Assembly (NCBI GenBank): GCA_903856085.1 | Contig: CAIOAT010000004.1 | Span: 84,722-131,122, forward strand | Length of the DNA stretch: 46,401 bases | Direction: 5' to 3' | Source of the DNA: Candidatus Omnitrophota bacterium | GTDB taxonomy: Bacteria > Omnitrophota > Omnitrophia > Omnitrophales > Aquincolibacteriaceae | Notes under the pieces: model-generated | What the model saw: the letters and a program-made list of their open reading frames with translations, nothing else | Told to the model about the DNA's origin: nothing | The model's database searches: none | Translations under genes and position numbers: made by a program | Part shown: positions 1 through 46,401 of the stretch, piece by piece | Layout of the letters: every line of letters starts with the position of its first letter | How positions within the stretch are numbered: position 1 is the stretch's first letter

Positions 1-2897
1 AGGAGCTGCCTCGCGCAGCGCAGACGCTTCTCGAAAAACTCGAAGAGATCGACGCGGAGGCCTGGGGACGATTCCTGGGCAACAAAACATGGGATTGGAA
101 GACGTTCCGGGATTTTAAGGATTGGAGCGCCCTTTATAAAGGAAAGCGGAAAGCAGGATGGAAAGAGTGGCGCGCGCTTCTGGAGGATCTTGCGGCGCTT
201 CGTCTGGGGCCGCTTGCCGCACCCTGGAAGGAAAAATTCGAATCTCTGGCGCTTGCTTTCGAGGCGGCCTATAGCGCCAAAAAAAAGGAAAAAGGCTTTT
301 TGGATTTTGATGATCTGCAGATGAAAGCCGTGAAACTTTTCCGGGGGGAGAAACCAGCGCTCCGTAAGCTTCGGCAGCGATATCAGCGTAAATTCAAATT
401 CATCCTGGTCGATGAATTCCAGGACACAAACTTTCTCCAGATGGAATTCGTCGAACTTCTTTCGTCCGGAAACAATCTTTTTATGGTGGGCGATTTTAAA
501 CAGTCGATCTACGGGTTTCGCGGCGCGGAACCGGGGATCTTTCTTGCCAAAGAAAAGCTTTATGCGGATGGCGTGGAAGGGGAGCGGATCTTTCTCGTTG
601 AAAGTTTCCGTAGCGATCCTCCCGTGCTTGATTTTGTGAACGGGTTCTTTAAAACACTTTGGGCGGAGGACCCTTTTCCTTTTGAGCCGCTTGTTGCGAA
701 CCCTTCCACGCTCCGGAGGTGTGAGAGTGTGCCGGCGGTTGAAGTGCTTGTGACCGAGCTGAAAGAAGATGAGGATATGCGCTGCGCCCGTCTGCGTGAG
801 GCCCGGGCGATCGCGGCACGAGTCTGTGAGCTCCATGAAAAAGACAAAATCCCGTATGGTGATATCGCGGTGCTTTTTCAGGCCATGACCTTGAGCGGTA
901 TCTATGAGGACGCGTTTAAATCCGTCAGCGTGCCTTACTTTATTGTTGCGGGCCGTGGATTTTACGAGCAGCCAGAGATCCAGGACATGATGAGTTTTCT
1001 TTCACATCTTGAGAGGCCGCTTGCGGATATTCCTCTGGCCGCGACGCTTCGCTCTCCGCTTTTCCATATCACGGATGACACACTATTTTGGCTGTCCCGT
1101 CAGGCTAAGGAAAAGCATGAAGACGCACCTCTTTATCATGCGGTGAAAACGTTTGAATCTGTCAAAGAGATCTTTCCCGATCAAAGGACACGCCTTGAGG
1201 CATTCTTGAGACTTAGGCGCGCGCTGGGGGATCTCAAAGACCGGATCCCGCTTTCGGAATTGATCGACAAAATACTCGAAGGTACGGGCTATGAGCTTTC
1301 TGTTCTCATGGACCCGAGAGGTGTGCGCCGGTACGCGAATCTCAAGAAACTCATTGCCATGGTGAGGGAATACGAGACCTACGAACGAATGTCGCTTGCA
1401 GCTTTTTTGAATATTCTGAAGCGGCTGAAGGCTCAAGAGGTTCGCGAATCCGAGGCGCAGATCGCGCTTGAAACGAGCGTGGAGGCGGTGCGCATGATGA
1501 GCGTGCACGCGGCCAAAGGCTTGGAATTCCCGGTTGTGTTCGTGGCGGACATGGGTCATCAAGGGTCGCGGTCGGATTCCAAGGCAGTGATCGCCCATGC
1601 GGCGGATGGTTACGCCATGCAGGTGCCCGATGAAAATGATTCCCAGATGCAAAAGCCCTATTTTTTTCAGTGGGTAGACCGCGAGATTGCCAAACGCGAC
1701 GAAGAAGAATGGAAGAGGCTTTTTTATGTGGCGGTAACGCGTGCGAAGTCGCGTCTTTTCTTAAGCGGCGTCCATAAAAAGAAAAAAGAGGCCAAAGAGA
1801 ATTACCGGGAAATGGCTTCCTGGATGGATTGGGCTATGGCAATTTGCGAGGAGCTTCCGGTCCTTGCTCAAGATTCTCTTAAAGGGTTGACGAGGACTGC
1901 CCCCACTTCCACGGCGTCGGGTATCGGGACGGTCAAAATATCTCACGACATCGAATATCCGGTGGAACCGCGCGGCCGGACGAAAGAAGATCTCCGCGAG
2001 AAAGTGGAAGTTGCCATAAGAAATATGAAATGGAACAAAAATGCTTCTTTGGGGCACGGGGAACACGGGTCGGGTTCTTTATCCCCCCGCAGCATCGATC
2101 TTCCGGTTTCGGCGTATGTGCTTTTCCAAAAAGATCCTAAGGAGTTTTGGCGGACGTATCAAGTTGGCTGGACGGTCCTTGCCCAGGATTCTTTTGAAGG
2201 GCTGACAGGGACCGCCCCAATTTCTGCTACGCAAAAATTGACAAGTATTGGGACGGTCGGGGAGAACGAGTGGGTTGGCGAAGGCGCGATTTTTAGAGAA
2301 GATGATTTTTCTGCCGCTGATTTTGGCACGGCGATGCATGGATTTTTTGAACATCTGGAGTTTGAAAAGCCCGAACGCTTTCTGGAGCCACAGGCGCTGG
2401 AGCGTGTTTTCGGCCGTTTTGGAAAAGATGCCGTAAGCGACGCGAAGAAGATCATTCAAGATTTTATGAAACAGCCGATTTTTCACGAGCTTGGAAAAGC
2501 CAAGCAGGTCAAACGCGAGATCGATTTTGTGTTAAACGAGCGACGCGGGCTCATCCATGGCAAGATCGATATTTTGTTTGAGGACGGGAAAGGCCAGTGG
2601 CATATCTTGGATTACAAGACTGCAGCGGGTGATGAAGAGGCGGCTCGTAAGAGCGCTTACGATCTTCAGCTGGAGATTTACACGCTCGCGGCCGAGAGGA
2701 TTCTGAAACTTCCGGTTCGTTCTGCTATTATTTACTACCTCAAAAATCAAAAAGCTGTGACGCTGCCGTTTCCCGCGGAAAAGTCCGGAGCTTTTTTCGA
2801 TGGCCTGGAGAAGAAAATCTGCGCTCTGCAGCAGCAGATCCTTGATTATTCCAACGGGCGGATGACAGAAGAGTCTGAATTAAAGGAAGTCTTATGA
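1..2897 (+). CDS. AddA/UvrD-type ATP-dependent helicase-nuclease, 5' end cut by window
   Basis: The reading frame is open from base 3, so about 964 residues are visible and the N-terminus lies outside the window. Superfamily 1 helicase motifs appear in order: DEFQDT (Walker B/motif II, about residues 137-142), GDFKQSIYGFRGA (motif III), SFRSDPPVL (IV), MSVHAAKGLEFPVVFV (V) and FYVAVTRAKSRL (VI, about 577). A RecB-type PD-(D/E)XK nuclease follows, with FGTAMHGFFEHL (about 774), GKIDILF, LDYKT and a Q...Y motif (LQLEIYTLA). The family processes double-strand DNA ends for RecA-dependent repair, usually with an AddB partner, which may be upstream. Between helicase and nuclease domains are two related inserts (about residues 620-644 and 725-752) that match intergenic palindromic repeats of this genome. 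The stop overlaps the next ATG (ATGA). AddA versus another UvrD-nuclease fusion is not settled. Confidence 0.88.
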   Translation, partial: ELPRAAQTLLEKLEEIDAEAWGRFLGNKTWDWKTFRDFKDWSALYKGKRKAGWKEWRALLEDLAALRLGPLAAPWKEKFESLALAFEAAYSAKKKEKGFLDFDDLQMKAVKLFRGEKPALRKLRQRYQRKFKFILVDEFQDTNFLQMEFVELLSSGNNLFMVGDFKQSIYGFRGAEPGIFLAKEKLYADGVEGERIFLVESFRSDPPVLDFVNGFFKTLWAEDPFPFEPLVANPSTLRRCESVPAVEVLVTELKEDEDMRCARLREARAIAARVCELHEKDKIPYGDIAVLFQAMTLSGIYEDAFKSVSVPYFIVAGRGFYEQPEIQDMMSFLSHLERPLADIPLAATLRSPLFHITDDTLFWLSRQAKEKHEDAPLYHAVKTFESVKEIFPDQRTRLEAFLRLRRALGDLKDRIPLSELIDKILEGTGYELSVLMDPRGVRRYANLKKLIAMVREYETYERMSLAAFLNILKRLKAQEVRESEAQIALETSVEAVRMMSVHAAKGLEFPVVFVADMGHQGSRSDSKAVIAHAADGYAMQVPDENDSQMQKPYFFQWVDREIAKRDEEEWKRLFYVAVTRAKSRLFLSGVHKKKKEAKENYREMASWMDWAMAICEELPVLAQDSLKGLTRTAPTSTASGIGTVKISHDIEYPVEPRGRTKEDLREKVEVAIRNMKWNKNASLGHGEHGSGSLSPRSIDLPVSAYVLFQKDPKEFWRTYQVGWTVLAQDSFEGLTGTAPISATQKLTSIGTVGENEWVGEGAIFREDDFSAADFGTAMHGFFEHLEFEKPERFLEPQALERVFGRFGKDAVSDAKKIIQDFMKQPIFHELGKAKQVKREIDFVLNERRGLIHGKIDILFEDGKGQWHILDYKTAAGDEEAARKSAYDLQLEIYTLAAERILKLPVRSAIIYYLKNQKAVTLPFPAEKSGAFFDGLEKKICALQQQILDYSNGRMTEESELKEVL
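1859..1934 (+). repeat. Palindromic element copy A, in frame inside the helicase-nuclease gene
   Basis: This 76 bp segment has two nested inverted repeats. GTCCT...AGGAC bounds the left half, with inner CAA...TTG. The right half runs from ACTGCCCC to GGGACGGT. It encodes VLAQDSLKGLTRTAP and what follows, and is read in the same frame as copy B 315 bp downstream. The arrangement matches intergenic palindromes elsewhere in the window. It sits in the linker between helicase motif VI and the nuclease domain. Confidence 0.65.
2174..2258 (+). repeat. Palindromic element copy B, in frame inside the helicase-nuclease gene
   Basis: This 85 bp segment has perfect arms GGTCC/GGACC with inner GCCC/GGGC, then ACCGCCCCAAT paired with ATTGGGACGGT. 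The second half shares the blocks CCCCAAT, GC, ATTGA and GTATTGGGAC with the intergenic copy at 40996-41040. It encodes VLAQDSFEGLTGTAP and what follows, closely related to the peptide of copy A. No stop codon is introduced. Confidence 0.7.
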
Positions 2898-3544
2898 AGA
2901 AACTTATTCTCTATGATCTTGATGGGACGCTGGTGGATACGCGCCGGGATATCATTAACGGCGTACGGTACGCGCTTGAGACGTTGAAGGGTCCGGATCT
3001 CACGGATGATGAGATCAAGGATTGTGTCGGCACCGGACTTCACGCGCTTATTAAACAGGTGTTCCGTACGGAGGATGAAAAGCTTGCGGACCAAGGCTCC
3101 AAGCTTTACCGGGAGCATTACAAAAAACACATGCTCGATCACACGCATCTTTATGCCGGGGCGCGCGAGTTTCTTGAATATTTTAAGGATCGTAAGCAAG
3201 CGGTCATCACGAATAAACCGAACCCCTTTTCCTCGCAGATCCTAGAGGCGCTTGGCGTGGCGCATTATTTTATTGCGATCCTGGCGGGGGACAACGGTCT
3301 TCCTTTTAAACCCGATCCGGCGGCGATCCGTCATTTGATGGAGGCGGTGAATGCGACGGAAGAAGAAGTGATTTTCGTAGGAGATAGCCCGATTGATATT
3401 CAGGCCTCGCGGAATGCGGGGGTTGAAGTCGTGACGCTTTCGCACGGGTTCGCGAGTGAAACGACTCTGATCGAAGCGAAACCCGATCACATCGTCCGCG
3501 ATTTCGCGGAGCTGACAAAACTTGCGGAGAAAATGAACTGGTAA
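2894..3544 (+). CDS. HAD-superfamily hydrolase, phosphoglycolate phosphatase-like
   Basis: A 216-residue soluble HAD phosphatase. Motif I is DLDGTLVDT, with the nucleophile Asp8 and acid/base Asp10. Motif II is VITNKP, motif III the Lys in KPDP, and motif IV GDSPID. The helical cap between motifs I and II is the Gph/PGMB subfamily type. The likely reaction is hydrolysis of a small phosphate ester. Phosphoglycolate, formed from 3'-phosphoglycolate ends during DNA repair, is a plausible substrate because the gene is translationally coupled to the helicase-nuclease (4 bp overlap). The substrate cannot be read from the sequence, so no symbol is given. Confidence 0.85.
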   Translation: MKKLILYDLDGTLVDTRRDIINGVRYALETLKGPDLTDDEIKDCVGTGLHALIKQVFRTEDEKLADQGSKLYREHYKKHMLDHTHLYAGAREFLEYFKDRKQAVITNKPNPFSSQILEALGVAHYFIAILAGDNGLPFKPDPAAIRHLMEAVNATEEEVIFVGDSPIDIQASRNAGVEVVTLSHGFASETTLIEAKPDHIVRDFAELTKLAEKMNW

Positions 3545-3558
3545 CCATGAGACCTCGC

Positions 3559-3576
3559 CGCTTTGCAGGCGGCGGA
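3559..3576 (+). other. Short GC-rich hairpin between phosphatase and trmI
   Basis: GCCGC, a loop of about seven bases, then GCGGC in the 62 bp gap. No T-run follows, so it is not a convincing terminator. It could be an mRNA processing or stability hairpin. Confidence 0.3.
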
Positions 3577-3606
3577 AGGGTTTGCGGAAAAGGATGGTAA
3601 ATTTTT

Positions 3607-4503
3607 ATGAAAGAAGATAGTGTACCCGCCATGAATGAGACCCTAGCGCAACAAATTCCAGGAGCCATTGCCGAAGGCGATTTGGTCCTCGTATGGTTTG
3701 ATGACGAGCGTACCTACATGATCGATGTGACGCGCGGCAAACGTGTGTCAATCCATTGCGGGAAACCCCTCTCGGTGGACGATTGGATCGGCCAGCCATT
3801 CGGCAAGAAGATCATTTGTGAGCACGGTTTTTGTTATCTTCTCAAGCCTACACTGGAAGATCTTATGATGAAGGCCTCACGCGAAAGCGGCATCATCTAT
3901 CCCAAAGATGCGGCGCTTCTTATCATGAAGGCCGGTATTCACAGCGGTTCCAAAGTTATGGAGATCGGTACCGGCTCTGGGTCACTCACCATGGCGCTCG
4001 CGCAGGCCGTGGCGCCTTCCGGTCATGTTTTTTCCTATGATCGGCGCGAAGATCTTCCGAAAAATGCGTATAAGAATATTCAACGCGCAGGACTTAGCAG
4101 TTTTGTCACGTTCTGTCAGCGACAAGCCATGGAATCCTTTTCGGAAAAAGATTTTGATGCCGTGACCCTGGATATCCCGCAGCCTTGGGAAGAAGTCACG
4201 GTTGTGAAACAAGCGCTCAAACCCGGCGGACGTTTGGTGAGTCTGAATCCAACTTTCAATCAAATCGAGAAAATGGCGGAGGCGCTTCGCGAGCAGGGTT
4301 TTATTCTTGTGGAAGCCCGGGAGCTTTTGGAGCGTGAGATCCTCGCACGTGCCGGAAAGACGCGCCCGGTTCAGCGCATGATCGGGCATACGGAATTTAT
4401 GCTTTTTGCCGTCCGGCCCGCGGATGAGGTCGTAGTCCCTTCAGGAGAGCCGCTTGTTTGTCCCGAAGACCCCGCGCCATCCAGTAACGAGATTTCTCAT
4501 TGA
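3607..4503 (+). CDS. trmI: tRNA (adenine-58-N1)-methyltransferase, TrmI family
   Basis: A 298-residue class I SAM methyltransferase of the TrmI/Gcd14 family, which methylates A58 in the T loop of tRNA. An N-terminal beta domain precedes GIIYPKDAALLI, the family's YPKD segment. The SAM-binding motif I is MEIGTGSGSLTMAL (about residue 118). The LDIPQPW segment matches the family's catalytic LDxPxPW. The length is close to bacterial TrmI. The ATG at 3607 is used; an in-frame ATG at 3634 has no better ribosome site. The last 20 or so residues, rich in Pro, Ser and Glu, look like a disordered tail. Confidence 0.85.
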   Translation: MKEDSVPAMNETLAQQIPGAIAEGDLVLVWFDDERTYMIDVTRGKRVSIHCGKPLSVDDWIGQPFGKKIICEHGFCYLLKPTLEDLMMKASRESGIIYPKDAALLIMKAGIHSGSKVMEIGTGSGSLTMALAQAVAPSGHVFSYDRREDLPKNAYKNIQRAGLSSFVTFCQRQAMESFSEKDFDAVTLDIPQPWEEVTVVKQALKPGGRLVSLNPTFNQIEKMAEALREQGFILVEARELLEREILARAGKTRPVQRMIGHTEFMLFAVRPADEVVVPSGEPLVCPEDPAPSSNEISH

Positions 4504-4528
4504 TTTCAAAAATTCAATCTGATACACT
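4500..4528 (+). promoter_or_regulatory. Possible sigma-70 promoter for the PG-binding lipoprotein
   Basis: TTGATT (4500-4505) and TACACT (4523-4528) are 17 bp apart, with a likely start about 55 bp upstream of the lipoprotein ATG. The match is moderate only. Confidence 0.3.
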
Positions 4529-4588
4529 TTAACCCTGCGAACGTAATAATTTTTCTAACCAACGCATAGACCTACAGGAGAAAAGACG

Positions 4589-5059
4589 ATGGGAAAAGCT
4601 ACACGTTTAACAATGCTGATGTTGATGATCGGCTTGATCGCTTTGAGCGGTTGCGCCTCAAGAAAAACCGGGAAGAAAGTGGACACGCTTCAGGCGCAAG
4701 TGAACGCAATGACCGATGAGCTCGTGCGTTTGGATCAGTCGCTCCAGGATACTCGCGCAGCAGTTCAGGCCCAAGAGGGCGGAAGCGGTGTTTCGCAATC
4801 CGGAGCTGTTTCTTCGGGTAAAGGTGCTTCGGTAGGCGGTATGTATCGCACGCCGTCCGGTTTTGAGGTTCCTTCGGTGAACATCCAGAAGGCTCTTAAA
4901 AAAGCTGGTTATTACAACGGCGCTCTTGACGGCAAGGTCGGTCCGGGAACTCGTGACGCGATCGCTGCTTTCCAGAAGGACAATGGTCTTAAGGCGGATG
5001 GCGTTTGCGGTAGCGGAACTTGGGCCAAGCTCAAGAGTTACCTCGAATCCATTAAGTAA
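4589..5059 (+). CDS. Peptidoglycan-binding lipoprotein
   Basis: A 156-residue protein with a lipoprotein signal peptide: charged start, hydrophobic core and lipobox LSGC, acylated Cys22. A short heptad-like helix follows (about residues 30-60, VDTLQAQVNAM...), resembling the coiled coil of Lpp-type lipoproteins. A Gly/Ser-rich linker leads to a C-terminal PG_binding_1 domain (about 95-152) with the usual AGYYNGALDGKVGPGTRDAI signature. It probably tethers the outer membrane to the wall. The ribosome site AGGAG lies about 9 bp before ATG. A strong terminator follows, so it appears monocistronic. The next gene is also a wall protein. Confidence 0.85.
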   Translation: MGKATRLTMLMLMIGLIALSGCASRKTGKKVDTLQAQVNAMTDELVRLDQSLQDTRAAVQAQEGGSGVSQSGAVSSGKGASVGGMYRTPSGFEVPSVNIQKALKKAGYYNGALDGKVGPGTRDAIAAFQKDNGLKADGVCGSGTWAKLKSYLESIK

Positions 5060-5085
5060 ACTGTAAATTTTTTAGGGTTTTCCAA

Positions 5086-5126
5086 AAAGGGGCAGTCTCG
5101 GTAATCGGGACTGCCCCTTTCTTTTT
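5086..5126 (+). terminator. Rho-independent terminator after the lipoprotein gene
   Basis: GGGGCAGTC (5089-5097) pairs perfectly with GACTGCCCC (5109-5117) across an 11-base loop. The stem is extended by AAA/TTT and followed by TTTCTTTTT. Confidence 0.93.
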
Positions 5127-5130
5127 GTCA

Positions 5131-5161
5131 AAAGGTGCAGGGGGCCATTTCGAACACCTTT
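5131..5161. other. Perfect 7 bp inverted repeat upstream of the SpoIID-like gene
   Basis: AAAGGTG (5131-5137) and CACCTTT (5155-5161) are perfect inverted arms around a 17-base spacer. It could be a weak hairpin or a dyad operator. There is no further evidence. Confidence 0.3.
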
Positions 5162-5214
5162 AATCTTTAAGTGAATGAGAATCAGTGCTGTCCCTTTTGT
5201 TTTCCGAACTTCCT

Positions 5215-5223
5215 TGTTACAAT
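5215..5223 (+). promoter_or_regulatory. Extended -10 promoter of the SpoIID-like gene
   Basis: TGTTACAAT is an extended -10 (TGn + TACAAT), ending 9 bp before the chosen ATG. There is no good -35. Transcription should start about 2-3 bases before the ATG, giving a nearly leaderless mRNA. Confidence 0.45.
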
Positions 5224-5232
5224 ACACGCCTT

Positions 5233-6444
5233 ATGTCATCCCGCATCTTTCGATCCGTCATGTTTGCCGCGCTCTTTTTCTCTGCGATCGCTCCGGCGTT
5301 TTCCGCCGAACCACTAAGAGATCTTTCCATGGCATTGCCGCAGGACCTCAAGGCTTTGAGCAAGATCCGTATTCTTGTTCAGCGCGATAAACCCCAGGTC
5401 AAAGTCAGTACCACGGCTCCGTTCGAAGTGTTTGATGACCAGGGACATTCGATAACGCACGGGGAGAAACTCGCCGGGGCGACCGTGAAGCCTGTTGGAC
5501 AGGGAATTCAATGGTGGGATCAGGTTGTTCCCACGCGCTTTCTCGTCGTGAAAAGCATAGGCAACGGCATACGGGTCGGGGCGAGTGGAGTTTATCGTGA
5601 CGAAATTCTGGTCTACAGGAATTCGAAGGGAAGCTTGGATGTCATTAGCAGGCTTGAGTTGGATGATTATTTAAAAGGCGTGATCCCGTTCGAGGGGAAT
5701 CCCACATGGGCTCTCGAATCACTCAAGGCGCAGGCTGTTGTGTCACGCACGTTCGCACTCACCAAGATGCTTGCTCGCCAAAAAGAGGAATACGATGTGT
5801 CGGCCGGTTTCACGAGCCAGGTTTATGCCGGTAAGCAGATCGAAAATGAGCGGACGAATCAGGCCGTGGATGCGACACGCGGGGAAGTCCTTCTCTATAA
5901 AGGGAAGATCTTCCCGGCTTATTTTCATTCGACATGCGGAGGCGCGACAACGGCGGCCGATCTTGTGTGGCGCGTGAAGCCGCTTCCGCCGTTGGGCGGC
6001 GTGGAATGTAAATTTTGTCAGCGCTCACCGCATTATAAATGGGAAGCCTTGGTAACGCCTGCGGAGATCAAGGAAAAGCTCGCCAAGCAGGAAATGCCGG
6101 TCAGCGAAGTGCTTGGCATCCATACGGATAAGATCGACAAAACCGGTCGCGCGCATAAGCTTGTGATCAAAAGCACCTGGGCGGAAAAGACCGTGGATGC
6201 GGATGCGTTCCGGGTGTGGATCGATCCGATGCGTCTCAAAAGCAATCTGATCACACGGATTGGGACCCGCGATGGATCTTTCTTGTTCAAAGGGAAAGGG
6301 TGGGGCCATGGCGTGGGGATGTGCCAGTATGGGATGAAATATCTCGGCGAACTTGGCTATGGCTATCAGGAGATTTTAGGGTATTATTACCCTGGCGCAG
6401 AGGTCACGAGATTGAAAGACTTCGAAGAAGACCCGCATTTTTAA
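5233..6444 (+). CDS. SpoIID/LytB-domain protein, exported
   Basis: A 403-residue protein. The ATG at 5233 is chosen because it gives a clean signal peptide (MSSRIFRSVMFAALFF, cleavage near AFSA) and follows a -10 box; an upstream in-frame GTG at 5185 would put extra residues before the signal. The SpoIID/LytB domain covers roughly residues 110-395, with RLELDDYLKGVIPFE, LKAQAVVSRTFAL, FHSTCGGATT and WGHGVGMCQYG. In Bacillus, SpoIID is a lytic transglycosylase acting on denuded glycan during sporulation. Homologues are common in non-spore-formers, where they probably trim wall glycan. Neighbouring the PG-binding lipoprotein supports a wall role. The end overlaps no other gene. Confidence 0.88.
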   Translation: MSSRIFRSVMFAALFFSAIAPAFSAEPLRDLSMALPQDLKALSKIRILVQRDKPQVKVSTTAPFEVFDDQGHSITHGEKLAGATVKPVGQGIQWWDQVVPTRFLVVKSIGNGIRVGASGVYRDEILVYRNSKGSLDVISRLELDDYLKGVIPFEGNPTWALESLKAQAVVSRTFALTKMLARQKEEYDVSAGFTSQVYAGKQIENERTNQAVDATRGEVLLYKGKIFPAYFHSTCGGATTAADLVWRVKPLPPLGGVECKFCQRSPHYKWEALVTPAEIKEKLAKQEMPVSEVLGIHTDKIDKTGRAHKLVIKSTWAEKTVDADAFRVWIDPMRLKSNLITRIGTRDGSFLFKGKGWGHGVGMCQYGMKYLGELGYGYQEILGYYYPGAEVTRLKDFEEDPHF

Positions 6445-6466
6445 CGAGAGCCCATTATTGGAGTGT

Positions 6467-6515
6467 GCCCGCCCTGATTCTTGTTGAGAGAAATCAAGGA
6501 AATCAGGATGGGTGC
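6467..6515. repeat. Imperfect palindrome upstream of the tRNA gene
   Basis: CCTGATT (6473-6479) pairs with AATCAGG (6501-6507). CCC and GGG extend the arms beyond a 2-base mismatch. The size and the CCGCCC...AGAAAT...GGG layout recall the palindromic element family of this window, but similarity is weak. Confidence 0.3.
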
Positions 6516-6551
6516 CAGTTTTTATCAAGAAAAAGAAAATGAAGGTTACTA

Positions 6552-6625
6552 GCGCCCGTAGCTCAATTGGATAGAGCGTCGCCCTCCGAAGGCGAAGGCT
6601 GGCAGTTCGACCCTGCCCGGGCGCA
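6552..6625 (+). tRNA. tRNA-Arg, anticodon CCG
   Basis: A 74-base cloverleaf. Acceptor stem GCGCCCG/CGGGCGC, D arm GCTC...GAGC, anticodon stem TCGCC/GGCGA with loop CTCCGAA (anticodon CCG), five-base variable region, T arm GGCAG/CTGCC with loop TTCGACC, and discriminator A. CCA is not encoded. It should read CGG arginine codons. Confidence 0.96.
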
Positions 6626-6682
6626 CTCTTTGAATTTTTTTGAGAAATTCAGAACTTTCCTGACGAAGGAGCAATTCCTCCC

Positions 6683-7366
6683 ATGAAAACTTCAAAAATA
6701 TTTAATATGGTTTCGATCGGGATTCTGACAGTTGCGGTTGTACTGGCGGGGATGGGCGTGAACCAGTGGATCCAGCGGGAGCGTGTCCTGCGCAAGATCA
6801 TTGAGAGGCTTCACGCGGACACGCGCATGGCGGACGTGCTCGTGACCAAAAGCGAATTTGATGAAGCCACAAAAAAGATCAAGACCACGATCAAGTTCCT
6901 GGAATATGACGCTCAAGGGAAGCCGCTTGAGCCGAAATATTTTACGTTTGCGGGAAATATCATCCAGTTTCAGTCGCTTGTGATCCGGTTTAACGACAAG
7001 CTGGTCGAAGCCGGGGATCGTTTGCGGGGCAAAAGCGCCGCGTTTTTTATGAGAGCATTTGTGCTGGACGGGGCAAGGACCCAGGAATTTGATATCACGA
7101 AAGCGAATGAAGTTCCGGGAGGCTACCGGGTTTCCGAAAAGGCGAACGAGTTTGAAATGAAACTGTGGCAGGAATTCTGGAATTATGCGCTCGATCCCAA
7201 GAAACGCGAACATGCCGGGATCAAGAATGCGCAGATCGAGGCGCCGGGGTCCATGTTTCTTCCGGGCACCATTTATACTTTGAAGATCGAGCATGACGGC
7301 GGTCTCCGTATCGACGCCAGCCCCGTTCCCGAGATCCTCAAGGGAGAAAAGGTAGATAGGACATAG
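6683..7366 (+). CDS. Membrane-anchored protein of unknown function
   Basis: A 227-residue protein that I do not recognise. One N-terminal membrane segment (about residues 9-27, VSIGILTVAVVLAGMGV) with positive charges before it is followed by a helix (about 30-45) and a mixed alpha/beta soluble part without cysteines. Topology suggests a periplasmic or outward-facing domain held by a signal anchor. The ribosome site AAGGAG lies about 12 bp before the ATG. The last codons and stop lie inside a period-7 repeat. It sits between tRNA-Arg and queA and could be co-transcribed with queA, but nothing ties it to tRNA modification. Confidence 0.7.
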   Translation: MKTSKIFNMVSIGILTVAVVLAGMGVNQWIQRERVLRKIIERLHADTRMADVLVTKSEFDEATKKIKTTIKFLEYDAQGKPLEPKYFTFAGNIIQFQSLVIRFNDKLVEAGDRLRGKSAAFFMRAFVLDGARTQEFDITKANEVPGGYRVSEKANEFEMKLWQEFWNYALDPKKREHAGIKNAQIEAPGSMFLPGTIYTLKIEHDGGLRIDASPVPEILKGEKVDRT

Positions 7367-7383
7367 GGGTTAGGGAATAGGAA
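7356..7383. repeat. Degenerate heptamer array over the end of the unknown gene
   Basis: Four tandem 7-mers, ATAGGAC, ATAGGGG, TTAGGGA and ATAGGAA. The stop codon of the preceding gene (7364-7366) is inside the array, so its last residues (VDRT) are repeat-encoded. Confidence 0.55.
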
Positions 7384-7399
7384 AAACTATCCGGTAGAC

Positions 7400-8437
7400 A
7401 TGAAATTATCCGACCTCGATTATCCGCTCCCAAAAGAAAAGATCGCCTTGTTCCCCACAGCGGACAGGCCTGCCGCAAAACTTCTTTGTGTGGACCGCGC
7501 AAGCGGCGTCTGTTCAAATAAAATTTTCCGCGATCTTCCGGAGCTTCTAAAACCGACCGATCTTCTGGTGCTCAATAACACCAAAGTTCTTCCCGCACGA
7601 CTTTTTGGAAAAAAAACGACCGGTGGCAAAATCGAGGCTCTTTTACTCAAGGAGCTTGGCGAGAATACCTGGGAAGCTTTGCTGAAGCCCGGCGGGCGTG
7701 TGGGCGACGAAAGCATGCTTACCTTTTCGCAAAACGGAATTATTCTTGAGGCGAAAGTCCTGAGCAATCCTGTTCCCGATACCGGAAAACGATGGCTGCG
7801 CTTCCAGGGCCTGGATGTTAAGGAAAAATTGTACAAGCTCGGTCATATTCCGTTGCCACCCTATATCGATCGTCCAGATCAGCCTTCAGATCACGAGATG
7901 TATCAAACCGTTTTCGCGAAAGAAGAAGGGGCGGTGGCATCGCCGACCGCGGGGCTTCACTTTGATGAGGCCTTACTCTCCACGATCCGGGCAAAAGGGA
8001 TCGAAGTTGTTCCGATCACGCTTCACGTGAGTTATGGAACTTTTCAGCCGATCACGGTGGAGCATGTCGAAGAGCATCATATGTTCGAGGAAGAATACGA
8101 AATATCCGGTGAAGCCGCGCGTCAGATCAACGCGGCGAAGCGCGCGGGCCGGCGCGTTATCGTCTGCGGTACGACCTGTGTCCGGGCTTTGGAATCTTCT
8201 GTGAATCAGGCGAGGGAACTGATCGCGCGAAGAGCCAAGACCTCCATTTTCATTTATCCTCCGTATGATTTTAAGATCGTTGACGCCCTGATCACGAACT
8301 TCCATATGCCCAAGAGTACGCTCCTTGCCATGGTTTCCGCTTTTTTAGGATACGAAAAACTCATGGCCGCGTATAATATCGCCCTCGATTCGAACTACCG
8401 CTTCGCATCCTACGGCGATGCCATGTTTATTGCTTAA
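7400..8437 (+). CDS. queA: S-adenosylmethionine:tRNA ribosyltransferase-isomerase
   Basis: A 345-residue QueA of normal length. It transfers and isomerises the ribosyl moiety of SAM onto preQ1 at tRNA position 34 to make epoxyqueuosine. Characteristic segments are LLVLNNTKVLPARLFG, GHIPLPPYIDR, AVASPTAGLHFDEALL, GTFQPI, CGTTCVRALES and the C-terminal TNFHMPKSTLLAMVSAF. It begins the queA-tgt-yajC-secDF run; tgt follows after 12 bp. No clear ribosome site is visible before the ATG at 7400. Confidence 0.97.
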   Translation: MKLSDLDYPLPKEKIALFPTADRPAAKLLCVDRASGVCSNKIFRDLPELLKPTDLLVLNNTKVLPARLFGKKTTGGKIEALLLKELGENTWEALLKPGGRVGDESMLTFSQNGIILEAKVLSNPVPDTGKRWLRFQGLDVKEKLYKLGHIPLPPYIDRPDQPSDHEMYQTVFAKEEGAVASPTAGLHFDEALLSTIRAKGIEVVPITLHVSYGTFQPITVEHVEEHHMFEEEYEISGEAARQINAAKRAGRRVIVCGTTCVRALESSVNQARELIARRAKTSIFIYPPYDFKIVDALITNFHMPKSTLLAMVSAFLGYEKLMAAYNIALDSNYRFASYGDAMFIA

Positions 8438-9571
<1,134 letters not shown>

Positions 9572-9645
9572 CGTACGGCATCAGGAGTGCGGCGTTGAGA
9601 AATTAGAGCGCTCGTGACTGACCGCTGATCGCACGAAAGGAAAAC

Positions 9646-9957
9646 ATGTTCGAATCTATCGCTTATGCAGCCGAGGCCGTTGAAGGAGCACCGCAAGTCA
9701 ATCCTCTGGTTCAGTTCATGCCCATTATTCTCATGTTCGTGATCTTTTATTTCCTGCTCATACGGCCTCAGCAGAAAAAGGCGAAGGATCTTCAGGCCAT
9801 GATCACCCAGCTCAAAAAGGGGGACAAGGTTGTCACGACGGGTGGAATCCTCGGAGTGGTTTCAAGTCTCCAGGATGATTATGTGGTGATTACCGTGGGC
9901 GGGTCGGATACTAAGATCGAAATTCTTAAAAGCGCGATCGCCGGATTGCGCCAATAA
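9646..9957 (+). CDS. yajC: Preprotein translocase subunit YajC
   Basis: A 103-residue small membrane protein. A short hydrophilic N-terminus leads to one membrane helix (about residues 24-40, MPIILMFVIFYFLL) ending in the hallmark RPQQKK. A cytoplasmic domain follows, with LKKGDKVVTTGGILGVV and VGGSDTKIEI. YajC associates with SecDF and SecYEG. An AAGGAAA ribosome site precedes the ATG. It lies 30 bp upstream of secDF. Confidence 0.96.
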   Translation: MFESIAYAAEAVEGAPQVNPLVQFMPIILMFVIFYFLLIRPQQKKAKDLQAMITQLKKGDKVVTTGGILGVVSSLQDDYVVITVGGSDTKIEILKSAIAGLRQ

Positions 9958-9987
9958 ATAAAGCCATCAACGGGAGCGTAAAACTTT

Positions 9988-12156
9988 ATGGATAAAAATT
10001 ATAAGTGGAAAGTATTGCTAATCGTCGGGCTTCTCGTCTTTTCTATCTGGAAAGCCTATCCTCTGGATAAGAAGATCAATTTGGGTCTCGATCTTCAAGG
10101 AGGTGTCCAACTGCTCCTCCAGGTCGATATGGACAAGGTCCCGGAGGAAGCGCGTAAGGATGTGACCGCGCGCGTGGCCGAGATCATCCGTAATCGTATA
10201 GATGAATTTGGCGTCAAGGAGCCGGAGATCACGACCCAGGGCAAGAATCAGGTCGTGGTGAAACTGCCGGGCGTGACGGACCGGGAGCGCGCCAAGGAGA
10301 TCGCCGGCAAAGCGGCCCATTTGGAATTCAAAATTGTGTCGGAAGATACAGAGCTGATCCAGAAAGCGGATGCTGGGACGATCCCTCCGGGATTTGAATA
10401 TAAAAAGGTCAAAGGAAGCCCGAACGAGGAAATGGTGCTGTTGGCGCTCTTGCCGGTATTGACCGGAGAGCATCTTACGACCGCTTCCGTGGGTTTCGAC
10501 CAATACGGTTCAGCGATCGTTCAGCTGACGCTCGATCGTGAAGGCGGAAAGATCTTCGACAAGGTGACGTTTCAGAATATCGGCAAGCGTCTTGCAATCG
10601 TGATGGACGGACAGGTTTATTCCGCGCCGGTGATCCGCGACAGGATACCGAACGGCAAGGCTCAGATCTCCGGGAATTTTAAAGCCGCGGAAGCAAGCGA
10701 CTTGGCTCTTGTGCTTCGCGCCGGTGCGCTGCCCGCGCCTGTAACGGTCGTGGAAGAACGAACCATTGGTCCAAGTCTCGGCAAAGACTCCATTGAAAAC
10801 GGTATCCGCGCGAGTTTGTTCGGCATTCTTTTTGTGATGGTGTTCATGCCCGTGTATTACCTCTTCTGCGGCTGGATCGCCAATCTAGGATTGATCGTTT
10901 ATATGATCGTCGTGATCGGCGGTATGGCGGCATTCGGTTCGACTTTGACTCTTCCCGGCATTGCGGGTTTTATCCTGTCCGTCGGTATGGCGGTGGATAC
11001 GAACATCCTAATTTTCGAGAGGATGCGCGAAGAAGCGGCGACAGGGAAAACGGCGCGGGCTGTGGTATCTGCGGGTTATCATCGCGCCTTTTCAGCCATC
11101 ATCGATTCGCATGCGACGACCTTGATCACCTCGATCCTGCTTTTTATTTTCGGGACAGGACCGGTGCAAGGATTTGCGGTCACGCTGACGATCGGTATTC
11201 TCGCAAGCTTTTTTTCCGCACTTTTTGTGACTCGGGTGATTTTTGACCGGATCGTTAAGAATAAACCCGACATCAAGTTCCGGATGCACCACCTTTTTAA
11301 CAATCCGAACATTGCCTTTCTCAAGGGCCGTTATTGGGCATACGGATTTTCCGTCATTTGTATCGGGATTGGGATCGCGGCATTTACTATGCGCGGGGCG
11401 CATAATTATGGGGTGGAATTTACGGGTGGCACGTATGTTCAGATTGGATTCAAGAAGGATGTGGATCAGGCGAAATTCAGAAGTGCGCTCGAGAAGCAGG
11501 GATTAAAGGCCATAACACTTCAACGGTTTGGCGATGCGAAGTTGCATCAATATACCATCAAGATGGCGGAAGGGAATCCCTCGAAAGTTGGCGCGGCAGC
11601 AGAAGCGACTGTGGGCAAAGGGGCTTTTGATGTTCAAAAAGTGGATCAGGTCGGGCCTTCGGTAAGCGGTTCTTTGCGTGACAAGGCTTTCCTGGCTATT
11701 TTTTGGTCATGGCTTGGGATTCTGGTCTATCTTGGTTGGCGGTATGAATGGAAACTTTCGCTCGCTGCGGTGGTGGCGCTTGTTCATGACACGCTTTTCA
11801 CGTGCGGTTTCTATGCGCTTTCAGGACGTGAGATCAACCTGACAACGATTGCGGCGGTCTTGACCATTATCGGTTATTCGGTCAATGACACGATCATTAC
11901 GTTTGATCGTGTTCGTGACAACACGAAACTGATGCGTAAGACACCTTTTCCTCAGATCGTGGACATCAGTATTAACCAAACGCTCGGCCGAACGGTCCTG
12001 ACAGTTTCGACCGTGTTGATGGCGGCACTCGCCTTGTTCTTTTTCGGCGGAAGTGCGATCGCAGATTTTGCATTCATCCTGATCATCGGATTTGCAGTCG
12101 GTACTTATTCTTCGGTCTTTGTGGCGTCAGCGTTGGCCGCGGAGTGGAAGAAGTAG
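9988..12156 (+). CDS. secDF: Fused protein translocase SecDF
   Basis: A 722-residue fusion of SecD (about 1-420) and SecF (about 430-722), as in Bacillus. It uses the proton motive force to pull exported proteins from the Sec channel. The SecD half has GLDLQGGVQLLLQVD, the P1 periplasmic domain and GFILSVGMAVDTNILIFERM. The SecF half has VEFTGGTYVQIGF, then GYSVNDTIITFDRVRDN. About 12 membrane helices are expected. Both halves keep their key Asp residues (VDTNILIFER and VNDTIITFDR). In many bacteria recJ comes directly after secF. Here an 8.4 kb island separates them. Confidence 0.97.
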   Translation: MDKNYKWKVLLIVGLLVFSIWKAYPLDKKINLGLDLQGGVQLLLQVDMDKVPEEARKDVTARVAEIIRNRIDEFGVKEPEITTQGKNQVVVKLPGVTDRERAKEIAGKAAHLEFKIVSEDTELIQKADAGTIPPGFEYKKVKGSPNEEMVLLALLPVLTGEHLTTASVGFDQYGSAIVQLTLDREGGKIFDKVTFQNIGKRLAIVMDGQVYSAPVIRDRIPNGKAQISGNFKAAEASDLALVLRAGALPAPVTVVEERTIGPSLGKDSIENGIRASLFGILFVMVFMPVYYLFCGWIANLGLIVYMIVVIGGMAAFGSTLTLPGIAGFILSVGMAVDTNILIFERMREEAATGKTARAVVSAGYHRAFSAIIDSHATTLITSILLFIFGTGPVQGFAVTLTIGILASFFSALFVTRVIFDRIVKNKPDIKFRMHHLFNNPNIAFLKGRYWAYGFSVICIGIGIAAFTMRGAHNYGVEFTGGTYVQIGFKKDVDQAKFRSALEKQGLKAITLQRFGDAKLHQYTIKMAEGNPSKVGAAAEATVGKGAFDVQKVDQVGPSVSGSLRDKAFLAIFWSWLGILVYLGWRYEWKLSLAAVVALVHDTLFTCGFYALSGREINLTTIAAVLTIIGYSVNDTIITFDRVRDNTKLMRKTPFPQIVDISINQTLGRTVLTVSTVLMAALALFFFGGSAIADFAFILIIGFAVGTYSSVFVASALAAEWKK

Positions 12157-12188
12157 CGGAAGTGGTCATTCTGCGTACTGGAAAGTAG

Positions 12189-12272
12189 TAAGGAGTAGGC
12201 GTCAGGCGATAAGCGGTGAGCGAAAAGCTTTTTTGCCCACGAGCGTTTACCGCCTGACGCTTTCGTTTTATT
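12189..12272 (+). terminator. Hairpin built from inverted heptamer arrays, likely secDF terminator
   Basis: GCGTCAGGCG (12199-12208) pairs perfectly with CGCCTGACGC (12251-12260), followed by TTTCGTTTTATTT. The left arm lies in a period-7 array (TAAGGAG, TAGGCGT, CAGGCGA, TAAGCGG, TGAGCGA). The right arm is the same kind of repeat inverted (GTTTACC, GCCTGAC, GCTTTCG). The loop of about 42 bases is long, so termination efficiency is uncertain. Confidence 0.55.
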
Positions 12273-12277
12273 TCTGC

Positions 12278-12322
12278 CAGGGACGGACGCTGGAATATGT
12301 CCTCATATTCAGACGGCCCTGA
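12278..12322. repeat. Palindrome before the radical SAM gene
   Basis: GAATATG-TCCT-CATATTC is a perfect 7 bp hairpin, with outer CAGGG...CCCTG arms. The right end (CGGCCCTGATTC) resembles sequence in the palindromes near 6468 and 45391, suggesting a shared degenerate repeat. Confidence 0.4.
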
Positions 12323-12421
12323 TTCCATGAGATTTTTGTAGTTGCCGTCATGCCGGTTTTTTTGTAAGGAAGATCCCTAGAGCAATCTTTATCTGCAAGA
12401 AGCAGGAGCTAAAGACAATCC

Positions 12422-13450
12422 ATGCGTGCCGGGGTTTTTGATATCAGGGCGGAGTGGCAATTAAATATTTTCTGCAATTTTAATTGTTCTTATTGCTATT
12501 TTACGCAAAAAGAACGAAGTGACCCTAGCCTGATAGGCCATCACGACATTGATGCGCTCGTGAGGGCTTTTGATCAAACGGGGCGGGTATGGCAAATAGA
12601 AATGTCGGGGGGGGAGCCTTTCTTGCATCCCCGGTTTGTCGAGTTATGCCAGAAGCTGACCCAAAGACACACTCTCGATATCACGACCAATCTTTCAACG
12701 GACAACGTTGAAACTTTTTGCAAAGAAGTCGATCCGCGGAGAGTTGCTTCGGTCCATGCATCCTTGCATATCCTGGAAAGGGAGAGGCTCCACTTAAAAG
12801 ATGATTTTATAAAAAAATGCCACCTCTTGAAAGAGCATGGTTTTCAAGTGCATGCCTCTCAAGTGATGTTCCCTCTGATTCTAAGCAGGTTTGCCGGTAT
12901 CTTTGATGAATTTGCAAAGCACGGTATCGTCGTCAGGCCCAAAATGTTTAAAGGGGACTATCGGGGTAGATCCTATCCGGGCGGATACACCGAGGATGAA
13001 AAAAATGTGATCTTGTCGTTCGATAAAAGGGCGGATGAAACAGAGAATCCCGAATGGTTGCTCATCAAGGTGCGTCACAAACAGTCTCACCGATTCGTGA
13101 ATTTTCAGTGCAACAAAGAAACTCTCTCAGGGTATCTTTCGTTCCGAGGGATTCCCTGCGCGGCCGGGAAGGAATTCGTGGTCATTAGATTCAATGGGGA
13201 TGTTCTTCGGTGCGACGACGATCCCCTGTATTTAGGGAATTTGTTTAAGGGACATTTGAGCTATCTGAAGGGCACGGAAGCATGCGGGGGGCGGATCTGC
13301 TCCTGTCCCCACTATGGATTGGCTTTGGCAAGTGGGAAGCCAAGTGTGATCGCGGCAGCCCGACTTCGTCACGGAGTTTTCTTCGGGAAAATCAGAGCGA
13401 TTTTGAGAAATGCAAAGAAGTTCAAGTTTTTTCCTCCATGGCGGTATTAA
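12422..13450 (+). CDS. Radical SAM protein with C-terminal cysteine cluster (SPASM/twitch-like)
   Basis: A 342-residue radical SAM enzyme. The 4Fe-4S site is CNFNCSYC (Cys18, Cys22, Cys25; CxxxCxxC). The SAM-binding SGGEP comes at about residue 61, then beta/alpha repeats (LDITTNLS, VHASLH). The C-terminus holds CAAGKE, LRCDDD and CGGRICSC, enough cysteines for an auxiliary cluster. Such proteins modify peptides, sugars or cofactors, or act as structural maturases; the substrate is not predictable. It is the first gene of the island, 95 bp upstream of the carrier-protein operon, so membership in that system is an inference. An in-phase GGAG (AGCAGGAGC) lies upstream of the ATG. Confidence 0.85.
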   Translation: MRAGVFDIRAEWQLNIFCNFNCSYCYFTQKERSDPSLIGHHDIDALVRAFDQTGRVWQIEMSGGEPFLHPRFVELCQKLTQRHTLDITTNLSTDNVETFCKEVDPRRVASVHASLHILERERLHLKDDFIKKCHLLKEHGFQVHASQVMFPLILSRFAGIFDEFAKHGIVVRPKMFKGDYRGRSYPGGYTEDEKNVILSFDKRADETENPEWLLIKVRHKQSHRFVNFQCNKETLSGYLSFRGIPCAAGKEFVVIRFNGDVLRCDDDPLYLGNLFKGHLSYLKGTEACGGRICSCPHYGLALASGKPSVIAAARLRHGVFFGKIRAILRNAKKFKFFPPWRY

Positions 13451-13545
13451 AAAATCATCCGAAATGTGCGAAAGATGAGGCGTGGCGCATCCTTATTTTC
13501 CGTTCGTAAGCAAATTGCGCACTCGTAAAAAAGGAGAGCGTTTTT

Positions 13546-13794
13546 ATGATCAGCGATGAAATCAGCTTTTTTTTAAGGACAGATCCTGATTTTAAATCCC
13601 TTCCCCAAGTTGCTGAAACAGATTCTCTTGTGGACGCAGGGGTGCTTGACTCCTTTTCGATCGTGAAGCTAGTCATCTTTTTGGAGAGGAAGTTTAATAT
13701 CAAAATAGAACTTTCGGATCTCGACGAGGAGAACATAGCGTCCGTTAAGAGTATAGAAAAAATGGTCATGGAAAAACTTAAAAAAAAGACATGA
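13546..13794 (+). CDS. Acyl/aminoacyl carrier protein (DltC/ACP-like)
   Basis: An 82-residue carrier protein. The phosphopantetheine attachment site is Ser36 in AGVLDSFSIVKL. The LDS motif followed by an acidic helix is typical of ACP, PCP and DltC proteins. The LDSF form and the segment LERKFNIKIELSDLDEENI resemble DltC-type carriers more than fatty-acid ACP (DSL). A strong ribosome site (AAGGAG) precedes the ATG. Its stop overlaps the ligase ATG by 4 bp, so the pair is co-translated. The expected role is to hold the group activated by the ligase and present it to the MBOAT protein. Confidence 0.9.
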   Translation: MISDEISFFLRTDPDFKSLPQVAETDSLVDAGVLDSFSIVKLVIFLERKFNIKIELSDLDEENIASVKSIEKMVMEKLKKKT

Positions 13795-15374
13795 AGCCTG
13801 TGAACAAAAAAAGGCATCAAGCGATGCTGATCCATTATTTGTTGGAGGGGAGTGCGCGGCGGTTTCCGCAAAAGGAGGCTCTCGTCTTTAGGAAAGGCAG
13901 GGCGTCTTATAAAGACATCAATGAAAAGGCGAATCAGCTTGCCCGACTGCTTCTGAAATTGGGCGTCAAAAAAGGGAACCGCGTTGGAATTTATCTCGAA
14001 AAGTGTAGCGAGCAGGTCCTTTCGATTTTTGCGCTGTCAAAAATAGGCGCCGTTTTTGTCATTCTTAACCCGCTGATGAATGATTCGCAGGTGGCTTATG
14101 TGGTCAGGGACTGCGACATTATCGGAATGATCACCTCAAGCGTCCGGCTTACGAATATTCCTAAAAGCGTGAAAGTGAAATCAATAAAATTTACTCTTCT
14201 TACCGATTCCAAGGGGCCTTTAAATCTGACAAAGAAAATGCGAGTAAGCTTTGGCGATATTTCTTGTGAGGCGAAAGGCAATCTTCGGGTCAAAATCGCT
14301 GAGGAGGATTTGGCCTCGATCATTTATACCTCCGGGTCAACGGGGATGCCCAAAGGGGTCATGCTCACGCACAAAAATATCGTTTTGAGTGCCTGTGCTG
14401 GAATCGAATATATCCATAACGATGAGAAGGACGTCATTTTGTGTCTCCTGCCGCTCAGTTTTGATTACGGTTTGAATCAGCTGATTTTTTCCTTCAAGGT
14501 GGGGGCAACACTGATTCTGAAAACCTATTTAATGGCCGAGGAAGTTATTGAGATCATGGACCGGGAGGGCGTTACGGGGCTTGCCGGGGTACCGACGATC
14601 TGGATCCAATTGCTTCAGGCGAAGAACAGGGATCGATATAAATTCGAAAAACTTAGATATATCACGAATTCAGGGGACAAGCTTTCCGTTGCGCATGTGC
14701 GGCAGTTGAGAAAGGCTTTTCCACATATTAAAATTTTCCTAATGTATGGTTTTACGGAGGCCTTCCGGGCGACTTACCTGGATCCCCAAGAAATTGATAA
14801 ACGGCCCGATTCGATCGGCAAGGCCATACCTCATGCCGAAGTTTTTATCATCAACAAAAAAGGGGAAGAAGTTCAGGTCGGGGAAATAGGGGAGTTGATC
14901 CAGCGAGGGCCGCTGATCTCCAAGGGGTATTGGGGAAAACCAAGGGAAACAGCCAGGAAAATACGGCAAAATCCTCTGATCAAAGGACGGAGAGATCTTG
15001 TGTGTTTTTCGGGGGATTTGGTGAAAAAGGATGAGGAGGGATTTCTTTATTATGTCGGAAGGGAGACGTCTTTTATTAAAAGTTGCGGCTACAGAATAGG
15101 GCCCACGGAAATAGAATCAGAATTGTACAAGCATGAGGACATTAAAGAAGTGGTTGCTTTGGGTGTTCCCGATGACTTGATGGGGCAAAAGATCAAACTG
15201 GTGGTTGTTTTAAAAGACAAGAGCCGTGTTCGGCGAGAAGATATCGTGAAATATTGTGCCGCACATCTTCCTGCCTATATGGCGCCTCGGGAGGCAGAGA
15301 TTATTTCCTCAATGCCGCATACGCCCAACGGTAAAATTGATCGGCAGCACATCTTAAAAAACTATGGGGCTTAA
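13791..15374 (+). CDS. AMP-forming acyl/aminoacyl-ACP ligase, exosortase-A-associated-like
   Basis: A 527-residue ANL-superfamily adenylating enzyme. The P-loop-like A3 motif is IIYTSGSTGMPKG (about residue 178). YGFTEA is A5, FSGDLV carries the A7 Asp, YYVGRE is A8, and GKIDR holds the catalytic Lys at about 514. Overall wording (RGPLISKGYW, FSGDLVKKDEEGFLYYVGR, GYRIGPTEIE) closely follows the acyl-CoA ligase family found with XrtA/PEP-CTERM loci rather than classic DltA. No exosortase is visible here. It presumably loads the adjacent carrier protein. Whether the cargo is an acyl chain or an amino acid is unknown. An alternative start at 13824 (MLIHYLL) is possible. Confidence 0.88.
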   Translation: MKPVNKKRHQAMLIHYLLEGSARRFPQKEALVFRKGRASYKDINEKANQLARLLLKLGVKKGNRVGIYLEKCSEQVLSIFALSKIGAVFVILNPLMNDSQVAYVVRDCDIIGMITSSVRLTNIPKSVKVKSIKFTLLTDSKGPLNLTKKMRVSFGDISCEAKGNLRVKIAEEDLASIIYTSGSTGMPKGVMLTHKNIVLSACAGIEYIHNDEKDVILCLLPLSFDYGLNQLIFSFKVGATLILKTYLMAEEVIEIMDREGVTGLAGVPTIWIQLLQAKNRDRYKFEKLRYITNSGDKLSVAHVRQLRKAFPHIKIFLMYGFTEAFRATYLDPQEIDKRPDSIGKAIPHAEVFIINKKGEEVQVGEIGELIQRGPLISKGYWGKPRETARKIRQNPLIKGRRDLVCFSGDLVKKDEEGFLYYVGRETSFIKSCGYRIGPTEIESELYKHEDIKEVVALGVPDDLMGQKIKLVVVLKDKSRVRREDIVKYCAAHLPAYMAPREAEIISSMPHTPNGKIDRQHILKNYGA

Positions 15375-16833
15375 ATCCGTGGAACAGGCATTACGGGTAG
15401 AAGTTGTAAGAACAGTTGTCGGATTGCAATCATTGCAGGACGATTGGATTCGTTTGTCTTCCGGAAACGCGGAAGCCTCTATTTACAGTCAACCCAAGCT
15501 GCTGGCCCTTTGGTGGGAATATTTCGGGGGAGATCCGCAAAGACCCTTTGTTCTCAAACGGGGCATCAATCTCGCCGGAAATATATGCGGCACAGAATCT
15601 TTATATGTGTTGGTGGCCTATGCCGGCAACGAAGTGGTCGCCGTCCTTCCCCTCATGCTTCTCAGTGTCCAGCCGCACGGAGAGAAAGGATTTATAAGAT
15701 GTCTCTCGTTTATCGGCGACCCCATCTTTAATCCCACGCCGAGCATGGCTTATTTAAAAGACAAGCAGGAATCTGTTTTTTGTAGTTTCGCGGAATTTCT
15801 AAAGGCCTCCAAAGAGTGGGATGTGATTTCGCTTAACTCTCTAAGACAGGATTATAAGAATCTTCAGATATTTCTAAATGTTCTTGAAACCGTTGTGGAC
15901 GGCCATGTCTTCCGTGAAAACCTGCAAGAAGTCAGATTTGCAAAATGTTGGGAGAAAACAAGAGTCATTAAATATTTAGGATCATTGTGTTCTTCAGGTG
16001 CTATTTCGGAAGAGACTAAGGCGCTGATGCGCTTTACCGAAGGGATCGAGAAAATAAGCGATGCGGAATTTGCAAAGGAGTGTCTCCCGGATATTACGCC
16101 GCGACTGAAAAAGATCCTGGATGTTTATGAGCGCCAGGCAGCGAGGGATAAAAAGGGGATTCTTGCCCAGATCGAACATGAGATATCTCAGCGAGAGCCT
16201 GCCGTCTATCAATTCGTGCATTTGCCTGGGAGTGTCGAAGAGTTTGAGTCTATGCTCAGCAGTAATAAGAGGTATCATTTTAAGAAAGAGAAGAGATTGT
16301 GTGAGGAAGCCGGGATCCGCGTGGATTTTGAAAAAGATATCTCAGAAAAAGATTTCGAACTCTTTGTTAAATATCATCAGCAACGGCATCCCCATTCCGT
16401 TCATCTGAGCGAACAGACCATGGATTATTATAAGGATTTGCTGCGGCAGTTATCGGCGGAGCATGCGCTGGTTTGGACCATTGCGAGAAATGAAAAAAGC
16501 GAACCGGTTTATTTTATATTATGTTTTCATGACCGCTTTGCCAATAGCCTGGACGATGTTGTCTCTGGCGGCGAAATGAGCGCTCTTAATCTGGGAGACT
16601 ATTGCAGGATATTAGCCATGGAGAAGGGGATCGCAATGAATTGCGCTTGTTTCTCTTTCAGAATTGGAGCTGAAGCCTATAAGGCCAGATTTCATCCCAC
16701 AGTTGTTCCTTTCGGGGGTTTTATTCTTTCCAGAAATGCGGATCATGATTTAATGAATATGCTGCCAAAACACTGGAGCATTTCCGGACCTATGGGAAAC
16801 AGGAATGCTTTTAAAAGAGGCCATAAGCCATGA
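15364..16833 (+). CDS. CelD/BcsL-family (GNAT-fold) acetyltransferase
   Basis: A 489-residue protein. The N-terminal part follows the CelD/BcsL/FemAB-like pattern: W..L seen as DDWIRLSSGNAEASIYSQ, an aromatic LLALWWEYFG, then VAYAGNEVVAVLPLMLLS. A long helical insert (about 210-290) precedes a C-terminal GNAT-like half with MLSSNKRYHFKKEKRL, ALVWTIARNE and FHPTVVPFGGF. This order is characteristic of the PF13480-type acyltransferases of exopolysaccharide loci. It overlaps the ligase by 11 bp and the MBOAT gene by 4 bp. It likely transfers an acyl or aminoacyl group to a cytoplasmic acceptor. Acceptor and donor are not known. Confidence 0.75.
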   Translation: MGLKSVEQALRVEVVRTVVGLQSLQDDWIRLSSGNAEASIYSQPKLLALWWEYFGGDPQRPFVLKRGINLAGNICGTESLYVLVAYAGNEVVAVLPLMLLSVQPHGEKGFIRCLSFIGDPIFNPTPSMAYLKDKQESVFCSFAEFLKASKEWDVISLNSLRQDYKNLQIFLNVLETVVDGHVFRENLQEVRFAKCWEKTRVIKYLGSLCSSGAISEETKALMRFTEGIEKISDAEFAKECLPDITPRLKKILDVYERQAARDKKGILAQIEHEISQREPAVYQFVHLPGSVEEFESMLSSNKRYHFKKEKRLCEEAGIRVDFEKDISEKDFELFVKYHQQRHPHSVHLSEQTMDYYKDLLRQLSAEHALVWTIARNEKSEPVYFILCFHDRFANSLDDVVSGGEMSALNLGDYCRILAMEKGIAMNCACFSFRIGAEAYKARFHPTVVPFGGFILSRNADHDLMNMLPKHWSISGPMGNRNAFKRGHKP

Positions 16834-18260
16834 AGTTTATCTCGCTACCTTTTTTTGTGTTTTTCGTGGTCGTCTATGGTTTATATCTGCTATGCAACCA
16901 CCGGCGGCAAAACAGGTTGTTGCTTGTCGCGAGTTATGTGTTTTATGGCTCTTGGGACTGGAGATTTCTGGTCTTGATCTTTGCGTCGACCGTCTTCAAT
17001 TACTTCTGCGGATGGAAGATCGACGCTTCTGCAAACGCGAAGGAAAAAAGAGCGTTCTTGTGGCTTTGCGTTTTAGCGAATTTGACGGTTTTGTTTTTTT
17101 TCAAATATTATCATTTCTTTATAGACGGGCTGTCGGACCTTTCCTCTCTCGCGGGTATTACCTTGCCGATGCGTTTCTTAGAAGTCGTTCTTCCGGTGGG
17201 GTTGTCTTATTACACGTTTCAGGCCATGTCTTATTCGATGGACATCTATCTGAGAGGGTTGAAACCTGTACGTAATTTCTTTGATTTTTCGCTCTTTGTT
17301 TCTTTTTTCCCCAATTTGCTGTCGGGTCCCATAGAAACTGCCCGGCATTTTCTCCCGCAGATTCTTTCTCCTCGGATTGTAACCCTGGAAAAGTTCTACG
17401 AAGGGTGCTATTTGATATTTTGGGGTATTTTTCAAAAAGCTTTTGTCGCGGACAATCTGCTGAAGATCATCACTCCCTTTTTTAATTCCGCCGCGCCCTA
17501 TAACGGCACCCAGGTCTTATTTTCCCTATATGCGGTTGCCATTCAGGTTTTTTGCGATTTTTCCGGATATACGGATATCGCCAGGGGATTGGGAAAATGC
17601 ATGGGGTTTGATCTCAAACTGAATTTCCGGTTACCCTATTTTGTGACTAACATCGCGGATTTCTGGAAAAGATGGCACATGAGTTTCTACGGATGGCTTA
17701 AGGATTATGTCTATATGCCGCTGGTGTTCAGAGCCAAAGAGAAAACCGAGTTTGTGATCTACCGGAGCATGTTCATCATTATGGTTCTGGCGGGGCTGTG
17801 GCATGGGAGTTCCGTGAGGTTTTTGCTGTGGGGCATTTATAATGGCCTGCTTGTGGTGGGGTATCGGTTGCTCCAGCCCGCACTTCGGAAGATCCCACTG
17901 CCTAGGAAGCCCCTCCTCAGGGACGTGTGGTTTGTTATAAGAGTGATTCTTTTTTTTCACCTCGTTTGTTTCGGGATCATCTTGTTCAAAACAAAATCCG
18001 TTGCTCAAGCGTTGCAAATGCTTCAAGCGCTATTTCTGAATTTCAGTTTCGATCTTTCAAGCGCGATGATGCTATACAAAGTGGCTTTTTTCTGCCTTCC
18101 TCTTCTAGCGATCCAGCTCCTGCAATTTTCAAAAGATGATCTGCTCGCTGTTTTGAAGATCAATCCATGGCTCAGGGGATTGATCTATTTTTACTTGTTC
18201 CATCTTATGATGGTGTTTGCCTTCACAGGCGGAAATCAATTTATTTATTTCCAGTTTTAG
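16830..18260 (+). CDS. MBOAT-family membrane O-acyltransferase (AlgI/DltB-like)
   Basis: A 476-residue polytopic membrane protein, about 10-12 helices. Family hallmarks are FWKRWHMSFYGWLKDYVYMP, the re-entrant segment of AlgI/PatA/DltB proteins, and GLWHGSS with the catalytic His at residue 325. The N-terminus (YLLCNHRRQNRLLLVASYVFYGSWD split over two helices) is standard for AlgI-like proteins. It should take an acyl group from the cytoplasmic carrier and pass it across the inner membrane. Translationally coupled upstream (ATGA) and followed after 10 bp by an SGNH gene, the same partnership as DltB-DltD and AlgI-AlgJ. Confidence 0.93.
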   Translation: MKFISLPFFVFFVVVYGLYLLCNHRRQNRLLLVASYVFYGSWDWRFLVLIFASTVFNYFCGWKIDASANAKEKRAFLWLCVLANLTVLFFFKYYHFFIDGLSDLSSLAGITLPMRFLEVVLPVGLSYYTFQAMSYSMDIYLRGLKPVRNFFDFSLFVSFFPNLLSGPIETARHFLPQILSPRIVTLEKFYEGCYLIFWGIFQKAFVADNLLKIITPFFNSAAPYNGTQVLFSLYAVAIQVFCDFSGYTDIARGLGKCMGFDLKLNFRLPYFVTNIADFWKRWHMSFYGWLKDYVYMPLVFRAKEKTEFVIYRSMFIIMVLAGLWHGSSVRFLLWGIYNGLLVVGYRLLQPALRKIPLPRKPLLRDVWFVIRVILFFHLVCFGIILFKTKSVAQALQMLQALFLNFSFDLSSAMMLYKVAFFCLPLLAIQLLQFSKDDLLAVLKINPWLRGLIYFYLFHLMMVFAFTGGNQFIYFQF

Positions 18261-18270
18261 GAATTTTCTT

Positions 18271-19359
18271 ATGCAGAAAGACGCACATGTTTTTTATTTT
18301 AGAGGGATGCCCTGGGCTTTGGTCGGGGCGATTCTTTTAAGTCTTTTGTTCCAGCAAGTCGTTCGGGAGATGCCAGCGTTTTGGCGATTTTGTTATCTCT
18401 ATAGCAATTCTTACACGGATGATTTGTTGAGAGTGGAAGCACAGCTCAATATGATCCCGGGGAACGATCGGCGTCCGAGGGTTTTTATTCTGGGGTCCAG
18501 TTGTGCCAAGAGGGCTTTTGATGTCAATTATTTGACCCATGCATTTCTGAAGGAACACTTGAGTTTTTATAATCTAGGCATTGCCCAAGCGGGTAGTTCC
18601 ATCAACGTATTAATGCAGAAGCGTATGTGGCTCGAAAAAAATCCCGCGATGGTCATTTATATGTTGAAGCCGTACAATTTTTACCAGGAGGAGTATAAAT
18701 TTGACGATGCGCGTTCCTTCGATCCTTCGGTCTTGCCAGTTCTTGTTAAATATCTTGGATATCAAAGATTCTTTTCGAGGTGGACGGTTTTCGTAAGATT
18801 TTACTTGAAGGAAATTTCTTTATTTTATAAGTATAGCAATTTTTTCTCAAGGAGCATCATGCAGGTGGGGATGAGCTGCTTGACTGGGAAAAAAATGCCT
18901 CGGTCGGAGTTGTACCCGCGCGACAGATATCTTCCGCAAGCCTATTTGCTGGATCGGATCAATAGGATGAGCGAAGCGGAGGTCGCGCAATTCAAGGAAA
19001 ACAAATACTCCGCATTGAATAAGGAATGTTTTTGTTTGTTTGCCAAGGACTTGGTTGCAAGGGGAATCAAGCTAGTTGTCGTGAATGCTCCGGTGCATCC
19101 TGTGTTAAATTTAAAAGTACATGGTAATCGGCGCTTTGTGGAAAAATGGGGTTCTGCCTATGACAATTTTTTGCAGAACCAATCAAGGAAAATCGGCTTT
19201 GCCTATGTGGACGCGGAGAGTCTCCCCGATTTGGATGAGACTGATTTTGCGGATACTTTTCATTTGAATCAAAAGGGTAGGGCTGCGTTCTCTCAATTCA
19301 TAGAAAGATATTTGTCAGGTCATTTGCCATCCTCTGCAGGATACAAGAGTGCGGATTAG
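18271..19359 (+). CDS. SGNH/DltD-like membrane-anchored protein, copy 1
   Basis: A 362-residue protein with a single N-terminal membrane helix (about 15-31, WALVGAILLSLLFQQ) and an outward domain. SGNH-hydrolase blocks are present: FILGSSCAKRAFD (Ser76/77 nucleophile region), YNLGIAQAGSS, VNAPVHPV and the C-terminal DTFHLNQKG with Asp328 and His331. This layout matches DltD, AlgJ and AlgX proteins, which complete transfer of an acyl group from the MBOAT protein to an extracellular polymer. The ATG at 18271 is chosen because it directly precedes the anchor. It is paralogous to the gene at 19742. Confidence 0.8.
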   Translation: MQKDAHVFYFRGMPWALVGAILLSLLFQQVVREMPAFWRFCYLYSNSYTDDLLRVEAQLNMIPGNDRRPRVFILGSSCAKRAFDVNYLTHAFLKEHLSFYNLGIAQAGSSINVLMQKRMWLEKNPAMVIYMLKPYNFYQEEYKFDDARSFDPSVLPVLVKYLGYQRFFSRWTVFVRFYLKEISLFYKYSNFFSRSIMQVGMSCLTGKKMPRSELYPRDRYLPQAYLLDRINRMSEAEVAQFKENKYSALNKECFCLFAKDLVARGIKLVVVNAPVHPVLNLKVHGNRRFVEKWGSAYDNFLQNQSRKIGFAYVDAESLPDLDETDFADTFHLNQKGRAAFSQFIERYLSGHLPSSAGYKSAD

Positions 19360-19590
19360 TGGAGTATTCGCTTGCTTTTCGCAAACGGCGCGAAAAGCTC
19401 GGATTTATAAGCAATCCCAAGATCGAAACTTTCTCTGCTTCCCGATCTCTTCCTGATGAAGAATGTGAGGGGAGTGAAAGCGGCCGTGGAGGGACGGGTT
19501 TTGCATGCTTCCAGCCCTATTTTGAATGTGAGGTTCGATTATCCCAGCATGGTGATGTTAAGCGGGGTGGTGTTTTTCCATTCTTCTTCT
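19359..19590 (+). pseudogene. Decayed 5' fragment of recJ left by tandem duplication
   Basis: The GTG at 19359 begins MEYSLAFRKRREKLGF, matching recJ MEYSLAFRKLLAKRGF. After a frameshift near 19450, another frame continues as MKNVRGVKAAVEGRVLHA, matching recJ MKNMKKVKVRIEQAVHA, then IL...DY...GVVFF against the DYDVDGITGVAVL region. Similarity fades at about 19590. It cannot encode a working enzyme. Confidence 0.85.
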
Positions 19591-19741
19591 TTTGGCAATC
19601 CGGCTTTCACTATTTTTAAAAACAATAATTCATTAGCGGTTTGAAGGTCATCAGGGGATGGGTTCATTTTGGCGCATCCTTAAAGGGTGTTTACGTCCGG
19701 GGATAGAATCAATTTATTTATTTCCAGCCTTGGGAATTTTT
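19591..19741. other. Duplication junction and MBOAT tail remnant
   Basis: Non-coding. The left part shows no recognisable gene. From about 19703 the sequence copies the last bases of the MBOAT gene and its spacer (TCAATTTATTTATTTCCAG, then GGGAATTTTTATG), bringing the ribosome-binding context of SGNH copy 2. Confidence 0.75.
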
Positions 19742-20833
19742 ATGAAGAAAGATTCGCAGGTATTTCATTTTAGAAGGATGCCCTGGGCCTTGATCGGGGC
19801 AATCCTTTTAAGTCTTCTATTCCAGCAAGCCGTTCGGGGGACACCGGCGTTTTGGAAATTTTGTTATCTCCATAGGGGGGAGGGTCTGGGAGAGGTCTTA
19901 AGGATGGAGGCGGAGCTTGATAGGCTTCCAGCGAGCAATCAGAATTCGAAAGTTTTTCTTTTGGGGTCCAGCTGCGTTTTCTTTGGTTTGGATGTGAATG
20001 CTCTGGACAAGGCGTTCGCAATGGATCATCTGAACTTTTACAATCTGGGTCTGGGCAATGCGGCTTATCCCGTTAACGCGTTCATGGAGAAAAGCGTATG
20101 GCTCAAAAAAAATCCTGCAATAGTTATTTATATGTTGAACCCCCGCAATATATATACAAACACACTTTTTTTCGATTCGGCGCGTTCTTTCGATCTTTCG
20201 GTTCTGCCCTATCTTGTTCGATATCTAGGCTATCGTGAGGTCCTGTCGAATTGGAAGATCTTCGTGGGGGCTATTTTTGAAAAGTTCTCTTTATTTTATA
20301 AATATAAAGATTTTTTTTCGTCGTTTATTATCGGGCCATGGATCAATAACTCCGCCCCAGAGACGATCGCTCAAACTGATCTGGGGTGGGAGCATAGCGA
20401 ACATCGTTCTCAAGCCCCATTGGTCGGACCGGATAAAAGGGTAGGGAAAAATAGGGCCACCGGATCCAGGGAGAACGGGTACACCGAGCTGAATAAGGCC
20501 TTATTCAGCGTATTTGCCAAAGACTTGGTCGCGAGAGGAATCAAGCTGATCGTCGTGAATGGCCCGTCGCATTTTCTTTTAAAGTTGAACGCTCGTGCTC
20601 GCAGGCGTTTTGTGGAAAAGCTAAGCTCTACGTATAGCGAGTTTTTGCAGAGACAGTCAAGGGAGATAGGATTTGCCTATGTGAATGCGGAGAGTCTTCC
20701 GGATTTGGATGAGACTTGTTTTTCGGATGCTGTCCATTTGAATCAAAAGGGCAGAGCTATGCTCACTCAATTTATAGAAAACTATTTGCATAATTATTTA
20801 TCACTCCCTGTAGGGTACAAGGGTGCGGACTAA
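19742..20833 (+). CDS. SGNH/DltD-like membrane-anchored protein, copy 2
   Basis: A 363-residue paralogue of the previous SGNH protein. It keeps the anchor (WALIGAILLSLLFQQ), the Ser block VFLLGSSCVFFGLD (Ser76/77), YNLGLGNAAY and the C-terminal DAVHLNQKG (Asp329, His332). It has a diverged middle (about 200-240) richer in Pro, Glu and Arg. Frame and catalytic residues are intact, so it is likely functional and perhaps altered in acceptor preference. The start at 19742 is chosen by alignment with copy 1. The sequence from 19658 to 19741 in the same frame is duplicated MBOAT tail, not protein. The stop overlaps the recJ ATG (TAATG). Confidence 0.8.
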   Translation: MKKDSQVFHFRRMPWALIGAILLSLLFQQAVRGTPAFWKFCYLHRGEGLGEVLRMEAELDRLPASNQNSKVFLLGSSCVFFGLDVNALDKAFAMDHLNFYNLGLGNAAYPVNAFMEKSVWLKKNPAIVIYMLNPRNIYTNTLFFDSARSFDLSVLPYLVRYLGYREVLSNWKIFVGAIFEKFSLFYKYKDFFSSFIIGPWINNSAPETIAQTDLGWEHSEHRSQAPLVGPDKRVGKNRATGSRENGYTELNKALFSVFAKDLVARGIKLIVVNGPSHFLLKLNARARRRFVEKLSSTYSEFLQRQSREIGFAYVNAESLPDLDETCFSDAVHLNQKGRAMLTQFIENYLHNYLSLPVGYKGAD

Positions 20834-22470
20834 TGGAATATTCCCTGGCTTTCCGGAAATTGCTCGCAAAACGCGGATTTGCAAGCGACGCTGAGATCGA
20901 GGCTTTTCTTTTTTCCGGGCTCTCCTCGCTCCACGATCCTTTCCTTATGAAGAACATGAAGAAGGTAAAAGTCCGCATCGAACAAGCAGTGCACGCCAAA
21001 GAAAAGATCCTGATCCACGGCGACTACGATGTCGATGGAATCACTGGCGTCGCGGTTCTGGCCCGGACACTCGAAAAACTTGGCGGGGAGTACACGACCT
21101 TTCTTCCGGAACGCGAACGCGACGGTTATGGTGTGAGCGAAATTGCGATCCGCCAAGCGCGAGAGCAGGGCATCGGCTTGATCGTGACGGTCGATTGTGG
21201 GATCACGGCAAAACGTGAGATTGAGATCGCCCGCGCCCATGGTATCGATGTGGTCGTGATCGACCATCATCGTTTGCCCGCGGGCGGCCTGCCCGATACA
21301 CATTTCATTTTGAATCCGCTTCAGGAAGATTGCCCTTATCCTTTCAAGGAGCTTTCTGCTGCAGGGTTGGCGTTCAAGCTAAGCCAGGCCTTGACCGGAA
21401 ATGCGGCGTTCGAGCATCTGGATCTTGTCGCATTGTCCACCATTAGCGATATGGCTCCGCTTACAGGCGAGAATCGCATTCTTGTGAAAAACGGGCTAGC
21501 CATGCTTTCGGAGCGGAAAAATCTCGGGATTCGCGCGCTCGCCGAAGTTTCCAAGATGAAAGCTGTCAAAGTCGATACCGGTCATGTGGGGTTTATCCTT
21601 GGACCCCGGCTGAATGCGGCGGGACGTATGAGCTCCGCGGATACGGCACTTCAACTCTTGATGACAAAAGTACCCCGCGAAGCCGAAAGTCTTGCAAGGA
21701 TTCTGGATGCGGAGAATAAGGCGCGTCAGCGCTCCGAACGTGAGACGACACGAGAGGCGATACGCAAGGCGGAACAGACGGTTAATTTTAATCGCGAGCG
21801 CGTGATCGTGGTCGAGGGGCAAGGCTGGCATCGCGGCGTGATTGGGATCGCGGCCTCGCGCCTCGTGGAAAAATACGAACGGCCGGCGATCGTGATCTCA
21901 GTGGAAGAAGGCGTAGGACGCGGATCGGGCCGTTCCATCAAAAGCTTTCATCTCTTTAACGCGCTTTCCTCCTGCGAAGCAGTTCTCGAAGAATTCGGAG
22001 GGCATGCGCAAGCGGCCGGGCTGACGGTGGCGGAAAAAAATATCCCGCTTCTGCGGGAGAAGATCAACACCTTCGCGTTCGAACATCTTCCCCCGGAAGC
22101 ATTGAAACGTTTCGTAACGGTGGATATGGCATTAAAACCCAACGAATTAACAAGTCATTTTCTCGAGGAGCTCGAACTTCTGGAGCCGTACGGGATTGGG
22201 AACCCGCGGCCTGTCTTTCAAAGCGACGGGCTCGAGCTCAGATCGAAACCGAGGCGCCTTTATGGCGAGACTTATGAGGTGGTGCTGACGGAGGGTTCTC
22301 TGAACTATCAGGCTCATCTTAATGAAAAGCAGATGCTCTTTTGCGAAACGTCCGTACCGGGGGCACATTTTGAGGCAGTCTACTCTGTGAAGACAAAGCA
22401 GTGGAATGGCATGAAGACACTCGTCCTCTCTGTAAAAGAATTCAGGGAGAAGCTTCCGACGTCCTCTTAA
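20833..22470 (+). CDS. recJ: Single-stranded-DNA-specific exonuclease RecJ
   Basis: A 545-residue DHH-family 5'-3' exonuclease acting in recombination and mismatch/base-excision repair. Metal-binding motifs are HGDYDVDGITG (about 62), VTVDCGI, VVIDHH (about 142, the DHH motif) and STISDMAPL. The DHHA1 part has GWHRGVIGIAASRL and GGHAQAAGL. A C-terminal OB-like domain follows. It starts in a TAATG overlap with SGNH copy 2, so it is now coupled to the island. Converges with rpmB, overlapping it by four bases. Confidence 0.97.
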   Translation: MEYSLAFRKLLAKRGFASDAEIEAFLFSGLSSLHDPFLMKNMKKVKVRIEQAVHAKEKILIHGDYDVDGITGVAVLARTLEKLGGEYTTFLPERERDGYGVSEIAIRQAREQGIGLIVTVDCGITAKREIEIARAHGIDVVVIDHHRLPAGGLPDTHFILNPLQEDCPYPFKELSAAGLAFKLSQALTGNAAFEHLDLVALSTISDMAPLTGENRILVKNGLAMLSERKNLGIRALAEVSKMKAVKVDTGHVGFILGPRLNAAGRMSSADTALQLLMTKVPREAESLARILDAENKARQRSERETTREAIRKAEQTVNFNRERVIVVEGQGWHRGVIGIAASRLVEKYERPAIVISVEEGVGRGSGRSIKSFHLFNALSSCEAVLEEFGGHAQAAGLTVAEKNIPLLREKINTFAFEHLPPEALKRFVTVDMALKPNELTSHFLEELELLEPYGIGNPRPVFQSDGLELRSKPRRLYGETYEVVLTEGSLNYQAHLNEKQMLFCETSVPGAHFEAVYSVKTKQWNGMKTLVLSVKEFREKLPTSS

Positions 22471-22730
22471 ACAGCTGCAGGAGCGACGTAAGAACGGCGG
22501 GAAGGGGCCTTCTTGACTTTCCCAGCCTTCAAACAGCTCACGCAGACATTGATGCGGCGCACCGTTCCGTTCAGAAAGACAGCTTTTACTTTCTGAAGGT
22601 TCGGGAAGAAGCGGCGACGCGTAATGCCGGAGATCTTTTTACCGATACCGCCGGTTTTTTTCGCGAGACCGCGACGCACGATCGAATTGCCCGTTAAAGG
22701 CTTCTTCTTGCAGATGGCACATGTTCTCAT
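22467..22730 (-). CDS. rpmB: 50S ribosomal protein L28
   Basis: An 87-residue L28. It starts MRTCAICKKKP with GNSIVRRGLAKKTGGIGKK, then RRRFFPNLQKVKA and RINVCVSCLKAGKVKK. The two CxxC pairs (CAIC, CVSC) make it the zinc-binding form. The C-terminal tail (APSRRSYVAPAAV) is longer than usual. It is the only ribosomal gene on the minus strand here and is read from its own near-consensus promoter, apparently with a very short leader. Confidence 0.96.
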   Translation of the reverse strand: MRTCAICKKKPLTGNSIVRRGLAKKTGGIGKKISGITRRRFFPNLQKVKAVFLNGTVRRINVCVSCLKAGKVKKAPSRRSYVAPAAV

Positions 22731-22739
22731 AGGCCGGCT

Positions 22740-22767
22740 ATTATAGTGAGGAGATGTTTCTTGGCAA
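22740..22767 (-). promoter_or_regulatory. Promoter of rpmB, minus strand
   Basis: Minus strand TTGCCA (22767-22762), 16 bp, then a perfect TATAAT (22745-22740), only 9 bp before the rpmB start codon. Its -35 is the same TTGGCAA block used by the divergent promoter. Confidence 0.75.
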
Positions 22768-22789
22768 GCGGTTTTTTCTGATATATACT
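22761..22789 (+). promoter_or_regulatory. Promoter of the CBM48-glgA genes
   Basis: TTGGCA (22761-22766), 17 bp, TATACT (22784-22789). About 55 bp of leader precedes the CBM48 gene, with an AAGAAGGAG ribosome site. The -35 overlaps the rpmB -35 on the opposite strand. Confidence 0.75.
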
Positions 22790-22849
22790 CACCTCCGCTG
22801 CAATTTTTTTACGTGTATTTTCCACTCTAAAACCAAGAAGGAGTTCATT

Positions 22850-23155
22850 ATGGCAAAGTTGACGACGAAATGTTGCTCCAGCACGAGCACTTGCGAAAAG
22901 ACCTCAGATTTCAAATTCTACGCCCCTCAGGCCAAAAAGGTCGAGCTTGGCGGTGATTTTAATAACTGGAAAGCGGACAAGAATCCTCTCAAAAAAGACG
23001 CGGCTGGGAATTGGAAGACCTCTTTGAAGCTCAAGAGCGGGCGTTATCAATACCGCTATCTCGTGGATGGGATCTGGCAGAACGCGCAAGAGCCGGTCGA
23101 ATGCGTTCCCAACGCCTTCGGAAGCTGGAATTGCGTTATCGAAGTCGCGAAATAA
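22850..23155 (+). CDS. Small stand-alone CBM48/glycogen-binding domain protein
   Basis: A 101-residue protein that is almost only an isoamylase-N/AMPK-type glycogen-binding module (about 20-101). It has FKFYAPQAKKVELGGDFNNW, WKTSLKLKSGRYQYRYLVDG and a C-terminal NAFGSWNCVIEV. The N-terminus is Cys-rich (KCCSSTSTC), unusual for this fold. The ATG at 22850 follows a strong ribosome site; the open frame upstream to 22754 covers the promoter and is rejected. Immediately upstream of glycogen synthase, it probably binds glycogen or regulates/localises GlgA. No catalytic domain is present. Confidence 0.88.
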   Translation: MAKLTTKCCSSTSTCEKTSDFKFYAPQAKKVELGGDFNNWKADKNPLKKDAAGNWKTSLKLKSGRYQYRYLVDGIWQNAQEPVECVPNAFGSWNCVIEVAK

Positions 23156-23177
23156 GACGGCGCGTTCTTAGTTTCCC

Positions 23178-24650
23178 TTGAAGATCCTTTTCATCAGTTC
23201 TGAAATGGCCCCTTTCGCCAAGACCGGGGGGCTTGGGGATGTTGTCGGCTCCCTCGCCGGTGCGGTTCGCGCCTTAGGCCATGAAGTGTCGGTCTTCTTG
23301 CCGCGCTACCGCTCGATCGACATCCAACAGTGGGAACTCGAAACCGCGATCGATTATTTCGAATTGATCGTCGGGAATCAACTCGAGGCAACACGTATTT
23401 TTTCCAAAAAACTCGACAATGGGGTCAAAGTCTATTTTGTCGAACATCCCGATTATTTTATGCGCGAGGAACTTTACGGAACACTCGTGGGGGATTATCA
23501 GGATAACGACCGCCGTTTCACTTATTTCCAGCGGGCCGCACTCAAGGCTGCTGAAAAATTGAAACTAGCCCCCGACATTGTCCATTGCCACGACTGGCAG
23601 ACCGGCCTCATTCCGGTGTATCTCAAGACCACGGAAACGGGATACGCCCCCTTCCAAAAAGCGCGGAGCGTATTCACTATCCACAATCTTGCGTACCAGG
23701 GGAATTTCCCTCCCGATTCATTTCCGGCGACGGGGTTGGGTTGGGAATTTTACAAGTCCGACCTGCTGGAATTTTACGGTAAGTTTAGTTTTATGAAGGG
23801 CGGGCTTGTGTTTGCCGACGCCGTAACGACTGTGAGCGAACGCTATAGCCATGAGATCCAGACCAAGGAATTTGGGTGCGGGATGGAAGGTGTGATGGTC
23901 GCGCGTAAGGATAGCGTTACTGGGATCGTGAATGGGATCGACCCGAAGGATTGGGATCCAGCCACCGATCCGGATATTGACGCGAAGTACGATTTAAAAG
24001 ATCTTTCAGGGAAAAAAATAAACAAGGCCGCGCTCCAGAAAGAGAACGGTTTCAAGATCGATCCGAATGTGCCTCTCCTGGGGTTTGTGGCGCGTCTCGT
24101 GGACCAGAAGGGATTGGATATTTTGGTTCCGGTGCTGGAGCAACTTTCCCAGCAGCAGGACGTTCAAATGGTGTTGCTCGGGACCGGCGAAGATCAGTAC
24201 CATCAGATCCTGCGGGACCTTGCGAAGAAAAATAAAAAGTGGTTCGGGGTGCACATCCTGTTCGACCCGAAGATGGCCAAAAAGATTTATGCGGGATCCG
24301 ATATGCTGCTCATCCCTTCCTATTATGAACCGTGCGGGCTGGGGCAGATCATCGGGCTTCGTTTTGGAACGGTTCCGATTGTTCGCGCAACCGGCGGCTT
24401 GGCGGATACCATTCAGAATTTCGAGCCCACGTCCCAAAAAGGGAACGGATTTATTTTTGAGGATTATACGAGCGATGCGTTGCATGCCGTCCTGCTTCGT
24501 GCGGTCAAGACGTTCAAGCAAGAGAAACTTTGGAAGTCGCTCGTGAAGAACGCGATGGAAAGCGATTTTTCGTGGGATGCTTCAGCCAGAAAATATGAGA
24601 AGCTTTACGAATCCGTAAAGCGGCGTCCCTTCAAGATCGAGAAAAACTAA
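23178..24650 (+). CDS. glgA: Glycogen synthase
   Basis: A 490-residue GT5 glycosyltransferase extending alpha-1,4-glucan from ADP-glucose (or UDP-glucose). The start codon is TTG at 23178, placing the ADP-glucose-binding KTGGLGDV at Lys15 as in other GlgA. Other hallmarks are HCHDWQTGLIPVYLK, VFTIHNLAYQG, GIVNGID and the C-terminal PSYYEPCGLGQIIGLRFGTVPIVRATGGLADT. It lies 22 bp after the CBM48 gene on one transcript. Length is normal. Confidence 0.96.
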   Translation: MKILFISSEMAPFAKTGGLGDVVGSLAGAVRALGHEVSVFLPRYRSIDIQQWELETAIDYFELIVGNQLEATRIFSKKLDNGVKVYFVEHPDYFMREELYGTLVGDYQDNDRRFTYFQRAALKAAEKLKLAPDIVHCHDWQTGLIPVYLKTTETGYAPFQKARSVFTIHNLAYQGNFPPDSFPATGLGWEFYKSDLLEFYGKFSFMKGGLVFADAVTTVSERYSHEIQTKEFGCGMEGVMVARKDSVTGIVNGIDPKDWDPATDPDIDAKYDLKDLSGKKINKAALQKENGFKIDPNVPLLGFVARLVDQKGLDILVPVLEQLSQQQDVQMVLLGTGEDQYHQILRDLAKKNKKWFGVHILFDPKMAKKIYAGSDMLLIPSYYEPCGLGQIIGLRFGTVPIVRATGGLADTIQNFEPTSQKGNGFIFEDYTSDALHAVLLRAVKTFKQEKLWKSLVKNAMESDFSWDASARKYEKLYESVKRRPFKIEKN

Positions 24651-24729
24651 AAAGCTTCTCCGAGGGCTCATTCGGGCATCGGATCTTTGACTCTCAAAAT
24701 CAAATAGAGAACGGTGCCGGAGAAAATTT

Positions 24730-25800
24730 ATGCACAAAATAGTTGTTTTCCCAGGAGACGGGATTGGACCTGAAGTGACTGCGCAAGCGATGCGGGTTCT
24801 CTCCCGGGTCGCGAAACTCCAGAAATTGGACTTTCAGACTGAAGAGGCGTTGGCCGGCGGCGCATCCATCGATCAACACGGCGTTCCGCTTACACCTGAG
24901 GCGCTGCTCAAGGCTCAAAATTCGGACGCGGTATTTTTGGGTGCTGTGGGCGGACCGAAATGGGACAATCTGCCCTCTGACAAAAGACCTGAAAAAGGGT
25001 TGTTAGGCCTGCGTAAAGGTCTTAATGCTTTTGCGAACCTCCGTCCCGTGAAAATGTTCCCGCAGCTTGAATCACGTTCTCCGCTGAAGCAGGAGATCGT
25101 CAAGGGCCTTGATTTTCTTATTCTTCGGGAGCTTGTGAGCGGCGTCTATTTCGGAACACCCCGTGGGATCGAAAAACTTTCCAATGGAGAAGAGCGCGGG
25201 TTCAATACCATGGCCTACACGACTTCCGAGATCACGCGGATCGTAAAAATGGCTTTTGAATTGTCCCGTAAGCGCCGGAAGAAAGTCACCTCGGTGGACA
25301 AAGCCAATGTATTGGAAGTGAGCCAGCTTTGGCGCAAGGTCGTGATCGAAGTCGCGAAAGGCTATCCGGATGTGGAGCTCCATCATCGCTATGTGGATGA
25401 TTGCGCGATGCAGCTGATTCGCGAACCTAAGCAATTCGATGTGATCGTGACGAGCAATCTATTCGGGGATATTCTAAGCGACGAATCTGCGATGCTGACA
25501 GGATCGATCGGGATGTTGCCCTCCGCATCCGTCGGAGACAAAGTGGCCATGTACGAGCCTGTACACGGTTCGGCGCCGGATATCGCAGGAAAAGACATGG
25601 GGAATCCTTTAGCCACCATCCTGTCGGTCGCGATGATGCTGGAATACAGCTTTCATCAATCGCAGGCGGCCAGAGCGGTGGAGCGGGCCGTGGAGCAGGT
25701 GCTGCAGGAGGGTTATCGCACCGCGGATATTTATTCAGACGGTACGACGCGGGTCAGTTGTTCAAAAATGGGTGACCTCGTCACAGAACGCATTCATTAA
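24730..25800 (+). CDS. leuB: 3-isopropylmalate dehydrogenase
   Basis: A 356-residue NAD-dependent beta-decarboxylating dehydrogenase of leucine synthesis. It has PGDGIGPEV at the start, GAVGGPKWD, the substrate loop [49 protein letters not shown], the metal-binding [10 protein letters not shown] and the NAD-binding [11 protein letters not shown]. The leucine-type loop separates it from isocitrate and tartrate dehydrogenases. No other leu genes are in the window; it is followed after 24 bp by asd. Confidence 0.95.
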
Positions 25801-25824
25801 TTCAAAAGGAGCAAAGGATCTTTT

Positions 25825-26832
25825 ATGGTCAAGAAGCTGAAAGTAGCGGTGTTGGGTGTCACGGGCGCAGTGGGACAAGAATTTCTCGAGCTTTTAAAAG
25901 AGCGGAAGTTTCCGATCGAAGAATTAAGGCTTTTGGCTTCAGGACGTTCTGCCGGAAAAAAGATCGAGTTCATGGGGAAGAGTTACCAGGTCGAAGAAGC
26001 GAAACCCGATTCCTTTAAAGGGTTGGACCTGGTGCTTTCGAGCGCCGGCGGAGCGATCAGCCGGGAGCTTGCGCCGCATATCGTGAAGTCTGGAGCGCTC
26101 ATGGTGGACAACACCAGCGCGTTCCGCATGGATCCGGAGATCCCTCTTGTGGTGCCGGAGATCAATCCCGAGGACATCGCCAAGCACAAAGGTATCATCG
26201 CGAATCCGAATTGCTCGACGATCATTATGCTCGTGCCGCTTTTTCCGATCCATAAAGTTGCGAAGATCAAGCGCATCATTGCTGCGACCTATCAGGCCGC
26301 CAGCGGTGCCGGGGCAAAAGCCATGGAAGAGCTCAAGGTGCAGGCTCAGGACTTTCTCGCCGGACGTCCCGTCAAAAAACAAGTCCTGCCGCATCAAATA
26401 GCGTTCAATGTTTTCTCGCATAACTCCAAGATCGGACCCGATGGGTATTGCGAAGAAGAGACCAAGATGGTGAAGGAAACGAAAAAGATTTTTCATGATG
26501 CCGCGATCCGCGTGACGGCGACTTGCGTTCGCGTGCCGGTGTTGCGCGCACATTCCGAAGCGCTTTTTATTGAAACTGAGAAAAAAATCTCTGTGGAGGA
26601 AGTGCGCCAGCTGCTTTCAAAGGCTCCCGGCCTCAAGGTGATCGATGACCGTGAAAAGAATTATTTCCCTATGCCGCTGGAGGCGACCGGACAGGATGAT
26701 ATCCTCGTCGGCCGTCTTCGCGAGGATCCGACTACGACGAACGGTCTCACGATGTTTGTGTCTGGTGATCAGATCCGCAAAGGCGCTGCGCTGAACGCTA
26801 TCCAGATCGCTGAGCTTGCTTTCGCCGGCTGA
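25825..26832 (+). CDS. asd: Aspartate-semialdehyde dehydrogenase
   Basis: A 335-residue Asd that reduces aspartyl phosphate to the semialdehyde at the branch to lysine/diaminopimelate, threonine and methionine. N-terminal NADP fold VAVLGVTGAVGQEFLELL; catalytic Cys130 in NPNCST; QAASGAGAKAMEEL; the His/Arg region with VRVPVLRAHSEAL. A GGAG-like site (AAAGGAGC) precedes the ATG. It feeds the lysA/dapF/dapA set further right in the window. Confidence 0.96.
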   Translation: MVKKLKVAVLGVTGAVGQEFLELLKERKFPIEELRLLASGRSAGKKIEFMGKSYQVEEAKPDSFKGLDLVLSSAGGAISRELAPHIVKSGALMVDNTSAFRMDPEIPLVVPEINPEDIAKHKGIIANPNCSTIIMLVPLFPIHKVAKIKRIIAATYQAASGAGAKAMEELKVQAQDFLAGRPVKKQVLPHQIAFNVFSHNSKIGPDGYCEEETKMVKETKKIFHDAAIRVTATCVRVPVLRAHSEALFIETEKKISVEEVRQLLSKAPGLKVIDDREKNYFPMPLEATGQDDILVGRLREDPTTTNGLTMFVSGDQIRKGAALNAIQIAELAFAG

Positions 26833-26895
26833 GCCACCGCGCTACGGATCACGCTTTCCTCAAGATTTTCGTGGCTCGTGGAGTGCGGAATCATT

Positions 26896-27639
26896 ATGAG
26901 AAACATTAAGCTTGTCCTCGAGTACAATGGCTCGACGTTCTTCGGGTTCCAAAAGCAGCCTGATCAGCCGACCATCCAAGAAGCTCTTGAGAAAGCCCTC
27001 TCCGGATTTTTTAACCGCAAGATGAAGATCTCGGCCGCGAGTGGTCGCACGGATACCGGGGTTCACGCCAAAGGCCAAGTCGTTAATTTTAAAACCTCGA
27101 ACACTGACGAATTGAGACAGATCCAAAAAGGTCTCAACGCTCTTTTGCCGCCGCCAGTGGTGGTAAAGGAAATCGAGGAAGTTCCGCTCGGTTTTCACGC
27201 CCGGTACAGCGCTCGTTCAAAGGCTTATGAATACCGGATCTGGAACCATCCTTGTCGTTCACCCCTTACCGCCGGGCAAGCATTCCATGTTCCGTATCAT
27301 CTTGATTTTGCCGGGATGCGGAAAGCCGCTAGGGCTTTTATGGGTAAACATGACTTCCGTTCCTTTACTTCCGTGGCGGCCATGAAAAAGGGGAGCTCCT
27401 GTGTCCGGACGATTAAACGTCTTCAGATAAGGCGTCAGGGGCATCTCATTCTCATGCATGTGGAAGCCAACGGCTTTCTTTACCACATGATCCGGAACAT
27501 GGTTGGGACTCTCCTGGAGGTTGGGAGGGGGAAGAGAAAGGTCGGGGATATAGCGGCTATTCTTAAGGCGAAGGACAGGCGTCTTGCCGGCATGACAGCT
27601 CCCTCCGAAGGTCTTACTCTGATTAGGGTTACATATTAA
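26896..27639 (+). CDS. truA: tRNA pseudouridine(38-40) synthase TruA
   Basis: A 247-residue pseudouridine synthase modifying positions 38-40 of the anticodon arm. The catalytic Asp53 is in SGRTDTGVHAKGQVVNF. It also has LVLEYNGSTFFGFQKQ at the start, GFHARYSARSKAYEYRI, HDFRSFTS, and FLYHMIRNMVGTLLEVGRGK near the end. The ATG at 26896 matches the family start; an in-frame start at 26878 adds six residues without support. A terminator-like inverted region follows. Confidence 0.96.
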   Translation: MRNIKLVLEYNGSTFFGFQKQPDQPTIQEALEKALSGFFNRKMKISAASGRTDTGVHAKGQVVNFKTSNTDELRQIQKGLNALLPPPVVVKEIEEVPLGFHARYSARSKAYEYRIWNHPCRSPLTAGQAFHVPYHLDFAGMRKAARAFMGKHDFRSFTSVAAMKKGSSCVRTIKRLQIRRQGHLILMHVEANGFLYHMIRNMVGTLLEVGRGKRKVGDIAAILKAKDRRLAGMTAPSEGLTLIRVTY

Positions 27640-27813
27640 TCCGAAAAGCCTATTTTAAAAGGGCAGGAGTCTTGTAAAATCCGGATTATGTGTTAGGCTT
27701 TGGGCAGATTCAGGCTTTTTAAGTTTTAAGAAAAACTGGTTTTTGGAAAAAGTTTCTTCGAGTGAGGCTTCGCACGGGACGGCAATCCTTACCGCGAGCT
27801 CGAAAGGGCTCGC
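27640..27813 (+). other. Gap after truA with nested inverted repeats
   Basis: No gene seen. AAGCCTA near 27647 and TAGGCTT near 27694 are perfect 7 bp arms, followed by CAGGCTTTTTAAG, which may end truA transcription. CCGCGAGC...GCTCGCGG (27792-27815) is a perfect 8 bp hairpin with an 8-base loop. Confidence 0.4.
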
Positions 27814-27900
27814 GGATCCAATAGTGATCCATTACCACGAAGCCGTAATGGGGAATGCCCAAGCTTCCCCTGTAGAAAAGAAATAAGAAGTTTGGGCGGT
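27814..27900 (-). repeat. Composite palindromic element copy E1
   Basis: The left half has CCATTAC/GTAATGG arms and the layout of the minus-strand F half (GGATCCAATA...GAAGC...GGGG). The right half is a 41 bp hairpin, GCCCAAGCTT (27857-27866) pairing with AAG..TTTGGGC. The right half matches copy E2 (shared CCC, GAAAAGAA, AGTTTGGGCGGT). Confidence 0.7.
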
Positions 27901-27908
27901 GTTTTTTT
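27857..27908 (+). terminator. Terminator-like hairpin supplied by palindromic element E1
   Basis: GCCCAAGCTT...AAGTTTGGGC is followed by GGTG and seven T (27902-27908). It lies about 70 bp before the rplM -35 box and may insulate the ribosomal operon from truA. Confidence 0.55.
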
Positions 27909-27976
27909 GTCCTCTACGGGTATTTGCCCCGGAGATTGTGACCGGGAAGCCCAGGATAAAAAAAATGGGTAAACGT

Positions 27977-28005
27977 TTGACACTCCTAGGGGTTTTTGTT
28001 ATACT
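27977..28005 (+). promoter_or_regulatory. Promoter of the rplM-rpsI operon
   Basis: Perfect TTGACA (27977-27982), 17 bp, TATACT (28000-28005) preceded by TGT (extended -10). The predicted start near 28012 leaves a leader of about 155 bases. Confidence 0.88.
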
Positions 28006-28072
28006 CCCGAGACTTTTCAAGGTATTTTGAGTCGCAAGAAGGTTTCTCGCCTTTCCGACTGCCCGTTCCAAA

Positions 28073-28150
28073 CTATACCGTTCTTTATTTATTTTTTGGG
28101 TAATCGGTATGGTGCTGCGAACCCGTAAAATAAATAGTAACGCAGTGCTA
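28073..28150 (+). ncRNA. Structured leader motif, copy 1 (rplM 5' UTR)
   Basis: Three interleaved helices are possible: P1 ACCG (28077-28080)/CGGT (28105-28108); P2 TTTATTTT..GGGT (about 28086-28099)/ACCC..AAAATAAA (28121-28134); P3 GTGCTGCG (28112-28119)/CGCAGTGC (28141-28148, with two G-U pairs). The motif ends 18 bases before the rplM ATG. A second copy lies before the AsmA-like gene, with a compensating change in P2. A separate hairpin AGTCG/CGACT is just upstream in the leader. Confidence 0.6.
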
Positions 28151-28166
28151 AACAGAAAAGAAAATT

Positions 28167-28595
28167 ATGAAGACTTTTATTCCTACTGAAAAAGACATGG
28201 CGCACAAGGTTTATCTGATTGACGCCGACGGGAAGACTCTTGGAAGGATGTCCACCAAGATCGCCTCTCTTCTGATCGGCAAGGGCAAGACCTGCTTCAT
28301 GCCGGATAAGCTCACGGGAGACCAGGTCATCGTGATCAATGCCAAGAAGGTCCACGTGACGGGCAACAAAAAAGAAGATAAGATTTATACCCATTACACG
28401 GGCTATTCGAGCGGCTTGAAGACGTATACCTACGAACAGCTCATGGAAAAGAATCCGACCGAGATTATCATGCGTGCCGTCAAGCGCATGCTCCCGAAGA
28501 ACCGGATCGGCGATGTGATGCTTAAAAGACTCCGCGTTTATGCCGGTACGGAGTACCGGAATAAAGCGCAACAACCCATTAAGATCGAGGTTTAA
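28167..28595 (+). CDS. rplM: 50S ribosomal protein L13
   Basis: A 142-residue L13 starting MKTFIPTEKD, with VYLIDADGKTLGRMSTKIA, GDQVIVINAKKVHVTG, KIYTHYTGYSSGLKT and AVKRMLPKNRIGDVMLKRLRVY. Length and start match the family. It is the first gene of the rplM-rpsI operon, 5 bp before rpsI. No strong Shine-Dalgarno precedes the ATG (AGAAAAGAAAATT), so initiation may depend on the structured leader; L13 operons are controlled at the leader in several bacteria. Confidence 0.98.
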   Translation: MKTFIPTEKDMAHKVYLIDADGKTLGRMSTKIASLLIGKGKTCFMPDKLTGDQVIVINAKKVHVTGNKKEDKIYTHYTGYSSGLKTYTYEQLMEKNPTEIIMRAVKRMLPKNRIGDVMLKRLRVYAGTEYRNKAQQPIKIEV

Positions 28596-28600
28596 TCCGT

Positions 28601-28999
28601 ATGACCGCTCCCGCGACACTTATGTATGCTACCGGACGCCGTAAAACCGCCATTGCCCGCGTATGGGTTTTCCCGGGACAAAAAGGTTTTATCGTCAACG
28701 GGCAGGACTCCGCGAAATATTTGAAGCGCGCGAATCTCCAGACGCTTGTTGAGCAACCGCTCAAATCTGCAAACCTTCTCGGTCAGGTACGTGTCCGCGC
28801 CCGTGTTCAAGGCGGCGGAGTGGCCGGCCAGGCAGGTGCAATCCAACTCGGGATCGCTAGGGCGCTTGTGGGTCTCAACCCCGAAATGCGCGCGACCATG
28901 CGCAAGGGCGGTTTTATGACCCGTGACCCCAGAGAAAAAGAAAGAAAGAAACCGGGTCGTAAAGGCGCTCGCAGAAGCTTCCAGTTCACGAAGCGTTAA
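28601..28999 (+). CDS. rpsI: 30S ribosomal protein S9
   Basis: A 132-residue S9. Its YATGRRKTAIARVWVFPG, FIVNG, GGGVAGQAGAIQLGIARAL and the basic tail ending SFQFTKR, which reaches the P-site tRNA, are diagnostic. Second gene of the operon. Its TAA overlaps the next ATG by one base (TAATG). Confidence 0.98.
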   Translation: MTAPATLMYATGRRKTAIARVWVFPGQKGFIVNGQDSAKYLKRANLQTLVEQPLKSANLLGQVRVRARVQGGGVAGQAGAIQLGIARALVGLNPEMRATMRKGGFMTRDPREKERKKPGRKGARRSFQFTKR

Positions 29000-29208
29000 T
29001 GCGGTTCCAATACCTTTCAATTTCAGAAAATCTGAAATTGGGGCCGTCCAAACTACCCTTTTGGAAAAGAAGTAAAGAGTTTGGGCGGTCGTTGTTTCTC
29101 GGCCTGCTTTTTCTCGTGCTTGTTTTCGTTCTGACCGGTTGCCAAGGATTTTTGGACGATTACAACTACCATCCTGTTGGGCCGATGCAGTCCAGTCCGA
29201 ACCAGTGA
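28999..29208 (+). CDS. Very small lipoprotein with repeat-encoded N-terminus
   Basis: A 69-residue predicted lipoprotein, not recognised. A hydrophobic run (about 32-46) ends in lipobox VLTGC with Cys48, followed by only about 20 mature residues (QGFLDDYNYHPVGPM...). The ATG overlaps the rpsI stop (TAATG), giving translational coupling. Residues 2-31 are encoded by a palindromic element (29003-29090), which supplies the positive region (KRSKEFGR) before the hydrophobic stretch. Without it only the weak TTG at about 29092 remains as start. It could be a real co-opted gene or a chance frame; the clean lipobox favours the former. Confidence 0.55.
   Translation: MRFQYLSISENLKLGPSKLPFWKRSKEFGRSLFLGLLFLVLVFVLTGCQGFLDDYNYHPVGPMQSSPNQ
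29003..29090 (-). repeat. Composite palindromic element copy E2
   Basis: The left half (GGTTCCAATACC...GAAATTGGGGCC) matches the reverse complement of the copy at 40996-41040 at GGTYCCAATACC, TCAAT and ATTGGGGCCG. The right half is the CCGTCCAAACT/AGTTTGGGCGG hairpin (29044-29088). It starts three bases after the rpsI stop. Confidence 0.8.
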
Positions 29209-29293
29209 TCGCGGATATTCCGAGCTTCTCAGGCGCGAGCCGTAGGGGGCGTTCTCCTGGGTTTGATCTGGCTCTTCTCAGGGTACGCGGTTT

Positions 29294-29366
29294 CAGCACC
29301 GTGGCATTTTAATTTTTAAGGGTGCGGTTGCTGCAGCCCCGTAAAATTAATAGCGACGCAGTGCCA
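29294..29366 (+). ncRNA. Structured leader motif, copy 2 (before AsmA-like gene)
   Basis: It shares ACCGT, the T/A-rich block with GGGT, CGG, TGCTGC, CCCGTAAAAT.AATAG and ACGCAGTGC with the rplM leader in the same order. P2 here is TTAATTTT/AAAATTAA instead of TTTATTTT/AAAATAAA, a compensating change. P3 is TGCTGC/GCAGTG. The motif ends about 17 bases before the ATG, after which GATCAGGAGCT supplies a ribosome site. No promoter was found just upstream. Confidence 0.6.
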
Positions 29367-29383
29367 GTAAGAGATCAGGAGCT

Positions 29384-31867
29384 ATGAAAAAAAGCCAGGC
29401 AGTGTTGCTATCGGCCGTTCTCCTCCTCGTTCTTTTTGTTGCAGGTCTCTGGTTCCAGTCGCATCGGTTACTTCCCTCCGAAAAACTTCATGAATTCCTG
29501 ATCCAAAAAGTCCAAGCGCTTACCGAAGGCACATTGAAATATCAGAATGTCCAGGTAGGCTATTTCCCCCAACCCAAGCTCGTTTTTGAGCACGCGCAAT
29601 GGGCTTCTTCTGATCATCCGCTCGTCGCTGAAGCGGAAAAGATCCAAATTGATTTTAATATTTTGCCCCTGCTTTTCGGACGGGTGGAACCCGCAGCTTT
29701 TTATGTGCAATCCGGTAAAGCCGATTTTTCAATTCCCGGCCTGAATTTTTTAAATCCCGTGCATTTCGAGAATTTCTCGCTCCAGGTCGGCGCTGTTCGT
29801 CCGAAGATCGCCATCCCATTCCATTTCACCACGGACATGGCCGGGAAACCGAACGCGCTTGTGATCAAAGGGAATGTGGTGCTGGATTCCGTCGAACAAT
29901 GGAACTGGGAGAAGGCGAGCGGGTCTGTGGTTGCGGAGCTTAAAGGGCTATCGCTTGATGATGCGACTCATGGGCTTGCCCCAGATCCGAAAAAGGCTTT
30001 CTTTTTTAAGGGTGGCCAGATTGACACTTCCGTGGAGATCAAGAAAAAGGCGCAAGAGGTTTTTCTTGAATTGACTGCAACGGGAACCGGGAAGGGACTT
30101 ACCTATGAAGTGCCGGAGGGAAGCGCCTGGGTTGCGTCCCCTTCGCTTGACGCCGAGTGGAACGTGACGGCCGCGTGGAACAATGACACTGCGGAGCTGA
30201 AGCTCCATAAAGGGTTCGTGAAACTCCCCTTTGGCGAGATCGAAACGAACGGCAACCTGAAACTTAATACCGGGGAGATCGGCGGCGTGCACGTGGCGGG
30301 TTCGAATATGGCGCTCGAAGATATCCTGAAGTATTGGCCGGGCCTTGAGAAAGCGCTTCCTTTCCACATTGGATTTTCCGGCCCCGGAAAGTGGGTTCTT
30401 TCCATGGAAGGGACACTGGACCATCTGTCGCTCCATTTCGGCTGGGATCTCGCGCAAGTACTTCTTTCTTACGGTCAATATTTTTCAAAGCCAAAAGACA
30501 TTCCCTTGGATCTGGACTTCGATTTTCTGTTTCAAAAAGGTGCCACGCTTGGTGGCGATTTTGCCGTGAAATTCAAGGAATTGAGCATGAAGGGAAATCT
30601 GAAGGACTTGGACCTGAAGACCGGGGCAGGACAGCTCAATCTGATCACGAACAAATTCTCCATGGCCGGTTGGGAACAATATATTCCCGCGCTTCAGGGT
30701 TACAAGCTTGAGGGAGATGCCAAGCTGATGGCGAATTGGAAAGGGGACCTTCGGAAGCTGGAGAAGGCCGAACATATTTTTAATATTTCATTCGATAAAG
30801 CCTCCTGGACGATTCCGGAAGGTCCGGGGCTCCGCAACGCGTCACTTTCTCTGGATTACAGCCCGCTTATGCTGGAAGGTCGGCAAATGCAGTTCGAGGT
30901 CGGTGGCACGCCCTTCGTGGCCGACTTGAAGATCTCCGGATTTCCGGAAAAACCGAAAGTCGTCGTGAAGGTCTCTACGAAAGAATTGAAACCCCTTGAA
31001 GTTTTGAAGTCGGTCGCAGCTCTTTTACAGCGCAAGGCCGAAGGTGCTGGGCCCAGCGCCTATGATCAGGCGCAAGGATTCATTCAGGCGATTTGTCCGA
31101 AGGATCAGACCCTCAAAAATGTTCGGGTCGATGTTCTCTACGAAAAAGATGTGTGGAATGTTCCGGCCCTTCAATTTGAGGGCTACGGCGGGAAAGCCGA
31201 TCTCAAAGGTTCGCTGAACTTCAGTGGCAAGGAGCCGGTTTATGGTTTCGACGGCGAATTCCATGGTGTGGATCTCGGGCTTTTTCTTGGCCGTCAGGAC
31301 GCGGCTCAGAAAGTTCTCGCAGGAGCGCTTAATCTTAAAGGTTCGATGGCGGGTACGGGATGGGGACCGGCAGCTTGGAGCAAGTCTTTATCCGGGCAAG
31401 GTGAGACGACGCTTACAAACGGCAAGCTCCTGACTTTCGATCTCAAAGACGCTCTTTCAACGATCGAGCCTTTTAAAGGTCTTGGGGCGATCAGGCCCGA
31501 CCTGAAGGATTTCGATTCGATGAATTTTCAGTGGAAGATCGCGGAGGGTAAAGTTACGACCGATAACCTGCTTGTCAAAAGCAAGGATTACGTCATGGAC
31601 GGCGAAGGAACGCTCGGGTTTGACGGGCTCGCGAATTTCCGCATGGATGTATTTCTCGCCAGTGCGTTAGCGGCGAAATTATTACCGGAGATGGCCAAGC
31701 CCTTTGCGAAGAATCCTCAAGCCCATCTGGGACCTATCCCCATACTTTTTTCCGGGTCTCTGTTTGCTCCTGAAGTGAAACCCGACCCGGTCCAAGCCGA
31801 AGAGTTGACAAAAAAGATCCGCAAGGGGAAAGCCAAGGATTTTCTCTACGAGCTTGTGACCGAGTAA
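29384..31867 (+). CDS. AsmA-like envelope protein
   Basis: An 827-residue protein anchored by one N-terminal helix (about 7-24, VLLSAVLLLVLFVAGLWF) with a long repetitive beta-rich periplasmic body. An AsmA-type start (VQVGYFPQPKLVFEHA...) and an AsmA_2-like C-terminus are visible: LTNGKLLTFDL, FDSMNFQWKIAEGKVTTDNL, VMDGEGTLGFDGLANFRMDV. AsmA/TamB/YhdP-like proteins are bridge-type lipid carriers between inner and outer membranes or affect outer-membrane assembly, implying a diderm cell. Preceded by the structured leader copy 2. The exact subfamily is uncertain. Confidence 0.8.
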   Translation: MKKSQAVLLSAVLLLVLFVAGLWFQSHRLLPSEKLHEFLIQKVQALTEGTLKYQNVQVGYFPQPKLVFEHAQWASSDHPLVAEAEKIQIDFNILPLLFGRVEPAAFYVQSGKADFSIPGLNFLNPVHFENFSLQVGAVRPKIAIPFHFTTDMAGKPNALVIKGNVVLDSVEQWNWEKASGSVVAELKGLSLDDATHGLAPDPKKAFFFKGGQIDTSVEIKKKAQEVFLELTATGTGKGLTYEVPEGSAWVASPSLDAEWNVTAAWNNDTAELKLHKGFVKLPFGEIETNGNLKLNTGEIGGVHVAGSNMALEDILKYWPGLEKALPFHIGFSGPGKWVLSMEGTLDHLSLHFGWDLAQVLLSYGQYFSKPKDIPLDLDFDFLFQKGATLGGDFAVKFKELSMKGNLKDLDLKTGAGQLNLITNKFSMAGWEQYIPALQGYKLEGDAKLMANWKGDLRKLEKAEHIFNISFDKASWTIPEGPGLRNASLSLDYSPLMLEGRQMQFEVGGTPFVADLKISGFPEKPKVVVKVSTKELKPLEVLKSVAALLQRKAEGAGPSAYDQAQGFIQAICPKDQTLKNVRVDVLYEKDVWNVPALQFEGYGGKADLKGSLNFSGKEPVYGFDGEFHGVDLGLFLGRQDAAQKVLAGALNLKGSMAGTGWGPAAWSKSLSGQGETTLTNGKLLTFDLKDALSTIEPFKGLGAIRPDLKDFDSMNFQWKIAEGKVTTDNLLVKSKDYVMDGEGTLGFDGLANFRMDVFLASALAAKLLPEMAKPFAKNPQAHLGPIPILFSGSLFAPEVKPDPVQAEELTKKIRKGKAKDFLYELVTE

Positions 31868-31879
31868 TTCTTTGGTCGC

Positions 31880-32638
31880 TCAGGATTTCGACGTGCGCCG
31901 CCGGCCGCGTGATCTTTCCTTCTTAAACTCTTTCCTTAATCGCCGGATCAAAGCCCGCGCGGCCAGGACCTCAGACTCCCGTTTGATCTTGTGAAGAGCT
32001 GAGGCTTTTCGCTTTCCGCCGGCCGAGACCGTTGTTTTTACGCCTTTGTCGGAAAAAGTATGCGTGTACTCCGGGAGTTTCTGCCATTTTTTCAGCGTCA
32101 TTTCCTGAAGGGTGCTTTTGGGGTTGGGGTCGAGCCGGAAAAGAAGTTTGGGGTCAAAGTATTTTTTGAAATGTTTCAGAATGAACGCTTCAACCTTGGT
32201 GTGGCCATGATCAAAATAAATCGCGGCGAAAAGCGCCTCAAGCGCGTCTGTAAGCAATTTGGCTTTGAGGAAGTCCTTGAAATTCTGGCGCAGGTTTTTG
32301 CTGATCAAAAGGATATGCTGGAGCTTCATGGCTTGCGCGATACGGCTTAGGATTTTTTGAGAGACGAGGATCGAACGGAGTTTCGAGAGCATGCCTTCAT
32401 CGGCCTCGGGGAATTTCTCGAACAGTTTTTGGCAAATAATTTCATTTAAGATGGAATCTCCGAGGAATTCCAACCGGTCAAAATCTTCAAGACCTTTTGT
32501 GATGCGGTAATTTTCGTTCCGGAACGAAGGGTGGGTCAGCGCGGCGCGATAAACCGGGAGGGTCTTGACCGGAAATCCAAGGATTTTGCGCAGGGAAGCC
32601 TTGCTGTGAGGATCTTTGGGGGATAGCTGCTTCGACAT
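31880..32638 (-). CDS. rnc: Ribonuclease III
   Basis: A 252-residue RNase III. The signature DRLEFLGDSILNEII and the second acidic site TDALEALFAAIYFDHG are intact, so double-strand cleavage should be active. The C-terminal dsRNA-binding domain (about 175-240, STLQEMTLKKWQ...) is recognisable but basic and diverged, ending in a Lys/Arg-rich tail. The ATG at 32638 is chosen because a TTGACA-17-TATGGT promoter ends 6 bp upstream of it; longer in-frame starts to 32740 would lie over the promoter. It is transcribed divergently from the arginine genes. Confidence 0.93.
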   Translation of the reverse strand: MSKQLSPKDPHSKASLRKILGFPVKTLPVYRAALTHPSFRNENYRITKGLEDFDRLEFLGDSILNEIICQKLFEKFPEADEGMLSKLRSILVSQKILSRIAQAMKLQHILLISKNLRQNFKDFLKAKLLTDALEALFAAIYFDHGHTKVEAFILKHFKKYFDPKLLFRLDPNPKSTLQEMTLKKWQKLPEYTHTFSDKGVKTTVSAGGKRKASALHKIKRESEVLAARALIRRLRKEFKKERSRGRRRTSKS

Positions 32639-32644
32639 GTGCGT

Positions 32645-32673
32645 ACCATAAGAGTTTTTTGGGTTCCTGTCAA
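32645..32673 (-). promoter_or_regulatory. Promoter of rnc, minus strand
   Basis: On the minus strand, perfect TTGACA (32673-32668), 17 bp, TATGGT (32650-32645), then six bases to the ATG. Transcription should begin at about the start codon, giving a leaderless mRNA. Confidence 0.7.
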
Positions 32674-32733
32674 CAGAGAAAATCACGTAAGTGGTTCTAG
32701 CTAGAGGGGATAGAGCATATTCTTGAAAAAATG

Positions 32734-32794
32734 AGCCCAAGACGCTATTTTTCGCCCAAGTCTTTATTTCTTTATTATAATGATGCCTTGGGCT
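32734..32794 (-). repeat. Palindromic element copy E3
   Basis: Perfect outer arms AGCCCAAG (32734-32741) and CTTGGGCT (32787-32794). On the minus strand, 32794-32754 reads GCCCAAG...AAAGAAATAA.GA.TTGGGCG, matching copy E1. It lies between the rnc and argC promoters. Confidence 0.65.
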
Positions 32795-32848
32795 GTCATG
32801 AGCGCACGTTTTTTTTGATAAAAGATGATCATGGCGTAACTTCTTAAA

Positions 32849-32877
32849 TTGACAAAGGATAGAGCCATTTCTATAAT
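32849..32877 (+). promoter_or_regulatory. Perfect sigma-70 promoter of the arginine genes
   Basis: TTGACA (32849-32854), 17 bp, TATAAT (32872-32877), all 12 consensus bases. The predicted start near 32884 leaves about 43 bases of leader with AAAGGAG. No ARG-box-like dyad was recognised. Confidence 0.93.
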
Positions 32878-32926
32878 ACCGAACTTGCTAGTCAGTAATG
32901 CTTTTAAAGGAGAAAAACACACTCAA

Positions 32927-33949
32927 ATGTTGAATTGTGCGGTTCTTGGCGCCACGGGATACACTGGAGCCGAACTCACGAAGCTGCTTCTGGCCCATCC
33001 CCATGTCCGGGTCTCCCTTCTTACCACCCGGCAGGAAAAACCCATAGCCCTTCGCGAAGTCTTGCCGTCGGTCGCAAAAGACATCAAACTTGAAATTACC
33101 CCTTATTCTTTTGATGCGGTGAAGAAAAAGGCGGACGTTGTTTTTTTGTGTCTACCGCACACTGAGGCTATGGCCGCCGCCGAGCAGCTTCTTGCGGCGG
33201 GCAAGATCGTGATCGATCTTTCTGCGGATTTTCGTCTGAGAGACAGGAAGATTTATGAGAAATGGTATGGCGTGAATCATGTTGCGCCCCAGTATCTTTC
33301 TAAGGCGGTTTATGGGCTTTGCGAGGTGTACAGAGAACAGATTAAAAAAGCGGACCTGATCGCCAATCCCGGGTGTTATCCCACAGGGCCGTCACTTGCG
33401 CTTATCCCGCTTCTTAAGAAAAAACTGATCGATTTCAGGTCTATTATTATCAACGCGGCATCCGGCGTCAGCGGTGCCGGGAAGAAGCTTGCGACCACGA
33501 CTCATTTCTGCGAGGCAAGCGAAAATTATAGCGCCTACAAGGTGAACCGGCATCAGCATACGCCCGAGATCGAACAGACGCTTTCTGCGGCGGCCGGAAA
33601 ACCTGTAAAGATTACGTTCGTGCCGCATCTGCTGCCTGTGAACCGGGGCATTCTTGCAACGATCTATGCTCAAAAGACGGCGAAGACGACAGAAGATGGA
33701 ATTCGGAAGACTCTGGAAAGAGCCTACCAGCAAGCGCCTTTCGTGAGGGTCAAGCCGGCGGGGCAGTACCCGTCCCTGAAGGATGTGCAGCACACAAATT
33801 TTTGTGACATAGGCGTCAGCGTCCAGAAAGAAACGGGGCGCGTGGTGATCATCACGGCGATCGATAATCTTCTCAAGGGTGCGGCGGGACAGGCCGTTCA
33901 GAACATGAACCTCCGGTTCGGTTTTCCGGAAGAAGCGGGGCTCCTTTAG
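32927..33949 (+). CDS. argC: N-acetyl-gamma-glutamyl-phosphate reductase
   Basis: A 340-residue ArgC reducing N-acetylglutamyl phosphate. NADP fold VLGATGYTGAELTKLL, LSADFRLRD, active-site Cys in NPGCYPTGP, ASGVSGAGKK, the HRHQHTPEI-type segment (NRHQHTPEI) and VPHLLPVNRGILATIY. The ATG at 32927 places the dinucleotide fold at the N-terminus as normal. The in-frame TTG at 32849 is the -35 box and cannot be the start. First gene of argC-J-B-D-F-G-H. Confidence 0.96.
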   Translation: MLNCAVLGATGYTGAELTKLLLAHPHVRVSLLTTRQEKPIALREVLPSVAKDIKLEITPYSFDAVKKKADVVFLCLPHTEAMAAAEQLLAAGKIVIDLSADFRLRDRKIYEKWYGVNHVAPQYLSKAVYGLCEVYREQIKKADLIANPGCYPTGPSLALIPLLKKKLIDFRSIIINAASGVSGAGKKLATTTHFCEASENYSAYKVNRHQHTPEIEQTLSAAAGKPVKITFVPHLLPVNRGILATIYAQKTAKTTEDGIRKTLERAYQQAPFVRVKPAGQYPSLKDVQHTNFCDIGVSVQKETGRVVIITAIDNLLKGAAGQAVQNMNLRFGFPEEAGLL

Positions 33950-33982
33950 TACCGCGAGACTATTGGCATGATGGGTTCACGG

Positions 33983-33988
33983 TACAAT
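33983..33988 (+). promoter_or_regulatory. Possible -10 box before argJ
   Basis: TACAAT with no acceptable -35 (TTGGCA is only 14 bp away). It could give an internal start for argJ; weak. Confidence 0.2.
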
Positions 33989-34025
33989 ACTGTTAACCCT
34001 TAAAATGAAATGGAGAACAGTAGAG

Positions 34026-35246
34026 ATGAAAAAACCTTTTTGGAAAAAAGAGAAGAATGGTTCGGTGACTACTCCCAAAGGCTTCGTCGCGGGCGGCATT
34101 CACGCGGGGATCAAGAAGAAAAAGAAAAAATACGATGTTTCTTTGACATATTCTAAAACACCGTGCGTTGCGGCCGGGACTTTCACCACGAACCGCGCGA
34201 AGGCGTGGCCGGTGCTGTATTCGATGAAGGCGATCCATGCCTCTAAACATCATGCGATCCTTGGCACGAGCGGCAACGCGAATTGTCTGAACGGTCCCAT
34301 TGGAAAGAAAGCGGTCGATGAGATCACGTGGGAGGCCGCCAAGTATCTCGATGTTCTTCCTCAGGAAGTCCTGCTTGCGCAGACCGGGATCATCGGCGTT
34401 CCCTTTCCGATCACCTGCGTGAAGCGGGCGATGCCGAAACTTGTGAAGCGACTTTCCGAGACCGGAGGCCATGGCGCGGCCAAAGGGATCTTGACCACCG
34501 ATCTTTCCAGTAAAGAAATTGCGTTATCCTTGGAACTTGGCGGTAAAAAGGTCACGATCGCGGCCTGCGCGAAGGGCGCCGGAATGGTTCATCCGAATAT
34601 GGCGACCATGCTTTGCTTTATTACGACGGACGCGGCGATCACGAAATCTCTTCTCCGGCGCGCGGTACGTCACGCGGCGGATGATACGTTCAATCAAATG
34701 GCGATCGATAATGACATGAGCACCAACGATATGGTGCTTTGCCTCGCGAATGGGGAGGCGGGGAATCCTCCGATCCAGAAGATCGGGAAGGATTACTGGA
34801 TGTTCCGCGAAACATTGGAAGAAGTGATGCGCTATATTGCGCATGAGATGGTGACGGACGGGGAGGGCGTGACGCATGTCTGCCGGCTCCGGGTCTCGGG
34901 CGCAAAAAAGCCTACGGATGCCGAACGAGCGGCGCGGCAGATCGCCAATTCCATGCTTTTTAAGACTATGTTGGCGGGTTCCAATCCGAACTGGGGCCGC
35001 ATCGCGGCCGCGGTCGGTGCGAGCGGCGTGGATTTCAATCCCAATAACTTGAGCATCTGGTTCGGCGATGCGCAAGTGGTCAACCAGGGAAGGTTGCGGG
35101 TGTTGAACCTTCCGAAGGCCCGGCGTATCTTGCAGAAAAAAGAATACACGATCGATGTTGTGATCGGTAAAGGGAGAGGGCGCGCGGATTTCATCACCTC
35201 CGATCTCACGACCAAGTACGTGTTGATCAACGCTGCGTACTCATAG
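34026..35246 (+). CDS. argJ: Glutamate N-acetyltransferase / ornithine acetyltransferase
   Basis: A 406-residue ArgJ that recycles the acetyl group from acetylornithine to glutamate, and in bifunctional forms makes N-acetylglutamate from acetyl-CoA. The self-cleavage site and nucleophile Thr194 are in GAGMVHPNMATML. Others are TPKGFVAGGIHAG, GTSGNANC, QTGIIGVPF, TTDLSSKE and NPNWGRIAAA. The ATG at 34026 has GGAG 10 bp upstream; the earlier ATG at 34005 adds seven residues without a ribosome site. Its presence implies a cyclic acetyl pathway; no argA or argE is in the window. Confidence 0.95.
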   Translation: MKKPFWKKEKNGSVTTPKGFVAGGIHAGIKKKKKKYDVSLTYSKTPCVAAGTFTTNRAKAWPVLYSMKAIHASKHHAILGTSGNANCLNGPIGKKAVDEITWEAAKYLDVLPQEVLLAQTGIIGVPFPITCVKRAMPKLVKRLSETGGHGAAKGILTTDLSSKEIALSLELGGKKVTIAACAKGAGMVHPNMATMLCFITTDAAITKSLLRRAVRHAADDTFNQMAIDNDMSTNDMVLCLANGEAGNPPIQKIGKDYWMFRETLEEVMRYIAHEMVTDGEGVTHVCRLRVSGAKKPTDAERAARQIANSMLFKTMLAGSNPNWGRIAAAVGASGVDFNPNNLSIWFGDAQVVNQGRLRVLNLPKARRILQKKEYTIDVVIGKGRGRADFITSDLTTKYVLINAAYS

Positions 35247-35249
35247 ACC

Positions 35250-36104
35250 ATGAAAGAATACATAGAAAAAGCGCAGGCCCTGATCGAAGCGCTTCCTTAC
35301 ATCCAGAAATTCCGCGGCAAAGAGGTCCTGATCAAGTACGGCGGCGCGGCCCTGACCTATCAGGAGGTCCGCGATATGGTGCTTCAGGATCTTGTGTTCA
35401 TGAGCTATGTGGGGATCCGGCCGATCTTGATCCACGGTGGCGGGAAGTTCATCACGGATGCCATGAAGAAAAAAGGCGTACAGAGCCAGTTCGTGAACGG
35501 CTTACGTGTTACGGATAAAGCGACGATCGAAGTTGTGAATGAAACACTGGCCGAACTCAACCGCAGCATTGTCCATGATATCGAACGCCTTGGGGGTTCC
35601 GCGGTCGGACTTTCCGGGTATGATGCCGAGATCCTGAATGTGGTGAAGCATACCGAAAACGGCGACGTGGGTTTTGTCGGCGATGTTTCTTCGGTCAACA
35701 CGGTGCTCCTCAAGGAATTGACGGAATTCGGAAGGATCCCGGTGATCTTCCCGGTGGGGAAGGGACCGGATGGCGAAATGTATAATGTGAACGCGGATGA
35801 AGCTGCGGCCAATATCGCGTCTGCGATGCATGTTCCGAAATTCATGGTGCTGACGAATGTGAAGGGTATTCTTCGCGATCCTGCGAACGAAGAAACGCTG
35901 ATCCCTTCACTTCACGTGAGCGAGACCCAGCAGTTGATCGATCAGAAGATCATCTCCGGGGGTATGATCCCCAAGGTTAAGGCCTGTATCGACGCGCTCG
36001 AGGGGGGTGTTCAGAAGGCCCACATTATTGACGGTCGCATCACGCATGCCCTTCTGCTTGAAATTTTCACGGACCAAGGTATCGGAACGGAAATCACTCT
36101 TTAA
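35250..36104 (+). CDS. argB: Acetylglutamate kinase
   Basis: A 284-residue amino-acid kinase phosphorylating N-acetylglutamate. It has LIKYGGAAL, the substrate loop LIHGGGKFI, GGSAVGLSGYDAEIL, NVNADEAAANIASA and GGMIPKVKACIDAL. The N-terminal helix before the kinase core (MKEYIEKAQALIEALPYI) is the type seen in hexameric, arginine-inhibited enzymes, so feedback control is plausible. It follows argJ by 3 bp. Confidence 0.96.
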   Translation: MKEYIEKAQALIEALPYIQKFRGKEVLIKYGGAALTYQEVRDMVLQDLVFMSYVGIRPILIHGGGKFITDAMKKKGVQSQFVNGLRVTDKATIEVVNETLAELNRSIVHDIERLGGSAVGLSGYDAEILNVVKHTENGDVGFVGDVSSVNTVLLKELTEFGRIPVIFPVGKGPDGEMYNVNADEAAANIASAMHVPKFMVLTNVKGILRDPANEETLIPSLHVSETQQLIDQKIISGGMIPKVKACIDALEGGVQKAHIIDGRITHALLLEIFTDQGIGTEITL

Positions 36105-36149
36105 AAAAGTGGAACGTTCTCCGGGGAACGGGGAAAGTCTCAAAAATCT

Positions 36150-37373
36150 ATGAAAACGAAAGACGTTCAGAAATTATACGAACAGTACGTGATGCCCACT
36201 TATACCCAGGTGCCGGTGTGTTTGGTGAAGGGAAAGGGCGCGCGTGTCTGGGACCTTGAAGGCAAGGTTTACCTTGATTTTTTTCCGGGCTGGGCTGTTT
36301 CCGGTATCGGGCATTGTCATCCCCTCGTGGTGAACGCGATCAAGGAACAGGCGCGGAAAATGCTTCACGTAGCGAATAATTTCCTGAATGTGAAGCAGGC
36401 CGAGCTTGCGCGAGTTATCGTCGAAGCGTCTTTCCCCGGAAGGGTCTTTTTTTGTAACAGTGGAGCTGAAGCAAACGAAGGCGCGATCAAATTTGCCCGA
36501 AAATACGGAAGCGATACGGGCCGTTTCGAGATCATTACCATGAAGAATTCTTTTCATGGGAGGACACTCGCGGCGATGACCGCGACGGGGCAGGAAAAAT
36601 TCCACCAAGGGTTTCAGCCGCTTGTGGAGAAATTCCGTTACGCAGACTTCAACGATCTTGAGTCTGTAAGAAAACTTGTGAACGATAAGACCATCGCGGT
36701 CATGCTCGAACCGATCCAGGGTGAAGGTGGGGTCCATGTGGCGAGCCGGGATTTTCTTGAAGGGATCCGGAAACTTTGTGACGAGAAGGACATGCTCCTT
36801 ATCCTTGACGAAGTGCAGACAGGTATGGGGCGTACGGGCAAGATGTTCGGATATCAGCATTACTCTCTTGAGCCGGATCTGATGACGCTTGCGAAAACGC
36901 TCGGGGGCGGCGTGCCGATCGGCGCGCTTGTGGTGAATCGGCGGATCAAGCGTGAAGTGTTCGCGCCCGGCATGCATGCCTCGACCTTTGGCGGGAATCC
37001 GCTTGTTTGCGCGGCGAGCCTTGCGGTTTTCAAGGCGATCAAGAAGGACAAATTACTTACGAATACGATCCGGATGGGAGAGCTTCTGGATAAGGAATTC
37101 GAGAAACTTAAGGCCAAGTATCCCGTGATCGAGAGCACTCGAGGTGTGGGGCTGATGCGGGGTCTGAAGCTTAAGGAACCGGCCGCGCCGTATGCGAATG
37201 AAGCGCGGGACGAGGGGCTTCTTATCAACGCGACGCAGGGGGATGTGTTGAGGATCATGCCGCCCATGACGGTTACGGTCAAGGAAATGCGGCTTGGGAT
37301 GAAGATCCTGGAGAATGTTTTTCATAAACTTCAGTTGAAAAAAAAGGAAGGATGCGCATGTTCAAATCATTGA
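36150..37373 (+). CDS. argD: Acetylornithine aminotransferase
   Basis: A 407-residue class III PLP aminotransferase converting acetylglutamate semialdehyde to acetylornithine. It has FFPGWAVSGIGHCHP, FFCNSGAEANEGAIKFAR, FHGRTLAAM, ILDEVQTGMGRTGK and the PLP Lys at about residue 249 in LAKTLGGGVPIGA. The C-terminus ends in KKKEGCACSNH, a Cys-rich tail beyond the normal fold. Its end overlaps argF by 16 bp. Confidence 0.95.
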   Translation: MKTKDVQKLYEQYVMPTYTQVPVCLVKGKGARVWDLEGKVYLDFFPGWAVSGIGHCHPLVVNAIKEQARKMLHVANNFLNVKQAELARVIVEASFPGRVFFCNSGAEANEGAIKFARKYGSDTGRFEIITMKNSFHGRTLAAMTATGQEKFHQGFQPLVEKFRYADFNDLESVRKLVNDKTIAVMLEPIQGEGGVHVASRDFLEGIRKLCDEKDMLLILDEVQTGMGRTGKMFGYQHYSLEPDLMTLAKTLGGGVPIGALVVNRRIKREVFAPGMHASTFGGNPLVCAASLAVFKAIKKDKLLTNTIRMGELLDKEFEKLKAKYPVIESTRGVGLMRGLKLKEPAAPYANEARDEGLLINATQGDVLRIMPPMTVTVKEMRLGMKILENVFHKLQLKKKEGCACSNH

Positions 37374-38287
37374 TCTCGATCAACGATCTCAGCACCGAAG
37401 AGATACGGAAGATCATGGAACTTGCAGCCAAGGTCAAGGCTCGTCCTCAGGAAGTCCGGGACGCACTCGAAGGTCACATCTTTGGTTTTATTTTTGAAAA
37501 GCCCTCGACCCGGACCTGGGTGTCCTTTCAGGCGGGTATTTATTCCATGGGCGGTGGCGCGATCTATCTCGGGCCTGAGGATATCAAACTTGGTATTCGG
37601 GAAGAAGTGCGTGATGTGGCGCGCGTCCTATCGCGCTATCTTTCGGGCGTGGTCATGCGGACCTTTTCCCATTGGACCATTACCGAATTTCAGGATTATT
37701 TTGAGAAGCCTGTGATCAACGGTCTAAGCGACCTCGAGCATCCGTGCCAGGCGCTTGCCGATTACATGACGCTTTATGAAAAGATCCCGGCGGACAAGGA
37801 TCCGGTGCTCGCGTTTGTGGGAGATGGAAATAACGTCCTTCATTCCTTAATGCTTGTGGCTGCGAAACTTGGCGCGAAGATTCATTACGCAACGCCCAAG
37901 AAATATGAGCCCAAGCCCAAGCTTTTGGCGCTCGCCCGGCAGATCGCAAAAAAGACCGGCGCTGTGATCGAGGGTTTTTCTGATCCGGCGGAAGCGGTGA
38001 AGGACGCGGATGCAGTCTACACGGATGTGTGGGTGAGCATGGGCGAAGAAGCGATGCGTCAGAAAAAACTCAAGGATTTCAAAGGGATGCAGGTCAATAA
38101 AGAGCTTTTGAAGAACGCGAAAAAAGATGCGCTCGTGATGCATTGTCTTCCGGCGCACCGGGGTGAAGAGATCACCAACGATGTGATGGAAAGTAAAAAC
38201 TGCGTTGTGTTCGACGAGGCCGAAAACCGGCTCCATATTCAGAAAGCCATTTTACTTTATCTGTTTAACCAAGGAGCAATTCAATGA
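37358..38287 (+). CDS. argF: Ornithine carbamoyltransferase
   Basis: A 309-residue carbamoyltransferase forming citrulline. Carbamoyl phosphate site FEKPSTRTWVSFQ, HPCQALADYMT, ornithine site DVWVSMGEE, and HCLPAHRGEEI. The ATG at 37358 is preferred to 37352 because AAGGAAGG sits 6 bp before it but touches the earlier ATG. It overlaps both argD and argG (ATGA), so the middle of the arginine set is one coupled unit. Confidence 0.96.
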   Translation: MFKSLISINDLSTEEIRKIMELAAKVKARPQEVRDALEGHIFGFIFEKPSTRTWVSFQAGIYSMGGGAIYLGPEDIKLGIREEVRDVARVLSRYLSGVVMRTFSHWTITEFQDYFEKPVINGLSDLEHPCQALADYMTLYEKIPADKDPVLAFVGDGNNVLHSLMLVAAKLGAKIHYATPKKYEPKPKLLALARQIAKKTGAVIEGFSDPAEAVKDADAVYTDVWVSMGEEAMRQKKLKDFKGMQVNKELLKNAKKDALVMHCLPAHRGEEITNDVMESKNCVVFDEAENRLHIQKAILLYLFNQGAIQ

Positions 38288-39468
38288 AGAAAGTGGTCTT
38301 GGCATATTCCGGAGGGCTTGATACCTCCTGCGCAGTGAAATGGCTCGGTGAAAACCACGGGTTGGACGTGATCTGCTTTTGTGCTTTTATCGGCGAGGTG
38401 AAAGATAAAGCTCCTTTGATCAAGCGGGCTCAGGCCGCGGGCGCGATCAAGACCTTTATCGTAGATCTCAAAGAAGAATTCGCCCGGGACTATATTATGC
38501 CGGCGCTTTGGGCGCACGCGCGTTATGAAGGAAAGTATCCGCTCGCTACAGCGCTTGGCCGTCCGCTCATTGCGAAACACCTTGTGGAGGTCGCTCAAAA
38601 AGAAGGAGCGGAATTTGTAGCGCATGGCTGTACGGGCAAGGGGAATGATCAGGTCAGGCTTGAGGTCGGAGTGAGGACCCTCGATTCGGACCTTAAGATC
38701 ATTGCACCGCTTCGCGACTGGGAATTCAAGACGCGCGAAGAAGAAATCGAATATGCCAAAGAACGGCAGATTCCCATCGATGTGACCAAAAAGAGTATCT
38801 ATTCCATTGATAAGAACATCTGGGGTATTGCGATCGAAGCGGGGGTCCTTGAGGATCCGATGGTCGAACCGCCCGAGGATGCGTATGTGATGACTTGTGC
38901 TCCGGGTAAAGCACCGAAGAAGCCGCGCTATATTGAAATTCATTTCGAAAAAGGCGTGCCGGTGAAACTAAATGGTAAGCGGATGCCTCTTGTCGATCTG
39001 ATCGAACATCTGAATACGATCGCGGGCGCGTACGGGGTCGGACGGTTTGACATGATCGAGAACCGGCTTGTGGGGATCAAAAGCCGTGAGGTCTATGAAG
39101 CGCCGGCCGCGGATGTTCTTCTCAAAGCGCACGAGGAGCTCGAAGGGTTTGTGATGGATCGCGAATTTCTCCACTATAAGAGACTGCTCTCTGAGAAATA
39201 CGCGGAGCTTGTCTATTTCGGGCTTTGGTTCTCGCCTTTGAAACAGGCGCTGGATGCTTTCTTTGCATCCAACCAATCTCGCGTGACAGGGAAGGTCCGA
39301 TTTAAGCTCGATCATGGTCACGCGATCTGCGTGGGCCGTGAATCGAAATATGCTCTCTATAAGGAAAAGCTCGCAACCTATTCCAAGGGCGATATGTTTG
39401 ACCGGAAGGCTGCAACCGGTTTCATGAAAATCTGGGGTCTGCCTTACGAGGGGATGGGAAAAAAGTAG
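38284..39468 (+). CDS. argG: Argininosuccinate synthase
   Basis: A 394-residue ATP-dependent ligase of citrulline and aspartate. It starts with the PP-loop LAYSGGLDTSCAVKWL. It also has YPLATALGRPLIAKHLVEVA, AHGCTGKGNDQVRLE, IIAPLRDWEF and FDMIENRLVGIKSREVYEAP. Standard length. The start overlaps the argF stop by 4 bp. Confidence 0.97.
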   Translation: MKKVVLAYSGGLDTSCAVKWLGENHGLDVICFCAFIGEVKDKAPLIKRAQAAGAIKTFIVDLKEEFARDYIMPALWAHARYEGKYPLATALGRPLIAKHLVEVAQKEGAEFVAHGCTGKGNDQVRLEVGVRTLDSDLKIIAPLRDWEFKTREEEIEYAKERQIPIDVTKKSIYSIDKNIWGIAIEAGVLEDPMVEPPEDAYVMTCAPGKAPKKPRYIEIHFEKGVPVKLNGKRMPLVDLIEHLNTIAGAYGVGRFDMIENRLVGIKSREVYEAPAADVLLKAHEELEGFVMDREFLHYKRLLSEKYAELVYFGLWFSPLKQALDAFFASNQSRVTGKVRFKLDHGHAICVGRESKYALYKEKLATYSKGDMFDRKAATGFMKIWGLPYEGMGKK

Positions 39469-39534
39469 TGCAACACGGAAGCTTTTACCGCGGCACGTGA
39501 ATCGTTGCGTTTTGGCGAAAAGAGGGTGACTGAT

Positions 39535-40914
39535 ATGGCGAAACAAATGTGGGGTGGAAGATTCAAAAAGGATATGCATCCGGCGCTCAAGTGTTTTAGC
39601 TACTCACTTGAGACGGATAAGGAGCTTTTTGACGCGGAAATTCTTGTGAATACAGCCTACGCAAAAATGCTCGCGCGGGTCGGTCTTATCACCGCTGCGG
39701 AATCCAGTGCGATCTTGCGCGGTCTCAAGTCGATTGCCCAAGCTTTGAAAGGTCAGGACCTCGCGGCCTACGCCGACCGGTATGAGGATGTTCACACGCT
39801 CATTCAGATGGAACTTGAGAAAAAAGCGGGTGCGGTGGCCAAGAAGATCCACACGGGTCGCAGCCGGAACGATCTTGTCATCACTTCAACGCGCATTTAT
39901 CTCCGGGAGAAGATCGTTCTGATCGAGGACGGCATCCGGAAGCTTCAGAAGAGCCTTGTGGCTGCTGCGGAGAAGGCCGGGGAGATGATCGTTCCGGGCA
40001 TGACGCATCTTCGAAAGGCTCAGCCGGTGCTGCTCGCGCATCATTTGCTGGCCTATGTGGAGATGCTTGAGGAAGACAGGTCGAGACTTCAGGATTCGGC
40101 CAAGCGGGTGAACGTCCTGCCGCTCGGTGCCGCGGCGCTTGCGGGATCGGCGCTGCCGATCGATCAGAAATTTCTCGCCAAGGAATTGGGCTTCAACGGG
40201 ATTGCCAAAAACAGCATGGCTGCGGTGAGCGACCGGGGATCTCTCGCGGAATTCCTGAGCGTTCTTTCTATCTTGTGGGCGCATCTCTCGCGGCTTTCGG
40301 AGGATTTTATCCTCTGGAATTCGGAGGCGTTCGGTTTCGTCGAACTTGATGACGCGTTTGCGACCGGTTCCAGTCTTATGCCGCAAAAGAAAAATCCGGA
40401 CGTGTTCGAACTTGTGCGGGGCAGGGCTGGTGTGATCTTCGGGTATCTCCAGGCCATTTTGACCGTGCAAAAGGGTTTGCCGCTTTCGTACAATCGTGAC
40501 CTTCAGGAAGATAAGCCCGGCGTCTTCGATGCCGTGAAAAAGACCGCGACGGCTCTCGAACTTTTGGCGCTTGCCGTAGGTTCCGCGAGCTGGCACAAGA
40601 AGGCTATTTTGAGATCTCTCGACGATGACAGTCTTTTTGCGACGGACATCTTGGAGTATCTCGTCCGGAAAAAAGTTCCGTTCAGTGAGGCGCATCAACT
40701 TGTGGGTCAGACCGTCCGACATGCACTCGAAACCGAGAAGCGGCTCCGGCAATGGTCCGTTCAGGAATGGCAGAAGTTCTCGCCCAAGTTCGGCGCAGAC
40801 ATCCACGATCTTTTTGACGCGAAGGAATCCGTGAGAGGTAAAATGACGATCGGGAGCACGCATCCCGCGCGGGTGAAACAAGCGATCGCGGAGTGGAAAA
40901 GAGCACTGTCCTGA
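39535..40914 (+). CDS. argH: Argininosuccinate lyase
   Basis: A 459-residue fumarase/aspartase-superfamily lyase that completes arginine synthesis. It has MWGGRFKK at the start, EDVHTLIQMELEKK, HTGRSRNDLV, MTHLRKAQPV and the flexible signature loop GSSLMPQKKNPDVFELVRG. The ATG at 39535 follows AGAGG and matches the family start. The ordinary position of the catalytic Ser in the signature loop is kept. Confidence 0.97.
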   Translation: MAKQMWGGRFKKDMHPALKCFSYSLETDKELFDAEILVNTAYAKMLARVGLITAAESSAILRGLKSIAQALKGQDLAAYADRYEDVHTLIQMELEKKAGAVAKKIHTGRSRNDLVITSTRIYLREKIVLIEDGIRKLQKSLVAAAEKAGEMIVPGMTHLRKAQPVLLAHHLLAYVEMLEEDRSRLQDSAKRVNVLPLGAAALAGSALPIDQKFLAKELGFNGIAKNSMAAVSDRGSLAEFLSVLSILWAHLSRLSEDFILWNSEAFGFVELDDAFATGSSLMPQKKNPDVFELVRGRAGVIFGYLQAILTVQKGLPLSYNRDLQEDKPGVFDAVKKTATALELLALAVGSASWHKKAILRSLDDDSLFATDILEYLVRKKVPFSEAHQLVGQTVRHALETEKRLRQWSVQEWQKFSPKFGADIHDLFDAKESVRGKMTIGSTHPARVKQAIAEWKRALS

Positions 40915-40927
40915 CTTTATTTTTCTT

Positions 40928-40955
40928 TTGATCAAAGGGTAGCCAAGATTACAAT
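40928..40955 (+). promoter_or_regulatory. Possible promoter for lysA
   Basis: TTGATC (40928-40933), 16 bp, TACAAT (40950-40955). The leader would then contain palindromic copy E4-F1. Confidence 0.35.
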
Positions 40956-40957
40956 TT

Positions 40958-41040
40958 CCGCCCGAGTCTTTCTTTTTATGAAGGGCGACTTGGGCGGCCC
41001 CAATCTCAGCGTTGCTTCGATTGATTGGTATTGGGACCGA
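40958..41040 (+). repeat. Composite palindromic element copy E4-F1
   Basis: Left half CCGCCCGAGTC (40958-40968) pairs with GACTTGGGCGG (40987-40997). The right half CGGCCCCAAT pairs with ATTGGGACCG. This is the best intergenic match to coding copy B (GAAGGGC, GGG..., CCCCAAT, ATTGA, GTATTGGGAC), and its right half is nearly identical to 45421-45466. Confidence 0.8.
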
Positions 41041-41081
41041 AAAGCGGAAATTGAACGCAAGTAAGACTGTGAGGTGCTGAT

Positions 41082-42359
41082 ATGCCCCGGACCGATTTTC
41101 ATGAAGAAAAGATGCACGATTTTTATTACAAAAAGGGCGAGCTTTATTGTGACAGGGCCCGCGTCAGTAAAATCCTGAAAAAAACCGGAACGCCCGCCTA
41201 TATTTACAGCTACAAAACCTTCACCGACCATCTCGTGAAGCTTCAAAAGGCGTTCCGCTCCGCGAAGCCGCTTATCTGTTATTCCGTAAAGGCCAACTCG
41301 AATCTTGCGGTTCTCCGCGCCCTTGTCAAAAAAGGGGCGGGTCTCGATATTGTTTCGGGGGGTGAGCTTTTTCGGGCCCGAAAAGTGAAATGCCTGGGCA
41401 AAAGGATTGTTTACGCCGGAGTGGGGAAGACCGCCGAAGAGATCCGTGATGCGATCAAGGCCCGCATCTTGCTTTTTAATGTCGAGTCGATGCCTGAACT
41501 CGAACAAATCAACGTGATCGCCAAGAAGATGCGCCGGAAAGTGAACGTTTCGCTTAGGATCAATCCCAATGTAGATCCTCACACGCACGAATACATCACG
41601 ACAGGCAAAGCCGAGACCAAGTTTGGCATCGATTTCGAGAAGGCGCGCGAGATCTTTAAGGACGCGAAACGTTTTACACATGCCATCGTCTGCGGCGTGC
41701 ATGTGCACATCGGGTCCCAGATCGAGACCGGTGACCCTTTTGTCGAGGCATTCCAAAAGATCGTAGAATTCATTGATGCGCTAGAAGAAACCGGTATCAA
41801 GATCAAGTTCCTGAACTTGGGCGGCGGGCTCGGCGCGATCTATAGCGACGAGAATCCTCAAACCGCGGAGGAATTCGCTCGGAAGATCCTTCCGATCTTC
41901 AAAAAAAGAAAGTTTCAGCTCATTTTTGAGCCTGGCCGTTTTATTGCAGCCAATAGCGGCATTCTCGCGACCCGGGTGATCTATGTGAAGGAGACCGACG
42001 TGAAGAAATTCGCGATCGTGGATGCCGGGATGAACGATTTCATCCGTCCCGCCTTTTACAATGCGTTCCACCATATTTGGCCGGTCATTAAAAATGAAAA
42101 AGCGCACGAGTGGATCTACGATGTGGTGGGTCCGATCTGTGAAAGTGGGGATTTCTTCGCGAAGGATCGCGAGCTCTTGGAAATGCGGGCCGGCGATCAC
42201 CTCGCTCTCATGACGGCAGGCGCTTACGGCTTCACCATGGCTTCCAACTACAATTCCCGTCCCCGCGCCTGCGAAGTCATGGTCAAAGGGAGTACCTTCA
42301 AAGTCGTTCGCAAACGCGAGACCTATCAAGACCTCATCCACGGTGAACGTGTTTCCTGA
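41082..42359 (+). CDS. lysA: Diaminopimelate decarboxylase
   Basis: A 425-residue type III PLP decarboxylase making lysine from meso-diaminopimelate. PLP Lys in CYSVKANSNLAVL, then LDIVSGGELFRA, HVHIGSQI, LNLGGGLGAIY, FEPGRFIAANSG and the DAP-specific GPICESGDFFAKDR with the active-site Cys and Glu. The ATG at 41082 has GAGG nearby. An ATG at 41112 (MHDFYYKKG) with GAAGAAAAG before it is an equally good start. It follows a palindromic element and opens the lysine/polyamine set. Confidence 0.95.
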   Translation: MPRTDFHEEKMHDFYYKKGELYCDRARVSKILKKTGTPAYIYSYKTFTDHLVKLQKAFRSAKPLICYSVKANSNLAVLRALVKKGAGLDIVSGGELFRARKVKCLGKRIVYAGVGKTAEEIRDAIKARILLFNVESMPELEQINVIAKKMRRKVNVSLRINPNVDPHTHEYITTGKAETKFGIDFEKAREIFKDAKRFTHAIVCGVHVHIGSQIETGDPFVEAFQKIVEFIDALEETGIKIKFLNLGGGLGAIYSDENPQTAEEFARKILPIFKKRKFQLIFEPGRFIAANSGILATRVIYVKETDVKKFAIVDAGMNDFIRPAFYNAFHHIWPVIKNEKAHEWIYDVVGPICESGDFFAKDRELLEMRAGDHLALMTAGAYGFTMASNYNSRPRACEVMVKGSTFKVVRKRETYQDLIHGERVS

Positions 42360-42430
42360 CCCTCTCTTCGCAAGGATTTTTGTCTAGCGTCCGACCCCGG
42401 AGACTTTTAGCAAAAAACCTTATTTTGAGT

Positions 42431-42459
42431 TTGATGTGAAAAAAGATTTGATGTAGTAT
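42431..42459 (+). promoter_or_regulatory. Promoter of the homospermidine synthase gene
   Basis: TTGATG (42431-42436), 17 bp, TAGTAT (42454-42459). About 60 bases of leader end in AAAAGGA before the ATG at 42525. Confidence 0.5.
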
Positions 42460-42524
42460 TCGAACCCTTGTTCCTAGTGACGGCAAGCCACAAGCGACTA
42501 TCCACACAAAAGGATTTTTTTAAA

Positions 42525-44027
42525 ATGAGCGGATTTAAATACCCGAAAGTCAAAGCAGTCATTCCGAAAACAAAAGTGAAGTTTGGCGGCAGACTGCTCA
42601 TCATCGGTTGCGGCGGTGTGGCTCAATGTACTGTGCCGCTCGTCCTGCGTCATTTCGACATGCCGGCCGCGAAGATCACGATCATGGATTTTGTGGACAA
42701 CCGCCATCGGGTGAAGGACGCTCTTAAGCGCGGCGTGAAGTATGTCTTCGACCGTGTGACCGAACAAAATTACAAAAAGCTTCTTGTCGAGTACGTGGGG
42801 CCGGGAGACATGATCATCGACCTCGCCTGGAACATTCATTGCTGGGAGATGCTCGACTGGTGCCGTAAACACGAGGTGCTTTATGTAAATACCTCGATCG
42901 AAGAATGGGATCCCTACGGGGACGAGAAGCGCACGGACCCGACTCGGTACACGCTCTATGCCCGGCACATGTTGCTTCGCAAGCACATGGCAAAACACTG
43001 GAAGGGTGTCAAAGGCACGACCGCGATCGTCGATCATGGCGCGAACCCCGGCCTCGTGTCGCATTTCACGAAAAAAGCCCTTCTCGATATTACGAAAAAG
43101 ATTCTCAAGGAAAAACCCAAGGATCCCAGGCGGAAAGCACTTGAAACAGCGCTCCTTTCGCGGGATTTTCCGAAGCTGGCTCAACTCGCCGGCGTGAAGG
43201 TCATTCATATCAGCGAACGCGACACGCAAATTACTGACGTCCCTAAAAAGGTGAATGAATTCGTGAACACCTGGTCGATCGAGGGGTTCTATGAAGAAGG
43301 CGTGGCGCCGGCAGAACTCGGATGGGGGACGCACGAACGTCGCCTGCCTCCAGGAGCGCATTGCCACAAGGCTGGACCGAAGAATCAGATCTGTATGAGC
43401 TCACTCGGGATGAACACTTGGGTGCGGTCGTGGGTGCCGTGCGGCGAGATCAACGGTATGGTGATCCGTCATGGGGAGGCCTTCAGCATCTCGGACCGGC
43501 TCACGGTGTGGAAAAACGGTAAAGCCGTTTATCGTCCGACGGTCCATTACGCCTATTGTCCTTCGGATGCGGCGATCAATTCCTTGCATGAGCTCAGGAT
43601 GCGTCAATACCGTATGCAGGAAAAGCAGAGGATCCTTTCCGATGATATTACCGAAGGACGTGATGAGCTCGGCGTGTTGCTGATGGGGCATGATTTCAAG
43701 TCCTGGTGGTGCGGCAGTCTTCTCGATATCCAAACGACGCGTAAACTCGTGCCGCATCAGGAAGCGACCACGCTTCAAGTGGCAGTTTCGGTGGTCGGGG
43801 CGGCCCTTTGGATGATCCAGAATCCGCGGGAAGGATTTCTTCTCCCGGATGATATCGACCACGAATTTATTCTGGATTTTGCGTTGCCTTATATCGTCCC
43901 GTTCGTGTCCATACCTTCGGATTGGACGCCCTTAAAGAATCTGAACGGGAAATATCTGAAGTTCGGGAGTGTCCCGCCCAAAGAAAAAGATATGTGGCAG
44001 TTCACGACATTCCTCATGGAACGATGA
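42525..44027 (+). CDS. Homospermidine synthase
   Basis: A 500-residue NAD-dependent enzyme of the saccharopine-dehydrogenase-like family. The dinucleotide motif is GCGGVAQ (residues 28-34). It also has DLAWNIHCWEMLDWCR, YVNTSIEEWDPY, VDHGANPGLVSHF, SSLGMNTWVRSWVP, GMVIRHGEAFSISD and SWWCGSLLD, the pattern of bacterial homospermidine synthases. The usual reaction joins two putrescines, or putrescine and spermidine, giving homospermidine. The ATG at 42525 has AAAAGGA before it; the upstream frame to 42468 lacks one. The stop overlaps the decarboxylase ATG (ATGA), which would supply putrescine. Confidence 0.9.
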   Translation: MSGFKYPKVKAVIPKTKVKFGGRLLIIGCGGVAQCTVPLVLRHFDMPAAKITIMDFVDNRHRVKDALKRGVKYVFDRVTEQNYKKLLVEYVGPGDMIIDLAWNIHCWEMLDWCRKHEVLYVNTSIEEWDPYGDEKRTDPTRYTLYARHMLLRKHMAKHWKGVKGTTAIVDHGANPGLVSHFTKKALLDITKKILKEKPKDPRRKALETALLSRDFPKLAQLAGVKVIHISERDTQITDVPKKVNEFVNTWSIEGFYEEGVAPAELGWGTHERRLPPGAHCHKAGPKNQICMSSLGMNTWVRSWVPCGEINGMVIRHGEAFSISDRLTVWKNGKAVYRPTVHYAYCPSDAAINSLHELRMRQYRMQEKQRILSDDITEGRDELGVLLMGHDFKSWWCGSLLDIQTTRKLVPHQEATTLQVAVSVVGAALWMIQNPREGFLLPDDIDHEFILDFALPYIVPFVSIPSDWTPLKNLNGKYLKFGSVPPKEKDMWQFTTFLMER

Positions 44028-45217
44028 GTCAGGATCTGATGAAACAACCCGCTTCAAACTGCAACGATCAAGAAATTCTGCAGAAACCCAAGCCGGTCGA
44101 GATCTCCGGGGTCGAGAATCTCATTCGCACGATGCTCAAAAAGCATAAGACCCCGTTTATGCTTATTCGTAAGAGCGTACTTGAGAAGCAATTCGCCCGT
44201 TTCAAAAAGGCTCTTCCGGAAGTCACGCCTTATTACGCCATCAAGGCCAATCCGAACCCGAAGATCGTAAAAACCTTCGCGGAGCTCGGTGCAAGTTTCG
44301 ATGTGGCAAGCGCTGCGGAAATGAAATCGGTCTTGAGACATGGCGTGTCCCCGGCGCGCATTATTTTTGCCAACACCATCAAATCCAAGGAAGACCTCAT
44401 CACGGCTCGTCGGCGGCGCGTGCGTCTCATGACATTCGATAATGAAGCTGAGCTTTATAAAATCGCGGAGAATTTTCCAAGGGCGCATGTGATCGTTCGC
44501 ATCAAGGTCGCAAACCGTGGAAGCGTGGTGCAACTATCGCTTAAATTCGGAGCCGAGCCGGATCAAGCCTTTTATCTTTTGAGGAAGGCGAAAAGTCTCG
44601 GACTTGTGCCCAGAGGCGTGAGCTTCCATGTCGGGTCACAGTCCACGAACGTTGAAAATTACTTGCAGGCGCTGGAGCTCACGGCGAATATTTTTATGGA
44701 AGCGAAGGAAAACGATATGCCGCTTAAGATCGTGGATATCGGCGGGGGGTTCCCGATCCAGCATTTCGAGAATGAAATCGGTATCAATTTTGAGCGTATG
44801 GCTGCCCAGATTCGCAAGCAGATGAAAGCGCTTTTTTCAAAACAAGTCGAATTCATCGCCGAACCCGGCCGTTTTTTCGCCGGTCCTGCGGGAATCCTCG
44901 TAACGCAGGTGATCGGCCGTGCGTTTCGCGACAATAAGAATTTTTATTATCTCAACGACGGTGTTTATCAGGATTTCTCAGGGATGGTCTTTGATCACTG
45001 CAAATACGAGTTCAAGACCCTGCGTCGCGGGCCCAAGTATATGAGTGCACTCGCGGGTCCCACCTGCGATTCTTTGGATATTCTTTCCACCAACGAAGAA
45101 CTCCCCGAGCTTTATGCCGGCGATGTAGTTTATGCCAAGAGTATCGGCGCCTATTCCTCGGCCAGCGCCGTCCCCAATTTCAACGGATTCGAGCCCGCTC
45201 GAATAATACTCGTATAG
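44024..45217 (+). CDS. Ornithine/lysine decarboxylase, alanine-racemase fold
   Basis: A 397-residue type III PLP decarboxylase of the eukaryotic-ODC/bacterial L/ODC family. PLP Lys in YYAIKANPNPKIV, then FDVASAAEM, FHVGSQS, VDIGGGFP, EPGRFFAGPAG and the catalytic-Cys segment GPTCDSLDIL, which separates it from LysA (ESGD). It likely makes putrescine from ornithine, the product upstream of arginine in this same window, and passes it to homospermidine synthase, to which it is translationally coupled. Ornithine versus lysine preference cannot be fixed by eye. The ATG at 44024 is used. Confidence 0.9.
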   Translation: MSQDLMKQPASNCNDQEILQKPKPVEISGVENLIRTMLKKHKTPFMLIRKSVLEKQFARFKKALPEVTPYYAIKANPNPKIVKTFAELGASFDVASAAEMKSVLRHGVSPARIIFANTIKSKEDLITARRRRVRLMTFDNEAELYKIAENFPRAHVIVRIKVANRGSVVQLSLKFGAEPDQAFYLLRKAKSLGLVPRGVSFHVGSQSTNVENYLQALELTANIFMEAKENDMPLKIVDIGGGFPIQHFENEIGINFERMAAQIRKQMKALFSKQVEFIAEPGRFFAGPAGILVTQVIGRAFRDNKNFYYLNDGVYQDFSGMVFDHCKYEFKTLRRGPKYMSALAGPTCDSLDILSTNEELPELYAGDVVYAKSIGAYSSASAVPNFNGFEPARIILV

Positions 45218-45230
45218 CGGAGAGCGATTC

Positions 45231-45293
45231 GTTCACCGTTGGCCGTTGCCCGTTTACCGTATTTCTTCTTACCTTTCCCGTTCCCCGGTTTTT
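45231..45293. repeat. Degenerate heptamer array before dapF
   Basis: Nine 7-mers: GTTCACC, GTTGGCC, GTTGCCC, GTTTACC, GTATTTC, TTCTTAC, CTTTCCC, GTTCCCC, GGTTTTT. The early units fit GTTNNCC; later units decay. The GTTTACC unit is also in the array near 12245. Confidence 0.65.
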
Positions 45294-45294
45294 T

Positions 45295-45302
45295 GATACA
45301 AT
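45295..45302 (+). promoter_or_regulatory. Possible extended -10 promoter for dapF
   Basis: TGATACAAT contains an extended -10 (TG, one base, TACAAT) without a clear -35. The leader of about 160 bases would carry palindromic copies E5 and F2. Confidence 0.35.
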
Positions 45303-45351
45303 ACGCCCGCTTGTAACTAAAAGATTGGCAAGCATTTACCTATCCCAACTT

Positions 45352-45466
45352 TAAATTTCTTTGTAGGCGTGGTGGTTGGGACGGCCTTGATTCTTATTTT
45401 GTTTTCCTGAACGGTCATCGGGGCAGCCCCAATCTCAACTTTGCTTCGATTAATTGGAATTTGGAC
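45352..45466 (+). repeat. Composite palindromic element copy E5-F2
   Basis: Left palindrome TCCCAAC (45353-45359) / GTTGGGA (45385-45391), whose minus strand matches E2 (CCGTCC.AAC.ACC...AAAGAA). After about 25 bases comes the F half (45421-45466), nearly the same as 40992-41037: GCCCCAATCTCA, TTGCTTCGATT, ATTGG, TT.GGAC. It ends one base before the dapF ATG and may supply its ribosome site. Confidence 0.75.
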
Positions 45467-45467
45467 T

Positions 45468-46280
45468 ATGAAAAACTCTATTTCTTTCTACAAAATGGTC
45501 GCTTCGGGGAATGATTTCGTGGTGGTGGATAATCGCCGCGGGGTCGTGAAGGACGCGGTGGCATTTACCAGGAAGGTTTGCCAGCCGCACCAGGGGATTG
45601 GAGCGGACGGAGTGTTGCTTTTTGAGAGCTCCAAGAAGGCGAATTTCAAGATGCGGATCCTGAATCTGGACGGATCGGAAGCCGCAGCGTGTGGGAACGG
45701 GTTTCGCTGCATCGCGCGTTATGCTCATGATATTTTAAAATATTCTTCGCGTATGAATTTTGAATCCGGGTCGGGGCTGATCGAAGCCGAGGTTGGCCCC
45801 AAGGACAGTGTCAGAGTCCAACTCATGAAGCCGCGTATTTTTGAGATGGACGGTGTTCTCGAGGTGCGCAAGCACAAGTGGCACTTTGCTTTTCTTGATA
45901 CCGGCGTGCCACATGTGGTGATTTTCGTGAAAGATCTCGAGACGGTCGAGGTTTTTGAAACCGGGAAGGCAATTCGGAATCACGCGCATTTCCAGCCGTT
46001 TGGGACGAACGTGAATTTTGTTGAAGTGAACGGGAAAAAAGAGATCGCGGTCAGGACGTATGAGCGCGGCGTGGAGAATGAAACGCTCGCGTGCGGTACA
46101 GGCTCTACGGCGTCGGCCGTGATGAGCGTTCTCAAAGGATATGCCGAATTGCCCGTTAATGTGCTGACAAAAAGCGGTGAGAAGCTTCGGATCGATATGC
46201 AAAGAAAAGGCGATGAGATCACGAAAGTTTTTTTAGAAGGTAAAGCCCAATTCGTCTACAAAGGGGAATATTTTTTATGA
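45468..46280 (+). CDS. dapF: Diaminopimelate epimerase
   Basis: A 270-residue epimerase converting LL- to meso-diaminopimelate with two active-site cysteines: Cys75 in ACGNGFRC and Cys209 in LACGTGS. It also has YKMVASGNDFVVVDNR at the start, HQGIGADGVLLFE and FEVNGKKEIAVRTYERGVE-like sequence. The ATG at 45468 follows palindromic element F2 directly; the nearest ribosome-like site (GGAA, 45457-45460) lies in the element. A TTG at 45441 in the element is a less likely start. The stop overlaps dapA (ATGA). Confidence 0.95.
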   Translation: MKNSISFYKMVASGNDFVVVDNRRGVVKDAVAFTRKVCQPHQGIGADGVLLFESSKKANFKMRILNLDGSEAAACGNGFRCIARYAHDILKYSSRMNFESGSGLIEAEVGPKDSVRVQLMKPRIFEMDGVLEVRKHKWHFAFLDTGVPHVVIFVKDLETVEVFETGKAIRNHAHFQPFGTNVNFVEVNGKKEIAVRTYERGVENETLACGTGSTASAVMSVLKGYAELPVNVLTKSGEKLRIDMQRKGDEITKVFLEGKAQFVYKGEYFL

Positions 46281-46401
46281 GAAAAAAGAAATCCGTGTTC
46301 GAAGGTTCGATGGTCGCGCTCGTCACACCGTTCCGTAACGGGAAGGTGGATGAGAAGGCGCTCAAAGGGTTGCTGGATTTTCATCTCAAGGAAGGGACCG
46401 A
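46277..46401 (+). CDS. dapA: 4-hydroxy-tetrahydrodipicolinate synthase, N-terminus only
   Basis: The first 41 residues are visible; the window ends inside the gene. FEGSMVALVTPFRNGKVDE with LKGLLDFHLKEGT matches the start of DapA, the aldolase-type enzyme that commits aspartate semialdehyde to lysine/diaminopimelate. The position directly after dapF, with a 4 bp overlap, supports the call. Other members of the same aldolase family share this start. Confidence 0.87.
   Translation, partial: MRKKKSVFEGSMVALVTPFRNGKVDEKALKGLLDFHLKEGT

Follow-up and report, generated by a model that had tools for sequence, protein, structure and literature searches.

Palindromic repeats that are translated as parts of proteins have been described in several bacteria. 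In Rickettsia the palindromic elements known as RPE lie in frame within genes, one listed RPE-4 insert having a length of 84 (PMC3767692), and in Wolbachia WPE-like elements occur in frame in addA (three sites), addB and priA (PMC4224334). In addition, the intragenic REPs surveyed by Di Nocera et al. (2013) are distributed in several phyla and in many repair genes, including uvrA, uvrB, the UvrD/REP helicase and recBCD; Omnitrophota are not mentioned in that survey (PMC3733652). As for the choice of target, IS608 inserts directly 3' of a short target that is kept in its left flank, and guide bases 5' of a hairpin pair with the target and with the end cleavage sites (PMC5934647), while in one REP system the dinucleotide at which cleavage occurs depends on the tag (PMC8266576). 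Furthermore, QMITE1 and QMITE2 of Coxiella are short mobile elements with about 50 copies, and QMITE1, which has short direct repeats, overlaps annotated reading frames in many cases; they differ from the element discussed here in their size of 150-400 bp and, as far as the part of that report considered here goes, no internal triplet rule is described for them (PMC5896051).

The present analysis concerns a stretch of 46,401 nucleotides (the window) from the genome of a Candidatus Omnitrophota bacterium (G000), in which a sequence-only reading had noticed palindromic segments translated within a helicase-nuclease. That reading referred to protein-invading palindromes from Rickettsia, which is correct, but they are not confined to that genus, as the reports on Wolbachia (PMC4224334) and on several phyla (PMC3733652) make clear. 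Like RPE and WPE, which are repeated palindromes of about 100 bp lying in frame in unrelated proteins and lacking stops, the Omnitrophota element is present in many copies and is inserted in frame in unrelated proteins that have insert-free homologues. On the other hand, going by the published descriptions, it is set apart from them by its phylum and by two adjacent hairpins with covarying arms, and it uses both strands and several frames and has a CNN...MMG...CNN match. Moreover, RPE-bearing positions are largely common to the spotted-fever rickettsiae (PMC3767692), whereas the presence of the Omnitrophota element varies among sister species. The GTAG/CGTC REPs are likewise palindromes which are mostly intergenic, sometimes in frame, often in repair genes and in some cases within other palindromes (PMC3733652). 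However, REPs are single hairpins of 20-40 bp that carry an invariant GTAG or CGTC tag, whereas the Omnitrophota element is about 84 bp long, has two hairpins, ends in TA, CG, TG, CA, AG or GG, and has a tag-like triplet that varies with the target. The phenomenon itself is therefore known. What looks new is the three-way triplet rule, together with the family, the phylum in which it occurs and the density of verified cases; a literature search, scant in subscription journals, gave no paper on such repeats in Omnitrophota. Translated, protein-invading palindromes are thereby extended to this phylum.

Copies A and B in an AddA-type gene

The host gene (positions 3-2897, forward strand, with its start upstream of the window) encodes an AddA/RecB-type UvrD helicase joined to a PD-(D/E)XK nuclease; its open frame on the contig is 1159 aa, and its Pfam matches are UvrD-helicase (1.4e-31), UvrD_C (6.1e-32) and PDDEXK_1 (3.9e-13). 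Two related palindromic segments, copy A (1859-1932, +) and copy B (2174-2256, +), are indeed translated in one shared reading frame of this gene, as had been claimed. The sizes of 76 and 85 bp given at that time refer to real segments, but the net insertions are slightly smaller, namely 72 bp (24 codons) for A and 81 bp (27 codons) for B. With the covariance model described below, A scores 42.3 bits (E 4.8e-8), and it has GG at each end, within CGG triplets, and a partly eroded second hairpin (HP2); B scores 78.2 bits (E 1.8e-16) and has GG at each end and the internal triplet CCG. The peptide of A is VLAQDSLKGLTRTAPTSTASGIGT, between LP and VKI, and that of B is TVLAQDSFEGLTGTAPISATQKLTSIG, between GW and TVGE; an example of the predicted insert-encoded peptides is VLAQDSFEGLTGTAPISATQK. 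In the alignment of homologues both sites fall in poorly conserved stretches of AddA. The flexible linker that had been supposed is not the only kind of place taken, since a copy in a sister species splits the conserved FGTA-MH stretch of the nuclease. An AlphaFold model of positions 1503-2894 has a mean pLDDT of 43, with values below 50 in the stretch that holds both inserts, so the model is uninformative on the shape of the inserts.

Homologues without inserts align unbroken through sites A and B. The junctions are clean at both sites and occupancy is patchy among sister species; moreover, the peptides are not shared by unrelated bacteria, which would have spoken against an insertion, since the carriers belong to the same genus or to one neighbouring genus. 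G000 has both A and B, G001 has A and a B shortened through a deletion between TTGACAAG repeats, G004 has A only, and G003 and G025, the latter of another genus, have B only, while AddA of G002, G016, G021, G023 and G024 is without A and without B. The site of copy A is one clean gap in G002, G003, G005, G016, G025 and others, and copy B is not at its AddA site in G002, G004, G005, G016 and G021. G005, which groups as the sister of G000 in an AddA tree with support 0.94, lacks both A and B and has instead a third copy in frame (copy C, L148:4427-4537), which lies between FGTA and MH of the nuclease and has the triplets CAG (left), CCG (middle) and CAG (right). This patchy occupancy, including that of the sister G005, means that gain, loss or exchange has taken place within the genus. 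For G000 and G025, identity is 88% in copy B and 67% in the flanking gene sequence, so that independent and younger insertions at this one site in the two genera are favoured. The genus offers a rich natural experiment, as its six species differ in occupancy and show exact empty sites, nested copies and subclasses of target.

Genome-wide family and anatomy of the element

The covariance model was built from 19 copies of G000 itself, including A, B and two of the four intergenic copies of the window, so that the scores of the window copies are partly given by construction. In the 2.36-Mb genome it gave at least 74 matches at E<=0.01 and at least 101 at E<=1, with E down to 1e-19, these counts being lower bounds because 150 of 738 candidates were scored with the model. 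Although the model is partly self-trained, the excess of the repeat also stands on a model-free DNA search, in which copy B as a plain query found 26 places at E<=10, 17 of them below 0.01 including B itself. The genome scan with a covariance model, which had been suggested as a check, accordingly bears out the expected excess, and in-frame coding copies were found in seven other conserved proteins. Most copies are intergenic. In the window, the four intergenic copies formerly placed at 27814, 29003, 40958 and 45352 were all recovered by the model with new bounds: 27813-27898 (-, CG class, 49.8 bits, E 8.1e-10), 29002-29087 (-, CG class, 85.5 bits, E 3.6e-18), which is directly downstream of rpsI (28601-28999), 40959-41039 (+, CG class, 68.1 bits, E 4.3e-14), and 45383-45468 (+, 58.1 bits, E 9.1e-12), which is upstream of the next gene and is preceded by a weak partial hairpin at 45343-45381 (13.3 bits). 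The copy at 40959-41039 is nested within the hairpin AATTTCCG...CGGAAATT, which resembles HP2 of another copy. An Rfam search of the window gave only a tRNA, and no family matches the element. Tandem arrays of the element or a variant, with units of about 79 and about 85 bp, were observed at G000:C10:39023-39421 (L131) and at L275:35-375 (G004:C181), the G004 array being at a contig end.

Among the 58 genomes searched, including G000, the six of the genus all have the element in abundance (at least 16 to at least 78 scored matches each), and three other genera of the family (g12, g17 and g18) have it at low copy number; the other genomes searched in the family, order, class and phylum gave no element at E<=0.001 with stricter filters.

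The layout of the element is [CNN] TCC-hairpin 1-GGA [MMG] CCCAAT-hairpin 2-tail-GGGA [CNN], the full element of about 82 nt standing directly after the CNN triplet. The commonest net insertion, found in 73 of 169 copies, is 84 bp, that is, 28 codons, and the frame is kept, which explains the tolerance of the element inside genes, essential and repair genes included. In 60 non-redundant ungapped 86-mers, 85.9% of the stem positions form standard pairs, compared with 71.7% (maximum 73.6%) after shuffling of the 3' letters among copies and no more than 50.5% with slid partners, where copies and not events are counted. Several stem pairs in these 86-mers occur as three or more standard types, i.e., the changes are compensatory, and in some G004 copies the arms of hairpin 2, AATTTCAA and TTGAAATT, are wholly replaced by TCCCGCC and GGCGGGA with the pairing kept. 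Some copies are nested, lying at C-CG or C-AG within hairpin 2 of another copy.

In-frame copies in other proteins

The G000 copies inside open frames were listed, the proteins named and aligned with the same genes of nine relatives, and frames merely running through a copy near the gene start (upstream of SWIB-like, ThiE-like and permease-like genes) were excluded from the insertions. Eight further in-frame inserts were found in this way, in NadE, DusB, KdtA (two), RlmD, RnfC, UvrC and UvrA. The relatives are without almost all of them, the gaps being 28 residues in nearly every case, and the clean gaps at the insert sites of AddA and the other proteins measure 24-28 aa. The NadE insert is also present in G005 and the first KdtA insert in G001, and the others are found in G000 only among the nine relatives. 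Further in-frame copies are present in RecG (a nested pair), GltX and an aminoacetone-oxidase-family flavoprotein of G005 and in gamma-glutamyltransferase and, at another site, RnfC of G004, these additional hosts being named through family models or resemblance alone. In recG of G005 (L296:1045-1130) the copy within a copy lies between two RecG helicase blocks and the whole is still open. The host proteins probably still work, as judged from their open, conserved frames. At the site of the G000 RlmD copy, rlmD of G005 (L241) has a different, longer in-frame insert, which may be another palindromic family.

Since the inserts are on both strands and in several frames, the peptides are different and unrelated. 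The most frequent one, from the opposite strand, is (A/T)VPIPINx...GAV....K.KV(W/G)A. Another subtype, which has C-AA/AAG ends and encodes the peptide KPHSPSKESKVNGASPGNL..ENG.QGK, was observed as an in-frame insert of UvrA, gamma-glutamyltransferase, GltX and an iron-sulfur protein (L107:691-776; G000 uvrA, G000:C12:11244-11328; L288:396-480; L292:1320-1404), and KdtA has a divergent copy with C-AA/AAG-type ends. TA is the commonest end class and is seen in none of the verified in-frame G000 copies; it would bring TAG or TAA in some frames. In the shared inserts, change at third codon positions does not markedly exceed that at first and second positions, in contrast to the flanks: for copy B of G000 and G025 the values at the three codon positions are 0.93, 0.89 and 0.81 inside the insert versus 0.75, 0.80 and 0.47 in the flanks, such comparisons covering 15-27 codons each. 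Without an excess at third positions, the inserts give no hint of selection acting on the peptide.

Repair genes account for three of the eight copy-hit genes in G000 (addA, uvrA and uvrC), and recG and addA are hit in G005. This suggests a parallel to the repair genes hit in other phyla; alternatively, genes that are long, non-essential and multi-domain may just be favourable places for insertions to accumulate. The choice of sites, the absorption of inserts of about 28 residues by proteins and the hitting of repair genes across unrelated phyla (addA here and in Wolbachia) become approachable with the six species of the genus.

Triplets, empty sites and the mode of insertion

Empty sites have a single CNN, in AddA at site A (CCGGTCAAG) and site B (GGACGGTT) as well as in RnfC (GGCGCGGAG), UvrC (AAGCCGATT) and UvrA (GGGCAAGAA), and filled sites have a copy of the triplet on each side, so that in these cases one outer triplet existed before the insertion. 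In 155 copies, the modal classes of left NN, middle triplet and right NN are TA-TTG-TA (37), CG-CGG-CG (15) and TG-CTG-TG (9), and rarer ones are CA-TGG-CA (4), AG-CAG-AG (4) and GG-CCG-GG (3). The left and right dinucleotides are equal in 90 of the 155 copies versus 29.6 expected (0 of 20,000 shuffles), and in 123 of them the left NN follows a C. Among 117 copies that are non-redundant and non-tandem, each of the three pairs of triplets is associated (left-middle, 226.6 versus 97.0, 6 of 5000 shuffles; right-middle and left-right, 0 of 5000 each), where the shuffles are a guide and not exact probabilities because the copies share descent; the dinucleotides adjoining the triplets in the flanks of the 117 non-redundant copies show no association. 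Three-way agreement was found in 58 of 130 copies, and partial agreement as right = middle in 20, left = middle in 14 and left = right in 10; the disagreements are thus spread over all three positions, as mutation from a three-way match would give.

Given the repeat family with covarying stems, the in-frame insertions missing in relatives, the empty sites with one CNN and the three-way match of triplets, the whole is best explained, very probably, if A and B arose by insertion of a palindromic element that has two hairpins, is mobile and non-autonomous, and belongs to one Omnitrophota genus. Each insertion beside a CNN would usually add 84 bp, or 28 codons, and on landing in a stop-free frame would give an extra peptide of about 28 residues with the frame intact; copies in surface loops or linkers would survive selection and the rest would be lost. 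The element would move in hairpin form, probably single-stranded, and the internal MMG may help to choose the CNN target like the guide sequences of IS200/IS605. It can be proposed further, as a tentative idea with somewhat less than an even chance, that the element is a self-guided miniature single-strand transposon in which MMG reads the CNN target and both of its own ends, the triplet subfamilies correspond to different targets, and a natural 84-bp peptide inserter repeatedly enters DNA-repair genes. MMG is 5' of hairpin 2, in the manner of the IS608 guide and the GTAG of REPs (PMC5934647, PMC8266576), and if the triplet rule is a guide, the subfamilies would represent a natural series of retargeted elements. 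In contrast to IS200/IS605, however, there is a triplet and not a tetranucleotide, and a single internal triplet would serve both ends. A rule of full Watson-Crick pairing between guide and target was tested and fails for A/T at N1: N1 and M2 match in the Watson-Crick sense only in the C-G and G-C classes, the remaining classes being T-T and A-A, and the rule must therefore involve more than simple base pairing. The triplets of copy C of G005 fit a plain duplication better than a guide.

Such a duplication would be expected if the element were of the MITE type and mobilised by a classical DDE transposase with a 3-bp CNN target duplication, the internal triplet having no part in targeting and covarying only as the closer of the hairpin base. 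This would produce the same ends, one CNN in empty sites and two in filled ones, with matching left and right dinucleotides, and would suit copy C with its CAG on both sides and internal CCG. Nevertheless, the internal triplet should then be independent of the target triplet, yet the two are associated at the level given above; the disagreements look like the decay of a three-way match, and long terminal inverted repeats are not seen in the alignments. Because the middle triplet covaries, a simple 3-bp duplication is less likely, and we regard a DDE-type origin as possible but rather unlikely. The strong conservation of the stems and the position of some copies directly downstream of genes such as rpsI might instead indicate that the copies are structured RNA or DNA elements with a regulatory function (in mRNA stability or termination, or as gyrase sites) for which they are selected within the gene; this is improbable, for no Rfam family matches, occupancy is patchy among sister species, and copies lie in both orientations at unrelated genes. 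Still less credence can be given to peptides exapted as functional segments of AddA and the other proteins under amino-acid selection. A and B do use the same frame and similar peptides recur in AddA of several species, but other proteins use other frames or the opposite strand and hence have unrelated peptides, the inserts show no marked excess of variability at third codon positions, and sister species exist without the inserts. Finally, chance palindromes or an ordinary variable linker, to which the poorly conserved surroundings of A and B might have pointed, are refuted by the genome-wide family (E to 1e-19), the compensatory stems and the exact empty sites.

The mobile element preferred here differs from IS200/IS605 and from REPs with an associated REP tyrosine transposase gene (RAYT) in that no Y1 transposase (Y1_Tnp, PF01797) was found in G000; none was found in the copy-bearing G023 either, and only a marginal match in the copy-rich G004, for which reason no link of the element with a Y1 mover is claimed. 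Some relatives, among them G002, G003 and G005, have Y1 genes, with a clear copy nearby in one only: in G003:C27 (L319) a Y1-like gene at about 1258-1929 lies between a full copy (1037-1120), about 140 bp away, and a degenerate copy (2215-2262). This proximity is a single case and may be due to chance. Elsewhere in the window, two adjacent paralogous ORFs (18217-19359 and 19658-20833) of 380 and 391 aa, without a Pfam or NCBIfam match, are located between a DltB-like MBOAT gene and recJ, and their repeat blocks are 73-83% identical.

Follow-up and report, generated by a model that had tools for sequence, protein, structure and literature searches.

Predicted divergent promoters of rpmB and glgA share one −35 box throughout a family of Omnitrophota

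In one family of Candidatus Omnitrophota, the gene for ribosomal protein L28 (rpmB) and the genes for a glycogen-binding protein and glycogen synthase (CBM48-glgA) are probably transcribed from a fused divergent promoter, in which two housekeeping promoters stand back to back on one −35 box, with a leaderless rpmB to the left, CBM48-glgA to the right, and evolutionary lock-in as the main consequence of sharing the box. The locus lies in a window of 46,401 nucleotides (the whole stretch of DNA that was analyzed) on contig C4 of the source genome (G000), a 2.36-Mb draft that is 95.3% complete. The gene order is recJ (20833–22470, + strand; assigned from its open reading frame, Pfam domain, and the loci of relatives), rpmB (22467–22730, − strand; an open reading frame of 87 residues with Pfam domain PF00830), a gene for a free-standing CBM48/AMPK1_CBM glycogen-binding domain protein of 101 residues (22850–23155, + strand), and the glycogen/starch synthase gene glgA (23178–24650, + strand), the last two assigned from open reading frames and domain matches. 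The gap between rpmB and the CBM48 gene measures 119 bp, and the Shine-Dalgarno sequence of the latter, AAGAAGGAG (22835–22843, + strand), sits 6 nt upstream of its ATG. Next to this locus, at 18217–20833, there are two similar adjoining genes of 380 and 391 residues (judged by eye). Behind each of them comes a start resembling that of recJ (MEYSLAFRK...), in the first case in a short frame (19359–19619); the arrangement resembles a tandem duplication that also copied the 5′ end of recJ.

The first-pass annotation had placed two divergent promoters on a single −35 block in the rpmB-CBM48 gap, and its coordinates, hexamers, and spacers of 16 and 17 bp are exact. On the − strand, TTGCCA (22767–22762) and TATAAT (22745–22740) are separated by a 16-bp spacer and score 11/12 as a promoter of rpmB; on the + strand, TTGGCA (22761–22766) and TATACT (22784–22789) are separated by 17 bp and score 10/12. 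Sequence, promoter scan, and relatives agree on both −35 hexamers. In each direction, the DNA has the TTGACA-like and TATAAT-like hexamers, 16–18 bp apart, of a sigma-70/sigma-A promoter, with the −35 deviating from consensus by one base. The 7-mer TTGGCAA (22761–22767) is read by both promoters, and 5 bp of it are common to both −35 hexamers. It is a near-palindrome with an unmatched center base, and extends to CTTG-G-CAAG (CTTGGCAAG, 22760–22768). A stretch of 38 bp (22746–22783) separates the two −10s, and the predicted transcription starts, at 22730–22734 on the left and 22796 on the right, are ~62–66 bp apart. Start-site behavior is uncertain because the DNA just past both −10s is GC-rich (mean 0.79 on the left and 0.63 on the right).

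Coincident promoters of this strength are rare in the sampled part of the genome. Within 2.5 kb, the scan picked out 5 promoter-like sites, of which these two score highest; dinucleotide shuffles yield a mean of 1.2, and no further promoter-like site falls in the rpmB-CBM48 gap. In 675,902 sampled bases (window included), they form the only pair in which both promoters score at least 10/12 and the −35s are offset by no more than 3 bp; the mean expectation from 20 simulated sequences of the same length, built with the base-step frequencies of the genome, is 0.15. Only this strong pair stands out, since at a looser cut of 9/12 the same bases contain 3 pairs vs 1.5 simulated. A weaker second site is found at 32828–32877 of the window, where a perfect TTGACA-17-TATAAT precedes the frame at 32849–33949 (argC by eye) and a leftward partner scoring 9/12 shares its −35; G002, a family member, has these 50 bases too. 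The motif TTGGCAAG-N3-T6 has one perfect match in the source genome, plus one with 3 mismatches, and the single perfect match rules it out as a common promoter type. Across 49 class genomes, the pattern ATTATA-N15-TTGNCAA-N16-TATAMT occurs exactly in 24, exclusively at the rpmB-CBM48/glgA locus. There, G002 differs from the pattern by one mismatch. A further 35 matches (one site being counted on both strands) fall elsewhere, each with 1–2 mismatches, and a reversed control pattern gave 13 matches in these 49 genomes. A −35 consensus for the whole genome, drawn from a sample of upstream regions, was dropped, as it comprised only 30 candidates with too uncertain start codons.

Conservation of the block in relatives, which the first-pass annotation had named as a check, holds throughout the family. 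The family set comprised 27 genomes, of which G016, having no rpmB in its assembly, was left out of all family counts. The remaining 26 (24 family loci, L051, which is the locus of G002, and G023) share ancestry and do not represent 26 independent events; many other contig loci duplicate those of the numbered genomes. In 26/26 family genomes having rpmB, TTGGCAAG is present and flanked by both −10s, so that core elements of the two promoters lie on the same DNA at every family locus. The rightward spacing is 17 bp in all 26, with TATAMT as the −10 in 25/26 (TATAAT in relatives, and TACAAT once, in G002). The leftward spacing is 16 bp in 25/26, with ATTATA on the + strand at the same offset, the exception being G026, which has ATAATA and one base more (17). 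Eight of the nine columns of CTTGGCAAG are invariant, and its first C is found in 25/26. Across the 26 sequences, conservation reaches 0.96 or above in 29 of 50 columns of the block; columns 15–34 bp past the rightward −10 never rise above 0.46, which is near random. The conserved columns include spacer positions, namely a T6 tract in the rightward spacer (22772–22777, + strand), perfect in 25/26, and the A, G, and T at 22752, 22753, and 22755 of an AGATG-like stretch in the leftward spacer (22752–22756; A 0.96, G 0.92, A 0.77, T 1.00, G 0.77). This exceeds what sharing a −35 alone demands. Conservation as protein was considered, as the CBM48 frame is open across the block back to an ATG at 22754, but it is ruled out because the rpmB-CBM48 distances among relatives differ by non-multiples of three. 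The gene pair, too, is kept together: rpmB is adjacent to glgA/CBM48 in 26/26 family genomes vs 13/19 outside the family (Fisher P 0.003, kinship ignored). In G023 (L132), the CBM48 gene has been lost between the common promoter and glgA, and the block is kept before glgA.

As a control we used the promoter of another housekeeping gene, rplM, from the same family; this is a single gene, and its promoter was located by the best TTGACA/TATAAT match, which biases it toward consensus. From 27 genomes, two without a match and L210, with only 28 nt upstream, were dropped to give 24; an earlier scan limited to 140 nt upstream had located 17/25 promoters. The rplM −35 is TTGACA in 24/24. An invariant −35 is thus ordinary for a housekeeping promoter here, that of rplM being equally invariant. 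The center of the common box, however, is G (C on the opposite strand) in 26/26, whereas the corresponding position 4 of the rplM −35 is A in 24/24. A center A or T would perfect one −35 while the other stayed at 5/6, and neither is seen in the 26 sequences. Since rplM reads TTGACA throughout, the fixed G/C center is apparently not a preference of −35s in this family at large; it would fit a compromise between the two directions, or a further constraint from binding. Across the family, the rplM promoter joins TTGACA by a spacer of 17/18 to a TATACT-like −10; TG immediately precedes the final base of the spacer, and CTT usually follows the −10 at a distance of ~8 nt. The copy in the window lies upstream of 28167.

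Leaderless genes have no 5′ leader and no Shine-Dalgarno sequence, and their −10 lies directly upstream of the start codon. Judging from the geometry of its promoter, rpmB is probably such a gene, a feature that the first-pass annotation overlooked. Only 9 nt (22731–22739, − strand), with no Shine-Dalgarno sequence among them, separate the leftward −10 from the rpmB ATG, which predicts a leaderless start or a leader of 0–4 nt. The same sequence features, a −10 a few nucleotides before the start codon and no Shine-Dalgarno-like word, are found in 24/26 family genomes, where the gap from TATAAT to ATG is 8–10 nt. In the two exceptions, G015 (L010) and G002 (L051), an 81-bp dispersed repeat lies between −10 and ATG, giving a gap of 92 nt, and these are the only family members with a Shine-Dalgarno-like word before rpmB. 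The repeat contains inverted-repeat stretches, lies at an identical position by the start of rpmB in two genera, and supplies a leader there; it has kin in the window at 29007–29069 and, more weakly, at 2208–2253, as well as partial copies in many sampled stretches. Among 556 open reading frames, −10-like words occur 22 times at 6–11 nt before the chosen starts vs 7 times at 12–20 nt, which is weak evidence for a genome-wide leaderless class.

Separated promoters in relatives, which the first-pass annotation had accepted as grounds for refuting its proposal, are found outside the family and not inside it, and the merger can therefore be dated to the family. The outgroups were 22 class genomes, in 19 of which rpmB was found, representing nine other families (G028, G032, and G033 gave no rpmB match). 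In 13/19, glgA or CBM48 still lies divergently within 700 bp of rpmB; in 6 it does not. Among the best-scoring promoter picks, which are best matches to the consensus and carry less certainty than the family block, −35s coincide in 0/13 of the adjacent-gene outgroups. The distance from −35 to −35 is 18 bp in G045, 31 bp in G035, 35 bp in G034, 37 bp in G031 and, with the second-best leftward pick, in G036, and larger in others. In G044, the second-best picks coincide, and both are weak (ATGGCT and AAGCCA). Promoters of one outgroup family, f4, interleave: in G039 the rightward −35 is at 24–29 and the leftward one at 32–37 of a 71-bp gap, and in G038 the hexamers are weaker and the picks either abut or have 1 bp in common. 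In f4 rpmB is already separated by a 9-nt gap from its −10, and in G030 the gap is 7 nt. Three loci without the block (L042, L044, and L049) proved to be those of outgroups G039, G030, and G038, as their DNA upstream of rpmB is identical. TTGCAA is the top-scoring rightward −35 in 5/13 outgroups; this perfect palindrome lacks just one base of TTGGCAA, and the common box could have been derived from it by a one-base insertion. Exact sharing of the −35 looks like a family-level innovation, and the simplest history would run from the ancestral gene order with separate promoters, through compaction and loss of the rpmB leader, to coincident −35s in the family. Outgroups that have the same gene order and non-coincident promoters offer a before/after comparison of promoter fusion, covering how such a fusion arises, how it constrains bases, and how it may lock gene order. 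In one of them, G034 (L170), there are two rpmB copies ~5.6 kb apart, with immediately upstream DNA that appears near-identical.

We infer that both promoters fire, that they start near the predicted positions, and that they compete sterically. Two promoters of the housekeeping sigma type would stand back to back on the near-palindrome CTTG-G-CAAG. The leftward one, with TATAAT, would give an rpmB transcript beginning at the ATG or a few bases from it; the rightward one, with the T6 spacer and TATACT, would drive CBM48-glgA, whose transcript would have a conventional leader with a Shine-Dalgarno sequence. Polymerase could occupy the site in one orientation at a time, so both start rates would draw on one site, and nearly every base of the box would serve two genes, which would freeze box, spacing, and gene order across the family. 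The reading that appears best supported is that the box is used twice and that evolutionary lock-in results; lock-in is favored because the gene pair is joined in 26/26 family genomes and separated in 6/19 outside. Partial competition would rank second to lock-in, and an on/off switch is not indicated. That polymerase cannot use both orientations at once, as the first-pass annotation had argued, follows from the geometry, because both promoters use coincident −35 boxes; such exclusion may do no more than split or reduce the rates of initiation. Its further claim, that ribosome supply would exclude glycogen synthesis and vice versa, is too strong, since E. coli pairs compete only when one side is strong. 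According to PMC12825309, five E. coli pairs that share a −10, and thus overlap more closely, show little competition because their basal activity is too low, and strong activation of one direction represses the partner.

These E. coli data bear in both senses on a see-saw switch, in which strong rpmB initiation would occlude glgA during growth and free it on arrest, linking ribosomes to storage. The footprints necessarily overlap, sharing is fixed in 26/26, and overlapping divergent promoters can switch according to theory cited together with experiments in a study of the pLS20 promoters Pr and Pc (PMC4207663). Each −35, however, matches only 5/6, no one-sided regulator was found, and the obvious growth signal is removed with RelA_SpoT (PF04607), which was not found in the source genome and occurs in only 3/49 class genomes (the source genome included) and 1/24 of the most complete ones, making such a switch quite unlikely. 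The class seems to be without the usual ppGpp synthetase; a DksA/TraR-type zinc finger is present in the source genome. Because of this distribution of RelA_SpoT, ppGpp-driven control of the locus is unlikely, and a ppGpp see-saw that takes the GC-rich stretch past the rpmB −10 for a stringent promoter is ruled out; it is also countered by the rightward side, which is GC-rich too. A regulator-free balance between growth and storage in bacteria apparently without RelA/SpoT, with polymerase orientation on a balanced, off-consensus −35 splitting initiation between leaderless rpmB and glgA such that raising one lowers the other, is rather improbable as well. If competition did matter in vivo, ribosome supply would be tied to carbon storage without a signaling molecule.

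The palindrome might in addition be an operator, with a regulator dimer on CTTGGCAAG and the flanking AGATG and T6 controlling both promoters. This would account for a center base and flanking C/G that are fixed though needed by neither hexamer, and for the invariant positions within the spacers, and it agrees with the different, consensus −35 of rplM. Yet the flanks lack mirror symmetry about the palindrome, TTGGCAAG-N3-T6 is perfect only once in the source genome, and no regulon is visible in the 676-kb sample, where, outside long open reading frames, CTTG[GC]CAAG occurs at one other place and CTTG[AT]CAAG at one. Moreover, 9 bp is short for a dimer binding site. We consider an operator unlikely. 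It is most improbable that just one promoter is genuine, with the second hexamer pair arising by coincidence. Consensus matches are no proof, and −35-like and −10-like boxes are often inert, as reported in PMC11661796, but both −10s keep a fixed distance from the box in 26/26 (one leftward spacing being 17) while DNA further downstream is unconserved, each promoter points at a conserved gene, and the gap holds no other promoter-like site.

Overlapping divergent promoters are already known; what would be new here is the sharing of the −35 alone, conserved through a family. Our literature search, with most subscription journals outside its range, found no paper joining rpmB, glgA, and "divergent", none on Omnitrophota with ppGpp and, among the matches listed, none on Omnitrophota with mapped starts; the listed titles and abstract openings described no conserved promoter pair sharing only a −35, and older single cases may exist. 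Like known bacterial leaderless genes, rpmB would have no 5′ leader, with its −10 by the start codon and no Shine-Dalgarno sequence; unlike them, the trait would here belong to rpmB in 24/26 genomes of one family and be tied to a common promoter. This probable leaderless rpmB provides a second testable point. The bidirectional promoters described by Warman, Grainger, and co-workers (PMC12825309, PMC10268837) likewise transcribe divergently from one pseudo-symmetric element, as predicted here, with polymerase in one orientation at a time, as the geometry requires here. On the definition in these papers, however, such promoters share a −10 and start 7–25 bp apart, whereas the present pair shares the −35, has separate −10s facing outward and predicted starts ~62–66 bp apart, and thus falls outside that definition. 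Pr and Pc of pLS20 (PMC4207663) are also divergent promoters with coinciding elements, where polymerase itself is a possible competitor, but in the reading favored by the authors the −10 of one lies on the −35 of the other, in contrast to −35 on −35 here. Moreover, pLS20 combines DNA looping with a dedicated regulator, Rco; no regulator is known for the present promoters, and both genes are housekeeping genes. No regulator with opposite effects is encoded in the gene pair and no repeated operator occurs in the 676-kb sample, an unlinked regulator being possible. As far as the cited texts describe them, in the published comparison cases the −10 is common to both promoters or a regulator is paired with the gene it controls, while in this family two housekeeping genes of unrelated function appear to be fused via one −35 and frozen in that state throughout.
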